A stretch of 44,309 nt of DNA, taken from Candidatus Shapirobacteria bacterium GW2011_GWF2_37_20 (GTDB lineage: Bacteria; Patescibacteriota; Microgenomatia; UBA12405). Positions within the stretch are counted from its first letter, which is position 1; each line of letters begins with the position of its first letter. Shown here in pieces: positions 1 to 44,309 of this stretch. The notes under the pieces were generated by a model, which did no database searches, had not been told where the DNA came from, and saw only the letters and a list, made by a program, of their open reading frames with translations. A program made the position numbers and the translations under genes. Location of the stretch: assembly GCA_000989305.1 (NCBI GenBank), contig LBTB01000013.1, forward strand, positions 1 to 44,309. Direction: 5' to 3'.

Positions 1-167
1 CTTGGGTCAGCAATGAAGTCTTCAACTGATATCGCATTCAAGATAATTTCCGGAAATGGTAAATTTTCCTGGCTAATTTTTTCCAAAAGCATTTGAAAGA
101 ATCTGGCCCCGGCAAATGCCCCCATTCCGTCGATGATTCCAATTTTTTTTAATTCAGTTTGTTTCAT
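1..167 (-). CDS. Aspartate/glutamate racemase family protein (5' part only)
   Basis: The minus-strand frame opens at ATG 167 and runs off the left edge after 55 codons. The start, MKQTELKKIGIIDGMGAFAG, resembles the glycine-rich N-terminus of Asp/Glu racemases (IGIIGGMGPxA), which interconvert L- and D-amino acids for peptidoglycan. The usual second Gly of IIGGMG is Asp here. The catalytic cysteines would lie outside the window, so activity cannot be judged. It begins 33 nt downstream of tRNA-Trp on the same strand and may share its transcript. Confidence 0.6.
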   Translation of the reverse strand, partial: MKQTELKKIGIIDGMGAFAGARFFQMLLEKISQENLPFPEIILNAISVEDFIADP

Positions 168-200
168 AAAAATTAATTAAATAATAAATAGGGGATTTTG

Positions 201-272
201 CAGGAACGAAGAGAGTTGAACTCTTATTACTTGTTCTGGAGACGAGCGTTTTACCAATTAAACTACGTTCCT
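201..272 (-). tRNA. tRNA-Trp (anticodon CCA)
   Basis: The minus strand folds as a cloverleaf. The 7-bp acceptor stem is AGGAACG/CGTTCCT, the D stem GTTT/AAAC, the anticodon loop CTCCAGA with CCA at 34-36, and the T arm AAGAG-TTCAACT-CTCTT. The discriminator base is G, as usual for bacterial tRNA-Trp. No 3' CCA is encoded, so it must be added after transcription. The anticodon stem CTCGT/ACAAG has one C-A mismatch. A terminator-like hairpin lies only 7 nt upstream of the 5' end. Confidence 0.93.
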
Positions 273-279
273 AAAACAA

Positions 280-305
280 AAATCTCCCGAAAAACCGGGA
301 GATTT
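280..305 (-). terminator. Terminator-like hairpin (candidate attenuator) before tRNA-Trp
   Basis: A perfect 10-bp stem, AAATCTCCCG/CGGGAGATTT with a 6-nt loop, is followed on the minus strand by TTGTTTT and then the tRNA. On the plus strand it is followed by a T-rich tract at 309-315, so it could act both ways. Its minus-strand 5' arm (302-293) can instead pair over 10 bp, with one G-U, with 352-343 upstream. That is an attenuator-like arrangement. Confidence 0.7.
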
Positions 306-326
306 AATATTTTTTGAAAAATAGTT

Positions 327-398
327 TTATGCCATTAAAACGTCTCCCGATTGGGCTAGTGCGTTTCGCCAATAGAAAGAACATTTAATTAATGACAT
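327..398 (-). CDS. Putative 23-codon leader peptide upstream of tRNA-Trp
   Basis: The minus frame from ATG 398 encodes MSLIKCSFYW followed by RNALAQSGDVLMA and a TAA at 329-327. The ATG sits exactly 6 nt after a TAAGAT -10 box, the same spacing seen before many real genes here, so it would be read from a leaderless mRNA. Codons 8-10 are Phe-Tyr-Trp. Codons 17-19 (Ser-Gly-Asp) contain the segment that can pair with the 5' arm of the hairpin at 280-305. Translation of so short a frame is an inference; it may simply be the 5' leader of the tRNA transcript. Confidence 0.35.
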   Translation of the reverse strand: MSLIKCSFYWRNALAQSGDVLMA

Positions 399-404
399 TG
401 ATAT

Positions 405-432
405 ATCTTAACACTAAGCTATTGTGTGTCAA
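405..432 (-). promoter_or_regulatory. Promoter for the tRNA-Trp leader
   Basis: On the minus strand TTGACA (432-427), a 16-nt spacer and TAAGAT (410-405) match the sigma70-type consensus. The -35 is perfect and rare in this window. Predicted transcription start is near 398. Confidence 0.6.
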
Positions 433-466
433 GTTAGGCAATATTCTGTCAAAAATCTAAATACGT

Positions 467-472
467 TATAAT
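467..472 (+). promoter_or_regulatory. -10 box of a leaderless gene
   Basis: TATAAT ends 5 nt before the ATG at 478. There is no room for a ribosome binding site. Confidence 0.55.
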
Positions 473-477
473 CAATT

Positions 478-660
478 ATGTTTGAAAAAAATGCTAATAA
501 ATACGATCCGGTAACAGCTACAATTCCCGGTGTTGATCAGCAACAACGGAGTGATGAGCTCAAGGAATTATCTCTTTCCGGTGATCCACAACCCAAAAAA
601 GAAACACCAAATGAGAAAAAAATAATTTTCCAAAAGCTTGGGATAAAGATAGTTAAGTAG
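478..660 (+). CDS. Small hypothetical protein (60 aa)
   Basis: I do not recognise this protein. It is hydrophilic, with Gln/Asp/Glu in the middle and a lysine-rich C-terminal third. It has no membrane segment, signal peptide or cysteine. Evidence that it is real: a perfect TATAAT 5 nt before the ATG, the arrangement found at known genes nearby, and a clean stop just before the promoter of rplY. It stands alone, facing away from the tRNA-Trp unit. Function is unknown; a short spurious frame cannot be excluded. Confidence 0.5.
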   Translation: MFEKNANKYDPVTATIPGVDQQQRSDELKELSLSGDPQPKKETPNEKKIIFQKLGIKIVK

Positions 661-663
661 TAT

Positions 664-735
664 GCTATAATCGACCTTAGTCTTATTAGCTTAAAGCGAA
701 GTCGGTTAACAAAGGCGCTTTACCTAATATTTTTT
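664..735 (+). promoter_or_regulatory. Extended -10 promoter and leader of rplY
   Basis: TGC-TATAAT (TATAAT at 666-671) is an extended -10 element. Unlike most genes here, rplY then has a leader of roughly 58 nt. AAAGCG (693-698) can pair with CGCTTT (716-721), ending 14 nt before the ATG. There is no Shine-Dalgarno sequence. A role in feedback control by L25 is possible but unsupported. Confidence 0.45.
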
Positions 736-1425
736 ATGAAAAAAGAAAACCCCAAAATTTCTGCCGCGCTTAGAACCGTCACTGGACGTAAAGTAAAAAA
801 CCTCCGTTTGGCCGGTTTAACTCCCGCTACCATCTACGGTCATAAATTTGAACCAATTTCCATCGAACTATCAACCCCGGAACTTAATAAAATTTTTGAC
901 CAAGCCGGAGAGTCATTATTGGTTGAGATTGTTATTGGTGAAAATAATTATCCAATTATTTTCAAAAACCCTCAATTTCATCCAGTTTCCAGTGATCTAA
1001 TCCATATCGATTGCTACAAGGTTAACCTTAAAGAAAAAATTTCCACCATGGTTCCAATTGAGCTCATTGGTGAAGCTCCTGCTGTTAAAAATGGAAACAC
1101 TCTTATGTTTATCCAAAATGAAATCGAAGTCGAAGCTCTTCCTTCCGATCTTCCTGAAAAAATCGAGGTTGATGTTTCCTTGCTTGCCGAGGTTGATAAT
1201 AAAATTACTGTGGCCGAACTTAATGTTGACAGAAATATAATTGAAATTAAAACTGATCCAGAGCAAGTTGTGGTAATTATCGAAGCGCAGCGAGTCGAAG
1301 AAGAGCCGGTTGTTGTCGAAGAAGAAATTAGTCCAGAAGATGTTCCCGCCACTGCTCAAAAGACTGAGGAAGAAAAAGCCGCTAAGGAAGCTGCTGAGGG
1401 TGAAGAAGAGAAGACTGATAAGTAA
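736..1425 (+). CDS. rplY: Large ribosomal subunit protein bL25, long CTC form
   Basis: bL25 binds 5S rRNA on the 50S subunit. The product has 229 residues, the long general-stress (CTC/TL5) type: an N-terminal 5S-binding beta barrel (about 1-92, including GLTPATIYGHKFEPISI), then the CTC beta domain (about 95-185). The last 45 residues are a strongly acidic and lysine-rich tail. The start is the first ATG, 64 nt after an extended -10. The 3' end overlaps the convergent gene at 1382-1810 by 44 nt, so the acidic tail is antisense to that gene's C-terminus. Confidence 0.93.
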   Translation: MKKENPKISAALRTVTGRKVKNLRLAGLTPATIYGHKFEPISIELSTPELNKIFDQAGESLLVEIVIGENNYPIIFKNPQFHPVSSDLIHIDCYKVNLKEKISTMVPIELIGEAPAVKNGNTLMFIQNEIEVEALPSDLPEKIEVDVSLLAEVDNKITVAELNVDRNIIEIKTDPEQVVVIIEAQRVEEEPVVVEEEISPEDVPATAQKTEEEKAAKEAAEGEEEKTDK

Positions 1426-1810
1426 AATAAATTTTACTTATATCTTCTCGTATCGGATCCAACATATAGGCATTTTTTATCGCTTCAAAAGCATCTTCTC
1501 TTTTGCCAAGTCTGTAAAATAAAACTGCTGTTTCCATCCAATCGTCAGCATTTTTCATCTTTTTTGTCTCTAGTGTCAACAGTCTTTTTTCCAGTTCCTC
1601 ACTCTTATTTTTTTTATTATAATTTTCTATATCTGTTATTTCCAGTTTTTTTTCAATTCTTTTAGCCCTTTCCCACTCACCCTTATTGACCAGCAGGTAC
1701 CACTTCTGTAGATTTCTATAATATATTTCTCCCTTTGATATTGGCCATATCTTTCCCAGGTTAATCGCAATTATCCAAATCAAAAGACTTATCAATACAC
1801 TCTCTTTCAT
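1382..1810 (-). CDS. Membrane-anchored protein with TPR-like C-terminus
   Basis: The 142-residue product has an N-terminal membrane segment (about 4-22), a lysine/glutamate-rich helical middle (about 35-85) likely to form a coiled coil, and a TPR-like pair of helices (about 88-125, ADDWMETAVLFYRLGKREDA). TPR units mediate protein contacts; the partner is unknown. TAAAAT preceded by TGC lies 9 nt before the start. The last 14 codons are encoded antisense to the rplY acidic tail, so this C-terminus is probably unconstrained. It is richer in A-ending and lysine codons than plus-strand neighbours. Confidence 0.7.
   Translation of the reverse strand: MKESVLISLLIWIIAINLGKIWPISKGEIYYRNLQKWYLLVNKGEWERAKRIEKKLEITDIENYNKKNKSEELEKRLLTLETKKMKNADDWMETAVLFYRLGKREDAFEAIKNAYMLDPIREDISKIYFTYQSSLLHPQQLP
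1418..1441. terminator. AT-rich inverted repeat between convergent genes
   Basis: ATAAGTAAAAT and ATTTTACTTAT form a perfect 11-bp inverted repeat with a 2-nt centre, spanning the rplY stop codon. It could form a weak hairpin on either strand. It has few G-C pairs, so strength as an intrinsic terminator is doubtful. Confidence 0.4.
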
Positions 1811-1819
1811 AATCTTCTC

Positions 1820-1855
1820 ATTTTAGCATGCTGATTCTGTAAAAAATGATAAAAT
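1820..1855. promoter_or_regulatory. Divergent -10 boxes
   Basis: On the minus strand TGC-TAAAAT (hexamer 1825-1820) ends 9 nt before the start at 1810. On the plus strand TAAAAT (1850-1855) ends 6 nt before the ATG at 1862. Both transcripts would be leaderless or nearly so. Confidence 0.5.
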
Positions 1856-1861
1856 ACCCCG

Positions 1862-2929
1862 ATGTTTATTCTGGATATTTCCCAAAATTATAATCAAGTT
1901 CTTCGTCAAGCCGCAGATTTAATTTCAGCGGGTTCTTTGGTCATCTTCCCTTCAGATACGGTCTATATTTTAGCCGTTGATCCGACCAATCAAAAAGCGG
2001 TCGACACTCTCTTGTCCTTTAAGGATCGTTGGGTTGGCAAGGCAATCTCCGTTGCTGTTTCTGATGTCGATATGGCCAAAGATTATGTTCAGTTGTCAGC
2101 TGATACAAAAAATCTATATCAAAACCTTTTTCCTGGCCCCTTTACTATTGTTTCCCCGGGTCTTCACCGTCTTGCTACAGGTATTGAGGCTGAAAATGGC
2201 ACCCTTGGCATTCGCATTCCTGATTCAAAATATATTCATGATCTGATCAAACTATTGGGTAAACCAATCACTGCCACTTCAGCCAACCTTTCCGGGCGTA
2301 CTCCAAACTACTCAGTGGCCACTTTTCTTCACCCCTTATCTCTTAAGAAAAAAAATCTCATTTCCTTGATCGTTGACGCTGGCAAATTACCCAGAAACAA
2401 ACCCTCCACCGTAATTGATGCTGTCGGTGGCGAAATAAAAATTCTTCGTCGTGGAGATTTGATTACCTCATCTTCAGAAACCCTTATCTCAAAGTCAGAA
2501 TCTGAAACCGGTAAAATAGCCCAATTTCTCCTTGATAAAGCCAAGAGACTTGGTCAAAATAAGCCACTTATCTTTTCTCTTTCCGGCGATCTTGGTTGCG
2601 GTAAGACAGTATTTTCTCGAAGTGTCGGCAAAAAACTTGGTATCACTCAAAAAATTCTCTCTCCAACTTTTGTAATTTACAACCAATATCCTCTCTCAAG
2701 TTCTGTTTACAAAACTTTTTATCATTTTGACCTATATCGTCTCGATAGGGAATCAGACTTTGAAGAAATTTCTTTTCTGAAACATTTTTTACCCGGTACC
2801 ATTTCCTGCATAGAGTGGCCCGAAAACATGGGAAAGAATTTATTTCAAAAGATCAAAAAAAATTCTCATCTTATTGCCGTTAATTTTACTTATCTTGACC
2901 CCTCTACCCGCCAGATTTCCTTTTCCTAA
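1862..2929 (+). CDS. TsaC-TsaE fusion, tRNA threonylcarbamoyladenosine (t6A) synthesis
   Basis: One 355-residue frame joins two t6A proteins. Residues about 10-205 are a YrdC/Sua5 (TsaC) domain, which makes threonylcarbamoyl-AMP from Thr, bicarbonate and ATP. Visible are FPSDTVYILAVD, matching the family PTDTVYGL with Ile for Gly, a K-x-R motif (FKDRW), and GITATSAN-like TATSANLSG. Residues about 218-350 are TsaE, with Walker A GDLGCGKT at 242-249, a downstream SPTF motif and YHFDLYRL. TsaE is the ATPase that drives turnover on the TsaD complex. tsaD follows at 3527; no tsaB is in the window. The two halves show no stop or frameshift between them. Confidence 0.9.
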   Translation: MFILDISQNYNQVLRQAADLISAGSLVIFPSDTVYILAVDPTNQKAVDTLLSFKDRWVGKAISVAVSDVDMAKDYVQLSADTKNLYQNLFPGPFTIVSPGLHRLATGIEAENGTLGIRIPDSKYIHDLIKLLGKPITATSANLSGRTPNYSVATFLHPLSLKKKNLISLIVDAGKLPRNKPSTVIDAVGGEIKILRRGDLITSSSETLISKSESETGKIAQFLLDKAKRLGQNKPLIFSLSGDLGCGKTVFSRSVGKKLGITQKILSPTFVIYNQYPLSSSVYKTFYHFDLYRLDRESDFEEISFLKHFLPGTISCIEWPENMGKNLFQKIKKNSHLIAVNFTYLDPSTRQISFS

Positions 2930-3504
2930 ATAAATTGAAAGTTTTCCAGAAATTTTTCACACTCAATTTTTAGTTCTGTTCTGCCATTATGGACACATTG
3001 AATCGTGTATTTATTGTCATTTTTTTCCACATCAACAATCTTTTGATTTGAAATTTCATAAACATAACTTTTTTCTCCGTCGATCAACAAATTATCAGTA
3101 TAAATCCTTTCCGAAGTAAGCCATGACCATTTTTTTCCGACGTGAACAGTAATATTTCCTAAAGAATTAGAAAAAACAAATCTTTTTCCGCTCTCTTCAT
3201 TTTCTATTAGCAACTTTCTTTTATTTTCATATTTAACTGCAAAACCATCATCAGGATTTTCATAACTTTCTATCAACTTAATTGTTGGAACAATTGTTGC
3301 TACTGTTGTCGCCGTTGTCACCAATTCCTCCTTTTCAATAATTACTGTCGGTGTTTTGGAAACTATTGTTTCCTCAATTACGCTTTCATTTTTGTCCTGT
3401 CCCATCCAAACTATTCCCAATCCAGATATTGTTAATAGCAATATACTGCCTAAAACATATTTTATTGGATTATGTTTGGTAGTTAAGTTGGTCCTTTGTG
3501 TCAT
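2926..3504 (-). CDS. Single-pass anchored hypothetical protein (192 aa)
   Basis: I do not recognise the family. Residues about 15-34 form a membrane segment after a short positive N-terminus. A Thr/Val-rich stretch (about 45-78) looks like an extracellular linker. The C-terminal domain (about 80-192) is mixed beta with two cysteines (in IQCVHNG and IECEKF) that could pair outside the cell. Its TAG stop overlaps the stop of the convergent tsaC-tsaE gene by 4 nt. It diverges from tsaD across only 22 bp. Confidence 0.65.
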   Translation of the reverse strand: MTQRTNLTTKHNPIKYVLGSILLLTISGLGIVWMGQDKNESVIEETIVSKTPTVIIEKEELVTTATTVATIVPTIKLIESYENPDDGFAVKYENKRKLLIENEESGKRFVFSNSLGNITVHVGKKWSWLTSERIYTDNLLIDGEKSYVYEISNQKIVDVEKNDNKYTIQCVHNGRTELKIECEKFLENFQFI

Positions 3505-3510
3505 TTAATT

Positions 3511-3517
3511 TATAATA
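3511..3517. promoter_or_regulatory. Shared divergent -10 sequence
   Basis: Read rightward, TATAAT (3511-3516) ends 10 nt before tsaD; TTGGTC sits 17 nt upstream. Read leftward, TATTAT (3517-3512) ends 7 nt before the anchored protein. The two hexamers share 5 bp inside a 22-bp intergenic gap. Confidence 0.5.
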
Positions 3518-3526
3518 CACCTCTAT

Positions 3527-4549
3527 ATGTTCATTCTTGGCATTGAAACTAGCTGTGACGATACCTGCGCTGCCGTTTTAAAAGACAGTCAAATTTTAAG
3601 TAATGTCATTTCTTCCCAAATCGATTTACATAAAGCTTGGGGTGGAGTAGTTCCCGATATTGCCAAACGAGCTCATCAGGAAAGAATTAATCCGGTTATA
3701 GAAACGGCCTTAAAAAGGGCTAAATTAACCATAAAAGATATTGATTTAATTGCCGTTACCAAAGGCCCCGGTTTAGCCATTGCCCTGGGAGTTGGGGTCA
3801 AAGCCGCCGTCTCTTTGGCTGTCAAATACCACAAAAAAATTGTCGCCGTCAATCATATTGAAGGTCACTTGATGGCTAATTTTTTAACTAATTCTCAAGG
3901 AAAACCTCTTCGCCCCTTTGTTTTTCCCTCTTTAACCTTAACTGTTTCCGGTGGTCACACCAAAATTGTTTTGATAAAAAAAATAGGGGATTATGAAGTT
4001 ATTGGTGAAACTTTAGATGACGCCGCTGGTGAGGCTTTAGACAAATCCGCCAAATTATTGGGTTTGGGTTATCCCGGTGGTCCGGTTATTGAAAGGCTTT
4101 CGCTTAAAGGGGATAGTACCTTTCTTAAATTGCCCACTCCGATTGCTGATAAAAAAATTCTTGATTACTCTTTCTCCGGTTTAAAAACCGCCTTCTATTA
4201 TCAAATAAAAGATTGGCCTAAAGTCAAAATAAATAAACATTTAGCCGATTTAGCCGCTTCTTTCCAGTCAGCAGTTTTTGCCACTTTAATTAGAAAATTT
4301 TCCTTAGCTGTTGAAAAATATCATCCGGCTTGTCTCATGCTTTCTGGCGGTGTTGCCGCCAATCTAACCCTGAGGACGAAAATGCGTCACCTTGCCAAAA
4401 CCTATAAATTACCTCTTTATTTGCCATTCAAAAAAGAACTCAATACTGACAATGCCGCCATGATTGCTTTAGCTGGTTTTTACCAGGCTAAAAGAGGGGA
4501 TTATGCTAATCCTAATATTTTGGACATCGATTCCCGTGCTGAGTTATAA
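3527..4549 (+). CDS. tsaD: tRNA N6-adenosine threonylcarbamoyltransferase TsaD
   Basis: TsaD transfers the threonylcarbamoyl group from TC-AMP to A37 of ANN-decoding tRNAs. The 340-residue length is typical. It opens with the ASKHA phosphate-binding GIETSCDDT and carries the metal-binding HIEGH (H110 and H114), the VSGGHT and YPGGP loops, and a late SGGVAAN with NTDNAAM. All expected metal and nucleotide residues are present. It starts at the first ATG, with the -10 box 10 nt upstream. It follows tsaC-tsaE, separated by an opposite-strand gene. Confidence 0.96.
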   Translation: MFILGIETSCDDTCAAVLKDSQILSNVISSQIDLHKAWGGVVPDIAKRAHQERINPVIETALKRAKLTIKDIDLIAVTKGPGLAIALGVGVKAAVSLAVKYHKKIVAVNHIEGHLMANFLTNSQGKPLRPFVFPSLTLTVSGGHTKIVLIKKIGDYEVIGETLDDAAGEALDKSAKLLGLGYPGGPVIERLSLKGDSTFLKLPTPIADKKILDYSFSGLKTAFYYQIKDWPKVKINKHLADLAASFQSAVFATLIRKFSLAVEKYHPACLMLSGGVAANLTLRTKMRHLAKTYKLPLYLPFKKELNTDNAAMIALAGFYQAKRGDYANPNILDIDSRAEL

Positions 4550-4555
4550 TTACTC

Positions 4556-4798
4556 ATGAGAATTCAACTCTATGATCGTGGTTTACTTCCCGGAAAACAG
4601 TTATTTACCGACCTTCAGGCTCTTTGTCAGCGTCTCCAGGTCGACTATGATCCTGAATATATCAAAGATATGACCCGGGTCTATGCCATGGGTCTTCAGG
4701 GAAATACTATTCTTTTAATTGACGGAGAAGTTGTTCTAATCGACAAATACCCCTCTATTAAAGAACTGGAAAATATCCTTAACGACTATCGGAAATAA
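4556..4798 (+). CDS. Thioredoxin-fold (Thioredoxin_3-like) protein without CxxC
   Basis: The 80-residue protein resembles the small glutaredoxin-like Thioredoxin_3 family, which usually starts MKIEVLGPGCxxCKKL and ends with a V(V)IDGKVV strand and a PSxEEI helix. Here the start is MRIQLYDRGLLPGKQL, so both active-site cysteines are absent (Leu10 and Gly13). LLIDGEVVLIDKYPSIKEL matches the C-terminus. The cis-Pro before the third strand is also missing. It begins 6 nt after tsaD and probably shares its transcript. Redox activity is unlikely; a binding role is inference. Confidence 0.6.
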   Translation: MRIQLYDRGLLPGKQLFTDLQALCQRLQVDYDPEYIKDMTRVYAMGLQGNTILLIDGEVVLIDKYPSIKELENILNDYRK

Positions 4799-4800
4799 GC

Positions 4801-5517
4801 TTAAATCCCAAACAATTTCTTTGCGTTAGCATCCAAAATTTCTTCAGTTTTTTCAAAGCTTTCTCCCCAAATATCAGCAATTTTTTGATAAACGTATTTT
4901 ACATATTCTGGTTTATTGACTTGCCCCCTAAATGGTTCCGGTGTCAAAAGAGGGGAGTCAGTCTCCGCCAAAACTCTATCTCTTGGGATTGCTTTTAATA
5001 CTTCTTCCAGCCCTACTTCATAAGTTAAATTACCGTCAAATCCAAAATACCATTCACCTGGTAAAGCGAGCACCTTATTTACTCTTTTTTTACCGCCACT
5101 GTAGCAGTGGATCACCCCTCTTAGCTCTTTATACTCACTCAAAATCTGAATTGTTTCATCCACCGCCTTTCTGGAGTGAACAATTAGTGGTTTATTGTAT
5201 TTTTTTGACAGCTCAATCTGTTTTCTAAAATATTCTTCTTGTTTTTTAGTGTCGACTTCGCCCAAATACTCCAATCCGCACTCTCCTATTGCGATTACCC
5301 TTGGATTTTTAACCAGTTCTTCCAATAAATTTATGTCATCACCAATCTCTTGGGGGTGTATTCCCACCGCCGGACAGAGAAAAGGGTATTTATCGGCTAA
5401 TAATAAATTATTTTTTGACGACTCTATGCTCGCCCCCGACAAAATAACCGCGTCTAAGGGTCCTCCCCCAATAATGTCGCACAATGTTGAATCAATATGA
5501 GCATGGGTGTCTATCAT
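4801..5517 (-). CDS. TatD family metal-dependent hydrolase
   Basis: TatD-type deoxyribonucleases are TIM-barrel amidohydrolase-fold enzymes that cut DNA or nucleotides using two metals. The 238-residue product has the metal motif DTHAHID (residues 3-9), an IGECGLEY strand with the bridging Glu, VIHCYSG and the late AETDSPLL aspartate. All core residues are present. Its ATG overlaps the TGA of metG by 4 nt (ATGA), so the two are translationally coupled; metG-tatD order is common in bacteria. Its stop lies 2 nt from the stop of the convergent thioredoxin-like gene. Confidence 0.93.
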   Translation of the reverse strand: MIDTHAHIDSTLCDIIGGGPLDAVILSGASIESSKNNLLLADKYPFLCPAVGIHPQEIGDDINLLEELVKNPRVIAIGECGLEYLGEVDTKKQEEYFRKQIELSKKYNKPLIVHSRKAVDETIQILSEYKELRGVIHCYSGGKKRVNKVLALPGEWYFGFDGNLTYEVGLEEVLKAIPRDRVLAETDSPLLTPEPFRGQVNKPEYVKYVYQKIADIWGESFEKTEEILDANAKKLFGI

Positions 5518-6941
5518 TTTATTCTAGGAAACAAACCGGTCTCTAAAGGTTTTATTTCACCCTTAAAAACTTCTTCAATTTTTTCACAAGTATCAGGCAT
5601 TATTGGCTTTAAAAATTTTATTGCCACCAACAAGTATTGAATAATTTCTTTTAATATTTTTTTTCTTTCCGGGTCCTCTTTATCTAATTTCCAGGGTGTT
5701 TTTTTATTTAAATCTAAATTTGCAGCATTTAAACTATCCCTGAAAATTATTTCTATAGCCTCATTAAACTTCAATTCATTAATTAATTTTATAAATATTT
5801 CATAGTCAGGATCTTTTTCTATTCCACTGTCAAGATTTTCAAAACTCTCTCCTTCAGCTAACTTTGCAACTCTACTCACCAAATTTCCCAAATTATTGGC
5901 TAAATCTGCGTTGTATCGTTCCTTGAACCTTTCAATTCCCACATCAGAGTCATTATCAGTCGGAAAAGATCTGGCAATCAAATATCTGGTGCCGTCAATG
6001 CCAAACAAGTCGACTAGTTGTTGTGGTGAGATTACATTACCCAGTGACTTTGACATTTTCTGCCCGTCTATCATGTAAAAACTGTGGGTAAATGTTTTTT
6101 TAGGTAAATCGATTTCTGCCGATAAAAGCATTGCCTGCCAGATTACTGTATGGAACCACAAAATTTCTTTACCCAATAAATGTAAATCTGCTGGCCAAAA
6201 TTCTTTTTTACCCTCCACAAACTGGGTGGCGCTGTAGTAATTAATCAAAGCATCAAACCACACGTAAGCCGTTTGAGTTTTATCCCAAGGCAGGGGAATT
6301 CCCCAAGCCACATTTTCCCGGGATAGGGAAATATCATTCACTCCAGCTTTTAATTTTGCTAACACCTCTCCCCTCTTTCCTTCCGGGAAAATGAAATTGG
6401 TTTCAGGGTTCTCTATTAGTTCGATAATCTTGGGAACATATTTTGATAATTTAAAAAACCAATTTTCTTCACTTTTCCAAACAGTTTTTTCCGGTGGATG
6501 TAGCGGACAATGTTTGTCAACCAATTCCGATTCGGTAACGAATTTTTCACAACCAACACAATACCACCCTTCATATTTGGCTTTGTGCACATCTCCCTTA
6601 TCATAAATTTTTTGTAATACCTCTCCTACCACCTTTTCGTGCTTTGGGTCTGTGGTTCGTATAAAAAAATCGTTGCTGATGTTTAAGTTTTTCCATGCCT
6701 CCTCAAAACGGGGGGCTATTTTGTCACAATATTCCCCTGGACTTAAATTTTCTTTTTCCGCAGCCTCAGCCACTTTTTGTCCATGCTCATCAGTTCCGGT
6801 CAAAAAGAACACTTCTTCTCCTAATTGACGGTGTAGTCGGGCAACAATATCCGCCGCCACCGTAGTACAGGTGTGACCAATATGGGGTACATCGTTAATA
6901 TAATAAATCGGTGTGGTGATAAAAAACTTTTTAGAATTCAT
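5514..6941 (-). CDS. metG: Methionyl-tRNA synthetase
   Basis: It charges initiator and elongator tRNA-Met. Visible motifs are the class I HIGH box (PHIGHTCTT), a zinc knuckle in the connective domain (YCVGCEKF with a second Cys-x3-Pro pair), KMSKSLGN, and a C-terminal anticodon-binding helical bundle. I start it at ATG 6941 (MNSKKFFITTPIYY). An in-frame ATG at 6992 would add 17 residues encoded inside the terminator hairpin and unlike any MetRS. The 475-residue product lacks the extra C-terminal tRNA-binding domain. The ATG lies 14 nt past that hairpin, with no convincing promoter of its own. Confidence 0.95.
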   Translation of the reverse strand: MNSKKFFITTPIYYINDVPHIGHTCTTVAADIVARLHRQLGEEVFFLTGTDEHGQKVAEAAEKENLSPGEYCDKIAPRFEEAWKNLNISNDFFIRTTDPKHEKVVGEVLQKIYDKGDVHKAKYEGWYCVGCEKFVTESELVDKHCPLHPPEKTVWKSEENWFFKLSKYVPKIIELIENPETNFIFPEGKRGEVLAKLKAGVNDISLSRENVAWGIPLPWDKTQTAYVWFDALINYYSATQFVEGKKEFWPADLHLLGKEILWFHTVIWQAMLLSAEIDLPKKTFTHSFYMIDGQKMSKSLGNVISPQQLVDLFGIDGTRYLIARSFPTDNDSDVGIERFKERYNADLANNLGNLVSRVAKLAEGESFENLDSGIEKDPDYEIFIKLINELKFNEAIEIIFRDSLNAANLDLNKKTPWKLDKEDPERKKILKEIIQYLLVAIKFLKPIMPDTCEKIEEVFKGEIKPLETGLFPRIK

Positions 6942-6947
6942 TTTTTT

Positions 6948-6980
6948 AAAACAAAAAAGAGTATCTTTTGGATACTCTTT
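6948..6980 (-). terminator. Intrinsic terminator between rpsT and metG
   Basis: On the minus strand AAAGAGTATC-CAAAA-GATACTCTTT forms a 10-bp stem (6980-6956) followed by TTTGTTTT. It should end the rpsT transcript, and metG starts 14 nt beyond the stem. Confidence 0.75.
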
Positions 6981-6985
6981 ATTTT

Positions 6986-7019
6986 GCCACATTATTTGGA
7001 TTAATCCAAACTCAGTGGC
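6986..7019 (-). other. Hairpin after the rpsT stop codon
   Basis: A perfect 16-bp palindrome (TTTGGATTAATCCAAA, 6995-7010) is flanked by complementary GCCAC and GTGGC, with a 4x4 internal loop between. It lies 2 nt after the rpsT stop and just before the terminator. It may protect the 3' end of the mRNA. Confidence 0.5.
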
Positions 7020-7021
7020 TT

Positions 7022-7339
7022 TTACATTTTCTTGATAGCTTTTTTCTTGATCAATTTTTTCTTAGCTTTTTTGACAGTTTTTTTGACGACTACTTTTTCA
7101 ACAACTTTTCCGACTCTTTTTGCATATCTGGCTTTAAGTCTGGCCACTTTATTCTTCTGATATAAGTGTTTTTTCTCCGCCTTGTCCAAAATTGCTTGTA
7201 CTTCTGAAAAACCTTTCTTTTCAGGTTTTAACAAGAATTTCTTAATTACCTCTTTAAGTTTATTCTTAAAAGAAGTATTAATTTTTTTGTTTTTAATTGA
7301 CTTACGAAGTGATTTTTTAGATGATCTTCCAATTGGCAT
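7022..7339 (-). CDS. rpsT: Small ribosomal subunit protein bS20
   Basis: bS20 binds 16S rRNA helices in the 30S body. The product is all-helical and lysine-rich (105 residues, slightly longer than the usual 85-90). It has the family start with SSKKSLRKS-like basic repeats and a central helical hairpin. The C-terminal 30 residues are a Lys/Val-rich extension. A good promoter drives it: TTGTAA, 17 nt, TAGAAT, then 7 nt to the ATG, so the message is leaderless. bS20 usually uses a poor start for feedback control; none is evident here. Confidence 0.88.
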   Translation of the reverse strand: MPIGRSSKKSLRKSIKNKKINTSFKNKLKEVIKKFLLKPEKKGFSEVQAILDKAEKKHLYQKNKVARLKARYAKRVGKVVEKVVVKKTVKKAKKKLIKKKAIKKM

Positions 7340-7346
7340 AAGTCGT

Positions 7347-7386
7347 ATTCTATCCTATCGCCATTCTATTTACAATAATTTACAAT
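7347..7386. promoter_or_regulatory. Divergent promoters of rpsT and murJ
   Basis: The minus strand has TTGTAA (7375-7370), 17 nt, TAGAAT (7352-7347), 7 nt to rpsT. The plus strand has TACAAT (7381-7386), 6 nt to murJ. TTTACAATAA occurs twice in tandem (7370-7379 and 7380-7389), and the upstream copy supplies the -35 of rpsT. Confidence 0.55.
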
Positions 7387-7392
7387 AAGTAA

Positions 7393-9000
7393 ATGTCCCT
7401 CTTAGATAAATTTCGCTCTTTCGCTCATCACCGTCAAAAAAGTATTTTTTCTGCCACGGTTGTTTTGGCGGTCACTTTTTTGGCCTCAGCTCTTCTGGGT
7501 TTTTTACGTACCCGCTTTCTCTATTCAGCCTTTTTTAAATGCTGTGTTTTGGATCTTGATGCTTACAATGCCGCTTTCCGTATTCCTGATTTGATTTTTA
7601 AATTATTGGTTACCGGTGCTTTATCGGCCTCCTTTATTCCCGTTTTTAGTAGCTATCTTCACAAGAACAAGAAACAAGCCCAGCTTATGGCCTCTTCGGT
7701 CATCAACCTACTCCTTCTCATCTTTCTTGGTATTTCCTTAATTGCCTTAATTTTTGCCCATCCTCTGTCCCAGCTTATTGCTAAGGGCTTTTCTCCTTAC
7801 CAAATTGACCTCATGGCATCCTTAACTCGGATTTTGTTAATTGCTCAAATATTTTTTCTCATTAGCAATTTTTTAACAGCCGTTCTTCAGGTCAAACAAA
7901 TCTTTATCATTCCAGCTCTTTCTCCTATTGTTTACAACCTTTTTATAATACTGGGCATTTACACCCTAGCTCCCGCTTTTGGTATTTATGGTGTCGTCTA
8001 TGCTGTCGTCGTTGGTGCCTTCTTCCACATGGCGATTCAGATTCCTTCAATCAGACACATTGGTTTTAATTATTCGCGTGTTGCCAGCTTTAAAATTCCG
8101 GGAGTCCGGGAAATCGTTCGTCTGATGATTCCCAGAACTCTATCCCTGGGTTTAGCAGAAATTGAAAATACTGTGACTTTGTTCTTTGCTTCAACCTTAT
8201 CTGCCGGTTCAATCTCACTTCTTAACTTGGCACTCCAATTAATGTATCTCCCCAGTCGGATTTTTGGTACCACTGTTGGCCAGGCATCCCTTCCGGTACT
8301 TTCAAAAAATATTGCTAAAAACCAATTAGATCTTTTTCGAAATACCGTTCGAAAAACCATTCTTCAAAGCATTTATATTGCCTTTCCTATAGGCGTCTTA
8401 ATCCTGGTTAACCGTCTTCCGATTGTTCGTTTGGCCTTTGGTACCAGGCAATTTCCCTGGTCTGCCACCTTGTTAACAGCCAGAACCTTAGCTTTTTTGA
8501 CCCCAGCCATTGTCTGCCAGGCGGCAATTCAAATCCTCATCCGGTCCTTTTACGCTCTTCACGACACTAAAACTCCTCTTAAAATTTCCGCTCTTTCACT
8601 TTTTTTCAACGTCATTACCAGTTATTTTTTTATTCATTTCACTACTTTGGGAATTGTTGGTTTGGCCATCAGTGCTTCTATCGGTAACTTAGTCCAGTGT
8701 ATTGGACTATTTTGGCTCTTTGTTTTAAGAGTTGACGGTCAAGGTTGGAAAGAAATGTTATTTAGTTTTAATCGAATCCTAATTAGTTCCATTCTTTGTG
8801 GTTTAGTTTCTTGGCTAACCATCCGTTGTTTAGACTTGTTTATCCTTGACACCAGTAAAACAATCAACGTTGTTTTGGTTTTTGGGGCCTCAGTGCTTTC
8901 CGGAGCCTTTTCTTTCCTGGTCTTTACCTGGCTTTTTCATTCACCTGAATTTTTCTATATCAAATCCCATTTCCGTCGCATTTTTCGTTTCCTTTCCTGA
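7393..9000 (+). CDS. murJ: Lipid II flippase MurJ
   Basis: MurJ moves undecaprenyl-linked peptidoglycan precursor across the inner membrane. The 535-residue product is hydrophobic throughout, consistent with the 14 membrane helices of the MviN/MOP family. Family landmarks include the first-helix region ending GFLRTRFL, DAYNAAFRIPD, LVTGALSASFIPVFS, and a central SLGLAEIENTV. It is the first gene of a plus-strand run leading into pilus-like genes. The start is the ATG 6 nt after TACAAT. Conserved cavity arginines appear present but cannot be placed with certainty. Confidence 0.93.
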   Translation: MSLLDKFRSFAHHRQKSIFSATVVLAVTFLASALLGFLRTRFLYSAFFKCCVLDLDAYNAAFRIPDLIFKLLVTGALSASFIPVFSSYLHKNKKQAQLMASSVINLLLLIFLGISLIALIFAHPLSQLIAKGFSPYQIDLMASLTRILLIAQIFFLISNFLTAVLQVKQIFIIPALSPIVYNLFIILGIYTLAPAFGIYGVVYAVVVGAFFHMAIQIPSIRHIGFNYSRVASFKIPGVREIVRLMIPRTLSLGLAEIENTVTLFFASTLSAGSISLLNLALQLMYLPSRIFGTTVGQASLPVLSKNIAKNQLDLFRNTVRKTILQSIYIAFPIGVLILVNRLPIVRLAFGTRQFPWSATLLTARTLAFLTPAIVCQAAIQILIRSFYALHDTKTPLKISALSLFFNVITSYFFIHFTTLGIVGLAISASIGNLVQCIGLFWLFVLRVDGQGWKEMLFSFNRILISSILCGLVSWLTIRCLDLFILDTSKTINVVLVFGASVLSGAFSFLVFTWLFHSPEFFYIKSHFRRIFRFLS

Positions 9001-9025
9001 ATCTTTTGTTTATACTGTTAATAGT

Positions 9026-9586
9026 ATGCCTTCAAAAAAGGAGATCTCTTTATTACCTAGCGAGGAAAACAACAACAGTTTTCTGGGTCGTTTTCTTAGG
9101 TGGATTACCAGCGTCGGTCGGGTTGTTATCATTTTCACTGAACTAATAGTTATATTGGCTTTTTTATCCCGTTTTTGGCTGGACAGAAAAAATTCTGATT
9201 TGTCAGAAATTCTTCGTCAACAAAAGGCAATTCTTGCCAGTACCAAAGAATTTGAAGATGACTACACTTCTCTTCAATCCCGTCTCCGTCATATTAAAAA
9301 ATTCTATGCCTCTGAACCCAACTATGTTTATAATCTAAACTCATTAATTCAAAGTTTACCCTCTGGTATCTATTTTCAAAATTTCAATATAAAGAGTGAC
9401 GAAAAGACGTCACAAATCTCTGCCACGGTTGAACTCTATTCCTTTCAGGAAGACGCTATTGTCAACTTTATTACCAATCTCAAGCTCAATCCCGATATTG
9501 ATAGTGTTCAGGTTCAAAAAATCGAGAAAAAAACCAAAGACAGTAAATATTATTTAAGCCTTGCCCTGGCTTTCAAAAAAGTATGA
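9026..9586 (+). CDS. PilN-like type IV pilus assembly protein
   Basis: The 186-residue protein has a cytoplasmic N-terminus of about 28 residues, one membrane helix (about 29-51), a helical segment (about 55-95) and an alpha/beta domain. This is the fimbrial assembly (PilN) layout; PilN links cytoplasmic PilM to periplasmic PilO. I chose the ATG at 9026, which follows TATACT by 9 nt. A longer frame from 8846 would lie antiparallel in content to MurJ coding sequence and is not credible. It overlaps the next gene by ATGA. No pilM, pilB or pilin gene is in the window. Confidence 0.65.
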   Translation: MPSKKEISLLPSEENNNSFLGRFLRWITSVGRVVIIFTELIVILAFLSRFWLDRKNSDLSEILRQQKAILASTKEFEDDYTSLQSRLRHIKKFYASEPNYVYNLNSLIQSLPSGIYFQNFNIKSDEKTSQISATVELYSFQEDAIVNFITNLKLNPDIDSVQVQKIEKKTKDSKYYLSLALAFKKV

Positions 9587-10191
9587 TATTTAATCTTAAT
9601 ACATCAAAAATTTCTTCCCAAATAAACCCCCTCTTTGTTTATCTTCAGAAGCAAAAAGAAAACCAGAAGGTTACTAAATTGGTCGAAATTGGAGCCACTT
9701 TTTTTCTTATTTCTTTTTTTATATTTTTTGCTATAAAACCAACCTTTTTAACCATTTCTTCTCTTTTAGGCGATATTAAATCAAAAGAAATATTAAGCAA
9801 GGAACTAAAAACAAAAATCAACGACGTCATTATTGCCCAGGATCTTTTTTCACAGGTCCAGGAGAGATATTATTTGGTTGAATCCAGTCTACCCACCAAT
9901 CCCCGTTTTTCCCAGGCAACTTCTCAAATATTATCTTCATCGCAAAATCATCAGATATTTTTCAACAAAATTGATTTCTTAATGGAGGATTCTAATTCTT
10001 TTTCCACCAACATTAGTACCACCTCTTCCTACTTACCGGCCATTTCCCTTGTTTCCGAGCTTCTTCAAAGTCGCCGACTCATGGCTATTGATAACTTTAC
10101 TTTTTCTTTAAGTAAAAATATTCAGGATCAACGAATTAATATAAATTTACCCTTAAAAATTTATTATTGGCAAAACGATGCGGAAAAATAA
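9583..10191 (+). CDS. PilO-like type IV pilus assembly protein
   Basis: The 202-residue protein has one membrane helix (about 43-62), a helical coiled region (about 65-100) and a C-terminal alpha/beta domain. This matches PilO, which pairs with PilN in the inner-membrane alignment subcomplex. The call rests on topology, size and its place directly after the PilN-like gene (4-nt ATGA overlap), not on strong motifs. It overlaps the next start by 14 nt. Confidence 0.6.
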   Translation: MIFNLNTSKISSQINPLFVYLQKQKENQKVTKLVEIGATFFLISFFIFFAIKPTFLTISSLLGDIKSKEILSKELKTKINDVIIAQDLFSQVQERYYLVESSLPTNPRFSQATSQILSSSQNHQIFFNKIDFLMEDSNSFSTNISTTSSYLPAISLVSELLQSRRLMAIDNFTFSLSKNIQDQRININLPLKIYYWQNDAEK

Positions 10192-10387
10192 ATTACCTCA
10201 GTTTTTTGTTTTTTTGAGCGTTTGTACCTTTTTGGCCATTTTTTTCTTCGTTGTTCAACAAAGTTACAACAACCTAATTCGTGCTACTGCCGAAGTCCAA
10301 AGTAGTCCGCTTATTCGTTCCGTTTCACCGGATCTAGAAATAGATGTTTTGGATGAAATCGAAAAAAGACAAGAAATCATTCAATGA
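10178..10387 (+). CDS. Small single-pass membrane protein (69 aa)
   Basis: A short basic N-terminus, one membrane helix (about 8-27) and a 40-residue acidic outer tail. I do not recognise the family. It is embedded between the PilO-like gene (14-nt overlap) and the next surface-protein gene (4-nt ATGA overlap), so it is surely translated with them. By position it could stand in for PilP or be a minor pilus component, but nothing in its sequence shows this. Confidence 0.6.
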   Translation: MRKNKLPQFFVFLSVCTFLAIFFFVVQQSYNNLIRATAEVQSSPLIRSVSPDLEIDVLDEIEKRQEIIQ

Positions 10388-11136
10388 AAGATAAACGTTT
10401 CCCCACTATTTTAGGTGTTATATTGCTTACCGTAATTTTATTTGCTGGTGTTTATCTCTCAACTAAAACCACCACCTTTCTTTCAAAAGCCAGTAATGTT
10501 TGTGAACCAATAAATCCTCAAATAACAAATTTAACCTATGGTTCATTTGATTTTTCATTTACCACCTCCACCTCTTGTGTTACCACCCTGGTTATCAACA
10601 ATAAGATATATCAGGATTCCTCAACTGTCTCAAATACTCACTATTTTAAAATTGCCAATCTTTCACCTTCCACTTCTTACCAATTCCACCTAATTTCCTC
10701 CGGTATAACCTACTCTCGGCCTGAGTACAGTCTTACTACCACCGTAAAACCGGACTCTCCCATTCCCGCCTCAAACTTAGCTTGGGGAAAAATCCTAAAC
10801 AATAGTGGTGGTCCTGTTTCTGGGGCTATCATCTATTTAACTATTCCCGGATCCCAGGCCTTATCAGCCTTTTCAAATAGGGATGGTAATTGGAATATTT
10901 CTTTTGCCACCAGTTTTAACGAGGGGAAGACCGATTGGTTTTCTCCTGCTTCTCCTGTTGATGAAGATTTAATTGTCTATTCCCCCGACGGTCAGTTAAC
11001 CCAAATAACTAATAGTTCTGACAATAACGATCCCGTACCGGATATTATTGTCGGTCAAAATTATTTTTCAACGAGCTCCACTGTTTCTTTAAATAAAGAC
11101 ACTCTCCTTGGTTCCGGCACCGCCGAAAAGAATTAG
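10384..11136 (+). CDS. Surface protein with fibronectin-III-like domains, N-terminal part (frameshifted)
   Basis: The first 250 residues of an anchored surface protein. A signal-anchor (about 7-26) precedes a fibronectin-III-like domain (about 45-120, with ITNLTYGSFDFSFTT and LSPSTSYQFHL) and a carboxypeptidase-regulatory-like beta domain (about 130-190, with GGPVSGAIIYL). The frame ends at TAG 11134-11136. Adding one base in the AAAA run at 11126-11129 would continue it smoothly into the fragment ending at 11585. It is either a mutation, a sequencing error or a slippage site. Total restored length would be about 400 residues. Confidence 0.75.
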   Translation: MKDKRFPTILGVILLTVILFAGVYLSTKTTTFLSKASNVCEPINPQITNLTYGSFDFSFTTSTSCVTTLVINNKIYQDSSTVSNTHYFKIANLSPSTSYQFHLISSGITYSRPEYSLTTTVKPDSPIPASNLAWGKILNNSGGPVSGAIIYLTIPGSQALSAFSNRDGNWNISFATSFNEGKTDWFSPASPVDEDLIVYSPDGQLTQITNSSDNNDPVPDIIVGQNYFSTSSTVSLNKDTLLGSGTAEKN

Positions 11137-11585
11137 AAACGATTTCTACTCCGAAACCCGACATTTTTGGTCGAGGTCCTGCAAACACTACTTTTCAAAT
11201 CAGCCTTGACGGTCTACCTGGTGTGGTTACTGTCGGAAACGACAATGTCTGGCACTGGTCTCCCTCACAAAACTTATCACTTGGTTCACATAAATTAGTT
11301 CTGAGTAATCAAGGTCAAACTATCACTAGGAATTTTTCTGTTTCATTAGACCAAAATTTAGCTTTTACCTCTACCCCTTCGGCCACCCTTGTTCCTACTC
11401 AAAAAATTGTTCCAACCACCCCCACTCTTCCCACAAAGATCCCCACGACTATTCCTACAATCAGAACGGCTAAACCCTCAACTACTTCGGCTCTTTATCA
11501 AAGCGGCGCCACTTTTCCCACCTATTTCTTAATAATTTTATCTTCCCTTCTATTTAGTGTATCCTTATATTATTATCGACGATGA
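11127..11585 (+). CDS. Surface protein, C-terminal part after the frameshift
   Basis: This is the other half of the gene starting at 10384, in the -1 frame. It encodes another beta-sandwich (about 11150-11370; WHWSPSQNLSLGSHKLVLSN is typical of bacterial Ig-like repeats). A Thr/Pro-rich stalk and a C-terminal membrane helix ending YYYRR follow. Upstream of that helix is LYQSGATFP, which resembles LPESGIEFP in the next protein. The first ATG in this frame is 11223, in the middle of the domain, so independent translation is unlikely. The 3' end overlaps the next gene by ATGA. Confidence 0.65.
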   Translation, partial: KELETISTPKPDIFGRGPANTTFQISLDGLPGVVTVGNDNVWHWSPSQNLSLGSHKLVLSNQGQTITRNFSVSLDQNLAFTSTPSATLVPTQKIVPTTPTLPTKIPTTIPTIRTAKPSTTSALYQSGATFPTYFLIILSSLLFSVSLYYYRR

Positions 11586-12457
11586 AAAAATACGGAATAT
11601 TAAGTATCTTATTTCTCTTACTATCTCTAATAGGTGGCCTATATTTAGTAAAAAATATTCAGGATAATCGGAATCGTGCTGAAACTGGTTGTTGGGCTAC
11701 CTGCAATTGTTCCTGTGGCCTGACTTTTTGTGCCGACCCCAATGCACGCGGTTGTCGCTATGAATGTCTTGATAAATGTGGAGAAATTTCCAATTATGGG
11801 TCTTTCACTGACGACCCTTGTGATCAAGTAAGCGCCACTGCAAAATGTCTTACCACCAGGTCTGGCACTATGGATGTTGTCAATCACTATAAATGTCCTG
11901 GCCTTGTTTCTATCCCGGCGGCAGGTTGTTCAAGTAACGTGACAACTTACAGAAATGTTACTAGTGTCTGTGTCGACGAATCTCTGTGTGGTGTCCAACA
12001 AATTGACTATCAGAACTGTTTTGTTTCTTATCTAAAAATATGCAAAGCCCCCACTGACGCCCCAGAAATTATTCGAACTCCTACCTCAACTCCTCGCCCC
12101 ACCTCAACTCCTACACCCGGACCTACCTCAACTCCTCGCCCCACCTCAACCCCGCGGCCAACCAATACCCCAACCCCGCGACCAACCTCCACTCCAATTC
12201 CCACCTCAACCCCAACACCAACAAATACCCCAACTCCCACCCCTGGTCCCACCTCCACCCCCGGCCCTACCTCTACTCCCAGTCCCACCTCAACTCCGGT
12301 CCCGCCAACCAACACCCCGGTTCCTACCGATGTCATTGCCAGTGGCCCAAGCCCCACCAGAATCATTCTTCCAGAATCCGGTATCGAATTTCCTTCCCAA
12401 ATGCTAACCATTTTCGGTGGAATCATCACCTTGCTGGGATTTTTGATATTATTGTAG
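11582..12457 (+). CDS. Cys-rich surface protein with PTSTP stalk and C-terminal membrane anchor
   Basis: A 291-residue secreted protein. It has an N-terminal signal-anchor (about 4-23), a cysteine-rich head (about 36-155, some 18 Cys, likely disulfide-bonded), a stalk of about 85 residues built from PTSTP-type repeats, and a C-terminal hydrophobic helix preceded by LPESGIEFP. That motif resembles an LPxTG sorting signal, but no positive tail follows the helix. Such low-complexity stalks are frequent in Microgenomates surface proteins. The head is not recognised. It is co-translated with the preceding surface protein and the pilus-like genes, so a joint surface role is inferred. Confidence 0.75.
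   Translation: MKKYGILSILFLLLSLIGGLYLVKNIQDNRNRAETGCWATCNCSCGLTFCADPNARGCRYECLDKCGEISNYGSFTDDPCDQVSATAKCLTTRSGTMDVVNHYKCPGLVSIPAAGCSSNVTTYRNVTSVCVDESLCGVQQIDYQNCFVSYLKICKAPTDAPEIIRTPTSTPRPTSTPTPGPTSTPRPTSTPRPTNTPTPRPTSTPIPTSTPTPTNTPTPTPGPTSTPGPTSTPSPTSTPVPPTNTPVPTDVIASGPSPTRIILPESGIEFPSQMLTIFGGIITLLGFLILL
12077..12330 (+). repeat. PTSTP-coding degenerate tandem repeat
   Basis: The stretch codes for repeated Pro-Thr-Ser-Thr-Pro units with Arg-Pro or Gly-Pro linkers, with some nearly identical 15-18 nt units (cctcaactcctcgccccac-like). It is much richer in C than its surroundings. The unit number probably varies between strains. Confidence 0.8.
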
Positions 12458-12458
12458 T

Positions 12459-13364
12459 GTGTTAGCACTTATTCAGGCACTTCGACCCAATCAGTGGATA
12501 AAAAATTTAAGTCTTTTTGCCGCTGCAATTTTAACCGGTCAACTTTTAAATCCTCAAGTATTTTCTGCCAGCATATTGGCATTTATTTGTTTTTGTCTTT
12601 TGTCATCATCCTCGTATCTGATTAACGACTTACTTGATTTAGACAAAGATCGTCTCCATCCTGTTAAAAAGTTTCGTCCTTTAGCTAGGGGCGCAATAAG
12701 CAAAAGAGATGCTATTTTCCTATCAATAGCATCGGCCCTACTGGGACTCTTTATCGCTCTATTTATTAACCCAACCTTTTTTATCGTTGCCCTTATTTTT
12801 ATTTTAATGCAATATTCCTATTCCTTTTTTATAAAAAAGAAAGCACTCTTGGACATTATGGGAATTGCTTTTTTCTTTATTATCCGGACTTATGCTGGTG
12901 AAGTTGCTACCGGCTATCATTTACCTGTTTGGATTATGCTCGCGGTTATTTTCCTAGCTCTTTTTATTGCCAGTGGTAAACGTCGAAGTGAGTTTTACAG
13001 TACCGGTAAAACAACCCGCAAAGCCCTCGAGGGTTACAACAAAAGTTTACTCAATTTTTACACCACCATTTTTGCTGTTTGTACTTTAATTAGCTATGCC
13101 ATGTTTACATTTTTTACTGAGACAGTCAGATTTGAAGGTATTATTCATGAATTCTTGTTAACTAATTATCCTTCCGCCCTAGATCGAAAGTGGTGGATGG
13201 TAACTTTATTACCGGTTGTTTTTGGCATCATGCGTTATGGTCAAATTATCTTTGAAATGCAGGAAGGGGAACGTCCGGAGAGGATAATTGCCACTGACAT
13301 ACCCCTACTTAGTGCGGTTTTAGTTTGGGGACTGATGATGCTTACTATCATGTATGTCCTTTAA
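12459..13364 (+). CDS. UbiA-family polyprenyl-phosphate phosphoribosyltransferase-like enzyme
   Basis: The 301-residue membrane protein matches the decaprenyl-phosphate phosphoribosyltransferase branch of UbiA (mycobacterial Rv3806c type). It has an LRPNQWIKN start, NDLLDLDKDRLHPVKKFRP (NDxxDxxxD with the HPxKxxRP extension), and a second Asp motif in LLDIMGIAFFFIIRTYAGEVATG, then GKRRSEF. These enzymes attach phosphoribose from PRPP to a lipid phosphate, making a sugar donor for wall arabinan. Substrate here is inferred. It starts with GTG, 1 nt after the previous stop, and overlaps the next gene by 11 nt. Confidence 0.82.
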   Translation: MLALIQALRPNQWIKNLSLFAAAILTGQLLNPQVFSASILAFICFCLLSSSSYLINDLLDLDKDRLHPVKKFRPLARGAISKRDAIFLSIASALLGLFIALFINPTFFIVALIFILMQYSYSFFIKKKALLDIMGIAFFFIIRTYAGEVATGYHLPVWIMLAVIFLALFIASGKRRSEFYSTGKTTRKALEGYNKSLLNFYTTIFAVCTLISYAMFTFFTETVRFEGIIHEFLLTNYPSALDRKWWMVTLLPVVFGIMRYGQIIFEMQEGERPERIIATDIPLLSAVLVWGLMMLTIMYVL

Positions 13365-14796
13365 GCACAAAGTTCTTATCCTTATTTTATTAGCTTTAAT
13401 AACCAGATTCCTTGGTCTCAACTGGGGAAACAATTTTTTCTTTCATCCCGATGAAAACAATATGGCTGTGGCTCTTTCCAAACTTAGTCCCCAGAGCCTA
13501 AATCCGCATTTTTTTGCCTATGGTCAATTTCCACTCTATCTTGGTTATTTTTCATTAGAAGTTTTTAATTTACCCAACAACTTTGTAAACTCCATTTTTG
13601 TTCTTCGTTTTTATTCGGCTTTATTTTCCCTTTTGTCTCTTTATTTTTTCTATAAAATTTATCCCAGTCTTTCCTTTGTTCTTCTTCTTATCTTTACACC
13701 AGGCCTGATTCAGTTGGCCCATTTTGGTACCACCGAGAGCTTACTTATTTTGACCTTCTCCATTAATTTATTTTTGGCCAAGTTAATTTTAAAAAAACCC
13801 CACTTTATATTTTTTATTTTTGCCGCGATTAGTACTGCTGTGGCCACAGCTACTAAAATTTCCGGTGCCATCTTTGCCCTTCCGATTGTTTTTGCCGCCA
13901 TTCATATTCGCTCCTGGTATCTTATCCCTTACTTTTTATTGTCACTATTTTTAAGCATTGCTCTGTCGCCTTATAGCATTCTTGCCCTTCCCGATTTTAT
14001 CTCCACCATGAGATATGAAACCCAAGTTGCCACTGGTCTTTTACCGGTTTTTTATACTACGCAATTTCAAAATTCTTTACCTTATATTTTTCAAATCACT
14101 AAAATTTTTCCCTACGTTAATGGTTGGCCTATTTTTCTTTTTGCTCTTTTATCCATACCTTATTTGGTGATAAAAAATAAAAAATACTCAATAATTATTT
14201 TTCTTTCTTCCCTAATCTATTTCTTATATTTTGGGCAACTTTACGTTAAGTGGACTCGTTTTATGTCCCCCTTATTTTTTGTTTTACCGTTTTTTGCCAG
14301 CATCTTTTTAAAACGTTTTCCCAAACTTCTTCCCCTTGCTCTAATTCCCGGAATTATATTTTTTGCTCACTATTTATTTCCTGATACTCGCCTTGTGGCT
14401 TCAAAATATTTAGTTTCCAATTTACCTCAGGAATCTACAGTTCTTTCCGAATCAGGAAATGTTGTCAATCTGCCAGTATTACCAAATGGCTTGAACATTA
14501 ATAATTATGATTTTTACAATTACGATTCCGCCTCCTTGGCAAAAAGTCTTTCTTCCTCTGATTATATTTTGATTCCTTCTCGCCGGGTTTTTAAAAATTA
14601 TGAATTAAATTATTACCAGCATCTCTTTAATGGTAGCTTGGGCTTTCGGGAAATCAAAAGAATTTCACCTCTTTCTGATTTTTTTCTCAACCCGGAAAAT
14701 GCCGAAGAAACTTGGTCAGTATTTGACAGACCCATAATTAGAATCTATCAGAAAAATAACAACTTAACTTTAGACCAATATGAAAATCTTCTCTAA
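13354..14796 (+). CDS. GT39-like multi-pass glycosyltransferase
   Basis: The 480-residue protein has about 10-12 predicted membrane helices, then a C-terminal outer domain. FFHPDENN, in the first outer loop after helix 1, corresponds to the catalytic acidic pair of the PMT/ArnT (GT39/GT83) GT-C fold. Such enzymes transfer a sugar from a polyprenyl-phosphate donor to a protein or glycan outside the membrane. It overlaps the UbiA-like gene by 11 nt and the next paralogue by 17 nt, so all three are coupled. Acceptor unknown. Confidence 0.72.
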   Translation: MSFKHKVLILILLALITRFLGLNWGNNFFFHPDENNMAVALSKLSPQSLNPHFFAYGQFPLYLGYFSLEVFNLPNNFVNSIFVLRFYSALFSLLSLYFFYKIYPSLSFVLLLIFTPGLIQLAHFGTTESLLILTFSINLFLAKLILKKPHFIFFIFAAISTAVATATKISGAIFALPIVFAAIHIRSWYLIPYFLLSLFLSIALSPYSILALPDFISTMRYETQVATGLLPVFYTTQFQNSLPYIFQITKIFPYVNGWPIFLFALLSIPYLVIKNKKYSIIIFLSSLIYFLYFGQLYVKWTRFMSPLFFVLPFFASIFLKRFPKLLPLALIPGIIFFAHYLFPDTRLVASKYLVSNLPQESTVLSESGNVVNLPVLPNGLNINNYDFYNYDSASLAKSLSSSDYILIPSRRVFKNYELNYYQHLFNGSLGFREIKRISPLSDFFLNPENAEETWSVFDRPIIRIYQKNNNLTLDQYENLL

Positions 14797-16441
14797 AAAA
14801 AATATACCAAAAATTGTTATTTTTCTTGTATTTATCCTTGCGTTTTTATTACGTATTTATGGTCTAAACTGGGACTCAAATAACCATCTTCACCCAGATG
14901 AGAGATTTTTAACTATGGTGACTGCTGACATAAAACTACCCTCTTCTCTCTCTGAATATTTAAACACTCTTACCTCCCCTCTCAACCCATACAATTATCC
15001 CCAATACCAATTCTTTGTTTACGGCACCTTTCCCTTGTTTCTGGTTAAAACATTGGCAGTATTTCTACATCTTGACAACTATAATCAAATTACCTTGCTT
15101 GGTCGGGTGCTTTCGGCCTTATTTGATTCCGGAAATGTTGTTCTCCTTTACTTTATTGCTAGAAAATTTTTAAAATCTTTTTATAGATATTTACCTTCAC
15201 TGCTCTACGCATTTTTAGTTATCCCTCTCCAGCTTTCTCATTTTTTTGCCGTCGATACTTTTCTTAATTTTTTTATTTTATTAACATTTACCCTATTTTC
15301 ATATAATTTTTTTGCTCTGGCCTTTTTGGCTTTTGGATTAGCTCTTTCGTGTAAAATTTCCGCTATTTACTTTATCCCCATAATCTTTTTATTTTTATTT
15401 AAAAATAAAAATCTAATATCTATTGTCTATTTTTTAATCTCCTTTTTAGCATTTAGGTTTTTTCAACCCTACGCTTTTACTGATATTTTTACCCCCAACC
15501 CTTTGTTTATTAACAACTTAAAAACTTTAGCCTCATACTCTAAACCAGACATTTTCTTTCCTCCTGGAGTCCAATGGATTAATCGCCTTCCTCTGTTAAA
15601 TTCTCTCAAAAACACCGGCGTTTGGGGTTTAGGTTTAGCTGTTTCTTTTCCATTAATATTTTTGTTATTTCGTTTTCTTACTAAATTTAGATTTAAATTT
15701 AATTTAATTTTTATTATTTCTGCCTGGGTTGTTTTATTATTTACCTATCAATCACTCCAAGCCGTACATACCATGCGTTATTTTCTCCCTATTTATCCCT
15801 TTATTTCCTTAATTTTTGTTACCCTACTTTCTCGTTTCAAAATTAAAAAATCGCTAATTATTTATCTTTTAATTATTAATTCATTATATGCAATTGCCTT
15901 TCTGTCGATTTATTCCCGACCTAATTCCCGCGTTCAAGCCTCAGAATGGATTAAGAAAAATATTCCCCAAAATAAAGTTTTAAGTAGTGAATATTGGGAC
16001 GATGCCTTGCCTTTAGGTTATTCTAATTATCAAAATGTTCCTCTTTCCCTTTTTGATCCGGACACTTTAGAAAAATGGGAAATAATCAATCAATCTTTAA
16101 GCCGAGTTGATTATTTAATAATGTCTAGCAATCGTCTGTGGGCATCAATCCCCAGGCTTCCTGATAAATATCCACTTACTTCAGAATTTTATAAAAATCT
16201 TTTTACCGGGGATCTAAATTTTATTAAAATAAAAACTTTTAATTCGTATCCTGGTTTTTCTCTCTCCTTTCTAAAATCTTGTTTCTATCTTGGTCTAAGT
16301 AATTATCCGGGAGTAAGAAACACCTGGTTTGAAAAAGATACGGACTGTCTTTATCCTGGAGTTTACATACGTGACGATACCTCTGAAGAGGCTTTTACGG
16401 TTTACGACCACCCCCAAGTACTAATTTTTCAAAAGAAATAA
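14780..16441 (+). CDS. GT39-like multi-pass glycosyltransferase (second paralogue)
   Basis: The 553-residue protein has the same plan as the preceding gene: N-terminal helix, LNWDSNNHLHPDERFL with the acidic pair, many membrane helices, and an outer C-terminal domain of about 160 residues. It probably arose by duplication, but identity to the neighbour is low by eye. The C-terminal domain (with YSRPNSRVQASEWIKKNIPQ) resembles the outer domains of related GT-C proteins. The 3' end overlaps the convergent GT4 fragment by 13 nt without a terminator. Confidence 0.7.
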   Translation: MKIFSKKNIPKIVIFLVFILAFLLRIYGLNWDSNNHLHPDERFLTMVTADIKLPSSLSEYLNTLTSPLNPYNYPQYQFFVYGTFPLFLVKTLAVFLHLDNYNQITLLGRVLSALFDSGNVVLLYFIARKFLKSFYRYLPSLLYAFLVIPLQLSHFFAVDTFLNFFILLTFTLFSYNFFALAFLAFGLALSCKISAIYFIPIIFLFLFKNKNLISIVYFLISFLAFRFFQPYAFTDIFTPNPLFINNLKTLASYSKPDIFFPPGVQWINRLPLLNSLKNTGVWGLGLAVSFPLIFLLFRFLTKFRFKFNLIFIISAWVVLLFTYQSLQAVHTMRYFLPIYPFISLIFVTLLSRFKIKKSLIIYLLIINSLYAIAFLSIYSRPNSRVQASEWIKKNIPQNKVLSSEYWDDALPLGYSNYQNVPLSLFDPDTLEKWEIINQSLSRVDYLIMSSNRLWASIPRLPDKYPLTSEFYKNLFTGDLNFIKIKTFNSYPGFSLSFLKSCFYLGLSNYPGVRNTWFEKDTDCLYPGVYIRDDTSEEAFTVYDHPQVLIFQKK

Positions 16442-16776
16442 CACTCTGTATTCCTCAATCGTTTTTTTATAATCAAAAAGCTTTTTTGATAATACTTTTT
16501 TCCGTTTTTTAAAACTATATTAATTTTTTTTGCCAGGTCATCAACGTTTTTGATTTCACAAATTTCACCCATTCCGGTCATTTGCACTGGCACCCTAACC
16601 CCCGGTAAGTTTGAGGCCACCACAGGAACCCCGCATTTCATCGCTTCAGCTTGCACTATCCCAAAAGTCTCTAAATTATTAATACTTGGTAATACCAAAC
16701 AATCAATATTTTTATAAAAAGTACTTAAATTATCGTGTTCAATTGCCCCCACTAGCTCTATTTTTTTACCTAAATT
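16429..16776 (-). CDS. GT4 glycosyltransferase, C-terminal part (frameshifted)
   Basis: C-terminal half of a group-1 glycosyltransferase, out of frame with its N-terminal half at 16770-17486. It contains the NDP-sugar-binding motif ETFGIVQAEAMKCGVPVVAS, with the E-x7-E pair of GT4. The first ATG is at 16752, in the middle of the fold, so it is not a separate gene. An extra base in the A7 run (T7 on the plus strand, 16778-16784) would join the two halves smoothly. Confidence 0.7.
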   Translation of the reverse strand, partial: NLGKKIELVGAIEHDNLSTFYKNIDCLVLPSINNLETFGIVQAEAMKCGVPVVASNLPGVRVPVQMTGMGEICEIKNVDDLAKKINIVLKNGKKYYQKSFLIIKKRLRNTECYFF

Positions 16777-17486
16777 ATTTTTTTATCACCAACAACATTT
16801 TTGTATGGTCCGGCCAATATTAATTTTGCATTTACGTTTTTCATCGCCTGAATTAAATAAGTTAATCCTTTCTCCCAAGCAATTCTCCCCACAAATCCCA
16901 CAACTTTCTCATGATTTTTTAACTCAAGTTTCTTCTTTCTCGTTTCTTTTTCTATTTTTATCGGTGGCAAAATATATATAACTTTTTTCAAAAACATTTT
17001 TAAAAACAACGAGTTTTTAGCATAATCTTCAGTGTAGGCTACTATTTTATCAGCCCAAAAGTAGGTCAAAAAATGACTGGGAAAAGAGAAGATGGCTATT
17101 AACTTATTAGATAAAGTTCCGCCAAATGCAAACTCACAATGATGTGTAATTATTAGCTTTTTCCCAAGAAACCTCGACCACAGAGCTAACCAAAATGCTT
17201 CCATTGAAGGTAGGTGACAATTGATAATCTCATTTCTTTTCACTGCCTTAAAACTAAGTATCGGGTATCGCCACATAAAAAAGCCCTTATTGATTTGCCA
17301 ACCATCAACCCGTTCAATTTTTATTTCGCCAATTTTTTCTTTTTTAAGTAATTCTTTCTTAAATCTGGCCGTGATTATCTCAATATTATTATTTTTACTA
17401 AACTCCTCTGCCAATATTTTGGCGTATTCACTCACCCCAGAAATGTTTGGACGATAGTAGGTTACTCCGATTAAGATTCTCTTCAT
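16770..17486 (-). CDS. GT4 glycosyltransferase, N-terminal part (frameshifted)
   Basis: The 238-residue part begins MKRILIGVTYYRPNISGVSEY, a typical GT-B group-1 start with the glycine-rich acceptor loop. It continues to LVGFVGRIAWEKG-type VGFVGRIAWEKGLTYLI, the start of the donor domain. The frame then stops at TAG 16772-16770. Restored, the enzyme is about 350 residues. Codons are very AT- and lysine-rich compared with the neighbours, so recent acquisition or decay is possible. It likely added a sugar to the glycan built by this cluster. Confidence 0.75.
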   Translation of the reverse strand: MKRILIGVTYYRPNISGVSEYAKILAEEFSKNNNIEIITARFKKELLKKEKIGEIKIERVDGWQINKGFFMWRYPILSFKAVKRNEIINCHLPSMEAFWLALWSRFLGKKLIITHHCEFAFGGTLSNKLIAIFSFPSHFLTYFWADKIVAYTEDYAKNSLFLKMFLKKVIYILPPIKIEKETRKKKLELKNHEKVVGFVGRIAWEKGLTYLIQAMKNVNAKLILAGPYKNVVGDKKII

Positions 17487-17494
17487 AAAGTTGA

Positions 17495-17504
17495 TACAAT
17501 TATC
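17495..17504. promoter_or_regulatory. Overlapping divergent -10 boxes
   Basis: TACAAT (17495-17500) ends 9 nt before the plus-strand epimerase. On the minus strand GATAAT (17504-17499) ends 12 nt before the GT4 start. The two share 2 bp within a 23-bp gap. Confidence 0.4.
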
Positions 17505-17509
17505 TCATT

Positions 17510-18526
17510 ATGAAACATCTTGTCATAGGTGGGGCTGGTTTTATCGGCTCTAACTTGGCTAATACTTTGTTAAAGTCGGGTGATTCGGTCACCATTTTGG
17601 ACAATTTATCCCGTGAAGGTAGTAAAAAAAACTTAGACTGGCTTCAGACTCAGTATCCCAATCTGGAATTTATAAAAGCCGATATCGTCACCGACCAGGA
17701 AATTCTCAATAACGCTGTCAAGTCAGCCGACCGCATCTATCATTTGGCGGCCCAGGTTGCCGTTACCAGTTCCGTTTTGAATCCCCGCCACGATTTTGAA
17801 ATAAACGCTCTTGGTACTCTTAATGTTTTAGAAGCTCTCCGACTTTATAACCCCAAAGCCGTTCTAATTTTTGCTTCGACCAATAAGGTTTATGGAAATT
17901 TAGATAATTTAGAAATTGAAGAAACAGAAAGCAGATATAAACTTAAAAATATTGATGGGGTCAGCGAACTTCAGCCTCTGGATTTTCATTCGCCCTACGG
18001 TTGTAGCAAGGGTTCTGGCGACCAATATGTTCGTGATTATGGCCGTATTTATGATTTAAACACCATTGTCTTTCGCCAGTCATGTATTTACGGCCCCCGT
18101 CAATTTGGGGTCGAGGATCAGGGTTGGGTAGCCTGGTTTATCATCGCTTTAATGACTCAGAAGCCTATCACCATTTACGGTGATGGTAAGCAGGTTCGCG
18201 ACCTCCTTTACGTTGACGATTTAATTCGTGCTTATCAAATGGCCGCTGATAATATTGAAAAAACTCGAGGTCAGGTTTTTAACCTTGGTGGTGGGCCGGA
18301 TAATTCAATTTCAATCTATTTTGATTTCAAAAAATTACTGGAAAAACTCTTTGGCAAAAATCTTTCTCCTCCTTTTCTTCCGGCCCGACCGGGTGACCAA
18401 AAAATTTATATTAGTGACATAAGTAAGGCTAAAAAATATTTTAATTGGGAACCTAAAATTGATGTTGAAAATGGTTTAGAAAATTTATATCTTTGGGTGA
18501 AAGAAAACCTCTCCCTTTTCTCATGA
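17510..18526 (+). CDS. NAD-dependent epimerase, CDP-paratose 2-epimerase-like SDR
   Basis: An extended short-chain dehydrogenase of 338 residues. It has the Rossmann GGAGFIGSN (residues 7-15), the LDNLSREG acidic pocket, the STNKVYG strand, the catalytic YGCSKG (YxxxK) and RQSCIYGPRQFGVEDQGWVAW. The last stretch and STNKVYG are characteristic of the CDP-paratose/CDP-tyvelose 2-epimerase group, which makes 3,6-dideoxy sugars for surface glycans. Other partners of that pathway are not in the window, so the sugar is uncertain. The stop overlaps the PAP2 start (ATGA). Confidence 0.85.
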   Translation: MKHLVIGGAGFIGSNLANTLLKSGDSVTILDNLSREGSKKNLDWLQTQYPNLEFIKADIVTDQEILNNAVKSADRIYHLAAQVAVTSSVLNPRHDFEINALGTLNVLEALRLYNPKAVLIFASTNKVYGNLDNLEIEETESRYKLKNIDGVSELQPLDFHSPYGCSKGSGDQYVRDYGRIYDLNTIVFRQSCIYGPRQFGVEDQGWVAWFIIALMTQKPITIYGDGKQVRDLLYVDDLIRAYQMAADNIEKTRGQVFNLGGGPDNSISIYFDFKKLLEKLFGKNLSPPFLPARPGDQKIYISDISKAKKYFNWEPKIDVENGLENLYLWVKENLSLFS

Positions 18527-19092
18527 ATAGAAAATCATTATTTTTTTGGCAACCTTCCGTTGATTATCTCCGCCTTCTCTCTTCTACAAAATTAGGTCGA
18601 CTATCATTAATAATTTTAAATTACGCCATTTGGGTATTTTTCTTTTATCTTTCCTTTTTATTGATTAGAACTAATTTTTCCATATTTTGGCAATTATTTT
18701 TTGCTACTATCATCGCTGAAACGGTGGAGAGACTTATTAAGAAGAAGGTGTTCTGGCGTCGGCCCATGTTTGTACGACATGACCTTACTCCAACGGGTTT
18801 AGTTGATAAATGGTACCGTTCCGGAGCCTTCCCTTCCGGTCACACGATTAAAGCAGCTTTCTTCTTACTCTTTATTCTTCAATACCCCGTTTTTTCAATT
18901 CCTCTTTTTTTGGCGATTTGTCTTTCCCTTTTATTTTTTCGAATTCTGGTTGGTTTTCATTACCCCATTGATGTTCTTGGTGGTGCTCTGATCGGCCTAT
19001 TAATTTGGATACCTGTCCATCTGATAAATTTTTCTCCTTCCCTAAATTATTATCTGCAACTTATTTTTAACACTCTCTTTTTTATAAAATAA
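18523..19092 (+). CDS. PAP2 family lipid phosphatase
   Basis: 189 residues with about 5-6 membrane helices. It has the three PAP2 motifs: KKKVFWRRP (KxxxxxxRP), PSGHT, and RILVGFHYPID (usual SRxxxxxHxxxD, Ser replaced by Phe). These enzymes cleave phosphate from lipid pyrophosphates such as undecaprenyl-PP. With the UbiA-like enzyme it could instead remove the phosphate of polyprenyl phosphoribose, as proposed for mycobacterial Rv3807c. I take ATG 18523, which overlaps the epimerase TGA; an ATG at 18493 would add ten unlikely residues. Confidence 0.85.
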   Translation: MNRKSLFFWQPSVDYLRLLSSTKLGRLSLIILNYAIWVFFFYLSFLLIRTNFSIFWQLFFATIIAETVERLIKKKVFWRRPMFVRHDLTPTGLVDKWYRSGAFPSGHTIKAAFFLLFILQYPVFSIPLFLAICLSLLFFRILVGFHYPIDVLGGALIGLLIWIPVHLINFSPSLNYYLQLIFNTLFFIK

Positions 19093-19096
19093 TTCT

Positions 19097-21340
19097 ATGT
19101 TGGCTGATTTTAAATATATTTTTATTTGGTGGTTAAGTCTGTTTTTTCTTTCCTCTCTTTCTTTGCCGTTAATATTCTTACTCTTTCAAAAATTCTGGGA
19201 CAGGGGTTACATTTTTGCCAAAACCCTTTCCCTCTTTGTTTTTAGTTATCTGTTATTAGTTTTAGGTATTTTTCATCTCACTTCATTTACCCTCAACACT
19301 ATTTACACGATTATTGCCATTTTTGTCTTATTAGATATCTTTTTAATATTCAAAAATAAATCATTCTTCGCTGGCATCTTTCGTCGTTATTGGAAGATAT
19401 TTCTTTTTGAAGAAATTTTATTTTTTATTATCTTAACTCTTTGGTCCTTTGTTCGCGGTTTTGCTCCAGACATTGAAGGGTTGGAAAAATTTATGGATTG
19501 GGGTTTTGTTAATTCTATTTTAAGAAGTCAATATTTCCCTCCCGCCGACATGTGGTTTGCCGGTCAGCCAATTAACTATTATTATTTTGGTCATTTCGTT
19601 TTTGCTTTTTTAACTAAATTTTCCGGCATTAGTTCAGCCATTACCTATAACCTTTCTATTGCCACCATTTGCGCCTTAACCTTTCTTTCTGGTTTTTCCC
19701 TTACTTCAAATTTAATTTATCTATCTCTTAAAAAACCACTTTTTCGTCTTTATTTTTTTGGTGGTCTTCTCTCTGCCTTCCTTTTAACCTTCGGGGGAAA
19801 CCTTCATACCGCCTATAAAATTGGTAAAAATATTGTGATTGAGGATCAGAGTTTTTCCGAAGCCTCGTCCCTATATTGGTACCCCGATGCTACCCGTTTT
19901 ATCGGTTTTGATCCGGACACAACCGACAAAACAATTCATGAATTTCCTCTCTATAGTTTCGTGGTAGCCGATCTTCATGGCCACATGAACGATATTCCCT
20001 TGGTTGTTTTTTTTATGGCCTTCCTTTTTGTTGCCCTGACCACTGCCTCGAAATTATCAGCTTACCTCTTTCTTCCTGCCGGCTTTCTTCTCTCTTTGGC
20101 TTATATGACCAACGCCTGGGATTTTGCTGTCTACGGTTTACTTTTTGGTCTTAGTTCATTATTGCTTACCAAAAATTTTTGGAAAACTCTCACCTCCGGT
20201 CTTTTTACAATCGCTGTTTGGATTATTTTTACTCTTCCTTTTTCTTTAAAATTTTCACCCATGGCCGAGGGTTTAATGCTGGTTGACGCTCGCACTCCTT
20301 TTTACCAGCTCTTTATTTTATATGGTGGTTTTTGGCTAATATCTCTGCCCTTTATATACTTTTTTATTAAAAATTTCCGTCATAAAAAACTACCTCCCGC
20401 CGATTATTTTGTCGTCGCCCTTTTTATTACCGCCACTCTCTTAATCATTATTCCCGAATTAATTTATATAAAAGATATCTACATTTCTGAATATCGTCGA
20501 GCCAACACCATGTTCAAATTGGTTTATCAGGCTTTCATTATGTATTCCCTGATTTCTGGATACATTTTCATTCGCCTCCGTCAAAAGTTTCTCTATCGTT
20601 TTCTTTTTTGCCTTGTTTTTATAATTCATTTGTCTTATTCCTACTTTGCCATTAAGTCGTATTACGGTCTTAAAAGTTATCGTGGTCTTTGGGGATTACA
20701 CTTTTTACAAGTATCTTATCCGGATAACTTAGCTGCCATTAACTGGTTAAATAAAAATGTTTCCGGACAACCCCACATTGTTGAGGCTTCTGGTGACAGC
20801 TATACCACTTTCAATCAAATCTCTATGGCCACCGGCTTACCCACCATCGAAGGCTGGCTTGTTCACGAATGGCTCTGGCGTGGAGGTTACGAAGCTCCCG
20901 CTGCCCGTGTCGCCGAAGTCGAAAAAATATACAATTTTCTCTCCCAAAATTCTCAGATAAAAAATAATACTCAATCTTCAGAAGAATATATTGTTAGTCC
21001 TGGGGATAGTTTATGGAAAATTTCTAAACAAGAACTAAATAATGAATTTTTATGGAAAAAAATAGCTGAATTAAATAATTTAGAAAATCCATCTCTAATT
21101 TATCCATATCAGAGGTTAATTATTCCAATCGATATTCCAAACAATATTGTTGAAGGTAATGTTGATGTTTCAAATATCGATGAGGTGAAATCTATTTTAG
21201 ACAAATATCAAATAAAATATATCTTTGTCGGGGACAAGGAGTATGAGAAATACCCCGACATTAATTTTGAGAATTTTAATTTCTTAAACGCCAAAATTGT
21301 TTTTGAATCAGGTCAAACCAGAATTTACCAACTACCTTAA
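19097..21340 (+). CDS. DUF2298 membrane protein with an inserted LysM domain
   Basis: A 747-residue multi-pass protein with the DUF2298 (YYY) signature INYYYFGHF at about 158-167, preceded by PDIEGLEKFMDWGF, and a conserved DLHGH. Its membrane part resembles GT-C glycosyltransferases; the true activity is unknown. The outer C-terminal domain is split. After AEVEKIYN there is a 70-residue insert holding a LysM (about 630-678, YIVSPGDSLWKIS to LIYPYQRLIIP), then the normal end DKYQIKYIFVGDKEY. LysM binds peptidoglycan or chitin-like GlcNAc. TAAAAT lies 6 nt before the ATG. Confidence 0.82.
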   Translation: MLADFKYIFIWWLSLFFLSSLSLPLIFLLFQKFWDRGYIFAKTLSLFVFSYLLLVLGIFHLTSFTLNTIYTIIAIFVLLDIFLIFKNKSFFAGIFRRYWKIFLFEEILFFIILTLWSFVRGFAPDIEGLEKFMDWGFVNSILRSQYFPPADMWFAGQPINYYYFGHFVFAFLTKFSGISSAITYNLSIATICALTFLSGFSLTSNLIYLSLKKPLFRLYFFGGLLSAFLLTFGGNLHTAYKIGKNIVIEDQSFSEASSLYWYPDATRFIGFDPDTTDKTIHEFPLYSFVVADLHGHMNDIPLVVFFMAFLFVALTTASKLSAYLFLPAGFLLSLAYMTNAWDFAVYGLLFGLSSLLLTKNFWKTLTSGLFTIAVWIIFTLPFSLKFSPMAEGLMLVDARTPFYQLFILYGGFWLISLPFIYFFIKNFRHKKLPPADYFVVALFITATLLIIIPELIYIKDIYISEYRRANTMFKLVYQAFIMYSLISGYIFIRLRQKFLYRFLFCLVFIIHLSYSYFAIKSYYGLKSYRGLWGLHFLQVSYPDNLAAINWLNKNVSGQPHIVEASGDSYTTFNQISMATGLPTIEGWLVHEWLWRGGYEAPAARVAEVEKIYNFLSQNSQIKNNTQSSEEYIVSPGDSLWKISKQELNNEFLWKKIAELNNLENPSLIYPYQRLIIPIDIPNNIVEGNVDVSNIDEVKSILDKYQIKYIFVGDKEYEKYPDINFENFNFLNAKIVFESGQTRIYQLP

Positions 21341-21367
21341 GTATTTTTTAATGACATAATCTAAATC

Positions 21368-23263
21368 ATGTCCGATATCTTTTCCGGTTTAAATGAATTT
21401 CAAAAAGAAGCGGTTATTTATCAGGGTAGCCCTCTTTTAATTTTGGCGGGCGCCGGTTCCGGTAAAACTAGGGTCTTAACTCATCGGGCTGCCTATTTTG
21501 TTCAACAAAAATTAGCCAGTCCAGGGGAAATTTTATTGCTTACTTTTACCAATAAAGCCGCCGGGGAAATGAAACAGCGCATGGGTCGACTTCTAAATGA
21601 TAAAAAAGCTGACAATCTTTTTGCGGGGACTTTCCACTCTTTTGGTTGTCGCACTCTTCGTATTTATGGACAACACTTAGGTATTTCTTCAGATTTTGTT
21701 ATCTACGATAGTGATGATCAGGAAAATTTAGTCCGCTCTCTTCTTTCGGAAATGGGACTGACTCCCAAGGAGTTCAAACCGTCTTCAGTTTTGTATTTTA
21801 TTGAGGCCGCTAAAAATTCTTATCTTACTCCTCAACAAGCCACTGCCCAGGCTCATGGATTTTGGGAATCTATTGCCGCCAAAATATATGTTAAATATCA
21901 ATCCAAGCTGATGCAAAATCAGGCTCTGGATTTTAATGACTTACTGTTTAAAACCGTTGAGCTCTTTCAACAATATCCTCAAGTTTTAGAAAAATTTTGG
22001 CAGAAATACCATTATATTTTAGTTGATGAATATCAGGACACCAATCAAATTCAATACTTATTAACTAAACTACTTGCCGCCAAATATCGTCAAATCACTG
22101 CCGTCGGTGATGCCTCCCAATCAATTTATGGTTGGCGTGGAGCTGATTATAAGAATCTGTCTGCCTTTACAGTTGATTTTGCCGACACCAAGGTTATTAA
22201 TCTTGAGCAAAATTATCGTTCTACTGAAAATATTTTAGAAGCCGCCAATGCTGTGATTTCCAAAAACAATAGCCATCCGGTTTTAAAATTATTTACCACC
22301 AAGAAAAGCCCCGCTAAAATAAAAGTCTTTGAATCCGATTCTGAAATTTCCGAAGCCGACTATGTTTCTCAAAAAATTAAAGAACTTCATGACACCCTTC
22401 ATTTTGCCTACAAAGACATTGCTGTTTTGTATCGCATGAATGCTCAGTCCCGAGCCATCGAAGAATCATTTTTAAGAAATACTATTTCCTATGTCCTAAT
22501 CGGTGGCCTTCGTTTTTACGATCGTGCTGAAATTAAAGATATTATTGCTATGCTTCGCGTGGCTCAAAATCGAAAAGACTCTCTTTCAGCCGCCCGGGTG
22601 GAAAAGGCCTTGGGCAAGCGCCGCAAAATTATTTTTGATCAGCATTTAGATAATTTAAATGTAAAAAAATTATCTTCTATTCAAATCCTGGAATCTTTAG
22701 TTATAAATTCCGGCTATTTGAGTAAATATAATCCTCAGGAGGAAGATGACCTGAAAAAAATTGAAAATATTAAAGAGTTAAAATCTGTTGCTGCCACCTA
22801 TCCTAAAATTAATGATTTTCTTGAAAACGTTGCCCTGGTTCAACAGGAATATTCACTCCAGGAAAAAAATAAGAAAAAAGAGAATCGTGAAGGTGTTCGC
22901 CTGATGACTCTTCATAGTTCCAAGGGTTTAGAATTTGACGTTGTTTTTTTGGTTGGTTTCGAGGAGGGGATTTTGCCTCACTCCCGTTCCATGATTGAGG
23001 ACAATGATATCGAGGAAGAACGTCGTCTTTGTTATGTTGGGATTACTCGTGCCAAAGAACTGCTTTACATTACTTATGCCTCTCGCCGCCTCTTTTTTGG
23101 CAAATCGTCTCTAAACGAAGCCTCCCGCTTTTTACACGATATCCCAGGTAATCTTATTGAGTGTGAAAGTTCTAGTGAAGTTACCAGAGATCTTCGTTCC
23201 TCACATCGTTTTACGAAACAGGATTCCAATTCCGACTTAGTCTACGACCCTGATATTTATTAA
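21368..23263 (+). CDS. UvrD/PcrA-like superfamily 1 helicase
   Basis: A 3'-5' DNA helicase of 631 residues with all SF1A motifs: Walker A AGAGSGKT, TFTNKAAGEMKQR, VDEYQDTNQIQY (Walker B), VGDASQSIYGWRGAD, LEQNYRST, TLHSSKGLEFDVVF, and EERRLCYVGITRAKE. It is shorter than UvrD (about 720), lacking most of the C-terminal tail. It likely acts in repair or replication restart. CATAAT lies 7 nt before the ATG. A second helicase with a nuclease domain lies at 29090. Confidence 0.93.
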   Translation: MSDIFSGLNEFQKEAVIYQGSPLLILAGAGSGKTRVLTHRAAYFVQQKLASPGEILLLTFTNKAAGEMKQRMGRLLNDKKADNLFAGTFHSFGCRTLRIYGQHLGISSDFVIYDSDDQENLVRSLLSEMGLTPKEFKPSSVLYFIEAAKNSYLTPQQATAQAHGFWESIAAKIYVKYQSKLMQNQALDFNDLLFKTVELFQQYPQVLEKFWQKYHYILVDEYQDTNQIQYLLTKLLAAKYRQITAVGDASQSIYGWRGADYKNLSAFTVDFADTKVINLEQNYRSTENILEAANAVISKNNSHPVLKLFTTKKSPAKIKVFESDSEISEADYVSQKIKELHDTLHFAYKDIAVLYRMNAQSRAIEESFLRNTISYVLIGGLRFYDRAEIKDIIAMLRVAQNRKDSLSAARVEKALGKRRKIIFDQHLDNLNVKKLSSIQILESLVINSGYLSKYNPQEEDDLKKIENIKELKSVAATYPKINDFLENVALVQQEYSLQEKNKKKENREGVRLMTLHSSKGLEFDVVFLVGFEEGILPHSRSMIEDNDIEEERRLCYVGITRAKELLYITYASRRLFFGKSSLNEASRFLHDIPGNLIECESSSEVTRDLRSSHRFTKQDSNSDLVYDPDIY

Positions 23264-23281
23264 GTTAAAATATATTAATCG

Positions 23282-24322
23282 ATGATTACCCGTATTTTAT
23301 ACAACGAAGAAAAAGAAGCCTATTCTAGGGTCGTTATTCATCCTGTTCAAACCTGGGAGTGGGGGGATTTTCAAGAATCACAAGGTCATAAGGTTTATCG
23401 TCTTGGTGTTTTTGAAGATCAGAAAATGCTTTCTGGATATATGGTTTCTTTTCACAAAATCCCTCACACCAATTTTTCCATTGGTACTATCCTTCGTGGT
23501 CCTGTCATTGACAAAGACATGATCGAAAACATCAGAAAAATTGCTCAAAACGAAAATGCTATTTTTGTTAAATTTGAACCCGACGACATAGAAAAAATTT
23601 ATGACAACAACTGTCAGCTAATTAAAAATAAAAGTGTTCTATTAAATTTTCAATCCCTGATCACTTCTCCAAAAGTTGCTTTTTACCCCCACACTTTTAT
23701 TGTTGACCTGACTAAAAGTGAAGACCAACTGTTAGCCGACATGTCTCAAAAAACCCGTTACAATATCAAGCTGGCTAATCGTCACGGGGTCACCGTTTCT
23801 CATTCCGTCAAAGATGAGGATTTTGAAATCTATCTAAAGATGCTTTTTGAAACCACTAAACGTCAAGGTTTTTATTTACATTCAGAAAGCTATCATCGTC
23901 ATCTTTGGTCCGTTCTTAAGTCCACCGGTATGGCCCAAATTTTTCTGGCTTCTTTTCAGGGCCAGGTCTTGGCCGCTTTTATGGTCTTTAAACTAAAAGA
24001 CCGACTATTTTATCCCTATGGTGCTTCTTTGGATATTCATCGGGAAGTTATGGCTCCGACTCTATTGATGTGGGAAGCAATTAAATATGGCCAATCTTTA
24101 GGTTTAAAAACTTTTGATATGTGGGGTTGTCTTGGTCCTGACGCCAATGCTAGTCAACAGGGCTTTGGTTTTCATCGTTTTAAGCAAGGTTATGGTGGCA
24201 ATCTGGTCCAATTTGTCGGCACCTATGATTTAGTTATCAATCCCAAGCTTTATAAACTCTATAATTTGGTTGACAAGTATCGTTGGATTTTACTCCGCCT
24301 CAAAGCCTTCATTTTCCGCTAA
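23282..24322 (+). CDS. FemAB-family peptidyltransferase
   Basis: The 346-residue protein has the FemABX layout: two GNAT-like lobes, with TRYNIKLANRHGV (residues about 156-168) and a second lobe with FLASFQGQVLAAFMVF, ending in the DMWGCLGPDANASQQ motif. Family members add amino acids from aminoacyl-tRNA to lipid II to make peptidoglycan cross-bridges. No helical coiled insert is visible. A -10-like TATATT lies 5 nt before the ATG. The stop TAA is also part of the -10 of gatC. Confidence 0.85.
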   Translation: MITRILYNEEKEAYSRVVIHPVQTWEWGDFQESQGHKVYRLGVFEDQKMLSGYMVSFHKIPHTNFSIGTILRGPVIDKDMIENIRKIAQNENAIFVKFEPDDIEKIYDNNCQLIKNKSVLLNFQSLITSPKVAFYPHTFIVDLTKSEDQLLADMSQKTRYNIKLANRHGVTVSHSVKDEDFEIYLKMLFETTKRQGFYLHSESYHRHLWSVLKSTGMAQIFLASFQGQVLAAFMVFKLKDRLFYPYGASLDIHREVMAPTLLMWEAIKYGQSLGLKTFDMWGCLGPDANASQQGFGFHRFKQGYGGNLVQFVGTYDLVINPKLYKLYNLVDKYRWILLRLKAFIFR

Positions 24323-24330
24323 AATACACT

Positions 24331-24633
24331 ATGTCGGACAACTTAATTACTGACGCTGTTTTTCAACACACCGCCAAACTTTCCCGTCTCGAGATCAAAC
24401 CCGAAGAAAGCTATATCAAAGACCAGTTGGCTCAGGCTGCGCAATATGTTGAAGTATTAAAAGAATTAAATACCGACAATGTCCCTCCAACCTATCAGGT
24501 AAACCATAAGAGTAATGTTTTGCGTGAAGATGTTGTCAATGATTCTTTATCCCAAGACCTAGCCTTATCTCAAGCCGAAAACACTACTGATGCTTATTTC
24601 AAAACCGCCCCCACAATCAATAAAAACAAATGA
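24331..24633 (+). CDS. gatC: Asp-tRNA(Asn)/Glu-tRNA(Gln) amidotransferase subunit C
   Basis: GatC is the small scaffold of GatCAB, which turns Glu-tRNA(Gln) into Gln-tRNA(Gln). The 100-residue product has TAKLSRLEIKPEE near the start, a helical middle, and the late VLREDVV. I place the start at ATG 24331, which follows a TAAAAT box by 5 nt; an upstream ATG at 24283 lies inside femAB. It overlaps gatA by ATGA. Lack of a GlnRS cannot be tested here. Confidence 0.93.
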   Translation: MSDNLITDAVFQHTAKLSRLEIKPEESYIKDQLAQAAQYVEVLKELNTDNVPPTYQVNHKSNVLREDVVNDSLSQDLALSQAENTTDAYFKTAPTINKNK

Positions 24634-26027
24634 CCGATTTAAATAAATTAACTCTAAAAGAAGCCCGTGAGGGATTATTGTCCAAAAAATTTACGGCAGT
24701 TGAATTGACTCAATCCTGTTTAGACAGAATTAAATCATTAGATAAAAAATTAAATTCTTTTGTTACTGTCACCGGTGAAGATGCCTTAAAACAGGCGCAG
24801 TCTGTTGATATTAACTTACCCCTTGGTGGTATTCCCATTGCCGTCAAAGACAACTACTTAACCAAAGATATTCGCACCACTGCCTCTTCCCGGGTTTTGG
24901 ATAATTATCTTGCTCAATATGACGCTACCACTATTAAAAAATTAAAAAATGCCGGCGCCATCATTATCGGTAAAACCAATTTAGACGCCTGGGCTCACGG
25001 TTCCAGCACCGAAACTTCCGATTATGGCCCAACTTTAAATCCCTGGAATATGGAGCATCTCCCTGGTGGTTCTAGTGGTGGCTCTGCCGCCGCTGTTGCC
25101 GCTGATGAAACCATTATTTCTGTTGGTTCCGAAACTGCCGGTTCTATCCGTCAGCCCGCTTCCTGGTGTGGCGTGGTCGGCTTTAAACCCACCTACGGTC
25201 GCGTTTCCCGCTATGGTGTCATTGCTATGAAATCCAGTACCGATTCTCCGGGTCCCATTTGTAAAACCGTTGACGATGCTGCCAATCTTTTAGAAATAAT
25301 GTCTGGCTCTGATCCTTTCGATGCCACTTCCATCGACGAACCACCCTGGAAAAAACCGGAATTAAGACAAAACCTTAAAGGTCTAAAAATTGGTTTACCT
25401 CTTTCCTATTTCCCGCCTCAAACTCAACCAGAAGTAAAAGAAGCGATTCTAGGCGCTGTTGAGACGCTAAAAAAACTTGGCGCTGAGATCATTGAATTGT
25501 CCGATGTCTTAGATCCCAAATATTCCATTGCAGTCTATACAATTTTGCAACGTTCTGAAGTTTCCAGCAATTTAGCCCGTTTTGATGGCATCCGTTATGG
25601 TCATGACCGCAGCTTTTTTGGCACCGAAGCCAAACGTCGGATAATGCTTGGCACCTATTCTTTGTCCGCCGGTTATTACGATGCCTATTATTTAAAAGCT
25701 CAAAAAGTCCGCACTCTTATTTGTCAGGATTTTGATAATCAATTTAAAAAAGTCGATGCCATTATCGGTCCGGTCTCTCCCACTACCGCCCTAAAAATTG
25801 GTGCTTCTGAAGGTCAGTCGATGTTTGGAGAAATCCAGGACATGTTGGTTGAACCATCAAGTATCGCCGGATTACCGGGTATTTCCATTCCCTGTGCTTT
25901 CGATAAAATCGGCCTTCCCATCGGTCTTCAAATTATGGCACCTCAAAAGCGCGAAGACCTTGTTTATCAAATCGCTAAATTATTTGAAGACAATACTGAT
26001 TACCATTTAGAAAGACCAAAACTATGA
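24630..26027 (+). CDS. gatA: Glu-tRNA(Gln) amidotransferase subunit A
   Basis: Amidase that frees ammonia from glutamine and passes it to GatB. 465 residues with the amidase signature: GGSSGGSAAAVAA and GSETAGSIRQPA, containing the Ser-cisSer-Lys triad (Lys in AVKDNY, Ser in GSSGGS and GSIRQP). Near-C-terminal GLPGISIPC is typical. The 5' end overlaps gatC and the stop overlaps a 52-codon frame (ATGA in both cases). Confidence 0.96.
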   Translation: MTDLNKLTLKEAREGLLSKKFTAVELTQSCLDRIKSLDKKLNSFVTVTGEDALKQAQSVDINLPLGGIPIAVKDNYLTKDIRTTASSRVLDNYLAQYDATTIKKLKNAGAIIIGKTNLDAWAHGSSTETSDYGPTLNPWNMEHLPGGSSGGSAAAVAADETIISVGSETAGSIRQPASWCGVVGFKPTYGRVSRYGVIAMKSSTDSPGPICKTVDDAANLLEIMSGSDPFDATSIDEPPWKKPELRQNLKGLKIGLPLSYFPPQTQPEVKEAILGAVETLKKLGAEIIELSDVLDPKYSIAVYTILQRSEVSSNLARFDGIRYGHDRSFFGTEAKRRIMLGTYSLSAGYYDAYYLKAQKVRTLICQDFDNQFKKVDAIIGPVSPTTALKIGASEGQSMFGEIQDMLVEPSSIAGLPGISIPCAFDKIGLPIGLQIMAPQKREDLVYQIAKLFEDNTDYHLERPKL

Positions 26028-26182
26028 TTCGTAAAATATTTATTTTTTTTCTAGCTATCATTTTTTTATACATCTGTTTATTGGTTTATAGATTTTTACC
26101 TTTATATTTAGCAGGTCGAAATGAACCAAAACATTTTTCTGGTTCACCATGTCAAACCGGTGAAGATTGTCCGCCACGATAA
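26024..26182 (+). CDS. Small membrane protein between gatA and gatB (52 aa)
   Basis: The ATG at 26024 overlaps the gatA stop (ATGA). The frame gives MIRKIFIFFLAIIFLYICLL, a membrane helix to about residue 30. A short polar tail, GSPCQTGEDCPPR, holds two cysteines six residues apart, and TAA 26180-26182 is 4 nt before gatB. The tight coupling on both sides argues that it is translated. I recognise no family. It may be a genuine small protein, or just a translation bridge between gatA and gatB. Confidence 0.6.
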   Translation: MIRKIFIFFLAIIFLYICLLVYRFLPLYLAGRNEPKHFSGSPCQTGEDCPPR

Positions 26183-26186
26183 AACT

Positions 26187-27590
26187 ATGAAAACTACACC
26201 CATCATTGGACTCGAAGTCCACGTCGAACTAAAAACCAAATCCAAAATGTTTTGCGGATGTAGTGCCGACCATTTTCATGTCGAAGCCAACACTCACACT
26301 TGCCCGGTCTGTCTTGGGCTTCCCGGCGCCCTTCCTGTTCCCAATAAAACTGCCTGTGAATGGTGTGTCAAATTAGGTCTGGCTTTAGGCTGTTCTATTA
26401 ATGAAGAATCTTTTTTTGAACGCAAAAATTATTTTTATCCGGACCTTGCCAAGGGTTATCAAATTACCCAGCTTCAAAAACCTTTTGCTGTTAACGGTAA
26501 ATTAGATATCGATGGTCATGAGATAAGAATTAACCGCGCTCACATGGAAGAAGATACGGGTAAGTCAGTCCACGTTGATGGTTCTACTCTTTTAGATTTC
26601 AACCGCTCCGGCGTTCCTCTCGTCGAAATTGTCTCTGAACCCGATTTAATTTCTGCCCTAGAGGCTAAAAAATATTTAAATAAACTCCAGCAAATTATCC
26701 GATACATCGAAGTTTCTGATGCTGATATCGAAAAAGGTTCCATGCGTTGCGAACCCACGGTCAACGTCAAAATTGAAACTGACAGTGGGGAAGTTGTTTA
26801 TACTCCTCTGGCTGAAATAAAAAATGTCGCCTCCTTAACCGGGGTTATGAATGCCATAGATTTCGAAATTAAACGTCAAATTGATCAGTATCAATCCGAT
26901 GGCGTTGCCAAAAATTCCACCAATAAAACTACCCGCGGCTGGGATGCCGATAAAAATCAAACCTTTTTACAACGCGAAAAAGAAGGCAGTGCCGACTACC
27001 GTTATTTTCCTGAGCCCGACATTCCTCCAATAACTTTTACGAAAGTTCAGGTCGAAGAAATTCGAAAAACTCTTCCGGAATTACCCGACCAAAAAATCAC
27101 AAAATATAAATCTCTAAGTTTGTCTGATTATGATGCTAATTTACTGGCACAAGATTCTGTATTTTCTTCCGCTTTTGAAAAAGCATTAAATAATTCCGCT
27201 AATTTATTAAATGGCGCCATTCGTACGGCACTCAATGAAAACCAAAGTGAAATTGATCTCAACAAAATTAATGCCACTCATTTTCAAGATATTTTTTCCA
27301 AAAAGTCTGAACTTTCTTCAACTGCCATCAAACAATTAACTTTGGAATCTTATAACTCCGGTACCAATCCCCTAACTTTTGCTAAAGACAATAATCTATT
27401 CCAAGTCTCTGATACTGGCGCTTTAGAGCAATTTGCCAAAGAGGTGATTGAAGCCAATCCCAAAGCTATTGAGGACTATCGCAAAAATCCCCTTGCCATC
27501 GGTTTTCTCGTCGGCCAACTTATGAAAGTTTCTAAGGGTAGTGCCAATCCTCAAACCGGTAAAGAAATCCTCGAAAAATTGCTAAAATAA
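26187..27590 (+). CDS. gatB: Glu-tRNA(Gln) amidotransferase subunit B
   Basis: GatB phosphorylates the tRNA-bound Glu and amidates it. The 467-residue product has IIGLEVHVELKT at the start and a zinc site (MFCGC and TCPVC). Also present are ADYRYFPEPDIPP and the C-terminal YqeY-like tail (about 330-467) that binds tRNA. I start it at ATG 26187; the in-frame ATG at 26121 would add 22 residues that read through the small ORF in another frame and match no GatB. Gene order gatC-gatA-small ORF-gatB. Confidence 0.96.
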   Translation: MKTTPIIGLEVHVELKTKSKMFCGCSADHFHVEANTHTCPVCLGLPGALPVPNKTACEWCVKLGLALGCSINEESFFERKNYFYPDLAKGYQITQLQKPFAVNGKLDIDGHEIRINRAHMEEDTGKSVHVDGSTLLDFNRSGVPLVEIVSEPDLISALEAKKYLNKLQQIIRYIEVSDADIEKGSMRCEPTVNVKIETDSGEVVYTPLAEIKNVASLTGVMNAIDFEIKRQIDQYQSDGVAKNSTNKTTRGWDADKNQTFLQREKEGSADYRYFPEPDIPPITFTKVQVEEIRKTLPELPDQKITKYKSLSLSDYDANLLAQDSVFSSAFEKALNNSANLLNGAIRTALNENQSEIDLNKINATHFQDIFSKKSELSSTAIKQLTLESYNSGTNPLTFAKDNNLFQVSDTGALEQFAKEVIEANPKAIEDYRKNPLAIGFLVGQLMKVSKGSANPQTGKEILEKLLK

Positions 27591-27594
27591 GACA

Positions 27595-28221
27595 GTGGGA
27601 AATATTGACCTTAGTAAACATGAAGCTCTTTACGGCTCTTTTGATGGTGGACACGATAGACAACATTTAATTGCAGTTCGAAATTGTGCCCTAAAACTTG
27701 CAAAAAAATACGCTCCCAATAAAACTGACTTAGTTTATATTGCCGCTACTTTACACGATATCGGACTTAGTATTGATCGGGAAAACCATGAAATTGAAGG
27801 TGAAAAATTAATTCGCTCCGACCTCTATTTAAAATCCCAATTATCACCGGATGATTTTGAAGAATTGTGTCACTCTGTCGGACAACATCGTGCCTCCACC
27901 GGAAAACCTAAAAGTATTGTTGCCAAAATAATTAGTGATGCTGACCGTGGTGGTGGTTCTAATGATCCTGGTGAACAATTTTCTCGAGCCTACTGGTACG
28001 GCAAAAAAAATTATCCCGATCTTACAGATGATGAACAAATTTGGAGAGCAGCTAAACATCAAACTGAAAAATTTTCTCCGGGTAACTATGGACGACGTAC
28101 CTATTTTCCTGAAACGGAAATTCGACTAAAAAAGATTATTGATCCCATTATCAAGGCTTATAAAAATCAGGACTTAAAATTTCTCAAATCTTTGGTAAAA
28201 CCTTTGCTACACTTATATTAA
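27595..28221 (+). CDS. HD domain phosphohydrolase
   Basis: 208 residues. The HD metal motif is complete: H in DRQHLIAV, HD in ATLHDIGLS, and NHEIEGEKL; a later Asp lies in ISDADRGG. HD proteins hydrolyse phosphoesters, often of nucleotides; the substrate is unknown. It starts at GTG 27595, 6 nt after TAAAAT, which lies within the last codons of gatB. The stop and the next ATG share one base (TAATG). Confidence 0.78.
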   Translation: MGNIDLSKHEALYGSFDGGHDRQHLIAVRNCALKLAKKYAPNKTDLVYIAATLHDIGLSIDRENHEIEGEKLIRSDLYLKSQLSPDDFEELCHSVGQHRASTGKPKSIVAKIISDADRGGGSNDPGEQFSRAYWYGKKNYPDLTDDEQIWRAAKHQTEKFSPGNYGRRTYFPETEIRLKKIIDPIIKAYKNQDLKFLKSLVKPLLHLY

Positions 28222-29090
28222 TGAAATTGTTTCTGTATTTTTGTTTTACAGTTTTATCAATAACTGCCGTTCTTTTTTATAAATCATATTCCGCTCTTCA
28301 TCGAGAGTTAAATATTCATGCCACCGAAATTAGTACCAGTTCTCCTCTTTTCCTCAAAGCCAAAACCAAATATCTTTTAAACTCAGATCAGCAAAAAATT
28401 GCCTATTACTCTTTTCCGGTTGCCAATCCCAAAGCAGTTGTTATTTTAGCCCATGGTTACAGCAATCCCGGTGGTAAAAATCAAATGCTTGATCACGTTG
28501 ACTACCTCAACCGGGCAAAATATTCTGTCTATCTTCTGGATTTTAGATCTTTTGCTGAAAGTGAAGGTCAAAAAATCTATTTGGGCGTTAAAGAATGGCA
28601 GGATTTGGAAACCATTTATGATTACGTTTATTCTCTCCCTGAAAATCGTAATAAAAGAATTGGTTATCTGGGTTTTTCCATGGGTGCGGTTAGCGCCATC
28701 AATAGTGTGGCCAAAACCGGCAAGGGCGATTTTATTATTGCTTCTACTCCCTATGCCAGTGTTGACTCAATGTATCGTTTTCGTTTGGCTCAGAATAAAT
28801 TTCCCCCTTTTCTGTTTACAAAGCTTGCTATTATCGCCGAATTAGGCACAGCTTCGCAGGTAATTTCCCCTGAAAATCTTATCTCGAAAATCGATATTCC
28901 CATCACAATTTTTTCTGCCCAAAACGACACTCACGTCGATAGTCATGACGCCCAGAAGCTTTATGACCTATTAACAGCCAACATTGTCAAAGATTTTTGG
29001 CAAGCCAACGATTCTGATCACGATATCTATGCTAGCCATCCTGATGATTTCCAACAGCATGTTTTGTCTTTCTTAGCTAAAATACACTAG
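28221..29090 (+). CDS. Alpha/beta hydrolase, membrane-anchored
   Basis: 289 residues: an N-terminal membrane segment (about 2-21), then an alpha/beta hydrolase fold. The nucleophile elbow is GFSMGA (Ser, oxyanion HGYSNPGG upstream). The late acid is in SAQNDTHVD and the His in SDHDIYASHP. It resembles monoacylglycerol-lipase-like and BAAT-type peptidases; substrate unknown. Coupled by TAATG to the HD gene and by TAGTG to the helicase-nuclease. Confidence 0.8.
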   Translation: MKLFLYFCFTVLSITAVLFYKSYSALHRELNIHATEISTSSPLFLKAKTKYLLNSDQQKIAYYSFPVANPKAVVILAHGYSNPGGKNQMLDHVDYLNRAKYSVYLLDFRSFAESEGQKIYLGVKEWQDLETIYDYVYSLPENRNKRIGYLGFSMGAVSAINSVAKTGKGDFIIASTPYASVDSMYRFRLAQNKFPPFLFTKLAIIAELGTASQVISPENLISKIDIPITIFSAQNDTHVDSHDAQKLYDLLTANIVKDFWQANDSDHDIYASHPDDFQQHVLSFLAKIH

Positions 29091-32000
29091 TGAGTAATTT
29101 TGACACTGAGTATAAAAAATTAAATCCTGAACAAAAAATTGCCGTTGATACGATTGAAGGTCCTGTTATGGTTATTGCCGGTGCTGGTACCGGTAAGACC
29201 CAAACAATAGCTCTTAGAATTGGCAGAATATTACAGGAAACCCAAATCAACCCCAGCAACATTTTATGTCTGACCTTCACCGAAAACGCCTCTCTTAATA
29301 TGCGCGAACGTCTTTTGGATTTAATCGGTCCTTCCTCCTATTCTGTCCGTATTGCTACTTTTCACGCTTTTTGTAATTCTGTTATCAAGGATCACCCGGA
29401 ATACTTTCTCAAATCTACCGTCGAATCCGAAGCCATTGACGATATAACTCAAATTGAAATTGTCCGTTCCCTTATCGATAAATTACCATCTGCTAGTCCA
29501 CTCAAAAACCTTAACTTCACTTATTTTTATCAAAAAGATATTATTTCCACTCTCTCAACTCTTAAAAAGGAAAATATTTCTCCCGCTCGCTTCGATGAAT
29601 TATTAAAACATGCCGCCGACTTTGTTATCTTAGCCTCTCCCGTCGCCGATAAACTCCAAACTATTCGTGCCACACCAAAGGCCGCTTCCGAAATAACAGC
29701 ACTGATTTCTGATTTAATTGCCTCCCCAAAAATCGACCCCCTCTATCAGGTCCGTCTCAAATATTTTTTAAATCTCTATCACTCCGAGGCTTCATCCCTG
29801 TCAGATCTCAAGAAAAACGTCAAAGATTTTATCGAATCTGTAAATAACAATCTTCCTAAACTTCGGGACTTATCTCTAATTTATCAATCTTACCAGGACA
29901 CTCTTCAACAGCGCGGTCTCTACGATTATGAGGACATGATTCTCTGGGTAATTTTAGCCCTACAAACTCATCAAGAATTACTTTCCCAATATCAGGAACT
30001 CTATCAGTATCTTTTAGTCGACGAGTTTCAGGACACTAATTCTGCTCAAATGGAAATCCTAAATTTATTGACTAAAAATCAAAGCAACCCCAACCTATTT
30101 GTGGTCGGTGACGATGATCAGTCCATCTATCGTTTCCAGGGCGCCTCAGTTGAAAACGTTTACACTTTTTATCAAAAATATCAGAAAAATTTAAAACTAA
30201 TTGTCTTAAAAAATAATTATCGTAGCCATCAATTAATTCTTGATTCGTCTCAAGACGTCATTAATCATAACCTTAGTCGTATTACCCAATACATTAGTAA
30301 TCTCGATAAGTCATTAAAATCAGTTTCTACTTTCGATCCCGATCCTATCAATCTCTTTGCCGCCAATTCTATTGCCGAAGAAAACTATTGGGTTTCAGAA
30401 AAAATAAAAACTTTAGTTGACTCCGGAGTCACTCCTAAAAATATCGCCGTTCTTTATCGCAACAATGCCGACATTAACGACTTACTTCCTTATCTTTCGC
30501 AAAAGAGTCTTCACTATCTTCGCTCAGATTCCATCAATATTCTCGACACTCCCAAAATTCAACAACTATTAACTCTCTTAAAATATTTGGCAGATCCAAA
30601 AAACGACACCCTTCTTTTCCACGTTCTCTCTTATAAGTTTATTCATCTAAATTCTCTTGAACTCTACCAGCTTTTTCACTTAACCTCCAAAGAAAAACGG
30701 CCCCTTTCCGAACTTATTTTTGATAAAGAATTTATTAATAAAAATTTTTCCGGCCGTTTTGCCAAAAATCTTAATGTCTTTGCCCTTCGTGTCGCTAAAA
30801 TTCAAAAATTATCCAAAAGTCTTCCCGCCGATGAATTATTTAATTTAATCATCAGAAAATTTAAGTATCTGCCATTTATTCTAAAAACAGGCAATTTATC
30901 TCTACTTAAACAACTAAACACTCTTTACTCCCACCTCAAACAAAGTCTTCTGGTTGATAAAATAGATCTTTTTTCTTGGGTCAAAAAATTAGATTTACTT
31001 TTTGAAAATAATATTTCCCTTAATTCTCCACCACTTTTAGCCGATGTCGATAATTCTTTAAGACTGATGACTGTCCACAAGGCTAAAGGTTTAGAGTTCG
31101 AGCATGTTTTCTTAATTAAAGTTTTATCTGGGAAATGGGACAATTCCTTCTCGCGTTCTCTGATTAAACTGCCCCTGGGCATTCTTAACTACGATATCGC
31201 CACCCCCGAATCCCTAGAGGAAGACCGTCGTCTTTTTTATGTCGCCCTCACCCGGGCCAAAAAACAAGTTTACATTTCTTATTCCCGTTTCAATGACTCA
31301 CGCCGGGAGCAATTAGCTTCTCAATTTGTCAGTGAAATTAATCCTAAATTAATTGAAAAAACTACCACCGATTCCACTATCGAGAAAGAATCACTGACTT
31401 CCTTATTTCACCCCGGAACTCCCAAACTTCAGTCGACAGATCTAAAATCCTATCTCCAAAATTATTTGGATACTCAATACCGTTTTAATATTACCCACCT
31501 TAATTCATATTTAAAATGTCCACTTTGCTTTTTCTTTAAAACAATTTTGCGCCTGCCTTACCCAAAAACAAAATCTCTTTCCTTTGGCACCAGTGTCCAC
31601 GGTGCTCTGGCTTACCTTACTGAAATTTATAAAAAAGAAAATAAATTAATTTCTTTAGACAGGTTTCTTTCAATTTTTGATTTTAATTTGAAAAGAGAAA
31701 ATTTATCAAATAACGACTTTCAGGATCTCCTAAATCATGGCCATCAAGTCTTAACCAATTATTACGAACATTATAAAAATGATTTTAATGGTCATTGTTT
31801 TACCGAGCATGATTTCAAATCTCACAATGTTCGTCTTAATGACATTCCTCTCACCGGAAAGATTGATAAGATTGAATTTTTATCCGGGAATCAGGTTAAT
31901 GTTGTCGACTACAAAACCGGAAAACCAGACTCTAAATATCAAGAACTAAGTCCAGAAGGGGATTATTTTCGTCAGTTGGTTTTCTATAAATTACTTTGCT

Positions 32001-32236
32001 CTGAGGCCAAGAGTTTTCCATACGAAGTAGTCTCGGGAACTGTAGATTTCATTGAAAAAAATAACAAAAATTTATTTGTTCGCAAAAATTATTCTCTAAC
32101 AACTGACGACGTCAATAAATTAAAAGCCCAAATTACTGAGGTGTTCAGAAAAATTAAAACCCTTGACTTCACCCCCAATTCCAAATGTGAAGACAAAGAC
32201 CACTTACATTATTTATTTGATAAATATTTTAACTAA
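29090..32236 (+). CDS. UvrD-type helicase fused to a PD-(D/E)XK nuclease
   Basis: A 1048-residue RecB/AddA-like protein. Helicase motifs: AGAGTGKTQ, TFTENASLNMRERL, VDEFQDTNSAQM, VGDDDQSIYRFQGAS, MTVHKAKGLEFEHVF and EEDRRLFYVALTRAKKQ. A C-terminal nuclease (about 815-1048) has LNSYLKCPLCFFFKT, LTGKIDKIEF and VVDYKTGK. No separate AddB or RecC is in the window. It likely resects double-strand breaks. It starts at GTG 29090, 6 nt after TAAAAT in the last codons of the hydrolase gene, whose TAG shares a base with the GTG. Confidence 0.88.
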   Translation: MSNFDTEYKKLNPEQKIAVDTIEGPVMVIAGAGTGKTQTIALRIGRILQETQINPSNILCLTFTENASLNMRERLLDLIGPSSYSVRIATFHAFCNSVIKDHPEYFLKSTVESEAIDDITQIEIVRSLIDKLPSASPLKNLNFTYFYQKDIISTLSTLKKENISPARFDELLKHAADFVILASPVADKLQTIRATPKAASEITALISDLIASPKIDPLYQVRLKYFLNLYHSEASSLSDLKKNVKDFIESVNNNLPKLRDLSLIYQSYQDTLQQRGLYDYEDMILWVILALQTHQELLSQYQELYQYLLVDEFQDTNSAQMEILNLLTKNQSNPNLFVVGDDDQSIYRFQGASVENVYTFYQKYQKNLKLIVLKNNYRSHQLILDSSQDVINHNLSRITQYISNLDKSLKSVSTFDPDPINLFAANSIAEENYWVSEKIKTLVDSGVTPKNIAVLYRNNADINDLLPYLSQKSLHYLRSDSINILDTPKIQQLLTLLKYLADPKNDTLLFHVLSYKFIHLNSLELYQLFHLTSKEKRPLSELIFDKEFINKNFSGRFAKNLNVFALRVAKIQKLSKSLPADELFNLIIRKFKYLPFILKTGNLSLLKQLNTLYSHLKQSLLVDKIDLFSWVKKLDLLFENNISLNSPPLLADVDNSLRLMTVHKAKGLEFEHVFLIKVLSGKWDNSFSRSLIKLPLGILNYDIATPESLEEDRRLFYVALTRAKKQVYISYSRFNDSRREQLASQFVSEINPKLIEKTTTDSTIEKESLTSLFHPGTPKLQSTDLKSYLQNYLDTQYRFNITHLNSYLKCPLCFFFKTILRLPYPKTKSLSFGTSVHGALAYLTEIYKKENKLISLDRFLSIFDFNLKRENLSNNDFQDLLNHGHQVLTNYYEHYKNDFNGHCFTEHDFKSHNVRLNDIPLTGKIDKIEFLSGNQVNVVDYKTGKPDSKYQELSPEGDYFRQLVFYKLLCSEAKSFPYEVVSGTVDFIEKNNKNLFVRKNYSLTTDDVNKLKAQITEVFRKIKTLDFTPNSKCEDKDHLHYLFDKYFN

Positions 32237-32667
32237 TGAAACTTCTCATTAAGCGTTTCGACAAATCTCTCCCTCTCCCCGTTCATAAGACCCCAGGGGC
32301 TGTGGCAGTTGATCTTTGTTCCCGAATCGATCTTGACATCCAACCCAAAGAAATTGTCTATATCCCCATGAATGTCGCTATTAAAATTCCCGACGGGTAT
32401 TTTATTTTAAGTGCTCCCCGCAGTTCTACTCACAAAATGGGACTCCTCGGCATAAACAGCATTGGTATTTTCGACCGTGACTTTTGTGGTGACAACGATG
32501 AATATCATTTTGCGGCTTACAATTTCACCGACACGGTTGTTCACATTGAAAAAGGTGCCCGTTTAATCCAACTTGTTTTAATTAAATGCGAAAATTTTGA
32601 ATTTACTGAGCTTGACAAAATGTCAGATCCCACCCGTGGTGGCTTTGGTACTACTGGGGTAAAATAA
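32236..32667 (+). CDS. dut: dUTP diphosphatase
   Basis: Hydrolyses dUTP to dUMP, keeping uracil out of DNA. The 143-residue product has all five motifs, in divergent form: PGAVAVDL (1), APRSSTH (2), GIFDRDFCGDND (3), KGARLIQL (4) and RGGFGTTG (5), and is the trimeric type. In motif 3 the catalytic Asp is kept and the usual Tyr is Phe. It shares one base with the helicase-nuclease (TAATG), linking DNA repair and nucleotide clean-up. Confidence 0.9.
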   Translation: MKLLIKRFDKSLPLPVHKTPGAVAVDLCSRIDLDIQPKEIVYIPMNVAIKIPDGYFILSAPRSSTHKMGLLGINSIGIFDRDFCGDNDEYHFAAYNFTDTVVHIEKGARLIQLVLIKCENFEFTELDKMSDPTRGGFGTTGVK

Positions 32668-32670
32668 ACC

Positions 32671-33711
32671 ATGACCATTGTTTATATTCTTTTAGTCCTG
32701 ATTTTAATCGCGGTTCTTTACTTTATCTATCTCCAAAAAACTACTAAACCCGACACCATCGATTTGTCAAAAGCCATCGACACCTTGGTTAAGCAATCAA
32801 ACGACAAGTTAAACGACAAAAATCTTCAAATTCAAACCGATCTTTCCAATAAAAAAGATGCCATCGAAAAAATGATTAGAGGCATCAGTGATCAATTAAC
32901 CACCGTCGAAAAAGAAAGAGTGGGTTCGTTTAAGGGTCTTCGTGAAGCTATTGAAAACACTTCAAAAATTACCAAGGAGCTTTCAGTTACCACTGAAGGT
33001 TTGAAGCGAACCCTAAGTAGCGATCGGATGCGTGGAGCCTTTGGAGAAAAGGTTGCCGAAGACCTCTTAATGCAATCAGGTTTTGTTATTGGAACAGATT
33101 ATTCCAAACAAGAAACTTTTGCTGAAGGTCGGCCAGATTTTACTGTCTACCTCCCAGATAAAACCAAATTAAACATAGACGCCAAATTTCCCTATGCCAA
33201 TATTGTCAAGATGAGTGAAACTGAAAATGCCGATCAAAAAGCCCAGTTTTTAAAAGCTTTCGAAGGTGATATAAAAAGAAAAATATCTGACGTCTCGACT
33301 CGAAACTACATAAACCCCGAAGAAAATACTGTTGATTTTGTGGTCGTTTTTATCCCAAACGAAATGATTTTTTCTTTTATCTATGAAAAATTTCCCAACA
33401 TTTTAGAAGAAGCCTTCAGTAAAAAAATCGTTTTTGCCGGCCCCTTTTCTTTTACTGCCATTCTTCGAATGGTTAAACAAGCTTATGAAAATTTTCGTTT
33501 TCAAAAAAATGTTGCCGGGATAATTACTCAAATTAAAATCTTTGGAACGGAATTTGAAAAATATAACGAAGAATTCTTTAAATTTGGTGATCGTATCAGT
33601 AGTCTTCAAAAACAATACGAAGAAGTCAGTAATACCCGGACCAAAAAACTCCAGAAAGTTGTGGACAAAATCAATATAGAGGACAAAAGTCAGAATAAGG
33701 CAATTGTTTAG
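32671..33711 (+). CDS. rmuC: RmuC family protein
   Basis: 346 residues: an N-terminal membrane helix (about 2-19), a coiled coil (about 35-110) and a C-terminal PD-(D/E)XK-like domain with RPDFTVYLPDK and NIDAKFPYANIV. RmuC limits recombination at inverted repeats and helps resolve replication-fork problems; its exact enzyme activity is unclear. TAAAAT lies 5 nt before the ATG, made by the last codons of dut. Its end meets the hrcA promoter region (33712-33797). Confidence 0.88.
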   Translation: MTIVYILLVLILIAVLYFIYLQKTTKPDTIDLSKAIDTLVKQSNDKLNDKNLQIQTDLSNKKDAIEKMIRGISDQLTTVEKERVGSFKGLREAIENTSKITKELSVTTEGLKRTLSSDRMRGAFGEKVAEDLLMQSGFVIGTDYSKQETFAEGRPDFTVYLPDKTKLNIDAKFPYANIVKMSETENADQKAQFLKAFEGDIKRKISDVSTRNYINPEENTVDFVVVFIPNEMIFSFIYEKFPNILEEAFSKKIVFAGPFSFTAILRMVKQAYENFRFQKNVAGIITQIKIFGTEFEKYNEEFFKFGDRISSLQKQYEEVSNTRTKKLQKVVDKINIEDKSQNKAIV

Positions 33712-33759
33712 TATTAAATAAAATATTTTGGTAATAGGGTTTTAATTATCACTTACCTC

Positions 33760-33796
33760 TTGACAGTGCTTAGCAGTCAGTATAATATACTGCTAA
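33760..33796 (+). promoter_or_regulatory. hrcA promoter with CIRCE-like operator
   Basis: TTGACA (33760-33765), then either TATAAT (33781, 15-nt spacer) or TAATAT (33783, 17-nt spacer). Over these lies TTAGCAGTC-N9-TACTGCTAA (33770-33796), an inverted repeat with 8 of 9 arm bases matching. The CIRCE consensus is TTAGCACTC-N9-GAGTGCTAA; this copy has G for C at arm base 6 and complementary C at the other arm. It spans the -10, so HrcA binding should block transcription of its own operon. Confidence 0.85.
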
Positions 33797-33797
33797 T

Positions 33798-34538
33798 ATG
33801 GCTGATTTAACTCAACGTCAAATAAAAATTCTTAAGTGTATTACTGAGGAATTTATTGATTCGGCTCTTCCGGTCGGCTCGGAAACTTTAGAGCGAAAAT
33901 TCAACCTCGGTATTTCTTCTGCCACCATTAGGAATGAAATGGCTTCTTTAACTCAACTCGGCTTTCTAAAGAAAGGCCATCTTTCCGCTGGTCGATGTCC
34001 CACCTCGATGGGTCTCAAGTATTATGTCCGCAACTTAATGACCTCCAAAAATATGTCTGTTAGTGACGAAATTGGTGTCAAGGAAAAAGTTTGGGAATAT
34101 AGGAATGAATTTGAAAAATTACTTAAAGAAACCACTCGTGAATTAGCTCTAAAAACCCGTTCCCTGGCTATTGCTACCACTGACCAAGGAGCTATTTTTA
34201 GTTATGGTGCCTCAAATTTACTTGAAGAACCGGAATTTTATAACATCGATGTTACCAAAACTGTTTTATCTCTTTTGGACAATCCTGAATTCTGGTTTGA
34301 AATTATTTCCAAAGCCGGGGTTAATACCGAAGAACCCTCCTCTCAATTGATTCACTTATTAATTGGTGAAGATTTGGGTATGGAACATCTCGAACCATGT
34401 GGTTTTATTTATCAGACTTATCAAGCTGGTCCTCACCGTGGTATCGTTGGTGTCATTGGTCCTGCTCGTGTTCATTATCAAGTTATTATTCCCGTCGTCG
34501 ATTACTTTGCCGAGTTAATCTCGACCATTAGTCGTTAA
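33798..34538 (+). CDS. hrcA: Heat-inducible repressor HrcA
   Basis: HrcA represses chaperone genes by binding CIRCE and is kept folded by GroEL. The product has an N-terminal winged-helix domain (1-75, with LTQRQIKILKCI and SAGRCPTSMGLKYYVR; usual SAGRIPTDKGYRYYV) and a C-terminal GAF-like domain with IGPARVHYQ. At 246 residues it is about 100 shorter than usual; the middle is reduced. First gene of the operon, with the operator ending 1 nt before the ATG. Confidence 0.92.
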   Translation: MADLTQRQIKILKCITEEFIDSALPVGSETLERKFNLGISSATIRNEMASLTQLGFLKKGHLSAGRCPTSMGLKYYVRNLMTSKNMSVSDEIGVKEKVWEYRNEFEKLLKETTRELALKTRSLAIATTDQGAIFSYGASNLLEEPEFYNIDVTKTVLSLLDNPEFWFEIISKAGVNTEEPSSQLIHLLIGEDLGMEHLEPCGFIYQTYQAGPHRGIVGVIGPARVHYQVIIPVVDYFAELISTISR

Positions 34539-34545
34539 ATTTTTT

Positions 34546-35010
34546 ATGACCGCTAAAAAAACTAAACAGAAAACCAATCTAGTGCCCGAAATCCTCAAAA
34601 TGGAGGAAAAAATTAAAGACCTAGAAGAAAAACTATCTCGGGCTCTGGCTGATTATGCCAATCTTCAAAAACGTCAGGATGAACAACATCAGTTTTATGC
34701 CACCTTGGCCATTAGTTCTTTTATTTCCCAGGCTTTAGGAGTTCTTGATGAGCTTCATTTAGCTTATAAACATCTACCTGATCCGGGACTTAAAATGGCT
34801 ATCGACCGCTTCGAGTCTGTCCTCAAAAATCAAGGCCTTGAAGAAATTAAGGCTCTTGGTGAAAATTTCGACCCGGAAACAATGGAATGCTTACAGGTTG
34901 TTGAGGGTGAACCCGATAAAGTTATTGAAATTCGTCAACAGGGTTACACCTTAAGCGGCCGCTGTCTTCGTCCTGCCCAAGTAATTGTTGGCAAAAAATT
35001 AAAACAATAG
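34546..35010 (+). CDS. grpE: GrpE, nucleotide exchange factor of DnaK
   Basis: 154 residues: a long N-terminal coiled coil (about 15-75, DYANLQKRQ), then the short C-terminal beta domain with FDPETMECLQVVEG and VVGKKL-like IVGKKL. GrpE releases ADP from DnaK and acts as a heat sensor. It lies 7 nt after hrcA in the standard hrcA-grpE-dnaK-dnaJ order. Confidence 0.93.
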   Translation: MTAKKTKQKTNLVPEILKMEEKIKDLEEKLSRALADYANLQKRQDEQHQFYATLAISSFISQALGVLDELHLAYKHLPDPGLKMAIDRFESVLKNQGLEEIKALGENFDPETMECLQVVEGEPDKVIEIRQQGYTLSGRCLRPAQVIVGKKLKQ

Positions 35011-35039
35011 ATTATTTATTAATTAATATTTAAAAAAAT

Positions 35040-36971
35040 ATGTCAAACACATCCACAAAAATAATAGGTATCGATTTAGGTACCACCAATTCCTGCGTTG
35101 CCGTTATGGAAGCCGGCCATCCGAAAGTTATTCTCACCGCTGAAGGTCGTAACACTATTCCTTCCATTGTTGAACCTGTCAAAAAACTAGTTGGCGACCT
35201 TGCCAAAAGACAAATGGTTCTTAATTCCCAAAGTACGATCTTTAGTATTAAAAGATTAATGGGTCGCCGTTTTGACGATCCCGAAGTCGAAAAAACTAAG
35301 AAAATTGTTTCTTATAAAATTGTTGCCGGTAAGGACAATATGGCCGCCGTTGAAGTTGAGGGCAAGATTTACTCTCCTCAAGAAATTTCTGCCATGATAT
35401 TGCAAAAAGCTAAAGCTGATGCTGAAAGATATCTAGGTGAAAAAATTACTGACGCTGTTATCACTGTCCCCGCCTATTTTGATGATTCTCAACGTCAAGC
35501 CACTAAACAGGCTGGAGAAATTGCTGGTCTTAATGTTAAAAGAATTGTCAATGAGCCCACCGCTTCCGCTCTAGCCTATGGACTGGATAAAAAGAATAAA
35601 GGCATTGTGGCCGTTTATGATCTTGGTGGTGGAACCTTTGACATTTCCATTTTAGAAATCGGTGATGGAGTTTTCGAAGTCAAGGCTACTAACGGAGACA
35701 CTTTCCTTGGTGGTGATGATTTTGATCATCGTATTTCCAATTGGTTGATCGAAACTTTCCAAAAAGAACACGGTATCGATTTAAGTAAAGATCCCCAAGC
35801 TCTACAGCGTATTCGTGAAGCCGCCGAAAAGGCCAAGATTGAATTGTCTTCAACTGGTGAAACCGAAATCAATTTACCCTTTATTACTCAAAAAGATAAA
35901 GAATCTTTGCACTTAACCGTCAAATTAACTCGTTCCGAACTGGAGAAAATGGTTGATGATCTTATTCAAAAAACTATTGATCCTGTTGAAAAATGTCTCA
36001 AAGATGCCGGTGTTACTAAGAGCGATATCACTGATGTAGTCATGGTTGGTGGTATGACCCGTATGCCCAAAGTGCTCGAAGTAGTCAAAGACTTCTTTGG
36101 TCGTGATCCTAATACTACGGTTAATCCGGACGAAGTTGTTGCTATTGGCGCCGCTGTCCAGGGAGCAGTTTTAACCGGTGAAGTCAAAGATATTGTTCTT
36201 CTTGATGTCACCCCTCTAACTCTGGGTATTGAAACTGCCGGCGGTGTTCGTACTCCCTTAATCGAGAGAAACACTACCGTTCCCACCAAAAAATCCCAGA
36301 TTTTTACTACATATGCTGATTCCCAACCTCAGGTTGAAATCAATGTATTGCAGGGTGAGCGACCCATGGCCGCCGATAATAAAACTCTGGGTAAATTCAT
36401 CCTCGACGGACTGGCACCGGCTCCCCGTGGAGTTCCTCAAATTGAGGTTACCTTTGATATTGATAGCAACGGTATCTTAAGCGTTTCTGCCAAAGACAAG
36501 GGTACTAATAAGGAGCAAAAAATTACCATCCAAAATGCTACCAATCTTTCCGACGATGAAGTCGAAAAGATGAAAAACGATGCTGAAATGCATGCCCGTG
36601 AAGATGAAGAAAAGCACGCTTTTGTTGAAAGTAAAAACAAACTCGATGCCACTATTTTCACCGGTGAAAAAACCTTAAAAGACTTTGCTGACAAAGTTAA
36701 GCCAGATGATAAGACAAAAATTGAAGAAAAACTTAAAGCCGGCAAAGAGCTTTTAGCTAAAACCGATGTCAAAAAGGATGAGTTTGATAAATTCACCGAA
36801 GAATTAAATCAAATGCTTCAGGCTGTCGGTCAGGCAGTTTATGCCCAACCAGAAGCTAATAAGGCTGGCGAGCCCGCTCCCGAAACCGATGTCAAAGATT
36901 CAAAAAAATCTGACAAATCAAAACCGGACGACAAAAAAGAAGCTGAAGAAGGAGAAGTCGTTAAAGAATAA
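35040..36971 (+). CDS. dnaK: Hsp70 chaperone DnaK
   Basis: 643 residues: ATPase domain ([13 protein letters not shown] at 9-21, [42 protein letters not shown]), the hydrophobic linker ([19 protein letters not shown]) and the substrate-binding domain. The tail is Lys/Asp/Glu-rich and does not end in EEVD-like residues; it ends EGEVVKE. All nucleotide-binding motifs are intact. 29 nt after grpE. Confidence 0.98.
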
Positions 36972-36986
36972 TAAAATTAAGTTAAA

Positions 36987-37020
36987 ATATAGGGACCCTG
37001 CAGTTACGGGGTCCCTATAT
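36987..37020 (+). other. Hairpin between dnaK and dnaJ
   Basis: A 12-bp perfect stem (ATATAGGGACCC/GGGTCCCTATAT, 10-nt loop) ends 5 nt before the dnaJ ATG. No T-run follows on the plus strand, so it is not a typical terminator. TAAAAT (36983-36988) overlaps its foot and could be a -10. It may lower dnaJ expression or mark an RNA cleavage boundary. Confidence 0.65.
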
Positions 37021-37025
37021 CCAAA

Positions 37026-37886
37026 ATGAAACGCGATTTTTACGAAGTATTAGGTGTCAATAAAAATGCCTCAAAAGAGGAAATTAAATCGGCCTATAGG
37101 AAACAAGCGATGTCTTGGCACCCCGATAAGAACAAAGCTCCTGAAGCTGAAGAAAAATTCAAAGAAATTAACGAAGCTTACGAAGTACTTAGTAATACCG
37201 ATAAAAAATCTGCCTATGACCAATTTGGCAATGCCGCCTTTGATCCTAATTCGGGTAACTTTGGTGGACATACTTATTCTCAGCAAAATGGTCCTTTTAA
37301 CTTCACCTGGCAAGGTCAAAATGGAGGCCAGGGTGCTGATTTTGATTTCGGTGGTTTTAGTAACCCCTTCGATATTTTTGAACAATTTTTTGGTGGGGGA
37401 ACCGCTTTCAATTTTGGTGGCCAACAAAGACGCCAAATCCCCACCTATAAAATCCAACTTTCCTTTCTTGAAGCCGCTCTAGGTTGCGAAAAAGAAGTTG
37501 ATATTGACGGACACAGAAAAAAAATTAAAATCCCTGCCGGTGTTGATGATGGTCAACGAATTAAATTTCAGGAGTTCAATTTGTATATCGATGTTATTCC
37601 TGATAAATATTTTAAACGTGAAGGCAATGATGTTTATGTAAACGAAAATATATCCTTGTCACAGGCAATTTTGGGGGACGTCATCGAAGTCCAGACCTTA
37701 AAAGAGAAACTAAAAATTAGGGTAAAATCTGGAACTCAACCAAACACCCTGGTTCGCCTTCGCGGTCAAGGGATTAAGGATGTTGCTGGTTACGGAGTTG
37801 GCGACCTTTACATTCGCTTGGTTATTGTTATTCCTTCCCGTCTTTCAAGTAAACAAAAAGAACTGATAAATGAATTAGGACTGTAG
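37026..37886 (+). CDS. dnaJ: DnaJ-type co-chaperone without zinc fingers
   Basis: J domain (1-70) with HPD at 32-34, a Gly/Phe-rich linker (about 75-140), then C-terminal beta domains (CTD I/II) without the cysteine zinc-finger region. This is the class B (CbpA-like) layout. It stimulates the DnaK ATPase and hands over substrates. At 286 residues it is shorter than class A DnaJ (about 375). It is the last gene of the hrcA operon. Confidence 0.92.
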
Positions 37887-37908
37887 ATTAGTTTTTAAGC
37901 CAATTTGG

Positions 37909-37917
37909 TGTTATAAT
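37909..37917 (+). promoter_or_regulatory. Extended -10 promoter for nusA-infB
   Basis: TGT-TATAAT (hexamer 37912-37917) is an extended -10. Predicted start is near 37924, giving a leader of about 64 nt that holds the terminator at 37943-37973. No clear -35. Confidence 0.5.
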
Positions 37918-37942
37918 AGCCCAATTAATCTGTGGTATTCGG

Positions 37943-37973
37943 AATGGGGGCGACGCGTCCCCATTTTTGTTTT
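37943..37973 (+). terminator. Intrinsic terminator in front of nusA
   Basis: AATGGGG and CCCCATT pair around GCGACGCGT, whose ends can also pair (10-bp stem, 3-nt loop). TTTTGTTT follows directly. It ends the dnaJ operon or, as the promoter upstream suggests, attenuates nusA; the nusA ATG is 15 nt beyond. Confidence 0.8.
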
Positions 37974-37987
37974 ACCATCAAAAAAAT

Positions 37988-38986
37988 ATGGACATTAGAA
38001 GACTACCAAAAACAGAATTTGCCGCCGCTGTGGCTCAAATTGCCGGAGAGCGCAATATTGATCCCCAGGAAATTATCGATGCCATTGAACAGGGTTTGAT
38101 TTCTGCCTATAAACGGGATCAAAAAGAACACGGTGTTATTGTTCCCGAAGAAACTCTTTTTGAGGTCGATCTGGCACCCGAGTCCGGTTCTTTTGCCATT
38201 TTCGAAATGGATGGCGAAAAAAGAAAGAATGTTACTCCTCCCGGTTTTGGCCGTATAGCTGCCATGACCGCCAAACAAGTCATTGATCAAAAAATTCATG
38301 AAGTCGAAAGAGAAACGATTGTGACTGAATATCGTCAAAAAATCGGCACTCTCGTTTTGGGGGTAATTCTTAGAATTGATCCCTATAAAATGAGTGTCGG
38401 TATCGGTAAAACTGAAGGCCTCTTCTTAAAAGAAGAACAAATAAAAAACGAATCTTTAACCGTAGGCACCAAAAAATTATTTCTAATTAAAGGTATCAGT
38501 GAAGACGAGAACACGGGTCGTAAAGACATTATTCTTTCCCGTCGGGACCCCGAATTTATCGAACAACTCTTTGTCAGGGAAGTTCCCGAGGTCGGTAATC
38601 ATACGGTCGTAATTGAAAAAATTGCCCGTGAAGCCGGCCAAAGAACTAAAGTGGCTGTCAGTAGCTCTCAAAATGGAATTGATCCGGTTGGTTCCTGTAT
38701 TGGTCAAAAAGGTTCAAGAATTCAGTCAGTTCTCGGCGAACTTCCTGCCGACGAAAAAGTCGACGTTGTTGCCTTTGCTAAAAACCAGACTCAATTCATT
38801 ATGAACGCTCTTTCTCCGGCCTCTGAAGTAAAAGTAATTTCCCTAAAAGGTAACCTGGCTGTTGTTGAGGTACCCGAAGAACAATTAGCTCTTGCTATTG
38901 GCTCCGGTGGTGAAAACGTTCGCTTGGCTGGTATGCTCACTGACACGGACATCAAAGTTGGTGCCGCCAAATCAGCTAAAGGCTGA
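37988..38986 (+). CDS. nusA: Transcription factor NusA
   Basis: NusA binds RNA polymerase and nascent RNA to control pausing and termination. The 332-residue product has the N-terminal polymerase-binding domain (1-115), an S1 domain, and two KH domains with GSCIGQKGSRIQSV and AIGSGGENVRLA. There is no C-terminal acidic repeat region, as in many small genomes. I start it at ATG 37988 (MDIRRLPKTEF); an ATG at 37967 would fall inside the terminator. infB follows as in the usual nusA-infB order. Confidence 0.94.
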   Translation: MDIRRLPKTEFAAAVAQIAGERNIDPQEIIDAIEQGLISAYKRDQKEHGVIVPEETLFEVDLAPESGSFAIFEMDGEKRKNVTPPGFGRIAAMTAKQVIDQKIHEVERETIVTEYRQKIGTLVLGVILRIDPYKMSVGIGKTEGLFLKEEQIKNESLTVGTKKLFLIKGISEDENTGRKDIILSRRDPEFIEQLFVREVPEVGNHTVVIEKIAREAGQRTKVAVSSSQNGIDPVGSCIGQKGSRIQSVLGELPADEKVDVVAFAKNQTQFIMNALSPASEVKVISLKGNLAVVEVPEEQLALAIGSGGENVRLAGMLTDTDIKVGAAKSAKG

Positions 38987-39026
38987 TCCGTTTCTTGCGG
39001 AAAATTTACAATTTAATTTTTTAAGT

Positions 39027-40469
39027 ATGACTACAAATTCGGCAAATAAATTCCGCCCACCCATCGTCGCCGTCATGGGTCATATTGACCATGGCAAAAC
39101 CACTCTTTTGGACAAAATCCGTAGTGCCCATGTTGCTTTAAAAGAATCCGGCGGTATTACTCAACATATTTCCTCATATCAAACTGAAGTTAAGTTAAAA
39201 AATGGTAAATCAGGCTTAATTACATTTATTGATACCCCCGGTCATGCCGCCTTTTGTGCCATGCGCACCCGAGGTGCTGATGCCACCGATATTGTCGTTT
39301 TAGTTATTTCTGCCACTGATGGAGTTATGGCTCAAACCAAAGAATGTATTAATCAAATAAAAAAGGCCAATCTTCCCGTTATTGTTGCTTTAACCAAGTT
39401 TGATTTAGACACTCGTCAGCCGGAAATGGTTAAGGGCCAGCTGGTGGAAATGGATTTGACTCCTGAAGAATATGGTGGTCAGGTTGCCGTTATTCCCGTT
39501 TCGGCCAAAAATGGTACCGGTATCGAAGAACTTTTAGACCTAATTCTTTTAAATGCCGAGATTATGGAACTTAAAGATGAATCAGACGCCCCCCTAGAAG
39601 CAGTAGTGGTTGAATCAAAACTAGACACTACCCGTGGTCCAGTAGCCGCCGTTATCGTCAAGAAAGGAATATTAAAACTCGGTGATCAAATCTTTGCTGA
39701 GGAGATTACCGGTAAGGTCAAGGCCTTGCTCGATTCCAATGGAAAAAACATCAAAGAGGCCAGTCCTGGTACCCCTGTCGAAATTCTGGGATTTGAAAAG
39801 GTTCCCTGCGTTGGTGCCAGAGTAGCTAACCATCCCCTTGAAGTTAGTTCTGAAAAAATAGTTGATGTCAAGACAGTTTTTGATCCTGACATCCCTCGGC
39901 TTAATATCGTTATCAAAGCTGACGTTGAAGGCACTCTCGAAGCCCTTAAAAACAGTCTAAGTGACGATGTCAACTTGATCTATACCGGTGTTGGTCCTGT
40001 TAACGACAACGACGTTATTGCTGCCAAGACCAGCCACGCCGAGCTTTTCGCCTTTAATGTTCCTGTTAGTAAAACCATTAAAAACCTGGCCGATAATGAA
40101 AAAGTTTTAATTTTTGAATCCAAGATAATTTACGAAATTATTGAAGATATTCAGTCTCAGGTTTTGAAGATGCTTGACCCGACGATTGAAGACACTATTG
40201 TGGGCGAGGGGACAATTATTGCCGAATTTAAAATTGAAAAAGTCCGTATAGCTGGGGTAAAAATCACTAAAGGGGAAATGACCAAAGGTGATTCTGTTCA
40301 CTTAATGCGTGATGCTAAAATCATCAAAAATACTCAAATCGAAGGTATCCGCCAGGGAAAAGAAATTGTGGAAAAAATTAAAGCGGGTCACGATTGTGGC
40401 ATGACATTTCGTCCTTATGTTGACTTTAAATTAGGAGATGCTATAATAGCCTATAAGAATTCCAAATAA
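39027..40469 (+). CDS. infB: Translation initiation factor IF-2
   Basis: GTPase that brings fMet-tRNA to the ribosome. The 480-residue product has G1 GHIDHGKTT (usual GHVDHGKT), G3 DTPGHAAF and G4 TKFD (normally NKxD), then domains II-IV ending with the fMet-binding domain. It lacks the long N-terminal region, as in other compact bacteria. I take ATG 39027; an upstream frame from 38892 lies within nusA. The last codons hold a promoter for the next gene. Confidence 0.95.
   Translation: MTTNSANKFRPPIVAVMGHIDHGKTTLLDKIRSAHVALKESGGITQHISSYQTEVKLKNGKSGLITFIDTPGHAAFCAMRTRGADATDIVVLVISATDGVMAQTKECINQIKKANLPVIVALTKFDLDTRQPEMVKGQLVEMDLTPEEYGGQVAVIPVSAKNGTGIEELLDLILLNAEIMELKDESDAPLEAVVVESKLDTTRGPVAAVIVKKGILKLGDQIFAEEITGKVKALLDSNGKNIKEASPGTPVEILGFEKVPCVGARVANHPLEVSSEKIVDVKTVFDPDIPRLNIVIKADVEGTLEALKNSLSDDVNLIYTGVGPVNDNDVIAAKTSHAELFAFNVPVSKTIKNLADNEKVLIFESKIIYEIIEDIQSQVLKMLDPTIEDTIVGEGTIIAEFKIEKVRIAGVKITKGEMTKGDSVHLMRDAKIIKNTQIEGIRQGKEIVEKIKAGHDCGMTFRPYVDFKLGDAIIAYKNSK
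40420..40447 (+). promoter_or_regulatory. Promoter inside the 3' end of infB
   Basis: TTGACT (40420-40425), 16 nt, TGC-TATAAT (40442-40447): a good -35 with an extended -10. The leader to 40495 would be about 41 nt and contains AGGA 7 nt before the ATG, one of the few Shine-Dalgarno-like sites in the window. Confidence 0.6.
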
Positions 40470-40494
40470 TCATTTATTTGTAAGCAGGACAAAT

Positions 40495-41304
40495 ATGAAA
40501 AATTATAATGTTACTGAAATAAAAACTCTCGTTGACAACGCTAAAAGCGCTCTTATTGCTGTACCCACCCTCTCTGTTGATAGCATCGGTGCCGCTCTTG
40601 CCTTGGCCATCTCTCTAAAAAAACAAGGCAAAGAAGTAAAAGTTTTCTGTCCTCAAAAAACTGATCAAAACTATTCAAAACTAAGTGGTTTAGAGCTTTT
40701 AGTTGATACTTATTCTGATTCCAGCCTGGTTGTTTCCCTAGACTATCCTATTGACCAAATCGAAGCTGTTTCATACAACGATGACGGTGGTCACCTCAAT
40801 TTAGTAGTCAAAACTAAATCTGGCGCTGCCAAAGTTGAAACTAATCAAATTTCAATCAACAATAGCGGTTCAACTGCCGATGTTTGTTTCATGCTCGGTG
40901 ACGAAGCTCCCTTAGGTGTGGCCGCTTCTATGGTCAATCAGGGAAATTGGATTTTAATTACTCCCTCTCAGGTTACTAAAACCTGGGCCAAGGTTACACT
41001 CTTGGATCCCGATGCTCCTTTTTCTGAAATCTTTACCTTCTTGCTACCTATGCTTGGCCTAACTCTTGATATTGATTCCGGTAAAGATTTGTTAATTGGT
41101 CTCCGTGTCGCCACCCAATCCTTTAGTGTCAATGTTTCCCCCGAAACCTTTGAAGCTGGTGCTATCTGCTTACGTGCCACACAGCCAGAGGAAACTGCAC
41201 CTCAATCCGAGGAACCAATTTCTATTGAAAACGTTGAAAAAACTGGCGGTTTGGCTCCTGGTGCCAACAATATCACCAAGCCCAACCCCACCCCTACCGC
41301 TTAA
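40495..41304 (+). CDS. Degenerate DHH-family-like protein
   Basis: 269 residues, in the place where a DHH phosphoesterase (NrnA) often follows infB. VDSIGAALALAISLKKQGKEV aligns with the first DHH motif (usual HxxPDGDAIGSxLAL), but the His and first Asp are missing. No DHH triad (usual xDHH) is visible. The C-terminal 40 residues are a disordered Pro/Glu tail. It is probably an inactive structural relative, but the match is short and could mislead. Function unknown. Confidence 0.5.
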   Translation: MKNYNVTEIKTLVDNAKSALIAVPTLSVDSIGAALALAISLKKQGKEVKVFCPQKTDQNYSKLSGLELLVDTYSDSSLVVSLDYPIDQIEAVSYNDDGGHLNLVVKTKSGAAKVETNQISINNSGSTADVCFMLGDEAPLGVAASMVNQGNWILITPSQVTKTWAKVTLLDPDAPFSEIFTFLLPMLGLTLDIDSGKDLLIGLRVATQSFSVNVSPETFEAGAICLRATQPEETAPQSEEPISIENVEKTGGLAPGANNITKPNPTPTA

Positions 41305-41320
41305 ATTTTTATCCCTAATT

Positions 41321-41557
41321 ATGCCTTTTATCCCCAACAGAATTGAAGCAGTTTGTGGAGCTCACATTGACTTTATGTCCCAAGATCCTATGGTCACAGT
41401 TAAAACTGAACTTGGCGGTAAAGGAGCAATGTGTGCCGGATGCACTTTTACCATTAATCACGAAACAGGTAGAGTTACTTTAACAAACACAGATAAATAC
41501 CGCGAATGCTTGGAAGATAAAGCTCCGATTGCTGATAAAACATCAGCCTCGGAGTAA
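41321..41557 (+). CDS. Small hypothetical protein with CxxC (78 aa)
   Basis: It begins MPFIPNRIEAVCGAHIDF and contains GAMCAGCTFTINHETG, so it has a CxxC and two further cysteines (Cys12 and one in YRECLED). A metal or redox site is possible. I do not recognise the family. It starts at 41321, 16 nt after the DHH-like gene; a frame from 41096 in the track of that gene overlaps it and is not credible. Likely in the transcript from 40442. Confidence 0.55.
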   Translation: MPFIPNRIEAVCGAHIDFMSQDPMVTVKTELGGKGAMCAGCTFTINHETGRVTLTNTDKYRECLEDKAPIADKTSASE

Positions 41558-41565
41558 TTTTTTAT

Positions 41566-41640
41566 GCTATAATCCTTTCCTGACTATTAAATCGGTTTTT
41601 TGGGAGCCATTCCAAAATATTATAATTTACCGACAAATAG
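41566..41640 (+). promoter_or_regulatory. rpsO promoter and structured leader
   Basis: TGC-TATAAT (hexamer 41568-41573) starts an mRNA with a leader of about 73 nt. CTATT (41584-41588) and TCGGT (41592-41596) pair with AATAG (41636-41640) and ACCGA (41629-41633) across a 3x2 internal loop. Inside, TTTTGGGA (41598-41605) pairs with TTCCAAAA (41610-41617) around GCCA, one G-U. S15 regulates its own mRNA through various leader folds in other bacteria, so this is a candidate. Confidence 0.6.
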
Positions 41641-41652
41641 CCAAATAATTAC

Positions 41653-41922
41653 ATGGCATTAACTACCGAAGAAAAAAGCGAGATTATCGCTAAATATTCC
41701 CAAGCTAAGGGTGATACTGGTTCTCCTGAAATCCAAGTAGCAATTCTTTCAAAAGAAATCGAAAAACTGCAGGGACATCTGGGTGAAAACAAGCACGATT
41801 CTCCCGCCAAAAGAGGTTTATTGAGTAAGTTGGCCAAACGCCGACGTTTACTCCGCTATCTTTCAATCCACAACGAAGAGCGTTACGCCAAAATCGTTAC
41901 CGGTCTGAATCTTAAAAAATAA
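41653..41922 (+). CDS. rpsO: Small ribosomal subunit protein uS15
   Basis: 89 residues, the standard length. It has the S15 signature GDTGSPEIQVAILSKEIEKL and a C-terminal HDSPAKRGLLSKLAKRRRLLRYL. It binds the 16S rRNA central three-way junction. Start ATG 41653, 12 nt past the leader structure. pnp follows as in many bacteria. Confidence 0.97.
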   Translation: MALTTEEKSEIIAKYSQAKGDTGSPEIQVAILSKEIEKLQGHLGENKHDSPAKRGLLSKLAKRRRLLRYLSIHNEERYAKIVTGLNLKK

Positions 41923-41938
41923 GTGTCTCTCTTTGCTT

Positions 41939-41944
41939 TATAAT
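41939..41944 (+). promoter_or_regulatory. -10 box upstream of pnp
   Basis: TATAAT in the 46-nt gap between rpsO and pnp, 24 nt before the pnp ATG. No clear -35. Readthrough from rpsO is also possible since no terminator is visible between them. Confidence 0.35.
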
Positions 41945-41968
41945 CAATTTATATTATTTTAATTTATC

Positions 41969-44188
41969 ATGGCTAAAAACTCTGTCGATATTACTATCGG
42001 AAACAAAAAAATTACACTTACTACCGGTCAACTTGCCCCTCAGGCTAATGCTGCAGTCACTGCTCAAATAGGCAATACTGTAGTCCTGGCCACCGTTGTT
42101 TTAGGCGCCATTGATAAAAACAAAGATTATTTTCCTCTCTCTGTTGAATTTGCCGACAAGCTTTACGCTGGCGGTTTAATCAAAGGTGGTAAATGGATCA
42201 AGCGCGAAGGTGGCCCTTCCGATACCGCCATCCTTTTTGGTCGCATTATCGATCGCTCCATTCGCCCGCTATTCTCCACCGATTTTAAATATGAAGTTCA
42301 GGTTATCGTCACCGTTTTGAGTAACGATAAAGAAAACGATGTTGTTATTCCCGCCTTTACGGCCGTTTCCACCGCCTTAATGCTTTCAGACATTCCCTTT
42401 AGTGGTCCCGTTTCCATTGTTCGTGTCGGCTCAGAAAATAACGAATTAAAACTTTTCCCCACTATTAGCGATCTTCAAAAATCGACCTTAGATCTCCTCG
42501 TTTGTAAGGATGCCAAAGGTATCAACATGATCGAAGCTGATGCCAATATTGTTGACAATGACACTGCCCTCAAGGCCATGCAACTAGCTTTTGATACTGG
42601 TACCGAAATTAACAAACAATTAGAAGAATTTGCCAAAAAATTCGGTAAAAAGAAAATTGAATATGAGCCCCTGTCTCCATCAAAAGAATTAATTTCTGAA
42701 ATTGAGACCTTGGTCAAAAAAGAATTGACTCAATTCATGGCCGATGGCGTTGATGGTGCTCACATTATTGCCGAAGATAAAATCAAAGAAAAAGTCAAAG
42801 AAGCTTATGAAACCAAAATCAAAGCCGAAGAAGTTGAGGCCAATCAAGTCATCGAAGCTGTTGATATTTTAGTTCGTCAATACTTGCGGACAGCTACTTT
42901 AGCTGGTACTCGTTATGACAAAAGAGCCTTTGACGAAATCCGTCCTTTAGAGATAGAGGCCGGAGTTCTTCCTATGACCCATGGTTCAGCTCTTTTTCAA
43001 CGCGGTTTAACTCAAGCACTAACTATTACCACTCTTGGCTCATTAGCCGAACAGCAATATCTTCAAAGTAGTAATGGTGAAGTATCTAAGCGTTACATTC
43101 ATTATTATTCCGCCGCTCCTTTTTCCACCGGCCAAACTGGTCGTTTCGGCCGTCCAGGTCGTCGCGAAGTTGGTCATGGTGCACTAGCTGAAAAGGCCTT
43201 AGTTCCTGTTATTCCTTCTATTGAAGATTTTCCCTATACCATTACTTTAACCTCTGAGGTTATGTCTCAAAACGGTTCTTCCTCTATGGCTTCTACCTGC
43301 GGTTCCACTCTCTCACTTATGGATGCTGGTGTTCCTATCAAAGACAAAGTTGCTGGAATTTCTATTGGTATGATTTCCGATGATGCAGACAAATATGTTT
43401 TATTAACCGACATCGCTGGAATTGAAGACCATTGTGGTGATATGGATTTTAAAATTACCGGTACCCGGAATGGTATTACTGCCATCCAACTTGATATCAA
43501 GAGAATGGGACTATCCATGCAAATGATTATCGATACCTTTGCTGCTTCTACCAAAGCTCGTCTTCAAATTTTAGATAAAATTGATTCGGTACTTCCAGCC
43601 CCTCGAGCTGAATTATCCCAATACGCTCCCAAAATCAAAATGATTACTCTTCCCGAAGATAAAATCGGTGAAGTTATTGGCTCCGGCGGTAAAACCATCA
43701 AGGGCTTAATGGAAAAATATGGTGTCGAAATTGATATTGACGATGACGGTCGCGCCTCTGTTTGTGCCATTGATAAGGATAAAATAGATGCCTGTCTTTA
43801 TGAGATTGAATCTATGATTAAGGAAGTCCAGATTGGTGAAGAATATGATGGTGTTGTCACTCGCGTCGAGGCCTATGGCGCCTTTGTTGAATTTCTCCCT
43901 GGCCGAGAAGCTCTTCTTCATGTTTCTGAATTAAGTGGGGGATTCATTTCCGATCCTTCCTCTATTATAAAAATCGGCGACAAACTTAAAGTCAAAATTT
44001 CCGGATTCAACGATAATCATCAAATAAAATTAAGTTCTCCTGAGTTTAAAGCAGCTCATCCGGGTAATCCCGATGCTATGCCTCAACGTGATGGTCCTTC
44101 AGCCTCCGGTCGTCCTCCCTTCCGAAACTTCGGTAGCCCTAGTGGTCAAAACCGTTCCTCTTTTGGTGGTGGCCGCCCCCGACGCTAA
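41969..44188 (+). CDS. pnp: Polyribonucleotide nucleotidyltransferase (PNPase)
   Basis: 3'-5' phosphorolytic exoribonuclease. 739 residues: two RNase PH domains split by a helical region (about 215-290), then KH (IGEVIGSGGKTIKGLMEK) and S1 (GEEYDGVVTRVEAYGAFVEFLPG). Catalytic region: PFSTGQTGRFGRPGRREVGHG and NGSSSMASTCGSTLSLMDAG, with the active-site Asp in ISIGMISDD. The tail is Gly/Arg/Ser-rich, a likely RNA-binding extension. Complete core. Confidence 0.97.
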   Translation: MAKNSVDITIGNKKITLTTGQLAPQANAAVTAQIGNTVVLATVVLGAIDKNKDYFPLSVEFADKLYAGGLIKGGKWIKREGGPSDTAILFGRIIDRSIRPLFSTDFKYEVQVIVTVLSNDKENDVVIPAFTAVSTALMLSDIPFSGPVSIVRVGSENNELKLFPTISDLQKSTLDLLVCKDAKGINMIEADANIVDNDTALKAMQLAFDTGTEINKQLEEFAKKFGKKKIEYEPLSPSKELISEIETLVKKELTQFMADGVDGAHIIAEDKIKEKVKEAYETKIKAEEVEANQVIEAVDILVRQYLRTATLAGTRYDKRAFDEIRPLEIEAGVLPMTHGSALFQRGLTQALTITTLGSLAEQQYLQSSNGEVSKRYIHYYSAAPFSTGQTGRFGRPGRREVGHGALAEKALVPVIPSIEDFPYTITLTSEVMSQNGSSSMASTCGSTLSLMDAGVPIKDKVAGISIGMISDDADKYVLLTDIAGIEDHCGDMDFKITGTRNGITAIQLDIKRMGLSMQMIIDTFAASTKARLQILDKIDSVLPAPRAELSQYAPKIKMITLPEDKIGEVIGSGGKTIKGLMEKYGVEIDIDDDGRASVCAIDKDKIDACLYEIESMIKEVQIGEEYDGVVTRVEAYGAFVEFLPGREALLHVSELSGGFISDPSSIIKIGDKLKVKISGFNDNHQIKLSSPEFKAAHPGNPDAMPQRDGPSASGRPPFRNFGSPSGQNRSSFGGGRPRR

Positions 44189-44217
44189 GGTCAGTCTGAA
44201 TTTTTTCTGAAAAGTAA

Positions 44218-44223
44218 TATAAT
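44218..44223 (+). promoter_or_regulatory. -10 box of a leaderless gene
   Basis: TATAAT ends exactly 6 nt before the ATG at 44230. Confidence 0.55.
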
Positions 44224-44229
44224 CCACTT

Positions 44230-44309
44230 ATGTTCTGTCGTTCCTGTGGTAAAAAAATCAGCCCCAAAAGTATTTTTTGTGAATACTGTGGGGAGAAACA
44301 GAAAAAAAT
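44230..44309 (+). CDS. Zinc-ribbon protein (5' part only)
   Basis: The frame opens at ATG 44230 and leaves the window after 26 codons. It has two CxxCG pairs (MFCRSCGKK and IFCEYCGEK), the short zinc-ribbon found at the N-terminus of many membrane or regulatory proteins. The rest is missing, so no function can be given. The -10 sits 6 nt upstream, again a leaderless start. Confidence 0.7.
   Translation, partial: MFCRSCGKKISPKSIFCEYCGEKQKK

Follow-up and report, generated by a model that had tools for sequence, protein, structure and literature searches.

A predicted trp-type transcription attenuator ahead of tRNA-Trp and trpS in Candidatus Shapirobacteria

In Escherichia coli, trpL controls biosynthesis genes; its leader has an SD site, and region 2 is located around the stop codon and beyond it. 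The pheST attenuator unit is not known to contain a tRNA gene. It puts an aminoacyl-tRNA synthetase operon of gammaproteobacteria under leader-peptide attenuation (PMC1262725). The closest precedent for the element described here is the leaderless one-Trp attenuator trpL2-trpS of Streptomyces lividans, which acts on trpS (PMC8079986); trpS attenuators in Streptomyces had been predicted earlier (PMC1262725). A 2010 survey states that leader-peptide systems were until then known only from Proteobacteria and Actinobacteria, and adds a hisS case in bacilli (PMC2965389). In the literature searched, we found no publication linking attenuation or leader peptides with Patescibacteria/CPR, which does not prove that none exists. 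Gene regulation in these bacteria is almost unknown, and their tiny genomes are often assumed to regulate little.

Here we describe a leader unit from Candidatus Shapirobacteria that is very likely a ribosome-mediated transcription attenuator of the trp/his type, controlling a tRNA-Trp-(racemase)-trpS operon. All evidence is computational, without RNA data. Like E. coli trpL, the unit has Trp codons in the leader ORF, the predicted pairings 2:3 and 3:4, a predicted 1:2 pairing in the window and most relatives, and an intrinsic terminator; unlike in trpL, region 2 lies inside codons 16-19 and the unit stands ahead of (tRNA-Trp)-trpS. With the pheST attenuator it shares a synthetase operon under a leader peptide, although the amino acid there is Phe, not Trp. 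With S. lividans trpL2-trpS it shares a leaderless single-Trp peptide (MMTRTCTQLWRAA in S. lividans) that stands ahead of tryptophanyl-tRNA synthetase and is followed by hairpins. However, the S. lividans unit belongs to Actinobacteria, its trpS is monocistronic and no tRNA gene is part of it; no U-rich tail was found behind trpL2, and the peptides have no evident similarity past Trp. What sets the present unit apart is its lineage, the combination of a leaderless start with a region 2 located within the ORF, and a tRNA gene in first place.

The window, that is, the whole stretch of DNA analysed, comprises 44,309 nucleotides (contig LBTB01000013.1); the genome to which it belongs totals 809,864 bases over 17 contigs. 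The unit lies on its minus strand. A sigma-70-type promoter at 405-432 consists of TTGACA (432-427) and TAAGAT (410-405), separated by 16 nt, with a TG extension before TAAGAT. Six nucleotides after the -10 box, the ATG at 398 opens a 23-codon ORF (327-398, MSLIKCSFYWRNALAQSGDVLMA), in which codons 8-10 are Phe-Tyr-Trp. Trp-10 (TGG, 369-371) is the putative control codon. The position of the -10 box puts the expected transcription start on this ATG, hence the ORF is predicted to be leaderless; this start site is inferred, as no RNA ends have been mapped. Region 1 (368-381) can pair with region 2 (AATCGGGAGA, 343-352, codons 16-19), which can pair instead with region 3 (293-302), formed by bases of the terminator 5' arm and loop. 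The terminator hairpin, regions 3:4 (280-305), is followed by TTGTTTT to 273, and 7 nt beyond the stem lies a tRNA-Trp gene with a CCA anticodon (200-272). This tRNA has one mismatch in its anticodon stem, and its CCA end is incompletely encoded. Behind it starts an Asp/Glu-racemase-family gene (3-167), truncated by the contig end; a close homolog at locus L031 matches PF01177 and TIGR00035.

A sequence-only reading of the window had proposed the promoter, the short frame with Phe-Tyr-Trp, the terminator-like hairpin and the competing pairing of 352-343 with the hairpin's 5' arm. We recovered all of them where it had placed them. The competing pairing, with 302-293 as partner, has 10 bp including one G-U and an energy of -15.8 kcal/mol. 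It was also right that the window leader holds a single Trp codon. An overlapping frame of 26 amino acids (384-304) exists in the window, but was rejected since it is not conserved among homologs.

Relatives were retrieved with the L25 protein of the window genome, and most are named Candidatus Shapirobacteria. BLAST with the leader unit also found relatives, and in several of these matches the similarity begins at the ATG. A first covariance model, for which eight sequences were used (L046 among them, from an L25 synteny search), added six more loci, giving 14 genomes of Shapirobacteria (Microgenomates) with the element. When a second model was made with all 14 and run on 374 sampled genomes of the class, it returned these same loci, all of one family. 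Because the filters of this search were strict and only a few candidates were scored in each genome, absence elsewhere remains unproven. No leader could be recognised in about half of the trpS-bearing genomes of the family, and a search of the trpS upstream regions of the remaining family genomes gave no convincing one. Apart from tRNA, an Rfam scan returned no family above threshold: Phe_leader reached 30.3 bits against a gathering threshold of 55 and His_leader 21.7 against 49, and there was no T-box match.

An extended -10 box, a leader ORF with Trp-10 and a terminator are common to the 14 genomes, and the -10-like box lies 6-10 nt upstream of the ATG in each of them. The ORF has exactly 23 codons, without indels and with frame and stop conserved, in 12 genomes; the other two stop after 14 and 20 codons. 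The distance from stop codon to terminator is variable. Trp occupies codon 10 in 14/14 genomes, despite divergent N-terminal codons, and in about half of them a second Trp codon is adjacent, so that the peptide often reads Trp-Trp. Stops are usual in the other two frames. The early-stopping leader of L066 (G016:C40, 1501-1630) ends just past Trp-Trp-Cys-Phe-Cys, and the usual C-terminal frame resumes after a shift; this reflects a variant leader or else an error in the sequence.

What follows the leader is less uniform. A tRNA-Trp gene stands behind it in 8 of the 14 genomes, and a ninth is cut at the contig end. At L006 the tRNA only seemed to be missing: the contig ends within the tRNA start, in apparent sequencing-adapter sequence. 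Five genomes (L005, L062, L066, L067 and L070) have the leader without a tRNA. L005 was first read as unlinked to tRNA-Trp; a racemase gene and trpS lie downstream there. At each of the ten loci where the contig is long enough, trpS lies downstream, either directly or after tRNA-Trp, a racemase-family gene, trpB (behind the leader in one genome) or other genes. Since trpS is present in 10/10 loci and five leaders lack a tRNA, the true target is the (tRNA-Trp)-trpS operon. The sequence-only reading had proposed trp-type attenuation of a tRNA gene. The relatives support the attenuation, whereas the constant target is trpS, and tRNA-Trp is a frequent but not obligatory part. In the window genome itself the racemase-family gene leaves the contig at its start, and the C-terminus of trpS lies at the far end of contig C8 (57716-57826 of 57828). 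It adjoins tRNA-Met, tRNA-Met and tRNA-Ile, the order found beside trpS in relatives. The most probable order of the window operon is thus leader, tRNA-Trp, racemase and trpS, the joining of the two contigs being inferred.

Could the leader respond to something other than scarcity of charged tRNA-Trp? It might sense free tryptophan, or the nascent peptide might stall the ribosome in a TnaC-like manner; one Trp is indeed invariant, and the seven closest leader peptides share an identical C-terminal AQSG. Beyond these seven, however, the C-terminal residues vary while the RNA pairing stays. Moreover, the downstream trpS and tRNA-Trp make charged tRNA and do not degrade Trp, and a twin unit in the window genome (see below) is laid out in the same way, with His codons. 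We consider sensing of free tryptophan or peptide-induced stalling very unlikely.

The attenuator reading depends on two alternative structures, and both can be drawn in all 14 genomes. Each genome has an intrinsic terminator of stem and T-rich tail, and in each of them region 2 can pair with the 5' arm and loop of this terminator. Of 11 tested pairs between regions 2 and 3, five form in every genome and three vary on both sides. Pair -2 occurs as TG, TA, AT and GC and pair -3 as AT, GC, CG and TA, and at one pair A-U is replaced by G-C in L005 and L007. In L005, L046 and L062 the antiterminator employs bases of the terminator loop, hence some of the covariation concerns the antiterminator alone. 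Cognate 2:3 duplexes average -15.4 kcal/mol against -12.6 (sd 0.5) for permuted ones, and none of 20,000 permutations was as good. This test takes no account of shared ancestry. Conservation of the frame, the Trp codon and the alternative pairing in homologs, together with covariation, was what the sequence-only reading had named as its check. The element meets these testable criteria of a trp-type attenuator and is predicted to work like one; its expression response is inferred.

To follow the folding of the window RNA, the ribosome was simulated by blocked stretches of assumed footprint size. Before region 4 has emerged, an RNA without ribosome forms 1:2 (probability 0.86 once the terminator 5' arm is out) and not 2:3 (0.00). 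A ribosome placed at Trp-10 brings 2:3 to 1.00 at the same stage. If it is placed at the stop codon instead, where it covers region 2 only in part, the terminator reaches 0.97. For the complete RNA with a stalled ribosome, equilibrium favours the terminator in the window and several relatives. Hence control must be kinetic and decided during transcription, as is generally supposed for attenuators. The protecting 1:2 pairing stands out in the window and in most relatives and is near zero in L062 and L067; in some relatives 2:3 forms even without a ribosome.

We propose the following mechanism. The RNA would begin at the ATG or a few nucleotides off, and a ribosome would load on the leaderless 23-codon ORF. 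When Trp-tRNA is scarce, the ribosome would halt at Trp codon 10 and mask region 1, leaving region 2 (codons 16-19) to pair with region 3 ahead of the synthesis of region 4. No terminator could then form, and the polymerase would continue into tRNA-Trp and trpS. When Trp-tRNA is plentiful, the ribosome would reach the stop codon, where it masks region 2 only partly, and the 3:4 terminator would form. Without translation, regions 1 and 2 would pair, leaving the terminator likewise free to form. Start site, translation, stalling and readthrough are inferred, and so is the purpose: more synthetase and an extra tRNA-Trp isodecoder when Trp-tRNA runs short. If correct, coupled transcription and translation would sense charged tRNA in Patescibacteria/CPR, through a precise and testable element.

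The same stretch could instead encode an independent small RNA, running from its own promoter to its own terminator, with the tRNA-Trp behind it by chance and served by another promoter. Its 126 nt (398-273) fold far more stably than shuffles (z = -5.55), giving one upstream hairpin in which region 2 is engaged and, apart from it, the terminator; in five relatives no tRNA follows the unit. Yet such an RNA would not account for a conserved reading frame and Trp codon with length changes mostly outside the ORF, for alternative pairings that covary, or for the presence of trpS in all downstream operons open to tracing. A promoter between 305 and 272 would have counted against the sequence-only reading, but we found nothing sigma-70-like there, between terminator and tRNA. 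We rejected a standalone small RNA on the conserved ORF and the linkage to trpS, and regard it as scarcely credible. This AT-rich sequence does frequently contain short ORFs and promoter- or terminator-like sites, but an ordinary intergenic region with ORF and terminator-arm repeat arising by chance is practically ruled out by the conservation of the unit with covariation in 14 genomes and by the rarity of such pairing in shuffles (equally strong arm pairing in 7 of 5000 dinucleotide shuffles of the window's upstream part).

An attenuated tRNA-Trp gene raises a question of its own. The window genome has 46 tRNA genes, among which CCA is, CAT aside, the only anticodon that occurs twice. The second tRNA-Trp gene lies at C4:51502-51576, hence the attenuated copy is not the cell's sole source of tRNA-Trp. 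Genes of this second, housekeeping type are present in 23 of 35 family genomes, with a full anticodon stem and U at position 33. Among eight attenuated copies, mismatches in the anticodon stem occur in four and C33 together with discriminator A in three; the acceptor stem is fully paired in seven. Judged from the genes alone, the attenuated tRNA-Trp is an additional, divergent isodecoder beside the housekeeping copy, and its use in translation is not shown. It is unusual for a tRNA gene to come first behind an attenuator when a housekeeping copy lies elsewhere in the genome, and one may ask what role an inducible divergent tRNA-Trp has.

Two loci add observations on this point. L201 (G009:C30, 282-5060) and L136 (G011:C8) have an attenuated operon whose tRNA-Trp carries G1-C72, A73 and C33. 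Both operons encode a protein without Pfam match (for L201 also without NCBIfam match) and, besides bacterial trpS, a second TrpRS nearest to archaeal/eukaryotic-type enzymes (best PDB match 3jxe, 1.8e-47). This TrpRS and the tRNA-Trp are possibly an orthogonal pair. Inside the Trp operon of G009, a second leader-like unit (L201:2463-2575) reads MNKLFFK...RNYFWREILW and is partly masked. A broader joint reading is speculative, and we doubt it somewhat more than we believe it: the attenuated tRNA-Trp would be specialised, made only under Trp-tRNA shortage or used outside ordinary translation; at least G009 and G011 would have orthogonal charging by the archaeal/eukaryote-type TrpRS together with the unassigned protein, under attenuator control; and leaderless leader-peptide attenuation would be general for amino-acid and synthetase genes in Microgenomates.

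The His twin of the window genome (G000:C1:11522-11730, minus strand; L130, L150) has the order tRNA-His, leader MIYLKFNLTHHTHTVVTNQRGVVLA, terminator, hisS. Its His-rich leader has an antiterminator/terminator pair of its own, and the ATG follows shortly after tRNA-His, so that tRNA 3' processing may make the leader leaderless. Similar His leaders lie upstream of hisS in L064, L068 and L132, with intervening genes in some, and a comparable arrangement was seen in L069, L129, L131 and L135. The His leaders before hisS paralogs of bacilli are comparable, as leaders of the cognate amino acid over a synthetase-type gene; unlike the twin, they belong to Firmicutes, and the accessible part of the survey does not report tRNA-His as part of the unit (PMC2965389).

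Weaker covariance-model matches in other Microgenomates families (L115, L116, L119-L122, L124-L126 and L128) have leader-like ORFs of other amino acids, judged by eye and without statistics. FSFYFYFYP and YFWFSFTF precede DAHP synthase, MDIKTKSFSFYFYFYPL precedes DAHP synthase and aroB, and a KKSKK ORF (MKINDFSKKSKKNLSPRGFVLA) lies upstream of class I LysRS, the second gene there. Recurring with His, Phe/Tyr and Lys codons, this layout can be used for predicting amino-acid regulons across an uncultured class. L119 has two leader-like ORFs in tandem. At L082 (G005:C23, 183-278), GGCGGGAG ... CTCCCGC form an alternative pairing between an apparent L20 end and an apparent pheS start, with no obvious leader peptide. 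In the window, a divergent ORF of 60 amino acids on the plus strand has TATAAT about 5 nt upstream of its ATG (463-478), which suggests that leaderless genes may be common in this genome.
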